Assembly: GCA_002709695.1 (NCBI GenBank)
Contig: PAQF01000001.1
Coordinates: forward strand, 8,067 to 46,885
DNA: 38,819 nucleotides
Direction: 5' to 3'
Source: Candidatus Poribacteria bacterium
Lineage (GTDB): Bacteria; Poribacteria; WGA-4E; UBA9662
This document shows positions 1 through 38,819 of this stretch, piece after piece. A program made the position numbers and the translations under genes. How positions within the stretch are numbered: position 1 is the stretch's first letter; every line of letters starts with the position of its first letter. The notes below the pieces were generated by a model that saw nothing but the letters and a program-made list of their open reading frames with translations, ran no database searches and was not told the DNA's origin.

Positions 1-593
1 GTATAAACAGGTCCTGGACTTACAGCATTCACTCGTACACTGTAAGCCGCCAATTCTAAAGCTAATGTCTTGGTTAAACTAATAACACCTGCTTTAGCGA
101 CATTATATGCTGCAACTAATGCTGCGGGGTTTTGCCCATTGATTGATGCAATATTGACGATACTTCCAGATTCTTGGGGTTCCATTATTTTGCCGGCAGC
201 ACGACAGCAGTAAAATGTCCCTGTTAAGGTCACATCCAGTACACGTGCCCATTCGGAGTCTCCAAGTTCAACGATTGGATTAACATTTTGACCGATACCC
301 GCATTGTTAACTAGGATGTCCAGGCGCTTGTGATTATCGACAATACGGTTAAAAAACGTTTTTACACCTTTACTATCAGTAACGTCAAGAAAGATCCCAT
401 CTACATTCAAACCTTTTTCTTGTAGTTGACTTGCTTCAATTTTGGCTTTTTCAACTTGTAAATCGGCAATAATCACTTTTGCACCGTTGATGGCAAGTTG
501 TTCGACGATTCCTAACCCCAATCCCTGAGCGGATCCAGTAACTACTGCGGTTAATCCATCAAGACAATATTTTTTGTTTTCTTTATCGTTCAC
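1..593 (-). CDS. SDR family NAD(P)-dependent oxidoreductase (3' end outside window)
   Basis: My translation of the minus strand from a GTG at 593 gives 197 codons running off the left edge. The start is supported by GGAG ten bases upstream. Classical short-chain dehydrogenase features are visible: the Rossmann motif TGSAQGLGLG near residue 20, the NNAG motif near residue 95, and the active-site YNVAK (YxxxK), followed by VRVNAVSPGPV. The family catalyses NAD(P)-linked alcohol/ketone interconversion, often on sugars, polyols or 3-oxoacyl substrates; the specificity cannot be read. It lies downstream of a Gfo/Idh/MocA dehydrogenase and a sugar isomerase on the same strand, which suggests sugar or polyol catabolism. 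The missing C-terminus should be about 50-60 residues. Confidence 0.9.
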   Translation of the reverse strand, partial: MNDKENKKYCLDGLTAVVTGSAQGLGLGIVEQLAINGAKVIIADLQVEKAKIEASQLQEKGLNVDGIFLDVTDSKGVKTFFNRIVDNHKRLDILVNNAGIGQNVNPIVELGDSEWARVLDVTLTGTFYCCRAAGKIMEPQESGSIVNIASINGQNPAALVAAYNVAKAGVISLTKTLALELAAYSVRVNAVSPGPVY

Positions 594-643
594 AAGTTTT
601 GTTCTCCAAAGTACAGAGGTAATTGCTAGGAAAAAACGAGGTC

Positions 644-668
644 TTGAAAAACGCCGCGTGTTTTTCAA
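644..668. repeat. Inverted repeat / hairpin upstream of the SDR gene
   Basis: TTGAAAAAC at 644-652 is a perfect inverted match to GTTTTTCAA at 660-668, and with a G-T and a C-G pair inside the stem reaches 11 pairs around a 3-base loop. It lies between the Gfo/Idh/MocA gene and the SDR gene. No U-run follows directly on either strand, so it is not a textbook intrinsic terminator. It may still attenuate transcription or act as a binding site. Confidence 0.35.
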
Positions 669-704
669 AAGGGGTTTCAATCGTTATGCGTTTGATGCTT
701 GATT

Positions 705-911
705 CTAGCTGTATTCTATGACATCTATGTGATCAAGCATATATTGTTTAGGACTAACAAGGACTGTACCGTGTGCTCGCCGAATAGCGTCTGGACAAAT
801 CCGTTTGGGAATTTCATAGTGTTCTTGGCTACGAATTGCCATTACATAAGAAGATCTTCTTATTACAAAATCATATAGATACCCAAGCTGAACCATTATG
901 ACAAGACTCAA
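705..911 (-). CDS. Small hypothetical protein, doubtful
   Basis: An open frame of 68 codons begins inside the last 41 bases of the Gfo/Idh/MocA gene and continues past it. I do not recognise the protein; it has no obvious signal peptide, membrane segment or known motif, and the C-terminal half is polar (ending HIDVIEYS). No clear ribosome binding site precedes it. It could be a translationally coupled small gene, the remnant of a longer gene, or chance. It is listed because the 277-base gap is otherwise empty. Confidence 0.2.
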   Translation of the reverse strand: MSLVIMVQLGYLYDFVIRRSSYVMAIRSQEHYEIPKRICPDAIRRAHGTVLVSPKQYMLDHIDVIEYS

Positions 912-2031
912 CAGCTTTATAAATGAATCGCATGCCTCTCAATCCGTCGTAAACCGTTGGAAAATCGTATTCCTCTATCTTCATTGGATCACCATCAATG
1001 TGTTTCCGAATGGCGTCCGCAACGCCAACGTAAATAGTAGCAAAACCTTCTAAGTAACCTTCTGGATGCCCCGGTGGAATTCGTGTACAGTCTGCTGCTG
1101 ATTCAGAAAGATAACCTTGCGCACGAGTCAGCGTTTGCCTAGGTTCTCCATAACGATAAAGCTCAAGGTAATTTGGATTTTCATGTGCCCATTTAATTGC
1201 ACCTTTTTCGGCATATACTCGAAGTGTCAACCCATTCTCTTCTCCAGTAGCAACTTGGCTAATGCTTAGAACTCCTTTACCTCCGCCTTTGAGACGGAGG
1301 AGAGCATTGACATCCTCATCAAGTTTCCTATCAGGCAAAAATGTACTCTTGTCTGCACAGATTTCCGTAACTGGATCTCCCGTGATATACTCTAACAGGT
1401 TGATACAATGCGTGCCAACATCTCCTAAAGTCCCTCCAATGCCTGATTGTTTGGGATCAACACGCCAAGCCGCTTGCTTCTGACCCAGTTTCTCATGAGG
1501 AACCATGAGGAAATCTTGCAGATATTCAACTAACACTTTGCGGATTTTTCCCATTTCACCTGAAGAGAATAGTTGGCGTGCATGCCTAACAAGTGGATGT
1601 CCTGTGTAGTTGTGAGTAAGTGCGAACACAAGTCCTGATTCCTCAACCATTTTAACCATAGCTTCGGCTTCTTCAAGGTTGTATGCCATGGGTTTGTCGC
1701 AAACGATATGAAACCCTTTTTCTAGAAAGGCTTTGGCAATAGCGAAATGAGATACATTGGGTGTGACAATACTAACAAAGTCAATCCGCTCATCTTCAGG
1801 AAGTGCAGATTCAGCGATAGCCATTTCCTGATATGTATCATAGCAGCGATTTGGATCAAGGTATAATTGTTGGCCAGTAATGCGGGTGTTTTCGGGCGTT
1901 TGTGAGAAGCACCCCGCAACAAGCTCGATTTGTTGATCCAGCGTGGCAACGATGCGATGTACACCACCGATAAAGGCTCCTTGACCTCCTCCGACCATAC
2001 CCATACGCAATTTGCGTCTCCAAGATTCCAT
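871..2031 (-). CDS. Gfo/Idh/MocA family oxidoreductase
   Basis: A 386-residue NAD(P)-dependent sugar, inositol or amino-sugar dehydrogenase of the Gfo/Idh/MocA family. The N-terminal Rossmann fold carries the GMVGGGQGAFIG dinucleotide loop (about residues 11-22), then FVSIVTPN and the hallmark CDKPMA (the usual EKP with Asp for Glu). The C-terminal substrate domain has GGTLGDVGTHCINL, with the catalytic-type Asp and His of the DxGxH motif. Length is normal for the family. The substrate cannot be named. A sugar phosphate isomerase/epimerase lies 62 bases upstream on the same strand and an SDR downstream, a common arrangement in sugar catabolic loci, so they are probably co-transcribed. The stop is TGA. 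Confidence 0.93.
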   Translation of the reverse strand: MESWRRKLRMGMVGGGQGAFIGGVHRIVATLDQQIELVAGCFSQTPENTRITGQQLYLDPNRCYDTYQEMAIAESALPEDERIDFVSIVTPNVSHFAIAKAFLEKGFHIVCDKPMAYNLEEAEAMVKMVEESGLVFALTHNYTGHPLVRHARQLFSSGEMGKIRKVLVEYLQDFLMVPHEKLGQKQAAWRVDPKQSGIGGTLGDVGTHCINLLEYITGDPVTEICADKSTFLPDRKLDEDVNALLRLKGGGKGVLSISQVATGEENGLTLRVYAEKGAIKWAHENPNYLELYRYGEPRQTLTRAQGYLSESAADCTRIPPGHPEGYLEGFATIYVGVADAIRKHIDGDPMKIEEYDFPTVYDGLRGMRFIYKAVESCHNGSAWVSI

Positions 2032-2093
2032 TATTATCTCTCCTTAATTATGATATTTTTCCGAATTTGAGTGTTAATTAGGATTAGAATTGA

Positions 2094-3143
2094 TTAACTC
2101 AGTCCAAGAATCTGACGATTTTGTTCTGTGTTTGTTTCACCACCTGCAAAGTCATCAAAAGCGATGTCTGATGTCTCAATAATATGTTTAGCGATAAAAG
2201 GCGCTCCTTCAGCGGCACCTTGATCGGGGCTTTTAATACAACATTCCCATTCTAAGACTGCCCAACTTGTATAATTTGCTTCTGCCAATAACGTAAAAAC
2301 ACTAGTAAAATCAACTTGGCCGTCACCAAGAGATCGGAACCTTGCAGCTCGCCCAGACCAAGGCTGATAGCCTCCATAGACACCGACACGGCCAGTTGGT
2401 CGAAACTCTGCGTCCTTGACATGAAATCCCTTAATACGCTCACCGTATAATTTAATAAAATCTAAGTAATCGAGTTGTTGTAGTAAGAAATGGCTAGGAT
2501 CATAATTCAGGCATGCTGCGGGGTGATTATCCGTATAATCGAGAAACATTTCATAGGTGGCGCCATCGTAAACATCTGATCCCGGGTGGAGTTCATACCC
2601 TAATACTCTGCCTTTATCTTCCGCTAAATCCAAGATGGGTCGCCAGCATCTAGAAAGCTCTCTGAAAGCCTCTTCGATGATGCCTTCTGGTCTTTGTGGC
2701 CATGGATAAATCATTTGCCAAGCAAAGCCGCCGGACAACACGGGAATGACCTCTGTACCCATATTTACTGAGGCATGTATGGTTTTCTTTAGTTCTTCCG
2801 TTGCCCATTCAGTTCTGTCATTTCCTTTTAAACCAGGTGGATGGAAAGCTTCAAACATAATCTCATAGGCTGGGTGAACAGCCAAAACTTGACCCGCTAA
2901 ATAGGCTGCTAACTCGGTTGGTTCGAGTCCCATTTCTGTCAGTTTGCCTTTAAAATCATCACAATAGGTTTTGGATATTGCAGCTTGGTCTAAGTTAATA
3001 ACACGTTCATCCCAAGCTGGAATTTGGACACCTTTGTAACCTAAACCAGCAACCCACCTCCCGATATTTTCTATGCTGTTGTATGGTTCTTCGTCACGCA
3101 TAAACTGAGCGAGGAAGATAGCAGGACCTTTCATTTTTGGCAT
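2094..3143 (-). CDS. Sugar phosphate isomerase/epimerase (xylose isomerase-like TIM barrel)
   Basis: A 349-residue protein of the AP endonuclease 2/xylose isomerase-like superfamily. Strand-end motifs of the barrel are visible: GYKGVQIPAWD near residue 37, YELHPGSDVYDG with the metal-type Glu and His near residue 185, NYDPSHF near 218, FHVKDAEF with the conserved His and Asp near 240, GDGQVDF near 273 and LEWEC near 298. These proteins isomerise or epimerise ketoses or inosose-type compounds using a divalent metal. There is no signal peptide, so it is cytoplasmic. It is the first gene of the minus-strand run with the Gfo/Idh/MocA gene. The exact substrate is not predictable. Confidence 0.9.
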   Translation of the reverse strand: MPKMKGPAIFLAQFMRDEEPYNSIENIGRWVAGLGYKGVQIPAWDERVINLDQAAISKTYCDDFKGKLTEMGLEPTELAAYLAGQVLAVHPAYEIMFEAFHPPGLKGNDRTEWATEELKKTIHASVNMGTEVIPVLSGGFAWQMIYPWPQRPEGIIEEAFRELSRCWRPILDLAEDKGRVLGYELHPGSDVYDGATYEMFLDYTDNHPAACLNYDPSHFLLQQLDYLDFIKLYGERIKGFHVKDAEFRPTGRVGVYGGYQPWSGRAARFRSLGDGQVDFTSVFTLLAEANYTSWAVLEWECCIKSPDQGAAEGAPFIAKHIIETSDIAFDDFAGGETNTEQNRQILGLS

Positions 3144-3478
3144 ATTTTTATCCCTTATAAATGTATTGTTCTGGTTAAGCGAGTTTCCTTAATCAATTGG
3201 AATTTTAAAATAGACTGATTCATAGGTCAAGTTTCCTACTCAACCGCTTAGACTGAATCTGTAAGGTAATAGATATAGATCCAATGCTCTCGATCAGCAG
3301 TTCTTTTGATAATATCATATAATTTATCGGAATAGTGAACTGTTGATGATTGAAGCTATATGCTCAAAACTGGGAAAAGGCTCACTACACATGTTACAAT
3401 TATGAAACCATCAGAGATAAAGCTCCATTTTGCTTGTCGGCATTCTTCAAAATAAAGAAAGATAGAAAATTCCTAAAT

Positions 3479-4228
3479 TTGGTTAAAGCAATTACTTTTG
3501 ATTTTTGGCAAACAATATATATTGATAATCAAGAACTAAATATAAAACGAGACGAGCTCCGAGCATTAAAAATATGGAAATACCTAACTGGAATCGGACA
3601 TAATAATCTTAGACTAGAAGCTGTTGAACAATCAGTTCAAATAGCCAATGATTTTGGTCTGTCACTTTGGTATAAAGGGGTTGTTATTTCTATTGATAAT
3701 TGTGTTTCTGAGATGGGGGGATTTCTTGGTATTCCATTCAATGATGCAGAGACCCATACAATTACTGAGATAATGGGTCTGGCAACATTAGAAACTGCAC
3801 CTCCGCTTGCCCCTTTCATTGAGATCCAATTACCTGAACTTGCTAAGAAGTACCGTTTAGGGATTGTGTCAGATACTGGATTAACATCTGCCAAATTTTT
3901 ACGTTGTTTGCTATTACGAGATAATATTATTTCGTACTTTACGGCACTCGGATTTTCAGATGAACTAGGATATTCAAAACCTAATCCAACCATATTTCAG
4001 CTTACACTACAACAATTAGGAGCTGTTTCTTCCGAATCAGTGCACATTGGGGATTTGATACAGACGGATATTTATGGTGCCAAACGTGCTGGGATGAGGA
4101 CAATCCAATATACTAATGAATTGGGAGAAAAATATACTGGGAAATTCAAGGCAGAAAATCAGAGCTTGTTGCCAGATGCAGTTATAAATAATTTCTGTGA
4201 CATACAGTTGGTCATTAATGACTGGTAA
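3479..4228 (+). CDS. HAD superfamily hydrolase
   Basis: A haloacid dehalogenase-type hydrolase. Motif I is TFDFWQT (nucleophile Asp, with Trp in place of the usual second Asp, a known DxW variant), motif II is VSDTG, the motif III Lys is in YSKPNP, and motif IV is HIGDLIQTD. The open frame extends upstream to a TTG at 3350, adding 43 residues unlike the family. I prefer the TTG at 3479, which places motif I six residues from the start, as usual. Neither start has a strong ribosome binding site and no in-frame ATG is available. Loss of the second Asp may reduce phosphatase activity. The gene stands alone on the plus strand and converges on the outer-membrane protein gene; substrate unknown. 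Confidence 0.85.
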   Translation: MVKAITFDFWQTIYIDNQELNIKRDELRALKIWKYLTGIGHNNLRLEAVEQSVQIANDFGLSLWYKGVVISIDNCVSEMGGFLGIPFNDAETHTITEIMGLATLETAPPLAPFIEIQLPELAKKYRLGIVSDTGLTSAKFLRCLLLRDNIISYFTALGFSDELGYSKPNPTIFQLTLQQLGAVSSESVHIGDLIQTDIYGAKRAGMRTIQYTNELGEKYTGKFKAENQSLLPDAVINNFCDIQLVINDW

Positions 4229-4285
4229 ATTGAAATTTTGCTTTTAAATAGTAATTAAATGGTCATCGGTATTTCTATCTAATAG

Positions 4286-7200
4286 CTACAATTCTGCAAC
4301 CATCTCCATTGTTAAGCGATGTTCTGGTTTTTGTCGTTTGGTTGATAGAAGTTGATAGTTTAAACGAAGAAGCAGATCGGTAAACTTGCGTACTTTGTAG
4401 TCTGCCGTTGTACGAATCTCATGGCTAACGCCTTCATAGAAATTGTATCTGGCAAACGGGATTCCTCCTTTACTTTTCCCGTTTGCCAGGCGATAATTGA
4501 TGTCGAACCTTCCTCTGTTGATGATCGAATAACTCAGGTGGTTTTCCATAGAAACTGTTTGTGTTCGTGTTTTAGGCTGATCATCAAATTCTTCAAAATC
4601 AATCGTATTTTGGTATATCCCAGTTATACCAACACGTATTGATCTGTTAATTTCGTAGCGAAGATTTATCTCGCTATTACGTTCTGCTTGATCCAGGTTT
4701 GAGATATCACCACGACCTCCAATTTCTGCGAACTTTTCCTGTTCTTTCCTTAGCTCAAGGCGAGTACTGACAGATAATCGTAGTGTAGGGTTGAGGGTAC
4801 AGCGCAGGTCCCAATCACTGCTACTTCGTTTTCTTTCACGATTATTTATTCGTTTATTTAAAGTCCGATTGGTCGTACGACCCAGATCGACATTGAGTTT
4901 TGGTGATGGTGAAAGACCAACTTGAAGTCTCTGGTTCAGACGGCCAAAAATAGTTCGAGCAGTTTGTAGATCCTGAAGCAAGTATAGGGACACTAAGTCT
5001 GCATTCTCTTGTTCTTCGGTCAAATTAATTCGAGCCAGTGCATTAATCGCCTTTAGGAAACGACGACCGAAGCTTAATTGTTTGTCATGTTTTGCCTTCC
5101 ACTGTCGGGGGCGCAATCTTATCTGTATTTTTGCGTCAATAGCAGAAACAGGTTTATCACTGACATTCTGTATATATTTAATATAGTCCCCTTTCTCATA
5201 ATCTTCACGGTAGTGGAGGTCATCGATTTTGACATAGTGTCCTTCCCCAGGGTGAATTTCCCGACCGTTGTAGGGGTTGATATTAGTATAAATTTCACGT
5301 CGCTCGGTGGCCAGTTTTTTGTCTAGTTCATAGTTGATTTGCAAATCGATAGTACGGTTCAACGGGGACATCCGCATTTCAATATCAGCTAATTGTGTGG
5401 TTGTGTTGGGTGCTCTCCCGCGAGTTGTCTCGAATTCACGGCGAGAGATATTGCTTGACAAGTTAGCCCATTTTTGAGGTTGAGAGAAGACCCCAATGGT
5501 CCATGTCTTGGCCTTTGTATTCGATTTCCAGTCTGTGAAACCGAGCATTTCTCCATCAATTTCCAGAAGTTCATCCTTTTCATACGATTCTTCCCAACCA
5601 TATTGAGCATTCACAGTAGCCCATTTGAATTCGGCTAGATTGACGAAAGCCTTAGAAACACGTCGTTTTCGGTTTAAGTTTAAGTTATCGTTTGGGTCTA
5701 AATCTACTGCTTCAAATTGCTCAATTGAACCATTTAGTGTCGACCCACGAATTCGTCGCGATAGGTTCCATTGATTTCTTTCTTTTCGAAATTGTTTTTG
5801 ATTGCCAATTCCTGAGGTATTGACTTGAGTATTATTTCGCAAACTGGGAAACTTCAACGGGGTGAGAAAAAAACCGTAGTTGATAAATGCCGTATCCTGT
5901 CTAGCGTGAGGGGATTCGTTGTCAAAAATTGACGAATCAATATTACGTGTTTTCCCTATTCCAGAACTGAACTGCATCCATTTTAAGGGTTGAAACTGTA
6001 TGTCGATGTCTACCAACCTTTCTTCGCCAACCGGAACGTTGGAAGTATCCATCAAGTACTGGTTATCGAATTGTTGTTCGGCATATAGTTCCTCATATTG
6101 GAATTGATTCCGGTTTTTGCTTGATGCACCAACAGGAACGAAACCGGCATCGGTTAATCGTAAATCTAGGTTGATGTCAAGTTTTTCAGTTGATGCATTA
6201 CCAACTAATTCCCAAGATTTTCCCAGAATTTTTCGATCAATTTGAGAGAAGGTATTTTTATCGGTCGCACTCAACGCAAATTTTCCACGCATCAACATGT
6301 AATCAATGGGCGAGATTTGCGCTTCAATTCCCCACACGGTGTGGCGTTGCGGTGCAATGAGTGATTTTTGATTTTCACCAACGTCCAAAATATTTTGTCG
6401 AAGGTTTGACATATCTTGGTCAGTCAGCATTGCATATGTGCTTTCTGGGTCGCTGAGGTCTGATTCAACAGCGTAAGAGAACCCGAGTTTGACTTGGTTC
6501 CCTAGAAAATCAAGCGATCCACTTACGCTTTGAAGGGTTCTTTGATAAATAAGGTCTTCTTGAATATATTCGAAGTCAACACGAATTACATCATTGCTGG
6601 TAATCAAATGTTTGCTGGTAAACTCAATAATAGGATCCCCATAATCCCGAATAAAGTAGTCGTTATTTTCACCACGACGCATGCGCTTACCATTTAGCCA
6701 AACAATCTCACTTCCAGCTTTGACAACCACATATTGACCCTCGACATCAATACGATATTCGCTTCTTCCTTCTTCACCTCTGATGGTTTTACTATCAGAT
6801 TGACCTTTTGGAATTGCACTGGGAATGAGTCGAAATGCTCCCCAACCAAAATTGCCCTCCACTGATACCCCTTCAAGTGCCATTGGAAACTGAACGTCAG
6901 AGTCGTCAAGTGATCCAACAAAATCACCAAATGTTGCATTAACATTTGGGCTGGTAATTTTAATGAGCTTCTGATCAATGTCTCGAATATTTTCTGTTGT
7001 CCCTTCAGGTTGAATTGGTAAATCTTGATCAGATAGCATGGCAATGACACTAACATTCTCAGCGACTTCACCATTTACGCTGATTCGTAGTTCCTGATTT
7101 TGTGTTAGAGAGCGACTACTACCAACAGAAATGCCAAACGTTTGAGACCCCGCTACCTGCAAAGTTGGTGGCTCATCATCTAAAATTGGTTCCTCACTTT

Positions 7201-7582
7201 TGGTGCCCTGGGTTTGGTCTAGTTCTTGAATTTTATTTTGTTGAGGAAAAAGATTTCGTTTATAAACTTTCTTAATTGCAAATGGAAATGATTGGTAGCG
7301 AGCGTGGACTTTTTGATGTACAAATCGCTGATTTAAAAAGGTGATTATTCCATCATTATAGTTGATTTTGTAATCGATATTACGTACGAGTTGGAAGTTA
7401 CTAGCTGTGATAGTTTCAGATTGAAGAAAGACGGGTGAGAACTGCAAAAGAATAGGGCTTTCCAAATCCAGAATTTCAAACGTTTCGTTCTTCTCAAGAA
7501 GAGATATCTTTTCAGGAAAACTAGAATCATTTTCCTTTGCTATGACAGGTTGGATGAACAAAAAAAAAGTATGAAAAAGCAA
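4286..7582 (-). CDS. Large outer-membrane beta-barrel-like surface protein
   Basis: A 1098-residue exported protein. The N-terminus is a hydrophobic stretch ending PVIA-KE, which reads as a signal peptide cleavage site. Residues 150-230 include LSDQDLPIQPEGT and IRDIDQ followed by NATFGDF, a block I associate with long surface/outer-membrane proteins of FCB-type bacteria, some SprA-like. The rest is rich in alternating polar/hydrophobic strands with many Arg, Tyr and Asn, and ends in an amphipathic strand (RLTMEMVAEL), consistent with a C-terminal barrel. Function unknown. The only in-frame start is a TTG at 7582 without a Shine-Dalgarno. A better ATG with GGGAAG upstream lies at 7650 in another frame, and one extra T in the 9-T run (7560-7568) would join the two into a complete signal peptide. 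Confidence 0.8.
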   Translation of the reverse strand: MLFHTFFLFIQPVIAKENDSSFPEKISLLEKNETFEILDLESPILLQFSPVFLQSETITASNFQLVRNIDYKINYNDGIITFLNQRFVHQKVHARYQSFPFAIKKVYKRNLFPQQNKIQELDQTQGTKSEEPILDDEPPTLQVAGSQTFGISVGSSRSLTQNQELRISVNGEVAENVSVIAMLSDQDLPIQPEGTTENIRDIDQKLIKITSPNVNATFGDFVGSLDDSDVQFPMALEGVSVEGNFGWGAFRLIPSAIPKGQSDSKTIRGEEGRSEYRIDVEGQYVVVKAGSEIVWLNGKRMRRGENNDYFIRDYGDPIIEFTSKHLITSNDVIRVDFEYIQEDLIYQRTLQSVSGSLDFLGNQVKLGFSYAVESDLSDPESTYAMLTDQDMSNLRQNILDVGENQKSLIAPQRHTVWGIEAQISPIDYMLMRGKFALSATDKNTFSQIDRKILGKSWELVGNASTEKLDINLDLRLTDAGFVPVGASSKNRNQFQYEELYAEQQFDNQYLMDTSNVPVGEERLVDIDIQFQPLKWMQFSSGIGKTRNIDSSIFDNESPHARQDTAFINYGFFLTPLKFPSLRNNTQVNTSGIGNQKQFRKERNQWNLSRRIRGSTLNGSIEQFEAVDLDPNDNLNLNRKRRVSKAFVNLAEFKWATVNAQYGWEESYEKDELLEIDGEMLGFTDWKSNTKAKTWTIGVFSQPQKWANLSSNISRREFETTRGRAPNTTTQLADIEMRMSPLNRTIDLQINYELDKKLATERREIYTNINPYNGREIHPGEGHYVKIDDLHYREDYEKGDYIKYIQNVSDKPVSAIDAKIQIRLRPRQWKAKHDKQLSFGRRFLKAINALARINLTEEQENADLVSLYLLQDLQTARTIFGRLNQRLQVGLSPSPKLNVDLGRTTNRTLNKRINNRERKRSSSDWDLRCTLNPTLRLSVSTRLELRKEQEKFAEIGGRGDISNLDQAERNSEINLRYEINRSIRVGITGIYQNTIDFEEFDDQPKTRTQTVSMENHLSYSIINRGRFDINYRLANGKSKGGIPFARYNFYEGVSHEIRTTADYKVRKFTDLLLRLNYQLLSTKRQKPEHRLTMEMVAEL
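7560..7568 (-). repeat. Nine-base homopolymer (T on coding strand) in the signal-peptide region
   Basis: A run of nine A on the plus strand (T in the sense of the outer-membrane gene) lies within the codons of the hydrophobic signal core. The ATG frame from 7650 has no stop until past the run; adding one T gives MSKITVYTRRQ... followed by FFILFFLFIQPVIA-KE, a convincing signal peptide. This could be phase variation by slipped-strand mispairing, transcriptional slippage, or a sequencing/assembly error. Confidence 0.6.
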
Positions 7583-7817
7583 TTTAAGTTGTCGATATAA
7601 CTTGCAACATTAAGCGGCTGTCGCCGGGTGTACACTGTAATTTTACTCATACTTCCCGATTTTTAGGTGTGTCCTTCTTCGGCACGGACTCAAGGCTTGG
7701 AAATTATCATTTGAAATTATGAAGCGTGGAACACTAACAAAACTTTTTTGTTTTGTGTTGGTTAATCTAAGTTCCGCTAGATTTCATGCCTAATGTTGTT
7801 TGATTTATAAACATTTT

Positions 7818-8012
7818 TTATATGCACAAGCCGTAGTCATAAACATCAATTGATGGTTGGGGGTTATCTGTACCATAATTAGATATTGGTCTAAATGTGT
7901 TCAACCATTCTGGGATATTTATGTTGATTCCTTTTTCTGGTGACCATAGCCAGTTATCTTCTAGGGCGTTTTGTGCTTTCTGATATATATTGCAATAATT
8001 CTTTATATCCAT
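7818..8012 (-). CDS. Small hypothetical protein
   Basis: A 64-codon ATG frame in the gap between the NHL lipoprotein gene and the outer-membrane protein gene, on the same strand as both. The product is soluble-looking, with several Trp, Asn and Pro residues (for example NWLWSPEKG and PEWLNTF) and no membrane segment. I do not recognise it, and no ribosome binding site is visible upstream. It may be a relic of a longer gene. Low confidence that it is expressed. Confidence 0.3.
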   Translation of the reverse strand: MDIKNYCNIYQKAQNALEDNWLWSPEKGININIPEWLNTFRPISNYGTDNPQPSIDVYDYGLCI

Positions 8013-8158
8013 TTGATAAGTATTTCAAATGGATTTGGTTACTCTAGGTCAATACTAAAAATATTCGTTGTCCCAAAGTATTTGCGAGTTCGAAGCCGGG
8101 AAAGACTTCAAATGCTATTGAACATCTAAGGAATTATTGGATTAGGAGGCATAAGTTC

Positions 8159-8266
8159 ATGAGGTTTATTAACTTTCTCATTCGGGATTACAAACTACTT
8201 GGTTTTGCTGTATATATAATCGTTAGGTTGATGATACTTACTGATAAGTTCTTTATTAATTGTTAG
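8159..8266 (+). CDS. Possible 35-residue small membrane protein with strong ribosome binding site
   Basis: An ATG at 8159 is preceded by a perfect AGGAGG nine bases upstream and opens a 35-codon frame ending in TAG at 8266. The product (starting MRFINFLIRDYK) has a hydrophobic centre (LLGFAVYIIVRLMIL) that could span the membrane once. It overlaps the last four bases of the NHL lipoprotein gene on the opposite strand. No homologue is recognised; the evidence is only the ribosome binding site and the hydrophobic core. Confidence 0.25.
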   Translation: MRFINFLIRDYKLLGFAVYIIVRLMILTDKFFINC

Positions 8267-9291
8267 TCGGAAATTTTCTGTTTGGTATATATTATTTGAA
8301 AAACTTTAATATCATTTCCCCCCGAATCGCTGACAAATATCTTTCCTTGTTTGGAGATGGTAATTCCAGTTGGATCTACTAACTGCTGTTTGCCAAATTC
8401 AAACACTAACTGGTTATTGTTTGTTTCAATGTCTTGGTTTTGAAGAACCTTGACGCTCTGACTTCTGCGATCAGTTATGTAGATATAGCCTGATTGATCC
8501 AATGCTACGTGTGAAGGATCTTGCAGATGTCCTGACCAAATGAAAATCAAGTTCCCACTGAAGTCATACTTCTTCAACCGCTGATTTCCAGAGTCGACAA
8601 CGTAGATGTTCCTTTTCTGGTCAAGGGCAATATCTGTTGGATTTTGGAATTGATTGCGGCCACTACCATAGCTACCTCTTTCGAAGAGTTTTTCTCCACG
8701 GCTGCTGAACTTTATAAAGCGATGGTTACCACGATCAATGACCAATATCTCTCCATTTTTATCAACTACAATGCTATATGGTCGATCAAATGCGATTGAT
8801 GAGTCAGTAACTGTCTGAAAGGCTCTATCGATAAGACTACAAAACTGGATACGGTCATTACCAGTATCGGCTACGTATAGCATTGAACTTCGAACGAAAC
8901 TGATAGCTAGCCCCATGGGGTTATCAAACTCACCGGATTGCCAACCACGATGTCCAATTTCTGCAATAAAATTTCCACTGAAATCAATAATCTGAATACG
9001 ATGGTTTCCTGTGTCGGCTACGTACAAAAGTTCGCCAATATCCAAAATCAGTCCGTGGGGATTCAGAAAATTTCCCGCGCCCTGACCTTTTCGACCAAGT
9101 GTATTGACATGGTTAATGCTCAGAATAGCTTTTAAGTTGGGTGGAGAAACCGAGGAAATAATCTTGGGAGAAATGATCTTGGTTGGGGAAACAGGAGTAC
9201 AAGAAGAAAGACAGACAAATAGACATAAAAATCCCATTTGTCGGTTGATGTAGCAAAGTCTCTTCGATGTTTTCTTATCCTTTTTCAACAC
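8263..9291 (-). CDS. NHL-repeat lipoprotein
   Basis: A protein built from at least five NHL-type repeats: units such as LYVADTGNHRIQI, LYVADTGNDRIQF, ILVIDRGNHRFIKF, IYVVDSGNQRLKKY and IYITDRRSQSVKVL recur about every 45-50 residues, giving a beta-propeller. It has a lipoprotein signal (basic n-region, then FLCLFVCLSSC with the lipid-accepting Cys). The open frame runs back to a TTG at 9351 inside the upstream gene. I chose the GTG at 9291, which gives a KK-rich n-region; an ATG at 9327 or 9237 is also possible, as no clear Shine-Dalgarno decides. It overlaps the end of the preceding lipoprotein gene (stop 9275-9277), suggesting translational coupling. Such propellers bind proteins, carbohydrates or RNA; the ligand is unknown. 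Confidence 0.82.
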   Translation of the reverse strand: MLKKDKKTSKRLCYINRQMGFLCLFVCLSSCTPVSPTKIISPKIISSVSPPNLKAILSINHVNTLGRKGQGAGNFLNPHGLILDIGELLYVADTGNHRIQIIDFSGNFIAEIGHRGWQSGEFDNPMGLAISFVRSSMLYVADTGNDRIQFCSLIDRAFQTVTDSSIAFDRPYSIVVDKNGEILVIDRGNHRFIKFSSRGEKLFERGSYGSGRNQFQNPTDIALDQKRNIYVVDSGNQRLKKYDFSGNLIFIWSGHLQDPSHVALDQSGYIYITDRRSQSVKVLQNQDIETNNNQLVFEFGKQQLVDPTGITISKQGKIFVSDSGGNDIKVFQIIYTKQKISD

Positions 9292-9886
9292 GGAACTTGA
9301 AAACGAATGTTGTTTCAGTTTGGTCATACTCACTGTAAATTTTAGGAACAATTACGCGCAGACTTGATGACTTGATACTGCGTATAGGAAAATATAAGAA
9401 GAACTTCGACTGATTTTTAGGCATAATATTTGTCCTTTCAATATCTGTGGTAGGTAATGGTGCTGGGTCACCTTGAATTCGAAGAGTTTTGTTCCAACGA
9501 AAGACTTCCGAAGGAAACTCAGGTGGTAATTTCGGCTTAAAATTCCTACCTAATCGAGCTGTGTGCATTGATTTATCAAGTGGTTTTGTCTCTTTACCTG
9601 TACCATCTAGTAGCCAACAATCTTTTTGCCTAAGAGAAATGAAATGGTCAGTACCATTGTAAATTAAGACAGCAAATGCGTCTACCGCCTTTACATCGCT
9701 CAATGGTAGAGACATCGCAGTGATGCCATTCTTAATATAAGCGATTGTATTGGTCTGAGGTAAAATAGTAGCTTCTGGGTCAAAAACTGGTATAATTTTA
9801 ACAGATTCAAACATTGAACAGCTCGAACCAGCCAATAGCACCAGTGTACTGAAAAGAAAAACAACCTTCTGAACAAAGCTTTTCAT
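9275..9886 (-). CDS. Hypothetical exported lipoprotein
   Basis: About 203 residues from the ATG at 9886. This start gives the signal MKSFVQKVVFLFSTLVLLAGSSC, and AGGA lies ten bases upstream; another ATG two codons earlier (9892) and a frame back to 9925 also exist. The Cys in GSSCS is a plausible but imperfect lipobox. The mature part looks like a beta-rich domain (AVLIYNGTDHFISLRQKDCWLLDGTG, KFFLYFPI) of the kind found in envelope proteins, and I do not recognise a named family. It starts 23 bases after the ROK kinase stop and overlaps the start of the NHL lipoprotein, so the three are likely one operon. Confidence 0.72.
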   Translation of the reverse strand: MKSFVQKVVFLFSTLVLLAGSSCSMFESVKIIPVFDPEATILPQTNTIAYIKNGITAMSLPLSDVKAVDAFAVLIYNGTDHFISLRQKDCWLLDGTGKETKPLDKSMHTARLGRNFKPKLPPEFPSEVFRWNKTLRIQGDPAPLPTTDIERTNIMPKNQSKFFLYFPIRSIKSSSLRVIVPKIYSEYDQTETTFVFKFRVEKG

Positions 9887-9908
9887 AATCATAAATTCCT
9901 GAAATGTG

Positions 9909-10898
9909 TTAATTTTGAAAAACAAGCATCGCTGATCCTACGAGTCCCGCTTGATTACCGAGTTGTGCTTTCACAACACGCATGGAATCAGCGTTTGTGT
10001 CCATCGCACGCTTCTTGAGTTCTGAACGAATTGGTTCAAAGAGGAGTGTCTCTCCCGCATCAGCAATCCCTCCTCCGATGATTGCCATCTCTGGATTGAG
10101 AATGTGTGCTAATGATGTTAAAGCGACTCCGATGCATTTTCCAGTTTCCACAAAAATGTCAACGGCGACTTCATCACCCTTTTCGGCTGCATCTGATATC
10201 ATCTTGGGTGTTAAATCATTCAGGTTTCCTTCCAAAGAGGAGTACCTGCCTTCAGCAACAATTTTCCGACGTGTACGTTCTATGATATACTGACGACCTA
10301 CATAAGCCTCCAAACAGCCATAGTTTCCACAACCACAGAGTCTGCCATTGCTCTGAATGATGGTGTGACCTAATTCAGCACCCGCGTTACGGCTACCATG
10401 AAAGATGCTCCCGTCAATGACAATTCCACCTCCAACACCAGTGCCCAGTGTCAGGGAAACCAAGTTCCTGACATTCACCCCAGCACCATGACAAAGCTCA
10501 CCAAAAGCCATCGCATTACCGTCATTCTCTAACACAATTGGTAGTGCGGATATCTTGCAATTAGTTGAATTCTGAGCCAAATCTTCTTGAACTAAGCCAG
10601 CAAGTGGGATATCATGCCAACCGGCGAAATTTGGAGAAAAGTGAACAACACCCTCCACAGGCTCTATAAGACCCGCAGCACCAATACCGATTCCAGCAAT
10701 ATCTTGCAAACCAACGCCAAAACTGTTGCCTCGATTAATAAGCTGGCATATTGTGTGACTAATTCTAGACGCGATTGCTTTTTCCCCTGAGTCTGCATTT
10801 GTCGGTGTTATTATATCTTGGATGATCTCGCCTAACTCGGAAACGAGGCCGGCTTTTATATTTGTTCCACCAAGATCAATGCCAACGCTAAATCTCAT
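9909..10898 (-). CDS. ROK family sugar kinase (glucokinase-like)
   Basis: A 329-residue ROK-family kinase. The phosphate-1 motif IDLGGTNIKAGLV is at residues 7-19; ENDGNAMAFGE holds the catalytic Asp; LGTGVGGGIVIDG is the phosphate-2 region; ELGHT and the zinc-binding CGCGNYGCLE follow, then IIGGGIAD near the C-terminus. There is no N-terminal helix-turn-helix, so this is a kinase and not a ROK repressor. The likely reaction is ATP-dependent phosphorylation of glucose or a related hexose such as N-acetylmannosamine, in the cytoplasm. It lies 35 bases downstream of the AccD-like gene. Glucokinase is the most likely assignment, but the sugar cannot be fixed by inspection. Confidence 0.9.
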   Translation of the reverse strand: MRFSVGIDLGGTNIKAGLVSELGEIIQDIITPTNADSGEKAIASRISHTICQLINRGNSFGVGLQDIAGIGIGAAGLIEPVEGVVHFSPNFAGWHDIPLAGLVQEDLAQNSTNCKISALPIVLENDGNAMAFGELCHGAGVNVRNLVSLTLGTGVGGGIVIDGSIFHGSRNAGAELGHTIIQSNGRLCGCGNYGCLEAYVGRQYIIERTRRKIVAEGRYSSLEGNLNDLTPKMISDAAEKGDEVAVDIFVETGKCIGVALTSLAHILNPEMAIIGGGIADAGETLLFEPIRSELKKRAMDTNADSMRVVKAQLGNQAGLVGSAMLVFQN

Positions 10899-10933
10899 TG
10901 ATAGTCCTTATGATAGGTTAAATTACTAAGTAG

Positions 10934-11596
10934 TTATTTATTGTCAGATGACCAGGATAATAATTGACCAATTAAGACAGGAACCTCATGACGTCGCACA
11001 TAATGATCTACAAATGCGTCTGATGGAGTGGTTGGTCGATTGTCCTCAGTTTCCCATTCAACTAACGTTAAGTCTCCAAGAGGAAAGAGGGTTGATAATG
11101 AATCCGTCATATTTCCATCTGTTAGTACACTTATTTGAAGTAAGTTCATCTGTTTGTGGGAATTCATCTCAATGGCAATTTGTGTTATATATGATAGTGA
11201 AATCTTGGATTTTGAGTGATTCATCCCGGAGGAAATAACGATCAAAGGCATTTGCACAGCGATGGCATACTGAATTGTTATTAAGAAAGAGTCGAGGTGC
11301 TCAATTTGAAGTTCGCCTATGCGACTAATCGCAATCAACACAACTTGACTGCCAAAGATGGTGCCTTCTCCACTGCAAATTAATATGTCATTTTCTAATG
11401 GCAAAGTAATCTTTTCGAACTTGTTCTGAAAAATTTGTTTTAGTCGAGACAACGCGGGCATGTCATAATAATGACCACAATACTGACACAAATAACTATT
11501 CCGTACAAGTGTCTGCATAAACTCAAATTCGCTGCAACGTTCACACTTTTCCCACAAAGAGTCCGATGCATGTTGGATGTTTTCTATTTTAACCAT
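10934..11596 (-). CDS. Degenerate AccD-like protein (carboxyltransferase beta homologue without catalytic motifs)
   Basis: A 220-residue protein clearly derived from the acetyl-CoA carboxylase carboxyltransferase beta subunit. The N-terminal zinc ribbon has four Cys (residues 18, 21, 37, 40) in LWEKCERC and CQYCGHYYDM. Later stretches match AccD in order: SGEGTIFGS; LIVISSGMNHSKSK where AccD has SGGARM; ISVLTDGNMTDSLSTLFPLGDL where AccD has ISVLTDPTTGGVTASFA-LGD; and a C-terminal VDHYVRRHEVPVLIGQLL matching the AccD tail. The glycines of both oxyanion-type motifs are lost and the segment after LGD is shortened, so catalysis is unlikely. AccD is usually about 280 residues. It may be a pseudoenzyme, or a gene drifting after a paralogue took over. 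It sits upstream of the ROK kinase. Confidence 0.7.
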   Translation of the reverse strand: MVKIENIQHASDSLWEKCERCSEFEFMQTLVRNSYLCQYCGHYYDMPALSRLKQIFQNKFEKITLPLENDILICSGEGTIFGSQVVLIAISRIGELQIEHLDSFLITIQYAIAVQMPLIVISSGMNHSKSKISLSYITQIAIEMNSHKQMNLLQISVLTDGNMTDSLSTLFPLGDLTLVEWETEDNRPTTPSDAFVDHYVRRHEVPVLIGQLLSWSSDNK

Positions 11597-11851
11597 TAAT
11601 ATTATCCTCTAATTTTCAAAACGATTAAAAGACATAACTTCGATTGGTACCTCAGGTTTTTCCCTAACAATTTAGATCTTGTGATTATCTCCTCGTTTGC
11701 ACTTGAAAACTTGAATCCTAACCTACTAAACACATTCCCTAAAAATTATATGAGAGAAGTTGGGCTTCATGTTTAAGAAATCCATTATTAATGGAAGTGC
11801 CTGATCGGATGTGAGCTTAAGTAGATACTACAACTCAAAAGATCTATAGAA

Positions 11852-12058
11852 TTAGTGGCTCAAAGTATCCGCCAACGTAAACTGAGCTTTTGATTTGGCG
11901 CGAAAAAACATGTGAACCCCCTTTGTATTAGGTACATAAAATTCTTCAATTCCTAATACTCTTACTCCAAGTTTAGACAAATGGCAGCAGACTGCTGAAC
12001 CTACTTCCCCAATACCGATAATTATTATTTCATATTTTTCATCAGAATTCGTTATATT
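11852..12058 (-). pseudogene. N-terminal remnant of a sarcosine oxidase-like FAD oxidoreductase
   Basis: Immediately after the anti-sigma factor stop, and in the same frame, 68 codons without a start codon encode YEIIIIGIGEVGSAVCCHL, then KLGVRVLGIEEF and VPNTKGVH, ending at TAA (11852-11854). This matches the N-terminus of monomeric sarcosine oxidase/N-methyltryptophan oxidase flavoproteins (YDVIVIGxGxxGSAxxYHLAKxGxxVLGLEQF..P...GSSHG). The first glycine loop is altered (GIGEVG) and the rest of a roughly 380-residue gene is missing. I see nothing convincing for the remainder in 11600-11851. It is a gene fragment in decay. Confidence 0.65.
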
Positions 12059-12478
12059 TTACGAAGTTATTTTTTTCGTCATTGTGACTACTGTTCCGTT
12101 TTGGCTAAAATTGATACTGTCCATACAAGCTTCCATTAGAAATAAGCCTCGGCCACTTGAGTTAAGCAGGTTTTCTGGGTTTAAGGGATCTTCAATTATT
12201 TTAGCATCAAAACCTTCACCCTCGTCTCGAACAATCACGACTAACTCTTCGGGATACATCATGAAATCGAAATAAGTACGCTTTCGAGGGTCTTCTCGAT
12301 TACCATGTTTAATTGCGTTTGTGCCTGCTTCTATGACAGCTAGATTGACTTGATCAGTTGCATCTCTGTCAACTCCTGTTTGTTGAAGAATTTCAGTAAT
12401 TACAGCGTCCAAAAGGTGAACAAAATCCATTGAACTTGGTATTTCAAGTTTAATTAGCTGGCTGCTTTCTACTGTCAT
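12059..12478 (-). CDS. Anti-sigma factor-type serine/threonine kinase (RsbW/SpoIIAB-like)
   Basis: A 139-residue GHKL ATPase of the RsbW/SpoIIAB type. The N-box is EAGTNAIKHGN near residue 50, with the Mg-binding Asn; G1 is RDEGEGFD; G2 is SSGRGLFLM. In known systems this kinase phosphorylates the STAS antagonist on Ser and, when free, holds a sigma factor or other target. AGGA four to five bases before the ATG follows the stop of the response-regulator phosphatase by 12 bases, so it is the last gene of a four-gene signalling operon with STAS, sensor kinase and PP2C phosphatase. No sigma factor gene is present in the window, so the target is not known. Confidence 0.9.
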   Translation of the reverse strand: MTVESSQLIKLEIPSSMDFVHLLDAVITEILQQTGVDRDATDQVNLAVIEAGTNAIKHGNREDPRKRTYFDFMMYPEELVVIVRDEGEGFDAKIIEDPLNPENLLNSSGRGLFLMEACMDSINFSQNGTVVTMTKKITS

Positions 12479-12490
12479 GTTTTCCTTATA

Positions 12491-13666
12491 CTAATTTCGA
12501 GATGCACTAGCTTTAACAGCAACAATTGTGATGTCATCTTTCTGCTGATTGGTTCCACAAAAACCAAACAAATCCTCTCGAATTTTTCTGCAGAGTTCGT
12601 CTGCAGAAAAATCGCTATTCTTTTTAAAAACTTGTTTGAGTCGCTCTTCACCGTAGAATTCTTCTTCTGCCTTAGTTTCAGCTTCTGTAAGACCATCGGT
12701 ATAGAAGAGAATCTTATTTCCCGCCTCAAGCTCGATTGTTTCCGTTTCGAACTCGGCAAACCCGAAACAGCCGAGTATCATGCCGCCTGTCTGCAATTCT
12801 TCTATCTTTTCCCCTTTTAACAACATGGGATAGCAGTGTCCTGCATTAGAGTAGGTAAATGTCAGTGAGTTTGGGTCTAAAATTCCGTACACCATTGTGG
12901 CAAAGAAGTCTGGAGTAGTATCGATAACCAGAAGGTCGTTGACACGTTTTAAAACAGAACTAGGAGATATATCCTCTCTACAAACAAGACGCATTGCTGT
13001 CCGAATCATCACCATTAATAAAGCTGCTGGGATTCCCTTTCCTCGAACATCTGCAATTACGATTCCAAGCCTGTTGTCTTCAAAAGGGACAAAATCATAA
13101 AAATCTCCAGAAACCGACATAGAACTTTCTAGTAGTCCGGAGATGTCAAAGCCTTCCAATTCAGGATCTGACTGAGGTAGCAAATGCTGCTGAATTGCTG
13201 AAGCGGTTTGTAGATGTTCCGCGAACTGTTCCATGCCATCTTCAGTAAACCAATCGCCCAAAGCACTGATCAACGGATTTATGTATTTTGCCTTGCGAGT
13301 ATGAGCAAGAATCGATTCTATTCTCAGCTTAAGTTCTTCAAGTTCAAATGGTTTAGTAATGTAATCATCTGCCCCCGCACTGAGCCCTTCGATTCGTTCG
13401 TGTGCTTGAGCACGTGCAGTGAGCATAATGACCGGAACATTTCTCATTTCAGGGGTTTGTTTGAGGTTTTTGATAACTTCAAATCCATCCATCTCAGGCA
13501 TCATCAAATCAAGCAAGATGAGATCTGGTTTGTGAATTCTTGCTCTTTCTAGAGCTTCAATTCCGTTTGAAGCAGTAACAACTTCGAATCCATCTGAAAT
13601 TAGTGTCATTTCAATTAATTGGAGGATATCGAGCTCATCATCTACAGCTAAAATTTTCTCCGCCAT
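12491..13666 (-). CDS. Response regulator with PP2C-type (SpoIIE/RsbU) serine phosphatase output
   Basis: About 391 residues. Residues 1-120 are a CheY-like receiver: acidic pair in AVDDELD, phospho-acceptor Asp near 53 in LLDLMMPEMDG, Thr in LTARA and Lys in YITKPFE. A linker leads to a SpoIIE/RsbU PP2C domain (about 165-390) with metal-binding GDFYD, DVRGKG, YTDGLTEA and DDITIV. Phosphorylation by the upstream kinase should control dephosphorylation of the STAS protein. The ATG at 13666 shares one base with the kinase stop (TGATG), a hallmark of coupling; a GTG one codon earlier is also possible. The stop is TAG, followed by the ribosome binding site of the anti-sigma gene. Confidence 0.92.
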   Translation of the reverse strand: MAEKILAVDDELDILQLIEMTLISDGFEVVTASNGIEALERARIHKPDLILLDLMMPEMDGFEVIKNLKQTPEMRNVPVIMLTARAQAHERIEGLSAGADDYITKPFELEELKLRIESILAHTRKAKYINPLISALGDWFTEDGMEQFAEHLQTASAIQQHLLPQSDPELEGFDISGLLESSMSVSGDFYDFVPFEDNRLGIVIADVRGKGIPAALLMVMIRTAMRLVCREDISPSSVLKRVNDLLVIDTTPDFFATMVYGILDPNSLTFTYSNAGHCYPMLLKGEKIEELQTGGMILGCFGFAEFETETIELEAGNKILFYTDGLTEAETKAEEEFYGEERLKQVFKKNSDFSADELCRKIREDLFGFCGTNQQKDDITIVAVKASASRN

Positions 13667-15993
13667 CACATTGTTGCTCCTTCATCAATGTCCACAAGCG
13701 GTAAGACAAATTGGAAATTACTACCGCGTCCTCCTTCGCCATCATCAACCCAAATCCGGCCACCATGCACTTCAACAATACTCTTTGCTATAGATAGCCC
13801 GAGCCCAGTCCCTCCCTGTTGTCGCGTATGAATATCACCATGTTGGTAAAATTTTTCGAAAACTTTCTGACGATTTTCAATTGGTACTCCAAAACCGTCG
13901 TCAATAACCTCAACATGAATAATTTTACCATCACTTTTTAACTTTACAGCAACACGTCCTTTTTCAGGTGTAAATTTAATGGCGTTTCCCATAAGGTTAG
14001 TTAGTATTTGTCCAATTCTCTCTTCATCCCCAAAAATTAATGGTAATGAATCGGGAACAATCAAGCTAAATTTGAGCTCTTTTTCATCCGCTTGTGGCTT
14101 AATTTCATCAAACCGCTGCTTGGTAATTTCCAAAATGGAGGTTGGTTCTCTTTTAATTTCTATACGTCCTGCCTCAATGCGTGAAATATCAAGTAAATCA
14201 TTAATAAGTGCAGCAAGTCGTTTTGACTGCCGGTGTACACGCACTAGGCTATCATGCTGTTTTTCATTAATTGTCCCTGTTTTCCCATCTAGAATAAATG
14301 AGACAAAACCAATAATTGAGGTCAATGGTGTTCTCAATTCGTGAGAAACCAAGGAAATAAAGTCAGATTTCATTTGATCTATTTCTTTGTCACGCGTAAT
14401 GTTTTGAAATGAGTAAACAGTGCCCAAAACTTCACCAACTTCGTCAAGGAAAGCAGTAGAAATTACTCGCAGTACCATCTGGCCGTCCTTCTTGTGGTTT
14501 AAAGTTACTTCGGAAGTTGCAACTTGGTTTTCAGAAATCAGTTCTTTATCTTCTTTAAAGATTTTTGCTAGTTGGTCATTTTCAATAACTTTGGCTAATA
14601 CTTCTTCTGAATTTGGCTCTTCAATTTCTAAAATGTATTCCGCTGCTGGATTGATGTGCAGTATGTGATCTTTACTATCCACTAAGATCAAGCCTTCGGC
14701 TAGTCCATTCACAACAGCAGTCATCTTTTTCTCTTCCGCCATTAGTTTTTCAACAGCACTCTTCAGGTTTTGCCTCATGGCGTTAAATTCCGTAGCTAGA
14801 ATTCCTACTTCATCATTAGTTGTAATTGGTATCTCTTGGTCAAACTCTCCATGACCTATAGCACGGGCGGCAGTCGCAACTTGCATGATCGGGGTAACGA
14901 TCCTTTGAGAAAAAAATAAAGCTATAGGGATAATCAAAATGGATATTATCATGGTAAATATTAGTATTTGTCTGGTTAGTATTGTAATGCCACTAAAAGC
15001 AATAGAAGCTGGCAAAGAAACTAAGACCGTCCATTTTACAAAATTCCGATCCCCCTGAGCCTCACGTAATAGACTGTTATTCTCCCATGTGCGTGTACGG
15101 GCCCAGCCGTAAACTTTTTTTTCTCCTTTTATCGTTTCATTGGTTTCTAGATCGTTAATTTGTTCAACCTCTTCCTCCATTTCATAGCCATAATATTCAT
15201 CACTCCCCTTGGCTGCATTAATAGCTTTCATAGCAGCATGGCTCATTTCAATGTCATCTCCAAAACTGTAGTTATTCTCGCGGGAAGCAGAGATAACCTT
15301 ACCAGTTTTGTCAATAATCGCTACTTGAATATCACTTTCGACTCCATCCTCAGGACCAATTTTTTTAACAAGATCCGATAATTCTGGCAAGGTTATTTCC
15401 GCGTGTAATATGCCAACAACCTGACCTTTTGAGTTTCGGATGGGCAGGCTAGTGGGGAGGAAATGAAGTCGCGTTTTTTGATTATATTGCACATTTCCAA
15501 CTTGATCATACCCATAGCCATTGTTATAAGTTGTAACCCACCAATCACTGTCGATTTCCTGTAGGTACAAACTTGAGTTAGATGCCTGAATTATCTGCCG
15601 ATGCAGATTTGTAATAATAATTTTACTTTGGGATCCAGCATACCCTTCAAGTTGCCTAATATCATCTTTCAATTCGTTATTGATTTGAAGCAAAACAACC
15701 GTTAATGGTAGTTCTGAAGAATTGTTACCATTGGCCTGTGAAACGACGGGTGCAATAGACTCGATATAGGACAAAATATTGGTTAAACGATCCAAAATGG
15801 ATCTATCTGCTTGGACGAGTTTTTCCTTCGCAATTTGTCCAAGGTTTTCACCAATTGTATTTTCAAGAGCTCTAACACCGTAATAGTATGCAAGTAGGGA
15901 AACAATAATTAATGGTACAAGTGAAATGAGGAGAAAAAGGAACACAAACTGGCTACGTAGTCCTGTTTTCGCTCGAAGGCGCTGAAGAATCAT
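13666..15993 (-). CDS. Membrane sensor histidine kinase with Cache-like, HAMP and PAS domains
   Basis: A 775-residue transmembrane histidine kinase. TM1 lies at about residues 15-38; a large extracytoplasmic region (40-330) looks like a double Cache sensor; TM2 is at about 335-357. HAMP follows (355-410, RIVTPIMQVATAAR), then a PAS domain (415-530). HisKA carries SLVSHELRTPLTSI with phospho-acceptor His 551. HATPase_c has LTNLMGNAIKFTPE (N-box), DDGFGVP (G1), FEKFY (F-box) and GGTGLGLSIAK (G2). It starts two bases after the STAS stop and overlaps the response regulator, so it is the sensor of the partner-switch. The ligand is unknown; Cache domains commonly bind small organic molecules. Confidence 0.94.
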   Translation of the reverse strand: MILQRLRAKTGLRSQFVFLFLLISLVPLIIVSLLAYYYGVRALENTIGENLGQIAKEKLVQADRSILDRLTNILSYIESIAPVVSQANGNNSSELPLTVVLLQINNELKDDIRQLEGYAGSQSKIIITNLHRQIIQASNSSLYLQEIDSDWWVTTYNNGYGYDQVGNVQYNQKTRLHFLPTSLPIRNSKGQVVGILHAEITLPELSDLVKKIGPEDGVESDIQVAIIDKTGKVISASRENNYSFGDDIEMSHAAMKAINAAKGSDEYYGYEMEEEVEQINDLETNETIKGEKKVYGWARTRTWENNSLLREAQGDRNFVKWTVLVSLPASIAFSGITILTRQILIFTMIISILIIPIALFFSQRIVTPIMQVATAARAIGHGEFDQEIPITTNDEVGILATEFNAMRQNLKSAVEKLMAEEKKMTAVVNGLAEGLILVDSKDHILHINPAAEYILEIEEPNSEEVLAKVIENDQLAKIFKEDKELISENQVATSEVTLNHKKDGQMVLRVISTAFLDEVGEVLGTVYSFQNITRDKEIDQMKSDFISLVSHELRTPLTSIIGFVSFILDGKTGTINEKQHDSLVRVHRQSKRLAALINDLLDISRIEAGRIEIKREPTSILEITKQRFDEIKPQADEKELKFSLIVPDSLPLIFGDEERIGQILTNLMGNAIKFTPEKGRVAVKLKSDGKIIHVEVIDDGFGVPIENRQKVFEKFYQHGDIHTRQQGGTGLGLSIAKSIVEVHGGRIWVDDGEGGRGSNFQFVLPLVDIDEGATM

Positions 15994-15995
15994 GG

Positions 15996-16331
15996 TCAGT
16001 TGAACGCTTTTATTGCTGAATCTTCGTCATCGTAAACTTCTAGAACCGAGTGAAGTCGAGTAACTTTCAGCACGTTCATCACCGACTTCTGAGGATTCAA
16101 CAAAACTATTTTACCTTCAGTCTGTCGCAATTTTTGGAGAGTCGCAACAATTGCACTTAACGCAGAACTGTCAAGAAGCGGAACTTCCGTTAAATCTAAA
16201 ATCAATTTTGTTCCGGCTTCTTTGATCTGTGAATCTATTTCATTTTTTAAGGAGACAGCAGTATTCCCAATTATTTTGCCCTTGATTCTAAGGATTGGAA
16301 TATTGTTGGTGCTCATAGCTAGTTCAAACAT
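15996..16331 (-). CDS. STAS domain anti-sigma factor antagonist (RsbV/SpoIIAA-like)
   Basis: A 111-residue STAS protein. The conserved loop is LDLTEVPLLDSSALSAI, with a predicted phosphorylated Ser at residue 56 in the DSSA motif (DSSG in SpoIIAA). In known switches the unphosphorylated form binds the RsbW-type kinase and frees its target, while the PP2C phosphatase regenerates it. The start is well supported: GAGGAG, overlapping the rsmG stop, lies seven bases before the ATG at 16331. It is the first gene of the signalling operon and follows rsmG by 11 bases, so housekeeping transcription may read into it. Confidence 0.92.
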   Translation of the reverse strand: MFELAMSTNNIPILRIKGKIIGNTAVSLKNEIDSQIKEAGTKLILDLTEVPLLDSSALSAIVATLQKLRQTEGKIVLLNPQKSVMNVLKVTRLHSVLEVYDDEDSAIKAFN

Positions 16332-16342
16332 TGGCTAACTCC

Positions 16343-17005
16343 TCAATTTTGCTTTATCATTACGTACATACGATTCAACGATAGGGTGTCGTTTTTGATA
16401 ACAGATTGGATTTTGGCATTTACTGATTTTAGTTTTTTTGTTGCTGAGCAGATTTCATCTTTTACATCCTTTGATTTAAATGCAACCCAATTCCCACTAG
16501 GTTTTAAAAGCGGTAAACAATAATCAATAGAATCTTCAATGGAAGCGATATATCGTGTTAATACTAAATCATAATTTTGCTGGTGCTGGTTTAGCTTTAT
16601 GATTTCTTCTGCACGGAGGTTGATTATTTTTGTGTCCTTTAATTTTAACCGTGTTTTCAGGAACTTTAAAAAACTTGCTTTTTTTGAAATAGATTCAACC
16701 AAAGTTAAATTAAGGTTAGGTATTAAAATCTTAATGGGGATTCCAGGAAATCCAGCCCCAGAACCAACATCAACAACTAAATCGTCCTCCTTTACAACAA
16801 AATAATTGAGGACAGATACTGAGTCGAGAAAATGCTTCATGATTATTTCGTGATCATCTCGAATCGATGTCAGGTTGATTTTGTTGTTCCAGAGTTTTAG
16901 ATTTTCCAAATAGGTTGTAAATAAATTTGCCTGAGAATTTGTTAGTGAAAAACCGTGCTGTGCAAAAACCTGATTGATCAATGGTTGGAATCTCTTGGTG
17001 GTCAT
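16343..17005 (-). CDS. rsmG: 16S rRNA (guanine-527-N7) methyltransferase RsmG
   Basis: A 220-residue class I SAM methyltransferase that modifies G527 of 16S rRNA. The SAM-binding loop is VVDVGSGAGFPGIPIKI, preceded by NLTSIRDDHEIIMKHFLDS, typical of RsmG (GidB), and followed by ILIPNLNLTLVES and LTRYIAS. The open frame extends to 17134 inside mnmG, but the ATG at 17005 gives the normal length and lies 14 bases after the mnmG stop. The mnmG-rsmG order is a classic conserved pair. No strong ribosome binding site is seen. Confidence 0.95.
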   Translation of the reverse strand: MTTKRFQPLINQVFAQHGFSLTNSQANLFTTYLENLKLWNNKINLTSIRDDHEIIMKHFLDSVSVLNYFVVKEDDLVVDVGSGAGFPGIPIKILIPNLNLTLVESISKKASFLKFLKTRLKLKDTKIINLRAEEIIKLNQHQQNYDLVLTRYIASIEDSIDYCLPLLKPSGNWVAFKSKDVKDEICSATKKLKSVNAKIQSVIKNDTLSLNRMYVMIKQN

Positions 17006-17019
17006 TTGAAAATTGGTAT

Positions 17020-18900
17020 TTACTGGTTGGTCCCTGTTCTGGATTTGAGCGCAATCATCAGAGTTGAAATATCCGCTGGTGTCACACCTGGAATTCGCGA
17101 GGCATGTCCAATCGATATCGGTTGGATTTTGCAAAATTTCAGCTGAGCTTCAGTTTTTAGCCCATTAATTGCGTTGAAATCTAGGTCTTTTGGAATTGGC
17201 ATGTTCTCCAATTTTTTGAATTTCTCGATTTGCAGATCCTGCCGTTTGATGTAACCTTCATACTTAATTTGAATTTCAACTTGTTCTTCAACTAACTTGG
17301 ATAAGGGTTGATCCGGCGGCACAAACTGTCGAATTTGACTATATCGAATTTCAGGGCGTTTGATCAAATCGGATAACGTCGTTGGAGTCTTAATTTCGGG
17401 TAACCCAGCTATCTTTAATTGGTTAAGTGTGTTAGTTTCTGGTATTACCTTGGTTTCAGCTAAACGATCTAGTTCTTGTGAGACTACTTGGCGCTTCTGC
17501 AAGAAGCTGCTATATGCTGAGTCCTTGACAAGTCCTAGTTGATATCCAATTTCCGTTAGCCGTAGATCCGCATTATCTTCACGAAGTTGTAGGCGATACT
17601 CTGCACGTGAGGTAAACATACGATATGGCTCACGGATATCTTTGGTTACAAGGTCGTCAATCAGTACGCCAATATAAGCCTGAGAGCGTTTAAGTACAAA
17701 AGGGTCTTTCCCATGAATTTTCGAGGCGGCATTGACACCAGCTACTAACCCTTGTACAGCGGCTTCCTCGTAACCAGTTGTTCCATTTAATTGGCCTGCA
17801 AAGTAGAGGTTGGTTACTCGCTTTGTTTCAAGTGTGGGATGTAGTTGGGTGGCTGGTGCGAAATCATATTCTATCGCATACCCAAATCGCATAATCTCCG
17901 CATCTTCTAGTCCCTTGATGCTTCGTACCATATCAGTCTGAACATTTTCAGGCAAACTTGATGAAATACCATTCAGGTAGATTTCGTTTGTATCACGTCC
18001 CTCAGGTTCTACAAAAATATTGTGCTGATCTTTTGCCGGAAATCGAGTTACCTTATCTTCAATAGAAGGACAGTAACGCGGACCAATACCTGATATTCTG
18101 CCACTATACATGGCGGATTTATCTAGATTTTGACTAATGATTTTATGCGTTATGGGATTAGTTTGGGTAACAAAACACGGTATTTGACTTTGTTCAATTT
18201 GGTCATTAGAAAATGAAAAAGGACGGGGACTTTCGTCACCAGGTTGTATTTGCATAGCCTCAAAATTAACGGATTGTGCATTTACTCGTGGTGGTGTGCC
18301 TGTTTTTAATCGTCCTATTTCAAAACCAAGAGCGGAAAAGCTATCCGATAGTTTCTCCGCCGACGATTCACCTGCACGGCCAGCGCTATAAGAAACATCA
18401 CCAACATGTATGGTTCCTTTCAAGAAAGTTCCAGTTGTTAATATGACTGTTTTCGCGAGATACACAGTTTTAGTATGTGATAAGACACCAATACATTTTC
18501 CGTTTTCAGTTAACAATTCTTCAACTAGAACTTCCTTTACATCTAGATTTTCCTGCTTCTCAAGAGTCTCCTTCATGTAATCTTGATAGCCTTTTTTGTC
18601 TGCTTGTGCTCGGCTAGATCTCACCGCAGGTCCTTTGCTAGTATTCAGTTGACGAAACTGGATCCCAGTTTGATCGATAGCCTTGGCCATTTCACCACCA
18701 AGGGCATCAAGTTCCTTCACTAAATGACCTTTTCCTTGGCCTCCAATGGCAGGATTACAGGACATTTTGCCAATAGTGTCCAAGTTGATTGTTGCAATGG
18801 CTGTTTGACACCCCATACGTGCGCTAGCAAGGGCTGCCTCACACCCTGCGTGTCCAGCACCAACTACTAAGACATCGTATTTCTTATGATAGTTTCTCAT
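17020..18900 (-). CDS. mnmG: tRNA uridine-5-carboxymethylaminomethyl(34) synthesis enzyme MnmG
   Basis: A 626-residue FAD-dependent enzyme that works with MnmE to add the cmnm group at U34 of tRNAs. The FAD-binding motif VVGAGHAGCEAALA is near the N-terminus; IGGQGKGHLVKE, TGTFLKGTIHVG, RYCPSIEDKV and GYEEAAVQGLVAG are MnmG signatures, and the C-terminal MnmE/tRNA-interacting region ends ASRIPGVTPADISTL. Length matches the family. It starts six bases after the recR stop and is followed by rsmG. MnmE is not in the window. Confidence 0.97.
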   Translation of the reverse strand: MRNYHKKYDVLVVGAGHAGCEAALASARMGCQTAIATINLDTIGKMSCNPAIGGQGKGHLVKELDALGGEMAKAIDQTGIQFRQLNTSKGPAVRSSRAQADKKGYQDYMKETLEKQENLDVKEVLVEELLTENGKCIGVLSHTKTVYLAKTVILTTGTFLKGTIHVGDVSYSAGRAGESSAEKLSDSFSALGFEIGRLKTGTPPRVNAQSVNFEAMQIQPGDESPRPFSFSNDQIEQSQIPCFVTQTNPITHKIISQNLDKSAMYSGRISGIGPRYCPSIEDKVTRFPAKDQHNIFVEPEGRDTNEIYLNGISSSLPENVQTDMVRSIKGLEDAEIMRFGYAIEYDFAPATQLHPTLETKRVTNLYFAGQLNGTTGYEEAAVQGLVAGVNAASKIHGKDPFVLKRSQAYIGVLIDDLVTKDIREPYRMFTSRAEYRLQLREDNADLRLTEIGYQLGLVKDSAYSSFLQKRQVVSQELDRLAETKVIPETNTLNQLKIAGLPEIKTPTTLSDLIKRPEIRYSQIRQFVPPDQPLSKLVEEQVEIQIKYEGYIKRQDLQIEKFKKLENMPIPKDLDFNAINGLKTEAQLKFCKIQPISIGHASRIPGVTPADISTLMIALKSRTGTNQ

Positions 18901-18906
18901 GGTAAC

Positions 18907-19509
18907 CTACGAACTGATTTTCCTTCGACCTTCTATAGCTTGACCTATAGTTTGGTCATCAATGTATTCAAGATCCCCTCCAACTGGGATACCATAGGCA
19001 ATCCGGGTTATTTCGATATCAAAACTATCTAGTTGGTTTGCTAAATACAGTGCTGTGGCTTGCCCTTCTGTGGTATAGTTGGTGGCGATAATGACCTCTG
19101 TAATATTTTTCTCATCTACTCGTTTAAGCAAAGGATCGATTCGGAGATCACGTGGCCCTATCCCATCAAGTGGCGACAAGACACCCATTAGTACATGATA
19201 AACTCCTTTGTACTGACGTGTTCGTTCAATAGCAAGCAAATCCTCCGGTTCTTCGATCACGCAGACTACCTGATGGCTTCGGTTGGGATTTGTGCATATC
19301 ATACATGGATCTTGATCCGTAATACTTCCGCAAATTCTGCAGTAGTTGAGTTTTGTTTTTACCTCCGAAAGTGATTTTGAAATCTTTATAACTTCTTCCC
19401 CTGGCATTTTCAGAATTGAAAAAGCCAGACGTTGTGCAGTTTTAGGACCAATCGTTGGTAATTTTTGTAATTGTTTAACTAAATCCTCCAAAGGTTTAGG
19501 GTATATCAT
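18907..19509 (-). CDS. recR: Recombination mediator protein RecR
   Basis: A 200-residue RecR, which helps RecF and RecO load RecA on gapped DNA. The N-terminal helix-hairpin-helix region is LQKLPTIGPKTAQRLAF; the zinc finger has CRICGSITDQDPCMIC; the Toprim domain has CVIEEPEDLLAIE and TNYTTEGQATALYL; and the C-terminus carries RIAYGIPVGGDLEYID. Its ATG follows directly on the TAA of ybaB. The dnaX-ybaB-recR order is a widely conserved replication/repair cluster. Confidence 0.97.
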   Translation of the reverse strand: MIYPKPLEDLVKQLQKLPTIGPKTAQRLAFSILKMPGEEVIKISKSLSEVKTKLNYCRICGSITDQDPCMICTNPNRSHQVVCVIEEPEDLLAIERTRQYKGVYHVLMGVLSPLDGIGPRDLRIDPLLKRVDEKNITEVIIATNYTTEGQATALYLANQLDSFDIEITRIAYGIPVGGDLEYIDDQTIGQAIEGRRKISS

Positions 19510-19818
19510 TTACATCATTCCTGGAATCTTTATGCCTCCAGTAAGCTTGCTCATTTCGTCACCCATCAGTTCTTGGGCTTTATTGCGCGCTTCGTTTACC
19601 GCAGCAACAATTAGGTCTTCAAGCATTTCAACGTCGCTTGGGTCGACGACATCGGGAGAAATAGTAATTGATACTAATTCTTGTTGCCCATTTGTAACTG
19701 CGGTTATCATCCCTCCACCAACTGTTGTTTCAACAGTTTTGTTGGCAAGATCTTCTTGGATTTCAAGCATCCGTTTTTGCATCTTCTGGGCTTGTTTCAT
19801 CAAGTTATTCATATTCAT
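19510..19818 (-). CDS. YbaB/EbfC family nucleoid-associated protein
   Basis: A 102-residue dimeric DNA-binding protein of the YbaB/EbfC family. The N-terminus is Met-rich with the typical NLMKQAQKMQKRM helix, followed by VGGGMITAVTNGQQELVSI and the C-terminal helices ending GGIKIPGMM. AGGA precedes the ATG by about eight bases. It lies between dnaX and recR, the usual position of the family. Confidence 0.95.
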   Translation of the reverse strand: MNMNNLMKQAQKMQKRMLEIQEDLANKTVETTVGGGMITAVTNGQQELVSITISPDVVDPSDVEMLEDLIVAAVNEARNKAQELMGDEMSKLTGGIKIPGMM

Positions 19819-19839
19819 TGTAAAGGTCCTTTTGCTTTT

Positions 19840-21672
19840 TTACTTTGGTTCGATCTTTATGATCTTAGCATCAAACATTCGAAGAATTGAAGATAATTCT
19901 GGGTCACTACTTGCTTCATGCATTAACATCATGGGTGTTTTGTCGTTTTGGTTTTGTGGTGAGTTCTGCTTTTTTTCGTGGTTACTGCGAGGAGGATCCG
20001 TGTACTCCTCAAGTTGTGATTCGTGTTGTGTGGAATTGGTGCGTACCAGTTGAATCTGTGGACGAATTCCAAATAATGACTTGAGTATACTTGATATCTC
20101 TGATTTGTCATTATCATTCACCATTTTAATCGTTGCAGGGCGTTCGCAGGCAATCTTGAAGATATTTGATTTTTCTTCTAATACATCAGTTACCAAAACC
20201 TTCGTTTCGCGTAAGTGCGCGTAGAGTGACCGCCTTTTCCGTTTTAGAATTTCCAATGCTTCCTGCCAACCCTTTTTTTTGTCAGCTTGGTTGTTGATTG
20301 AAAAACGTGGTTTTTCTTGGGGGTCACCTGATTTTGCTCGAATGGAGACAACTTCTGCCAATTCGTCGTGGACTTCATCTGACAAACTAGTTGTCAATTT
20401 ATTCTCAGGTAGATCTGTCTCGATTACACTTTGATCTGTACTCTGAGGGGAAACTTCGGCTATGTCTTTTATGGCAGTACTAGACTGAATGTCTCCTTGA
20501 CTTTCAAGTTTATCAATTTTATCTTCGATTTCCTTAAGGTATTTCAACAATCGATCTAGTTGAATACCACTTCGCACTTGGCAAGCATCAATCAAAGCTG
20601 ATTCAATGTGAATCCGGGCGAATCCATGTTGCTTTATAGTACTATTCGTATGAATCCAAATTTTAATGATTCTAGAAATTCGGTCAGCTGAAACTTGCTT
20701 AACTTTTTGTTGCATCAATTCAATTTCAGATTGTGATCTCATGATAAGGTTTCCGAGATCTGGGTCAATACAAAGGCGCCTTAGGTCTCCAAAATACCGG
20801 ATTGACTGGTTGACACACTGGGTCAAGTCAGCACCTTGCTGTGCTAGGTTGGATAACGATTGAAGAGCCGAAGTAAGATCCCCATTCAAAATCGCATCGT
20901 TAAGCTCAAAGATTAAGTGAACAGAGCCAAGATTGAGGATTTGAGTAATTTGTTCTAGGTCCAGTTCCTTGCCCGCAGACGAGATCAGTCTCTCCAAAAT
21001 ATTTTGTGCGTCTCGTAGACATCCTTCAGATTGCTGAGATATCAACGAAAGGCCTTCATCATCTACATGGATTTCTTCAGCTTGGCAAATCTGGCGTAGC
21101 CGGTCTATGATTTGCAACTGTTCCATGTATCGAAAGTCAAAATCTTGGCAACGGGATGTTATTGTTTGCGGGATTTTATGACGCTCGGTAGTGGCTAAAA
21201 TGAATATGACATGAGGTGGAGGTTCTTCAAGCGTTTTTAGCAACGCGTTGAATGCCTCGGGGGTAAGCATATGCGCTTCATCAATAATATAAATTTTGTA
21301 CACGGATGAAGCAGGGGTCAGCCTGGCATTTTCACGTAATTCGCGGATAGGGTCAATACCTCGATTGGAGGCCGCATCCATCTCAATGACATCAACAGAT
21401 CTGCCACTAGATATTTCGTTACATGATTGACAATTATTGCAGGGTTCAGCTGAGGACGTGCCATCTTCGGGTTTCTGTTGACAATTGGTCGCTTTAGCCA
21501 AAATGCGTGCGACTGTCGTCTTTCCAGTACCCCTAGGTCCCCAGAAGAGGTACGCATGTCCAATCCGACCAGACGACACTTGGTTCCTCAGTGTTACTGT
21601 AATATGTGTTTGAGAAACAACATCGCTAAATGATTGAGGCCTCCACTTCTGGGCCAACACCTCATAAGACAT
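19840..21672 (-). CDS. dnaX: DNA polymerase III subunit gamma/tau
   Basis: A 610-residue clamp-loader ATPase. The N-terminus is YEVLAQKWRPQSFSDVV; Walker A is GPRGTGKTT (Lys 51); the zinc module uses Cys 64, 78, 81 and 84; Walker B is IDEAHMLT; sensor 1/SRC is TTERHKIPQTITSRC. A long variable C-terminal region (about 380-612) fits tau-type oligomerisation and replisome contacts. I chose the ATG at 21672, which has GGAG eight bases upstream; a GTG two codons earlier is too close to that site. The SRP RNA gene lies just upstream, and ybaB and recR follow. Confidence 0.96.
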   Translation of the reverse strand: MSYEVLAQKWRPQSFSDVVSQTHITVTLRNQVSSGRIGHAYLFWGPRGTGKTTVARILAKATNCQQKPEDGTSSAEPCNNCQSCNEISSGRSVDVIEMDAASNRGIDPIRELRENARLTPASSVYKIYIIDEAHMLTPEAFNALLKTLEEPPPHVIFILATTERHKIPQTITSRCQDFDFRYMEQLQIIDRLRQICQAEEIHVDDEGLSLISQQSEGCLRDAQNILERLISSAGKELDLEQITQILNLGSVHLIFELNDAILNGDLTSALQSLSNLAQQGADLTQCVNQSIRYFGDLRRLCIDPDLGNLIMRSQSEIELMQQKVKQVSADRISRIIKIWIHTNSTIKQHGFARIHIESALIDACQVRSGIQLDRLLKYLKEIEDKIDKLESQGDIQSSTAIKDIAEVSPQSTDQSVIETDLPENKLTTSLSDEVHDELAEVVSIRAKSGDPQEKPRFSINNQADKKKGWQEALEILKRKRRSLYAHLRETKVLVTDVLEEKSNIFKIACERPATIKMVNDNDKSEISSILKSLFGIRPQIQLVRTNSTQHESQLEEYTDPPRSNHEKKQNSPQNQNDKTPMMLMHEASSDPELSSILRMFDAKIIKIEPK

Positions 21673-21743
21673 AAACACATCTCCTATTTCTCTGTGAGCA
21701 TCTATGAATTTGGAAGGGAAATTAGGAAAGCTTTTATCGTAAC

Positions 21744-21753
21744 AAAAAATCCT
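21744..21753 (-). terminator. U-run after SRP RNA (probable terminator)
   Basis: On the minus strand the closing GCATAACC of the SRP RNA stem is followed by AGGATTTTTTG. The terminal helix plus the six-T run forms a plausible intrinsic terminator or processing end. Some readthrough into dnaX is likely, since no separate dnaX promoter is obvious. Confidence 0.45.
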
Positions 21754-22026
21754 GGTTATGCACCCATAGCTCGACGAGATTCTCCCAAGCGTTACTCAAG
21801 CAGTTTGCTCCAATCAGGCTACCCTGCGTCACACTCTTAGATTATCTACCGCTGCTTCCTTCCGGATCTGACGGGGTTTAATAACTTCAAGTTGCTCAGG
21901 ACCCAATCTTCATCACCACTTACTTGAGTCGATCCTCAACAGAATCAAGCCTTACAACAGGAATTTAGCCCTGCTATAGCGGATTGCAGGTACAAGGCAC
22001 CGCTACCTCCCCACTTAGCATAACCA
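21753..22026 (-). ncRNA. ffs: Signal recognition particle RNA, long Bacillus-type form
   Basis: The domain IV core with GTCAGATCCGGAAGGAAGC (about 21854-21872) is the conserved Ffh-binding hairpin. Unlike the short 4.5S RNA, the transcript extends on both sides: the 5' part has GGGGAGGTAGCGGTGCC, CTGTACC-like and GCAATCCGCT segments, and the 3' part has CAAACTGCTTGAGTAACGCTT, matching the Alu-domain arrangement I recall for the Bacillus scRNA. The ends GGTTATGC and GCATAACC are perfectly complementary and define a 274-base molecule, followed by a run of T. It lies between tRNA-Ser(GGA) and dnaX. Confidence 0.93.
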
Positions 22027-22045
22027 AGCTCACATGTTATAAAAA

Positions 22046-22135
22046 TGGCGGAGAGAGTGGGATTCGAACCCACGGTACGCTTTCACGTACACATGATTTC
22101 CAATCATGCCGATTCAACCACTCTCGCATCTCTCC
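22046..22135 (-). tRNA. tRNA-Ser(GGA)
   Basis: A 90-base class II tRNA. The acceptor GGAGAGA pairs with TCTCTCC; G73 and CCA are encoded. The anticodon loop TTGGAAA gives GGA, decoding UCC and UCU. It has a long variable arm and the T arm GGGTTCGAATCCC. It begins five bases after tRNA-Ala(CGC) ends. Confidence 0.95.
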
Positions 22136-22140
22136 AGCCA

Positions 22141-22213
22141 TGGAGCAAACGGGATTTGAACCCGTGACCTCATCCGTGCGAGGGATGCGCTCTCCCATCT
22201 GAGCTACTGCCCC
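22141..22213 (-). tRNA. tRNA-Ala(CGC)
   Basis: A 73-base tRNA beginning GGGGCAGTAGCTCAG. The acceptor has the G3-U70 pair that marks alanine tRNAs, with A73; CCA is not encoded. The anticodon stem CATCC/GGATG encloses loop CTCGCAC, giving CGC (codon GCG). It lies between two serine tRNAs. Confidence 0.93.
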
Positions 22214-22275
22214 AAAGTTAAAAGTATAAACTTACCTCAAAGAATTAAATCGGAAACTACACACAAACATTCAAA

Positions 22276-22343
<68 letters not shown>

Positions 22344-22365
<22 letters not shown>

Positions 22366-22823
22366 AAGATCTGCTGCCTACGTCTCCCGAAGAATGACTT
22401 CAATAACCTACTACTTTCTTCGGCCAAAACGCCTGATCTAACCTCAACTTGGTGATTTAACCTGTGGTCTTGCAAAAGTCCAAAGAGTGAATCAACTGCA
22501 CCTGCCTTCGGATCAGTAGCGCCGTAGACAACTCTCGGAATACGACTCGCCAAAATCGCCCCAGCACACATCGGACATGGTTCCAAGGTAACATAAAGCG
22601 TTGTATCAGTTAAACGCCAATCACCAATAACCATTGAGGCTTGTTGAATAACCAGTATTTCTGCATGCGCTGTTGGGTTTTTGGATTGTTGCCTCGTGTT
22701 ATAGGCACGCGCAGTAGCGACGTTTTCCTTCACAATAACCGCTCCAACTGGGACTTCTCCCACTTGAGCTGCACGGCGTGCTAAGCTTAAAGCTTGCTGC
22801 ATCCAAAAACAATCGCGTTCCAC
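22344..22823 (-). CDS. tadA: tRNA-specific adenosine deaminase TadA
   Basis: A 159-residue zinc deaminase converting A34 of tRNA-Arg(ACG) to inosine. The zinc and catalytic motifs are AHAEI (His 53, Glu 55) and EPCPMCAGAI (Cys 83, Cys 86), with VPVGAVIV upstream and RVVYGATDPKAGA downstream. The start is GTG at 22823; an ATG seven codons later would trim the first helix. The C-terminus (residues LERCESG and the stop) is encoded by the first 22 bases of tRNA-Ser(CGA). The substrate tRNA-Arg(ACG) lies 27 bases upstream on the same strand. Confidence 0.95.
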
Positions 22824-22850
22824 AATACAAAAATAGGAGCTACAAAAATA

Positions 22851-22924
22851 AGCGCCGGAGAGGATTCGAACCCCCGGCCTTCTGATCCGTAGTCAGATGC
22901 TCTGATCCGCTGAGCTACCGGCGC
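22851..22924 (-). tRNA. tRNA-Arg(ACG)
   Basis: A 74-base tRNA with acceptor GCGCCGG/CCGGCGC and anticodon stem TCTGA/TCAGA enclosing CTACGGA, giving ACG; A34 is the target of TadA, whose gene is next. No CCA is encoded, and the base after the acceptor is T, so position 73 reads as U instead of the usual A or G. Confidence 0.93.
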
Positions 22925-22934
22925 ATGATAAAAA

Positions 22935-23024
22935 TGGCGGAGAGGATGGGATTCGAACCCATGATGGCTGTTAAGCCATAACTGCTTAGCAGGCAGCCCG
23001 ATTCAACCACTCTCGCACCTCTCC
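22935..23024 (-). tRNA. tRNA-Ser(GCT)
   Basis: A 90-base class II tRNA with acceptor GGAGAGG/CCTCTCC, G73 and encoded CCA. The anticodon loop CTGCTAA gives GCT, decoding AGC and AGU. The variable arm is long. It is ten bases upstream of tRNA-Arg(ACG). Confidence 0.95.
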
Positions 23025-23042
23025 GAAAACATGCCTTTTCAA

Positions 23043-23130
23043 TGGCGGTAGGGGTGGGATTCGAACCCACGGTGACTCTCGCCACAACGGTTTTCAAGAC
23101 CGCCACAATCGTCCACTCTGTCACCCTACC
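23043..23130 (-). tRNA. tRNA-Ser(TGA)
   Basis: An 88-base class II tRNA with acceptor GGTAGGG/CCCTACC, G73 and encoded CCA. The anticodon loop CTTGAAA gives TGA, decoding UCA and relatives. It is the first gene of the tRNA cluster, about eight bases downstream of the predicted transcription start. Confidence 0.95.
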
Positions 23131-23144
23131 CGGCGAGTCCGCCT

Positions 23145-23173
23145 ATTTTACAAGGAATACTGGTTTTTGTCAA
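23145..23173 (-). promoter_or_regulatory. Near-consensus sigma70 promoter of the tRNA/tadA/SRP cluster
   Basis: On the minus strand TTGACA (23168-23173) and TAAAAT (23145-23150) are separated by exactly 17 bases. The stretch between the -10 box and the first tRNA is GC-rich (AGGCGGACTCGCCGGG), a discriminator typical of stable-RNA promoters under stringent control. Transcription should begin near 23138. Confidence 0.8.
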
Positions 23174-23822
23174 TATCAAAATCCTCGAAACAGAACACTA
23201 ACTTGCAATTGGAAAGATGAAGTGGTTTCAGTACGGATCAGATAAATTTCGACTAGATTTTTCGCTGAGTGGAACTACTATTGATTATGCTAAGGTAGAC
23301 TATGATAGCAAGTCATTTGAACCACTAATTAGTGTTGATATCTATGTGTTTCCCAAGAGCATAATGGTTATGTGTTATTGGTGGTAGCTTTTGCAGTAAT
23401 GATGTTTAGACTGTTTGAAACATGACTATACCAAACTCTTACTGACGTTGATCATAGATTTGGCAGATTGTGATGAAGTTACTTAAAAGAGAAATCTCAA
23501 GTTTTGATTTTTTGGCAAAGTATCCGAAACTAAATTTATGGAAAGTAGGAAATGTAGTTAAGAGATTAGTTATTGTACTAATGATGTTGACGGTACAGGT
23601 GTTTTTCGTTTATTCTGAGAGCGAGTTTTTTCCCCATTCGCTTAGGAGTTGGGTTTATGTAGTAGTTTTTTTTTAGATAAAAAGAATAATTCATCGCCTG
23701 TAAAGATTGATAAATTAATAAGTCGAAAGATAGATTTTGAGTAATCATTGGACTCTTACCACAATTTTCTCCGAATTTTGCGTCAGCCGGATACATTAGG
23801 AATAGACCCAACAGGTATTCGC
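23174..23822. other. Intergenic region between tRNA promoter and FGE-like gene
   Basis: About 650 bases with no confident gene. It holds a doubtful plus-strand frame (23470-23676, described separately). It must also contain the promoter of the FGE-like lipoprotein gene, which I cannot pinpoint. No repeat or RNA motif was recognised. Confidence 0.4.
23470..23676 (+). CDS. Possible small membrane protein, doubtful
   Basis: A 68-codon frame starting GTG-ATG with no clear ribosome binding site. The product has a basic N-terminal half and one hydrophobic segment (RLVIVLMMLTVQVFFVYS). It could be a small membrane protein or a chance frame in AT-rich DNA; I do not recognise it. Confidence 0.2.
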   Translation: MMKLLKREISSFDFLAKYPKLNLWKVGNVVKRLVIVLMMLTVQVFFVYSESEFFPHSLRSWVYVVVFF

Positions 23823-24632
23823 ATGATTAAGAGACTTACTGTTGTTGTGTATTTTGTAGTGTTTGTTTTTATCGGTTGCGGCGAAGATGAGGATATATTT
23901 GAAAACGCTCCCAGAGAGATTCTATGGAAAAAGGATAGTTCTTTAATGACTCTGATTCTAGAAGGTCGCTTTGAAATGGGAGATCACTTGGACAATATGG
24001 AGAATTCATTGCCTGTTCATACGGTTGAACTCGATGCTTTTTACATGGATGTTTATGAAGTTACCATCGGCCAGTTTAAGGAATTTGTTAACCAGACAAG
24101 GTACGACTTCAAACGTTGGGACGATGTAGCAGATTTTTCTGCTACTGATGATCATCCCATTGTGTATGTTACTTGGGCTGATGCTGAGGCATATGCCAAA
24201 TGGGCTGGGAAACGTTTGCCTACAGAAGCCGAATGGGAATACGCTGCACGAGGCGGGTTAACGAATAAACGTTACCCATGGGGGGATGCGCTTTTGCGTA
24301 ATCATGCTAATTATGAAGGTATTGGAGGTAATGACCAGTGGGACGGAGAAACCTCGCCTGTTGGTAGCTTTTTGCCGAATGGCTACGGGATTTATGATAT
24401 GGCTGGCAATGTCTGGGAATGGTGTGCTGATTGGTATGGTGAAGGCTACTACGCTGCCTCCTCCCTGGAGAACCCGAAAGGGCCAAAGGTAGGACAGTAC
24501 CGTGTACTACGTGGGGGCTCTTGGTCAGACCATAAGTATGGCCTGCGAGTAGCATATCGATACGAATACGACCCGAAGGTTGGTCATTATCTTGGAGGTT
24601 TTCGTTGTGTCTCTGACTCACCTGAACCTTAA
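23823..24632 (+). CDS. Formylglycine-generating-enzyme-like (SUMF1 domain) lipoprotein
   Basis: About 269 residues from the ATG at 23823, chosen because it starts a lipoprotein signal (MIKRLTVVVYFVVFVFIGC) with lipid-accepting Cys; the frame extends 25 codons further upstream. The mature part is a C-type-lectin-fold FGE/SUMF1 domain: FEMGDHLDN, MDVYEVTIGQFKEFV, KRLPTEAEWEYAARGG, YPWGD, YDMAGNVWEWCADWY, RVLRGGSW and the terminal GGFRC. True FGE oxidises a sulfatase Cys; many exported relatives are not sulfatase modifiers, and no sulfatase is nearby. The likely location is membrane-anchored outside the cytoplasm. Confidence 0.9.
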   Translation: MIKRLTVVVYFVVFVFIGCGEDEDIFENAPREILWKKDSSLMTLILEGRFEMGDHLDNMENSLPVHTVELDAFYMDVYEVTIGQFKEFVNQTRYDFKRWDDVADFSATDDHPIVYVTWADAEAYAKWAGKRLPTEAEWEYAARGGLTNKRYPWGDALLRNHANYEGIGGNDQWDGETSPVGSFLPNGYGIYDMAGNVWEWCADWYGEGYYAASSLENPKGPKVGQYRVLRGGSWSDHKYGLRVAYRYEYDPKVGHYLGGFRCVSDSPEP

Positions 24633-25068
24633 TGTGAACTTTGCGTATGTTGGTTTTGAGCTTGAAAGTTTTAGATGATTTTCACCTTTTCCTTAAAAGG
24701 CTTCTCGAAACAGTATTTAGCAACGGGCTAAGAAAGTGCTCGCTGGTAGAAAACAGTATTTGTTCTCCTTTCAGATGTCAATCTCATACGTCCCCTTTTT
24801 GGGAAGATTATAAATCGACAGAGGCACACAAAATAGAAGATACTTACGACGGTCATGTGAGTAAGATACTGAAGCGAAAAGTAAATTAGTAATTAGCTGA
24901 TTAAGTGTGCGAATGTCTTCGCGTATCGTTGCCAAGATAATTTTTACACTTGTTCGCCATCAAAGCGTAGGTTTTGTTTGGGGCTCTCTACAATAAAAAT
25001 ATAAGGGAACGTTAATTATTTAGGAGTTCATCTATACAAGCTTAACAAAAAATAAGATAATAGGATTT
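24633..25068 (+). other. Intergenic region, no confident gene
   Basis: About 436 bases. A TTG-started frame of 82 codons (24641-24889) crosses it, but its product has no recognised motif and the composition looks random. The last bases carry AGGA ahead of the flavoprotein pseudogene ATG. Nothing else was seen. Confidence 0.4.
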
Positions 25069-26653
25069 ATGTTAGGGGGAAAATATAATTCAAGTATAGC
25101 TAATCAGAAATACGATGTTTTAATTATAGGTTCTGGTATTAGTGGGCTTTGTACGGCTGCACTATTATCAAAAATTGGCAGAAGGGTCTTGCTGATAGAA
25201 TAACATCATGTAATTGGCGGATAGACCCATATGTTCAAAAGAAAGGGGTATGAATGGGATGTTGGCATTCATTACATTGGGGAAGTTCACCGCGATAGTT
25301 CTACTGGCAGGAGGATATTTGATCTTATCACTGATGGTAACCTGAAATGGGCAGGAATGGGAAACCCGTATGACAGAATCATTTTTCCTGATCGATCGTA
25401 CGATTTCTGTGCACCAAAGTAAGTGTTTGTTGATTGTATGATCAGGGAATTTTCTAAAGATGAAAGTGTTATTCAAAAATATATAAATCTATTAGATTAG
25501 GTTAGTCAAGCAAAGCGTAAATTTTTCGTTAATAAAGCTTTGTCTCCTCTGTACCGCAAAATTACTTATCCATTGGCTTCCAAACAGTTCCTTAAATTAT
25601 CCAATCGTACCACCCGTGATGTTATCTCAGAGCTTTCCGGGAATGAAAGGTTAATTGGATTTGACTGGTCAATGGGGAGATCTCGGCTTGCCTCCAGGAT
25701 CAAGTAGTTTTGTCATGCAGGCAATGGTCGCTCGCCATTATTTGGATGGTGGTAATTACCCGGTTGATGGTGCTAAGAGTATTGCTGCTGCAATTGTTCC
25801 TGTGATTGAAAGGAATGGTGGTACAGTCATTTTTAATGCTGGTGCGGATGAGATTTTAATTTACCACGGTCAGGCTTGTGGTGTTAGATTGGAAAATGGT
25901 GACGAAATAGAAGCCAGCCTAGTCATTAGTAGCGTTGGGGTCGTTAACACATTTGGTAGGTTTCTGCGCAATTATCAGAAAGAATTAGGGGGTCAAGCAA
26001 AACTTGCCCAAGTGCAACCGTCTTCAGGTCACTTTTGTCTTCACATAGGAATTAAGGAATCGGCACAGGCTTTGGGATTAAATAAAACTAACTTATGGGT
26101 TTCTCCTGGTTACAACCATGACGAAAACGCTGAGAACTTTCTGAGCAATCAGTGCAATGATTTTCCTGTTGTTTTTATTTCATTTCCTTCTATCAAGGAT
26201 CCTAGTTGGGAAATCCTTCACCCCGGAACTTCTACTATAGAAGCTATAACGATGGCAAATTCCAGTTGGTTTGATAAATGGAAAGATCTTCCTTGGAAAA
26301 GGCAAGGGCAAGAATATAAAGATTACAAGGGAAACATTTCTAGTAGATTATTAGAAGTGATTTATCAATATGTTCCTGCTATTAAAGGGAAAGTAGATTA
26401 CTATGAACTCTCTACACCATTAAGTACAAGAGATATGGCTAATTATTCTACGGGGGAGTTGTATGGGATAGATCATACAACAAGCCGTTTCCAGTTACGG
26501 TGGTTAACACCTGATACTCCGGTCAAGAAATTATTTCTCACGGGACAGGATATTCTGACAGTTGGAGTAACCAGCTCACTTATGTCGGGGTTGTTAACAT
26601 GCTCAGCCATATTGACGGAATTTGGTAAAAGATATGATAGCAGGGAAGTTTAA
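25069..26653 (+). pseudogene. Decayed retinol saturase/carotenoid isomerase-like FAD oxidoreductase
   Basis: An ATG at 25069 with AGGA upstream opens a flavoprotein of about 528 codons. The FAD motif is LIIGSGISGLCTAALL, followed by RVLLIE, YEWDVGIHYIGE and, in the 3' half, GQWGDLGLPPG, HYLDGGNYPVDG and the C-terminal LTGQDILTVGVTSSLMSG. These fit the CrtISO/RetSat branch of phytoene-desaturase-like enzymes. The gene is broken by four in-frame stops (TAA 25201, TAG 25222, TAA 25420, TAG 25498) and a +1 frameshift near 25650. The stops fall where the family has coding positions (for example LLIE-stop-HHVIGG for LLIEQHHVIGG). The 3' 332 codons from 25655 remain open, so decay is recent or the remainder may persist as a fragment. 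Confidence 0.85.
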
Positions 26654-27076
26654 CTCAAAGACCGAGGGGGCAATGTCTTAGGGCTCTGTTTGTGACTGAC
26701 TGACCAGTGGTAATTCATTGGTTACGCATTGAAACTCGCAGTTGAGACTACTGTCGGAGTGATTTTGATGCGGAGAGTTACGTGCATGTAGGTTGTATGG
26801 TAGTATCTGATGTTCCAAGACCCAACCCTAACGGATTCTTAGACAGGGAGTTGCTGTAGTATGCTTCATTTTAGCTTCCAGTCAAAGTTGGATAATATCT
26901 GTTAACGTAATGCTTGATTTCACTTTATTTAATTGAGGCATAATATAACAAAGCAAATTTGGACGGTAGGGGCGGGCTGTAGTTTGAATTCTGTTGTTGT
27001 AAAACTTGATAGTGTGATATTAAGCTAATATAAGTCTTTTATGTTTGATTTTAATTATGTGAATGTAATTTGGAGA
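26654..27076. other. Intergenic region between flavoprotein pseudogene and metX
   Basis: About 423 bases between convergent genes. I see no open frame with a recognised product, no tRNA and no clear terminator hairpin. It may contain further decayed sequence. Confidence 0.4.
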
Positions 27077-28237
27077 CTAGCGATTTTTGCCCAAAGTATA
27101 CAGCAAATGTGGTGTGAAAAGCTCGGGTTCTACGAGAAATGCGTCGTGTCCTTTCTCGGAATTTACAGTTACCCACGTTGTTGGAACATTTGCCCCGCGT
27201 AGTAATTTAACCATTTTTTGCTGGCTTTCTGGATAGAAGCAAACGTCCGAATCAATGCTGAAAACCAAAAATTTTTGCGTTTGGCATTTGGAGAATAATT
27301 CTCGAAGGCTTTCAGCTTTGGTTTCTTTCAACAAATCGAAATTCTGCCAAGCATCTAAAATTCGTAGATACGAATTGGCATCAAAGCGAGGGATAAATTT
27401 TCGCCCTTGGTACAACATATATGACTCCAGTGAAGTACCGATTTTGTACCATTCAAGATTGTCGTCATTTTCTGAGATTTCTCCTCTTGCACGGTGTTCC
27501 ATGGTAGTCAGAGAAACAAAAGTCTTATGGCTAATCATCCTAGCAAAGGCCATACCACGAGTGGGCTGTGCGTGCTTAAGGTATGCTCCTCCTTGGAAGT
27601 CAGGGTCGCTTTCTATCGCATAAATTTGTTCCAAATTGAGAATTCTTTGTAATGGGGAGACATCAACACCACTTCCAATTGGAATAACATTACATATTCT
27701 GTCTGGATACCGAGTTGCCATGCTAAGGCACATCATGCCACCGATAGAAGCACCTATTACTGCATATAATTTCTCAATACCAAGATGATCAACGAATTTC
27801 ATCTGAGAATCAACAATATCTGAAAAGGTGATTTGAGGGAAGTTAGCTCCGTAGGGCTTACTAGTTTCCGGACAGACCGATGTAGGGCCTGTTGACCCAT
27901 AACATCCACCGATATAGTTGATGCAAATAACACAATACTTATGCAAGTCGATGGCTTTCTCAAGTCCAATAAAACCATCCCACCAACCAGTTTGGCATTC
28001 TTCATTCCAAGTAACCTCTAGCCCTTCAACAGACGGGTTTTTGCCTGCCGCGTGCTGACTTCCAGTTAAGGCATGGAAGAGAAGGATAGCATTATCTTTT
28101 CGGGAATTTAGCTCTCCATACATCTCATAAGCGAGTGTAACTTGACTCAGCGCTTCTCCACTGCGAAGCTGAAACGGTAGGTCTTGATTGCTAAACTGAA
28201 AAAACTGTGTTGAAACAAGTTCTGTGAAGTTTTTCAT
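27077..28237 (-). CDS. metX: Homoserine O-acetyltransferase MetX
   Basis: A 386-residue alpha/beta-hydrolase-fold acyltransferase that transfers an acetyl (or succinyl) group to homoserine, the first committed step of methionine synthesis. The N-terminal LLFHALTGSQH forms the oxyanion side; the nucleophile is Ser 164 in VIGASIGGMM; the Asp is in SIDSDVCFYPE and the His in SEKGHDAFLVE. The conserved NYIGGCYGSTGP stretch is typical of MetX. It follows metY by 42 bases on the same strand, forming a direct-sulfhydrylation pathway. Acetyl rather than succinyl specificity is assumed from the MetY partner; it is not proven by sequence inspection. Confidence 0.95.
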   Translation of the reverse strand: MKNFTELVSTQFFQFSNQDLPFQLRSGEALSQVTLAYEMYGELNSRKDNAILLFHALTGSQHAAGKNPSVEGLEVTWNEECQTGWWDGFIGLEKAIDLHKYCVICINYIGGCYGSTGPTSVCPETSKPYGANFPQITFSDIVDSQMKFVDHLGIEKLYAVIGASIGGMMCLSMATRYPDRICNVIPIGSGVDVSPLQRILNLEQIYAIESDPDFQGGAYLKHAQPTRGMAFARMISHKTFVSLTTMEHRARGEISENDDNLEWYKIGTSLESYMLYQGRKFIPRFDANSYLRILDAWQNFDLLKETKAESLRELFSKCQTQKFLVFSIDSDVCFYPESQQKMVKLLRGANVPTTWVTVNSEKGHDAFLVEPELFTPHLLYTLGKNR

Positions 28238-28279
28238 ACGAACATGGCTTAACTAATAGCCCCGAAAAGATAATTGTTG

Positions 28280-29554
28280 CTATATTTGACTTAATGAATG
28301 ATCAAGATCAGCTACGATATCTTCAATATTTTCAATACCGACTGAGAGACGAACGAGCTCAGGGCGAATTCCTCCATTAATTTGTTGCTCTTCATTAAGT
28401 TGTGAGTGTGTTGTGCTTGCGGGGTGGATTGCTAGGCTTTTAGCATCTCCAACATTAGCTAAATGCGAGAATAATTGTAGGTTTTCAATAAACTTCTCTC
28501 CGGCTTCTCTGCCGCCCTTAATACCAAAGACAACCATCGAACCACCCTTACCATTCAAGTATTTCTGGCTCAGTTCATAATTCGGGTCTGTTTTTAGGCC
28601 TGGGTAATTAACCCATTCAACAGATTCGTGTTTACCAAGGTGCTCGGCAACTGCCAACGCATTTTCACAATGCCGTTCCATTCTCAGAGGCAGTGTTTCA
28701 ATTCCTTGTAAAAACATCCACGCATTATCTGGTGAAATGCATGCTCCAAGATTACGCAGTGGAATAAGTCGCATCCGTAGGATAAAAGCCAGAGGCAATA
28801 AGTCACCGAGATCATAAGCCCAACGAAGACCACCATAACTTGCTTCTGGTTCGGTCATCAATGGAAACTTGTCAGATTGCCAGTCGAATTCCCCGCTGTC
28901 TACAACAATGCCTCCGATTCCAGTTCCATGTCCTCCCAACCACTTAGTAAGAGAATGGATTACAATGTCAGCTCCCTGTTCAATTGGTCGTTGTAGATAT
29001 GGTGTTGAGAATGTACTGTCAACCATCAATGGTAGTCCATTCTCATGGGCTACGTCTGCAATCGCTTTCATATCAGCCACGTCAAGCCCAGGGTTGCTGA
29101 CTGTTTCGCAAAATAGAAGTTTGGTTTTGGGCGTAATTGCTTTGGCAAAGTTATCTGGATCTTTAGGATCAACAAAATTGACTTTTATCCCGAATTGTGG
29201 AAGTATATTATTAAACTGTGTGTAACTTCCTCCATAAAGGTTGTTAGCTGAGACAAATTCATCGCCAGATTGACAAATATTAATAATTGAATAGAAGACC
29301 GCACTTGTGCCAGAAGACAAAGCTAGAGCACCCGCACCTCCTTCAAGTTGGGCAACTCTCTCCTCCAGAACAGCGTGGGTTGGATTCATAATCCGGGTAT
29401 AAACGTTCCCCAGTTCTTTCAGCGCAAAAAGGTTAGCTGCATGTTCTGTGTCCTTGAAAACATACGAACTGGTTCGATAAGTTGGTACTGCACGTGCCAG
29501 CGTTGATTGGTCTGGTGCTTGTCCACCGTGTAAGCAAATCGTTTCGAGTTTCAT
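28280..29554 (-). CDS. metY: O-acetylhomoserine sulfhydrylase MetY
   Basis: A 424-residue PLP enzyme of the Cys/Met metabolism family that makes homocysteine from O-acetylhomoserine and sulfide. The PLP-binding Lys is residue 204 in SLTKWLGGHGTGIGG; YTRIMNPTHAVLEERVAQLEGG and the C-terminal IHPASTTHSQL and VRLSVGIENIEDI are family hallmarks. The long insertion and 424-residue length favour MetY over the ~380-residue cystathionine gamma-synthase. It is the first gene of a metY-metX operon. A 9-base inverted repeat upstream may be its operator. Confidence 0.95.
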   Translation of the reverse strand: MKLETICLHGGQAPDQSTLARAVPTYRTSSYVFKDTEHAANLFALKELGNVYTRIMNPTHAVLEERVAQLEGGAGALALSSGTSAVFYSIINICQSGDEFVSANNLYGGSYTQFNNILPQFGIKVNFVDPKDPDNFAKAITPKTKLLFCETVSNPGLDVADMKAIADVAHENGLPLMVDSTFSTPYLQRPIEQGADIVIHSLTKWLGGHGTGIGGIVVDSGEFDWQSDKFPLMTEPEASYGGLRWAYDLGDLLPLAFILRMRLIPLRNLGACISPDNAWMFLQGIETLPLRMERHCENALAVAEHLGKHESVEWVNYPGLKTDPNYELSQKYLNGKGGSMVVFGIKGGREAGEKFIENLQLFSHLANVGDAKSLAIHPASTTHSQLNEEQQINGGIRPELVRLSVGIENIEDIVADLDHSLSQI

Positions 29555-29645
29555 ATTTACCTCTAGTACATTTTGGAATTTCCAATGTTGTTAATTATGA
29601 ACTAAATCATATCCTTTAATTGAGATTAGGCCAATTCTAGCTTAT

Positions 29646-29687
29646 TTGCATACACATTATAAAGAAGGATGATCGTTTTGTATGCAA
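29646..29687 (-). promoter_or_regulatory. 9-bp inverted repeat around the -10 region upstream of metY
   Basis: TTGCATACA (29646-29654) and TGTATGCAA (29679-29687) are perfect inverted copies 24 bases apart, about 100 bases upstream of metY. On the metY strand a TATAAT sits between them (29656-29661), and TTGCAT in the upstream arm could serve as an imperfect -35 box, though the 20-base spacing is long. A symmetric site overlapping promoter elements is what a repressor operator looks like. No SAM riboswitch sequence was recognised here. Confidence 0.4.
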
Positions 29688-29791
29688 GGAAGAGGATTAT
29701 AACATTTCCTTTGTTTTGCATGTGACTGTTTTTTTTATTCATCCTTCAATATGTCAAGTTTTATCATTACTTTCTCATTTGCTAGGAATAA

Positions 29792-31072
29792 TTGTTGAAC
29801 TTACAGTCTAATCCAGAAGAGCCTCCAGTTCCTACTTACCGACATCGATTCAATTATTTTGCTTGCTTTATTGATGCTGTTGGTTTTCCATTTGGCAGTT
29901 GTTTTTTTTCACCTGTCACGATTCTGCCTGCCTTTATAAAAAAAATGTCAGCTAACTCAGTTTGGATTGGCTTAACCAATGCAATCCATAGTAGTTTTTT
30001 TTTCTTTCCTCAGTTGCTAGCAGCGAGTTGGATTGAGCGCATGCCAATTAAACGTGGTTATGTTCTCACGTTAGCGTTAATTGAAAGGTTTGCTATACTC
30101 GTTCTTGTTCCGCAGATTTTATTGTTCGGTCGTACATCTCCAAATTTATCACTTACCCTTTTTTCCCTCACGTTTGCGATATTTATGCTTTCTATGGGTT
30201 TCAATGGCCCAGCTTACTTTGATTTGGTTGCCAAAGTTATTCCAGTTACCAGGCGTGGAACTATGTATGGTATGGCAGGCGCGATTGGAGGGCTATTAAG
30301 CATCTTTGGCGCTTGGATGGCCAAAGATTTTTTGGCAAGATATGAGTTTCCAATTAATTTTTCATTGTGTTTCTTGCTTGGTTTTATTATCCTTACGATT
30401 ACGGTTTTACCACTTGGTTTTATCGATGAACCTCCTTCTCCTCCTAGTCAACCCAAACGTTTGCGACGATATTTTTGGGACGCTATCTCAATCCTGAAAG
30501 AAGATTGGAATTTCAGATATTATATTTATAGCCAAATATTTTTGTCAGCTTTTGGTGTTGTACTCGGTTTTCTCACAGCCTATACAATAGATAAGATGAT
30601 AGCAACAGAATCTGATGTGCCTGTATTTACTGCAGCGTTGATGATAGGACGAACTATGGGTCAGCCATTTTGGGGATATGTGGCTGACAAACGTGGTAAC
30701 CGGTTGGTTATCTTAGTCAATACAAAGCTTGCTTGTCTGATGATACTGTGGGTAGTAACAGCAGACTTTATTACAATTTTTTACGGTATTTTTGCGCTTA
30801 TTGGTTTTCTACATAGCGGCATTGATATTCCAAGTTTCAATATGACGATGGAATTTTCTCAAGTTGGTAATTTACCAACATACACTGCCTTACGTTCATC
30901 CGCTGTTGCGCCCTTTCGAGCGTTGCTACCATTTTTGTCCGGCTTAATAATAGAAACGAATAAAGACAGGTACACACACGTTTTTTTAATCTGCATTCTA
31001 TTGTTGCTTTTAAGTTGTTACAGTTTATGGAAAGTTAAAGAGCCACGCTACCATTCTAAAGGGCAAACATAG
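29792..31072 (+). CDS. MFS transporter
   Basis: A 426-residue polytopic membrane protein with about 12 hydrophobic segments in two halves joined by a basic cytoplasmic loop (QPKRLRRYF). MFS-type features include RRGTMYGMAGAIGG after TM4 and GRTMGQPFWGYVADKRGNR in the second half (the G-x-x-x-D-R/K-x-G loop motif). The start is one of two adjacent TTG codons at 29792/29795, four to seven bases after AGGA. The substrate is unknown. It is divergent from metY and could be under the same intergenic control. Confidence 0.85.
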   Translation: MLNLQSNPEEPPVPTYRHRFNYFACFIDAVGFPFGSCFFSPVTILPAFIKKMSANSVWIGLTNAIHSSFFFFPQLLAASWIERMPIKRGYVLTLALIERFAILVLVPQILLFGRTSPNLSLTLFSLTFAIFMLSMGFNGPAYFDLVAKVIPVTRRGTMYGMAGAIGGLLSIFGAWMAKDFLARYEFPINFSLCFLLGFIILTITVLPLGFIDEPPSPPSQPKRLRRYFWDAISILKEDWNFRYYIYSQIFLSAFGVVLGFLTAYTIDKMIATESDVPVFTAALMIGRTMGQPFWGYVADKRGNRLVILVNTKLACLMILWVVTADFITIFYGIFALIGFLHSGIDIPSFNMTMEFSQVGNLPTYTALRSSAVAPFRALLPFLSGLIIETNKDRYTHVFLICILLLLLSCYSLWKVKEPRYHSKGQT

Positions 31073-31114
31073 CTTTTTATTCAGTTTAAATTTGACTTAA
31101 CAATCAACAGAAAA

Positions 31115-31780
31115 TTAGTAAAGATAAGGTATAAAAAGATAACTCTGTTTTTGGTAACTTTCAAATTTTGGGTAACGGGATAAAGAACGATCTTTCCTCT
31201 TCATATTCGGAAACCATACCACAATCATCATTGCTGCTAGGCAAGCTATGGGAATCCAGTGCATGGCGAGTAGGCTAAATCCAAGGTAAATTAGGAGTTC
31301 TCCAAAATAGTTAATGTTTCGACAACGCCTAAACATGCCATCATGGATCAAGCTACAAGGTTTTAACTTTAAGGATGTGTGTTTCTGCATGTCAGCAGTG
31401 AAATGAATGAAAACACCAAGTGAGTACATACTGATACATATACTGGAGTACCATACAGGGACTTGAACTCCAATACCGTTACTAAAATATCCTGAGGTGA
31501 TAATCCATGGGGCAACCCAGTAAAGTGTTAGTCCCAACCACATATACAATCCATACCAGATGCTGCTTTGTTTTTCCCAAGTTTTATCAGGAAACATCTG
31601 GCTTTTTAGCACCCAGAGTATCCCATATGTTCCGTGAAGCGCCAGATAGATCCAAGCCGTTTGGTTTTCCCATTGATTGTAGAAATACATCAAAAAAAGT
31701 ATTATGGGAGCGGTTGCTCCTTTGTGAATGTCAATAAAGTATTTTTGTTTCGCATTCTTTTGTGTCATATGTTGACTCAT
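31115..31780 (-). CDS. ICMT/DUF1295-like membrane protein (steroid 5-alpha-reductase fold)
   Basis: A 221-residue membrane protein with about five or six hydrophobic segments. The C-terminal region GMFRRCRNINYFGELLIYLGFSLLA and KRKDRSLSRYPKFESYQKQS matches the cofactor-binding end of isoprenylcysteine methyltransferase-like and DUF1295 proteins, which use SAM or NADPH on lipid-type substrates. The precise reaction is unknown. It converges with the MFS gene; no operon partner is seen. Confidence 0.78.
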   Translation of the reverse strand: MSQHMTQKNAKQKYFIDIHKGATAPIILFLMYFYNQWENQTAWIYLALHGTYGILWVLKSQMFPDKTWEKQSSIWYGLYMWLGLTLYWVAPWIITSGYFSNGIGVQVPVWYSSICISMYSLGVFIHFTADMQKHTSLKLKPCSLIHDGMFRRCRNINYFGELLIYLGFSLLAMHWIPIACLAAMMIVVWFPNMKRKDRSLSRYPKFESYQKQSYLFIPYLY

Positions 31781-32024
31781 TGAAGTCTATAGTAGATTCT
31801 TTTGGTTTAAACAATTACATTAGTGATTCCTATCTTAATTATAGCAGATAGGTTGAGGGCGAACTCTCAGGTTTTGTTTGAAAAGCGTTCTATATTTAGT
31901 GTAAGTAGTTTTAAAATAAATCTATTTATAATATTATGGTGCAGAGGTCATCCGTCAAACAAAAAAATTGCGTATTGTATACTTGCCTTTGTTTTCAAAA
32001 TACTGTAATTTTCGGATTGAGCTT

Positions 32025-32483
32025 ATGGTTGATGCAATTTGGGGTCTGAAAACTAATGCCATGTTTGATATTTGGTCGGTTGAGCATATACTGTGTGGTT
32101 TTTCGGTCGGAAAAATTGTTTTAGAGATCAATCGTCGTATTTTCCATAAGTACTTTGGGCCTAATTTTGACGATGTGCGAAAAAACTATTTCAATCTCAT
32201 TAGCATTCTATTTTTGGCTTACTTTTGGGAAACAATTGAACATTATTTGGAAACGGGACTGTTGGGGAATATGGTTTCAGATTGGTTTCAAGGAGTTGAG
32301 TTTTGGGCAAACCGCTTAGTCGCGGATCCTCTGATGATGACATTTGGTTATTATTTAGCCCAACGATTTCCTAGATTGGTTAATCTAGCTAGAGTTTGCT
32401 CAATTATTTGGCTTGTTGTTCACGTTTTCATTTTTCCACACAGTATGTATCTGCATGTATACTTCGCTTCCCTTTCACAATAG
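32025..32483 (+). CDS. Hypothetical membrane protein
   Basis: A 152-residue protein from the ATG at 32025, which has GGA upstream; the frame extends 19 codons earlier. It has three or four hydrophobic segments and short conserved-looking motifs WSVEHILCGFSVG, FWETIEHYLETG and ANRLVADPLMM, with His and Glu in helices that could bind a metal or lipid. I do not recognise a named family. It stands alone, upstream of the aldolase pseudogene. Confidence 0.6.
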   Translation: MVDAIWGLKTNAMFDIWSVEHILCGFSVGKIVLEINRRIFHKYFGPNFDDVRKNYFNLISILFLAYFWETIEHYLETGLLGNMVSDWFQGVEFWANRLVADPLMMTFGYYLAQRFPRLVNLARVCSIIWLVVHVFIFPHSMYLHVYFASLSQ

Positions 32484-32621
32484 AGATAATCAAATTAATA
32501 GGCACAAATCTTTTGTTACAATGGGTTGATTAAGCTTGTTATATTATTCAGATTTCTAAATATTTATAACCAGAAATTTATGTTTCATATTTAAGTGACG
32601 TCTAATTTTCAGGAGAAAGTA

Positions 32622-33334
32622 ATGTATCCTAACCCTCTCATGCAAAAACTTAATAGTGGCCAAATTTTGCTGGGGGCCTCATTACCAGTTCCATCGCCAA
32701 TTGTCCTTGGTGTAATTTCTCAGGCCCAACCGGATTTTCTCTGGATTGATACTGAGCACACTCCTTTTTCTACCGAAGTGTTGGATGTCATCCCAATTCT
32801 CGCACGTCAAAAAAGGATTGCTCCCATGATAAGAGTGGCATGGAACGACCCCGCTTTGATTAAGAAAGCCTACGATGTTGGGGCTGTGGCTGTGATGGCA
32901 CCTCAGATCAACACACCGGAGGAAGCAGAACGATCTGTACAATACGCCCGCTACGCGCCAGAAGGGAAACGTGGAGTATCGCCTATGTGGCCTCGTGTAG
33001 CTGGGGAAATGTCATTAGAACTGCCAATCAAGAAACTGTGTTAGTTCTTCAAATTGAAAGCCAACAGGCATATGATAATATTGATTCGATCAAGCGAATT
33101 CCGGGAATTGATGTGCTACTGGTTGGCCCACTAGATCTTTCTGCTTCTGTAGGGAAAATTACAGAAACTGGTTGTAAAGAAGTTCAAGAGATTATGCGTG
33201 ATGTGCCTAGTCGTTTAGAAGGTTCGGGTATCGCTTCTGGTACTACACTGATGGATTTGTCTGACATTCAGGAAAAGATCGACTGGGGATATCGATTCCT
33301 CAACGTTGGTAACGTCCTGAATTATGGTACGTAA
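32622..33334 (+). pseudogene. Frameshifted HpcH/HpaI family aldolase
   Basis: An ATG at 32622 with AGGAG seven bases upstream opens an HpcH/HpaI-type class II aldolase (retro-aldol cleavage of 4-hydroxy-2-oxo acids). The first frame holds WIDTEHTPF (catalytic His), PMIRVAWND (Arg), GAVAVMAPQI and RGVSPMWPRVAGE; the second frame continues with VIRTANQETVLVLQIES (metal Glu), VGPLDLSAS (metal Asp) and FLNVGNVLNYG. A single-base change near 33002-33010 (GGGGAAATG) splits the 237-residue protein. All catalytic residues are present across the two frames, so the break is recent or a sequence error. Confidence 0.82.
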
Positions 33335-33419
33335 GTATTAAAGAAGAACTTGGATATTCTACGTGCCGATTCAATTGGAGACAAATGATCCGATTTTTCT
33401 TGATCTGCGAATTTTCTGT

Positions 33420-34864
33420 TTATTCTAGCCAGAATGAATAGAGTCTTGCTTGATGTAGGTAAAATTTTAGGCGTATGGGTTTCTCAAACACTAGATCGTG
33501 GGGATACTTCCAAGCGACTTTGGTCTTAATGCTATCGTTGCTGAAGGGAGGAGGATGTTCTCCTGGCACCCAAAATCCAGGGTGTGTTTTCATGGTTTCT
33601 GCGTCTATAATTTCAGTATATATCTTTCCCTATCTAGCGTCTGCGTTAATGTATAAATCTTCGCCCTTCAGCAGAAATGGTTTGGTAACAATGGTTCCCG
33701 ATTCATCTCCATCCATGGATACAAACCCATCGGGTCGCAGTTTTGCCAACGACAGTGCACCGCTATCGTTAAAGGCCTTTGGGTCAACGTTTAATCTGAA
33801 CAGTTCCTTGGCTCGATTGTATGTTTTATAGTCTTCGATGCTACCAGGTAGACGAAGTGAATTGTAATAAATCCAAATCTCTCCATTTTTCCGAACCACC
33901 GGCTGACCAGACATAAGCAACTGACTAGTACCGTAATTAATATTATCCTATGGTTCTAAACCAATAAATACGCCACGATCTGCTACCCTCTCCCAGTTGT
34001 ATAGATCGTGTGAAACGGCTAGTTTTATCTGATTAATGCGTGTAAGGTTTGTATGCGGTGGAGGGATTGCGCCGAAAGGGTTGAATATGGCGGGAAACCC
34101 AATATAAATTCCTTGGTATGGTATTACTGCCATGTTATAGACTGCGGCTATATAATCTTGATCATCAATGATAGGTGGTGTTATGTAAGATGGGTTTTTA
34201 ATCACCTATTGGACGCGTTGTCTGCAGTTTTCCCAATCGACTTCATCAGAACAAAAAATCAGCTTAGGTTCAGTAAAATTTTCGAAATCTTTGCTAGTAG
34301 ACAGAAAAACTGAGCGTCCCCATTTTGTTGGTTGTTTTACCATTGCAAGATATTGTTTTGTAAATGGATCATAGGTGAACTGGGATTCATCTTGGCCAGG
34401 GATCGGTGGTACATCAAGCATTGTCCAATTGAATCCATCATTGGAAACGCTAAGGTGCCGCTCGCTGCTATTAAACAGGCCTTTATAGCGCGGCGGGTTG
34501 GGTCAGGATCAGATTCATCACGTATAACGTGGTAGAGCCGTTGATACCCATCACCTTTAGGGGTACAGATTATGTTATTGTCTTTAGAGCCGTTCCATTC
34601 ATATAGTTCTACAGACGGTTTTTCCCAATGTTCTCCATCTATAAATTTGGCATAATGTATATTCTCCTTCATGTACCACCATTCCCAAATTTTCTTTTCA
34701 GTGTTCTATTGCGGAGAGATCCGGCTTTGGTAGCCGGATTTAATAACGGGACCACATTTTCTCGGCTGGTGCAGAGTTTTCTTGATGCCCTTCATTGATT
34801 CAATAACATGATCGTCCAAAAATAATTGCTTATACTCTTTTGGATTGATTAGCTCAAAATTCAT
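33420..34864 (-). pseudogene. Decayed beta-propeller glycosidase-like (GH32/GH43-type) protein
   Basis: An ATG at 34864, with AGGA upstream, begins QLFLDDHVIES, then KTLHQPRK and PVIKSGYQSRISPQ followed by a stop (34706-34708), then WEWWYMKE and YEWNGSKDNNII. A frameshift near 34490 changes frame, after which the chain continues: YKGLFNSSERHLSVSNDG, PIPGQDESQFTYDP, stops at 34206-34208, 33948-33950 and 33630-33632, and the C-terminus PIRLKFYLHQARLYSFWLE ending in TAA at 33420. About 480 codons in all. The FLDDH start and WYMKE/SNDGFNW-type blades resemble GH32/GH43-like uncharacterised proteins. Four stops plus a frameshift mean it is non-functional. Confidence 0.82.
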
Positions 34865-34996
34865 ATAATTTCCTGTTGTGATTCAAGTTCACTTCCGGTT
34901 TCCTCAGTTTTGTATCTGCGAAACTTAAATTGATTCTACTACCGTCTTCATTCAGCACTTTTTAACTCCGTGCTTAATTGTTTTATAATACCAATC

Positions 34997-37900
34997 TTAA
35001 ACAGTTGAAGATTCCTGTTTTTGATACCTTATTTCCTTTACTGTATAACTGGCTAACAAAATTAAAACAATTAAGGCTAGGAATGAGCCAAGTCGTGCTC
35101 CGGGATAAGGATCAAACATGATCGGCTGAACTTGATCTAAGCTAAGAATGGTACCTACAATAATAGGCAACAAACTGAGGTGAAAGCGAAGTACCAGAAT
35201 GTAAACTGCTAAGCAGAACAAGGCAGTTCCGCCACCTGTCCACCCTAGTTTGGCAAAACTATCTACTTCACTGCTGACCATTGCCACCACCAACACAATC
35301 AGACTGATACTTCCTAAAATCCGTCGTCGGGACCAGCTAGCAGTGAAATAATCTAGTCCCACAATTGTTAGGGCTAGCATGACCGTCATTGAGAAAAATC
35401 TGGAGATAACGGCGATTGGCGAAGCTAAAAATGGGAAATAGGTGGAAACTCCGGAAAAGTCAGGCCAAAACGGAGCTAAACTTGGACTCAGCTTAGTTAG
35501 ACAGGTAGTTAAACCAACTACAGCTAGGCCGATCGCAATTCCCAGTAGACTTGCTTGCAGATTACTAAGTGATGTTTCGGGCTGTCTCCATCGTTTTAGT
35601 AAGCCAGCGATTAGTGCCAATCCCAAGCTAGCTGATAATCCTTGAATCAGGGTTTGGCCAAGAGCGAATAAAAATTGGTTGGTGAGCGGTTCGGAGGTAT
35701 TGAAAAAGTATTTCGTCGTTGCCCAACCGTTAGCTAAATCAAAAATGAAGACAACCGAGAGCAAGATGGAGAGCTTGATGAAAATGGGAACCGAAAAGTT
35801 TCCTCGACTCCAACTGACAATAGCCAAAACAAATCCAGCTAGAGTTACCAAGATTGGGAGTAGTCCCCAGCTGATTTTGACCATCTCCAATAAACTATTT
35901 TTTTCTCTTTCCCACCTTTTCCATTTTTCAGGCACATGGACATAGCGGTAAGCATCGACCACTTCATCACCAGCTAACCGAACTGTAATTCGAGCTTCCC
36001 CTATCAGCCCATCAGTGGCCTCCTGTAACAGATAGTTGACATGATCACGAAAAGTAAAGGTCCAGTCTCGACGGTTGGGTCGCTTCTGTAGATCTGCCGA
36101 AATTTCCTCCAACTGGCTCGGATTTAGTTGAAAGCGTTGCACCAAAACAGAGTGAGCTAACTCTCGAGCTGTTTCTTCCAATAGAGTAGCACCATCATGG
36201 GCCTCCGGTAGTTGATGAACGATTTTATCTAGTTTGCCATCGTATTTGAGATGAATCAGATACTCCTCTGCTCGCTCAGTTAGTTCGATTTCCGGGTCAA
36301 ATTGGGCATAGCGAATCACCCAGCGAGGCAGATCTAGGTAGTTATCCAGCATTTGCTGATGTACCTCTTTCCCACCTTGTTGCCAAACAAAGCGATCAGT
36401 TTGTCCAATCCCACCCTGGTTCAAGCGTGCAGCTTGCCAGGATTTTCCCAAATCGATTTGCTGGTTTTTGAGTGCTTCTTTGGCCTTGACCAGTGCTTCA
36501 GATCCATTGATTTCGAAGGCAGGAATCGGATTTTGGAATTGACCGAGAAAATACCATAGGAACAAACCAATCACGCCGACTCCCAGTATCAGCCAACGGG
36601 AGCCAGTTTTTATCTCGTTGGTTTGATCTGCCAAATGGTTTGAGTCGGTTGTTGTTTCTGATAGATTTCCTTGGGCAGCAGCTGGTGTAGGACTCCATGC
36701 TCGATTGAAGGAAATCTCAGGTGCCGGATGCCAACTTCCCATACGAAACCGGGCATAAATCAAAATCCAGATTGGTACCAGCGCCAGTAGGATTACCATC
36801 ATTTGGTTAAACCAAATACCGGTTGTGCTAGATACAAAAAGAGGCAAGGCAATTAAGACAACATCATAGACATAATGAAGTACTATTACTGGTAACAGAC
36901 CATAGACCAAATAAACACTGGCAAAGAGGCAAGACGGTACAAGCAATTCAATCAAGCGGGCATAGGCGGGTTGGGCGGGATAATTGGCATGTCCAGCTCC
37001 AAAGACAATAGCTTGTAAAATAAAAGCAGCTACAATCCAGAGCCAGCGGTGACCGAAGTGCTTCCCAAGCAAGGCAGCTCCAGCTAAAGGAACTGCACGG
37101 AATAGACATTCCTCCCAGAAACCAGCTTGCAAGGAAATGGCAATCGATGATAGCCAAGGAGAGTAAACGGCTAGGACGTCGGGGTTAAAGAGTGCTTCCG
37201 ATGGACTCCACCAGCCTAACAGCCGGCTGTTGATGAAATAAAAACCGACCACAAAAGCAAGCATCAAGCCAAGGAGCAAATAACCACCTATCGTTCGTCC
37301 AACCACGGCGGTAGACGATGCTACTTCTGGCGACCAAATGCGCCATAGCTGGAGATGGTGGGGGAAAGCCTTTCTGGATAGGCTTTCCGCTCCCATAAAA
37401 GACAGTGTCATCAAGACAGTGAAGATGATAAAGGTACCGATGGTTTCAATCAGTTGCTCAAGAATGTGTCTTGATGTCGATAGCGCTGTATCATAGACCA
37501 TCCAGCTCAAAGGTAGTTGATTCAGTTGTGCCAGTGCCTGTAACCCTGCAACAAAAATCCCCATATAAAGAGCTGGTTTCCAAATTATCCAGCCTTGCCG
37601 AAGTAGGAAGAAGGAACCGATCATACAACCACCGAGGATATAGACCAAGACCATGACCATACTGGCAACGAGGGCAATAGTGTTGTTAGCGGAACGCATC
37701 TCCTTATACCGGAGATCGAATTCTTCTGGAATCTTAACCCAGTGATTGAGGGCGGTTAAACGGTCTCCTCCGATAACCAACGTCAGCCGATAGTGTCCTT
37801 GATTAATTTCTTGATTGATTTTTAGATTTGGACGTTCATAGACAAAGGTATGATCAATACGGCCCCCGGGGCGAGTTTCTTTCGAGCTTTCTATTTGTTG

Positions 37901-38440
37901 GTAGGCGTTTAAGTCTGTGCTCCACTTATCGGTAGCTGCAGTTTCGGCTATGGCGCGGGCGGCCTCAACTGTCAGAACTGCTCCAGATTCATCTTCAGGT
38001 AACTGTTCAGTAAAACCATAGAATTCACCGGCTGGCGTGAATCTCAGGCGAACTTCATGTTTTTCGCCCTCTTGAAAATGTCGAACCACCCAAGTGTAAG
38101 GCGAATAGAAATCTCCTTTTAGCATTTGGCGAAAGGCATCGTTGCCACCGGCTTCCAATTCAACATAGTGCTGTGTCATGCTATCCAGTTGAAAAGAAGC
38201 AGCCTGTCGGAATTGGGGCGTTCCCCATCCATTTTCTTTAGCAAGTTGGCGAGCTTTATCCATCGCTTGTTGGCGGTTCATCCTGAGATCTAAATTAACC
38301 AGTGGGAAGGCTCGACCGAAATAGCGAACTGTAAACAAAATGCCGCTGATCGATAATAATAGGAAAATTAACCAGAAAATTGGCTTTCGTGTCAAAATTT
38401 TGTTCCTCACAGATTGAATACGTTCGGCAACCTGAAACAA
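34997..38440 (-). CDS. Large CPBP-family intramembrane protease-like protein with internal duplication
   Basis: A 1147-residue membrane protein. TM1 lies at about 20-38, followed by a soluble domain (53-255), then a membrane domain with the CPBP/ABI glutamic protease motifs: EECLFR (Glu 443, Glu 444, Arg 448), FGAGH (Phe 480, His 484) and HYVYD (His 522, in the HxxxN position). From about residue 615 another TM and a soluble domain (645-860) that resembles the first are followed by a second, motif-free membrane domain to 1135. The first half looks catalytic, the second half not. Starts are TTG at 38440 or GTG at 38410; no ATG is available. The substrate is unknown. G+C looks higher than in its neighbours. 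Confidence 0.85.
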   Translation of the reverse strand: MFQVAERIQSVRNKILTRKPIFWLIFLLLSISGILFTVRYFGRAFPLVNLDLRMNRQQAMDKARQLAKENGWGTPQFRQAASFQLDSMTQHYVELEAGGNDAFRQMLKGDFYSPYTWVVRHFQEGEKHEVRLRFTPAGEFYGFTEQLPEDESGAVLTVEAARAIAETAATDKWSTDLNAYQQIESSKETRPGGRIDHTFVYERPNLKINQEINQGHYRLTLVIGGDRLTALNHWVKIPEEFDLRYKEMRSANNTIALVASMVMVLVYILGGCMIGSFFLLRQGWIIWKPALYMGIFVAGLQALAQLNQLPLSWMVYDTALSTSRHILEQLIETIGTFIIFTVLMTLSFMGAESLSRKAFPHHLQLWRIWSPEVASSTAVVGRTIGGYLLLGLMLAFVVGFYFINSRLLGWWSPSEALFNPDVLAVYSPWLSSIAISLQAGFWEECLFRAVPLAGAALLGKHFGHRWLWIVAAFILQAIVFGAGHANYPAQPAYARLIELLVPSCLFASVYLVYGLLPVIVLHYVYDVVLIALPLFVSSTTGIWFNQMMVILLALVPIWILIYARFRMGSWHPAPEISFNRAWSPTPAAAQGNLSETTTDSNHLADQTNEIKTGSRWLILGVGVIGLFLWYFLGQFQNPIPAFEINGSEALVKAKEALKNQQIDLGKSWQAARLNQGGIGQTDRFVWQQGGKEVHQQMLDNYLDLPRWVIRYAQFDPEIELTERAEEYLIHLKYDGKLDKIVHQLPEAHDGATLLEETARELAHSVLVQRFQLNPSQLEEISADLQKRPNRRDWTFTFRDHVNYLLQEATDGLIGEARITVRLAGDEVVDAYRYVHVPEKWKRWEREKNSLLEMVKISWGLLPILVTLAGFVLAIVSWSRGNFSVPIFIKLSILLSVVFIFDLANGWATTKYFFNTSEPLTNQFLFALGQTLIQGLSASLGLALIAGLLKRWRQPETSLSNLQASLLGIAIGLAVVGLTTCLTKLSPSLAPFWPDFSGVSTYFPFLASPIAVISRFFSMTVMLALTIVGLDYFTASWSRRRILGSISLIVLVVAMVSSEVDSFAKLGWTGGGTALFCLAVYILVLRFHLSLLPIIVGTILSLDQVQPIMFDPYPGARLGSFLALIVLILLASYTVKEIRYQKQESSTV

Positions 38441-38819
38441 TTTCGCTTATCAGCTAAAAGGGATTCGTTATCGAAATAGCAAATGATTGGTTCTTCGTTC
38501 ATGCGCTTTTGGTTTATTGTAAATCGATGTGCCTTTGATGTCTGAATAAGAATTGATAATCAGACATTGGCTTTCTACAATCTCATAATATATTGTTTAT
38601 TCGATTAGGTCAATTTACACAACTAGTAAATGGTCATCGAAAGTATTAGTATCCAAATATAGGGCAGCACTAATTGGTTGTGGTAGCAAAGAGAAAGGTC
38701 ATAACAAATTTAACTAAACTTAGCTTGGTCGACTCGATTGTAATATATGAATTACGGCCGTCAGTATTAGTTTTTTCTATCATAATCACCAGATTCTGGT
38801 GGTATAGGTTAGAGTCTGA
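38441..38819. other. Right-end intergenic region with a 15-base palindrome
   Basis: About 379 bases upstream of the protease gene. I see no gene. CACCAGA-T-TCTGGTG at 38787-38801 is a perfect odd palindrome with seven-base arms, possibly an operator or part of a terminator. No clear promoter for the protease gene was located. Confidence 0.35.

Follow-up and report, generated by a model that had tools for sequence, protein, structure and literature searches.

A putative CPBP protease of Candidatus Poribacteria fused to what appears to be a catalytically dead duplicate of itself

Why would a bacterium keep, in one membrane protein, both an apparently active intramembrane protease and a full-length copy of it that has lost its catalytic residues? 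The question is raised by an open reading frame in the window, the stretch of 38,819 nucleotides from Candidatus Poribacteria analysed here. Little is known about how bacterial CPBP proteases find their substrates or how they are controlled, and the joining of protease and pseudoprotease in a single chain, a union conserved over at least seven phyla, makes this question directly testable. The frame (34997-38440, minus strand) comprises 1147 codons from a TTG start codon whose exact position is uncertain; the open frame spans 1149 codons, so at most two further codons are possible upstream. Its parts are the following.

34997..38440, minus strand: whole gene, 1147 aa, two units, the second apparently protease-dead
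38327..38383, minus strand: anchor transmembrane helix of unit 1 (residues 20-38), from hydropathy and the positive-inside pattern
37676..38293, minus strand: soluble domain 1, facing outward (residues 50-255), with two alpha/beta repeats, probably YpeB/PepSY-like
36746..37678, minus strand: nine-helix CPBP domain 1 (residues 255-565), with PF02517 at 428-528
37097..37114, minus strand: EECLFR (EExxxR), residues 443-448
36989..37003, minus strand: FGAGH (F/WxxxH), residues 480-484
36863..36877, minus strand: HYVYD (HxxxD/N), residues 522-526
36593..36745, minus strand: cytoplasmic linker joining the units (residues 566-616), from the positive-inside pattern
35870..36535, minus strand: soluble domain 2, facing outward (residues 636-857), a homologue of domain 1
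35036..35875, minus strand: nine-helix pseudo-CPBP domain 2 (residues 856-1135), from hhalign to domain 1, with no PF02517 match
35372..35389, minus strand: MTVMLA, residues 1018-1023, where the alignment places the EExxxR that half 2 has lost

Each unit thus consists of an anchor helix, an outer domain of about 200 residues that is probably YpeB/PepSY-like and a CPBP-type domain of nine transmembrane helices. From hydropathy and positive charges, both halves are predicted to share one topology, with the soluble domain facing outward and the C-terminal end inside. Short loops assigned to the inside carry 0.13-0.24 K+R per residue vs 0.02-0.09 for those assigned to the outside; helix ends were placed by hydropathy and by eye, and two inside loops of 2 residues are uninformative for charge. 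Pfam matched PF02517 once, in unit 1 (residues 428-528, E 3e-09, 37.5 bits vs a curated cut-off of 22.4), while NCBIfam and PHROGs gave no match to the protein. A full-length AlphaFold2 model, built from an alignment of two rows, was discarded (mean pLDDT 32, pTM 0.22).

The initial annotation had pointed to a similar layout in the two soluble regions, each followed by a multi-helix membrane domain, and both observations are borne out. The soluble domains align by BLASTP at 2e-14 with 24% identity over 243 columns, and the whole halves match each other at 1e-15. The nine-helix domains are homologous by hhalign (264 columns, probability 98.7, E 1.5e-16, with 13 homologues). A profile built from the first halves of the family matches 52/52 second halves, so the likeness is not due to chance. 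The homology of the soluble domains already speaks against their having unrelated folds. In this protein Pfam finds no PF02517 in half 2, and none of 13 second membrane domains matches it even at E up to 1; unit 2 is assigned to the CPBP family solely through its homology to unit 1. The genome's other PF02517 match falls within a 235-codon frame. A length of 1147 residues had been called exceptional: it is unusual for CPBP proteins generally, but typical of the two-unit family, whose single-ORF members measured 1096-1188 aa in the first search round (n=12).

Is unit 1 likely to be active, and unit 2 consistently dead? By our count, both copies lie in one long frame in 59 genomes. We aligned 51 of these (leaving out G025, G464, G484, G493, G510, G549, G640 and G643), together with the two separate genes of G176 and with L117, whose truncation restricts second-half counts to 52 of the 53 rows. 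The active-site set is kept in 52/53 first halves: E443 in 52/53, E444 and R448 in 53/53, F or W at position 480 in 53/53, H484 and H522 in 52/53, and at position 526 aspartate in 50 rows and asparagine in 3. The catalytic set is found in 0/52 second halves, where these columns hold mixed residues. The claim that EExxxR, FxxxH and HxxxD occur only in the first membrane domain thus holds here and in the aligned relatives. The sequences support a reading of the 1147-aa frame as a CPBP unit that is putatively active, with a full-length duplicate behind it that is catalytically dead. The one exception is the tandem protein L145 (genome G469), whose first half is without E443, H484 and H522; the active site was lost in its half 1 too, so proteolysis has been dispensable at least once. 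Unit 1 shares with CPBP/Rce1-like proteases both the PF02517 match and the three motifs. Rce1 cuts within the membrane, and by family membership unit 1 probably does so as well. Such cutting has been shown for the myxosortase MrtX, a bacterial CPBP enzyme that is needed and sufficient for C-terminal processing (PMC11980579). As described there, MrtX has 239 aa and a single membrane domain, whereas the protein studied here has 1147 aa, two outer domains and a second, apparently dead membrane domain.

A search for the same architecture in other genomes, proposed in the initial annotation, recovered the tandem form in at least seven phyla, the window's own counted. The soluble-domain profile found the family in 14 of 386 genomes (84 of the window's phylum, among the nearest, and the remainder from other phyla of the domain), 13 of which carry both copies within a single frame of 1105-1211 codons; a richer profile raised the number to 19/386 and alone detected the second copy of G090. 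Within the window's phylum the family is confined to its own genus (2/84 genomes), where a relative, L002 ('Candidatus Poribacteria bacterium isolate UWMA-0119'), has a protein 90% identical. Elsewhere, the phylum of G127 has matches in 53/82 genomes, 13 of these 53 with the tandem in one frame, and most non-tandem matches there are single-copy frames of about 800-870 codons. The phylum of G085 has them in 39/101, mostly genomes of 0.7-1.7 Mb, and 34 of the 39 carry two copies in one frame of more than 1000 codons. Smaller counts come from the phyla of G255 (2/80), G371 (1/2), G334 (2/3), G184 (1/1) and G140 (1/1, but only a SpoIIE-type protein, described below). In G176 the units are two separate genes with a 4-base overlap (L043:6433-9797, minus strand), a natural split form which suggests that both units are needed even when unfused.

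The surroundings of these genes gave no conserved neighbourhood pointing to a pathway. A run of neighbours is common only to G085 and G372, which belong to one genus, and three further small shared clusters look incidental. In G127 the tandem gene has a separate PF02517 protein of 306 aa directly upstream (L038:5107-6027, plus strand), and in G263 it has beside it an ORF of 324 codons (L046:3744-4718, minus strand) that shows one more weak match to the outer domain. Among mobile elements, tblastn gave a single weak plasmid match (28.5% over 11% of the query) and no phage match, and the viral contigs scanned held no relative.

How long have the halves been together? A tree of 126 units resolves three separate clans: the first halves (53/53, support 0.915), the second halves (52/52, 0.951) and the SpoIIE-type units (21/21, 0.986). 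Pairwise distances of half 1 vs half 2 correlate at 0.92 over 52 proteins, with 0/999 permutations as high, which argues that the halves are inherited together. Separate clans and joint evolution point to one old duplication that was retained, and a single duplication followed by joint inheritance fits these sequence data best. When three distant single-unit proteins, a nearer one and an additional SpoIIE-type unit were included, the rooting was weak and mixed: two of the three distant proteins grouped with the SpoIIE-type units, and the third lay close to the base.

Could half 2 simply be functionless, decaying sequence? It does evolve faster than half 1, with a mean tree distance of 3.53 vs 2.23 and a dN/dS of 0.22 vs 0.12 between the window protein and its L002 orthologue. 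These dN/dS values are nevertheless well below 1, the dead half is under purifying selection, and the full-length frame is kept open across at least seven phyla. On the strength of purifying selection and wide retention we reject decay, which we regard as barely credible.

Which parts of half 2 are conserved? Its second outer domain is strongly so, with R790 and G824 present in all 53 rows. Its membrane domain has no invariant residue across 13 rows and none conserved at 90% or more among 53. LnsB belongs to the CPBP family. It is reported to have a part in S. aureus lipoprotein N-acylation (PMC7387801), which would lend some precedent to unit 2 being a new enzyme or transporter that uses another active site within the CPBP fold. 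We nonetheless consider this very improbable, as the lack of invariant residues in the second membrane domain and the missing conserved polar membrane residues disfavour it. Outside the second soluble domain, only six positions of half 2 are conserved in at least 70% of rows. Such freely varying membrane residues are what one would expect of a structural partner that merely stabilises unit 1 and is neither regulator nor receptor. The conservation of the second outer domain goes beyond packing needs, and four proteins made of one unit (L189, L190, L191 and L192) carry EExxxR although the search detected no second unit in their vicinity, which indicates that fusion to a dead partner is not obligatory for a unit; both observations make a purely structural role unlikely. 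Five of the six positions (N904, T915, P918, Q922 and P1003, the sixth being G971) lie in predicted outward loops, which argues that the dead half is kept for an outward-facing role.

What might the outer domain be? It contains two repeats that align by hhalign at E 5e-6 vs 0.05 for a reversed control. In alignment A6, which holds 25 of 27 outer-domain references (the second domains of G377 and G263 were omitted, and the 324-codon ORF of G263 had been omitted before the list of 27 was drawn up), PF16244 (DUF4901, YcdB/YcdC repeat) matches 12/25 domains at E up to 1, the best at 2.5e-8, and there are weak matches to PepSY (3/25) and YPEB_PepSY1-2 (1/25). The window's first outer domain matches none of the three, and by sequence the likeness of the window's own domains to YpeB, YycH or PepSY is weak. 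An AlphaFold2 model of this first domain from a four-row alignment reached a mean pLDDT of 58 and a pTM of 0.51, and was best in its second half. Foldseek returned nothing for it at E 0.001. A VIA search with the same model placed the YpeB C-terminal domain on top (Z 9.4, 119 residues, rmsd 4.5), followed further down by a WalK-YycH model (7.5), PsbP (7.3), EUBREC_2869 and YycH (both 7.2), and lower still by vibriolysin (5.2) and YpmB (4.1). On this modelling, with YpeB at Z 9.4 and YycH at Z 7.2-7.5, the outer domain likely has a YpeB/PepSY-like fold. Sequence searches against solved structures found none for the whole protein or for the profile of alignment A4; those with A5 (13 rows, as A4) and A6 gave weak matches of no clear relevance. 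We know of no YpeB, YycH or PepSY protein joined to a CPBP domain.

The most telling relatives are proteins of about 800-870 residues that join a single outer domain and a single CPBP-like membrane domain to a SpoIIE phosphatase domain. They are common in the phylum of G127, where some genomes hold several copies; our 21 (L049:5374-7857, minus strand, and the 20 loci L153-L172) were selected from the frames of about 800-870 codons in that phylum, G127's own included. PF07228 is matched in 21/21 and PF02517 still in 6/21. The equivalent of H484 is missing from all 21 units, while the second glutamate is kept in 12 and the arginine in 15, so their loss of the active site appears separate from that of the tandem second halves. 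Since the SpoIIE-type units form their own clan outside that of the second halves, catalytic function was probably lost on two or more occasions, and any analogy with unit 2 would be one of function only. Among SpoIIE-type PP2C phosphatases with membrane sensors, those examined here have the same outer domain and dead CPBP domain as their input part (21/21), but their output is a cytoplasmic phosphatase and not a protease, and the window protein has no phosphatase domain. The presence of an outer domain with a dead CPBP domain on SpoIIE phosphatases makes the dead unit look like a sensor module for different outputs.

This bears on whether unit 2 could be a fixed substrate receptor or scaffold, which would bind a substrate by its transmembrane or outer segment and offer this to unit 1 without any sensing, comparable to APH-1, a fixed non-catalytic subunit of gamma-secretase. 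Full-length homology, conserved outward loops and co-inheritance with the active half are all consistent with such a subunit, but the fusion of the dead unit to phosphatases with a cytoplasmic output suggests signalling, and we rate the scaffold as a possibility of modest weight. The initial annotation had suggested a substrate receptor or regulator. Purifying selection and the use of dead units in SpoIIE phosphatases favour a retained role for the dead half; sensing or control, rather than cutting, is probably what it was retained for.

We consider it about evenly balanced whether the protein is a CPBP (Rce1-like) intramembrane protease built as an intramolecular pair, with unit 2 as its built-in receptor and regulator. 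Unit 1, with its intact glutamate/histidine active site, would cut within the membrane; unit 2, a duplicate whose active site was lost long ago but which was retained, would bind an envelope ligand or substrate through its outer domain and outward loops and, by touching unit 1 in the membrane, would govern the timing of substrate access to the active site or the choice of substrate. That unit 1 is proteolytic, that the halves touch and that unit 2 regulates unit 1 are inferences. More broadly, and with a little less than even confidence, the outer domain with a dead CPBP domain may represent a class of bacterial transmembrane receptor derived from a retired intramembrane protease, with the active self-copy or a SpoIIE phosphatase as outputs. 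In that case the tandem protein would amount to an intramembrane protease that is ligand-gated and complete in itself. The SpoIIE fusions offer a parallel, easily assayed output of the related dead unit.

iRhom and Derlin are eukaryotic, belong to another fold and superfamily and are not known to be joined in cis with an active protease. They resemble the receptor-regulator proposed here in being retired relatives of intramembrane proteases: they are reported to be dead rhomboid relatives kept as regulators (PMC3149277, PMC6451368, PMC8641752). Within the CPBP family, the Abi-domain protein Abx1 of group B Streptococcus acts on the CovS kinase independently of protease activity, a precedent for non-proteolytic action on a signalling protein; Abx1 works on a separate kinase, and the accessible part of that article (PMC3578759) describes no fusion to an active copy. 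A further analogy is the membrane protease SpoIVFB, which is reported to be blocked by a helix of its partner BofA (PMC9042235). In the PMC literature, with subscription journals and preprints outside the scope of the search, we found no description of a tandem protein of this kind.

Elsewhere in the window, a response regulator-SpoIIE protein adjoins a Cache/HAMP histidine kinase with a 4-base overlap (12491-15993, minus strand). A 1098-codon ORF (4286-7582, minus strand) has no Pfam match at E 1e-5, and six tRNA genes are clustered at 22046-23130 (minus strand), four of them tRNA-Ser genes with different anticodons.
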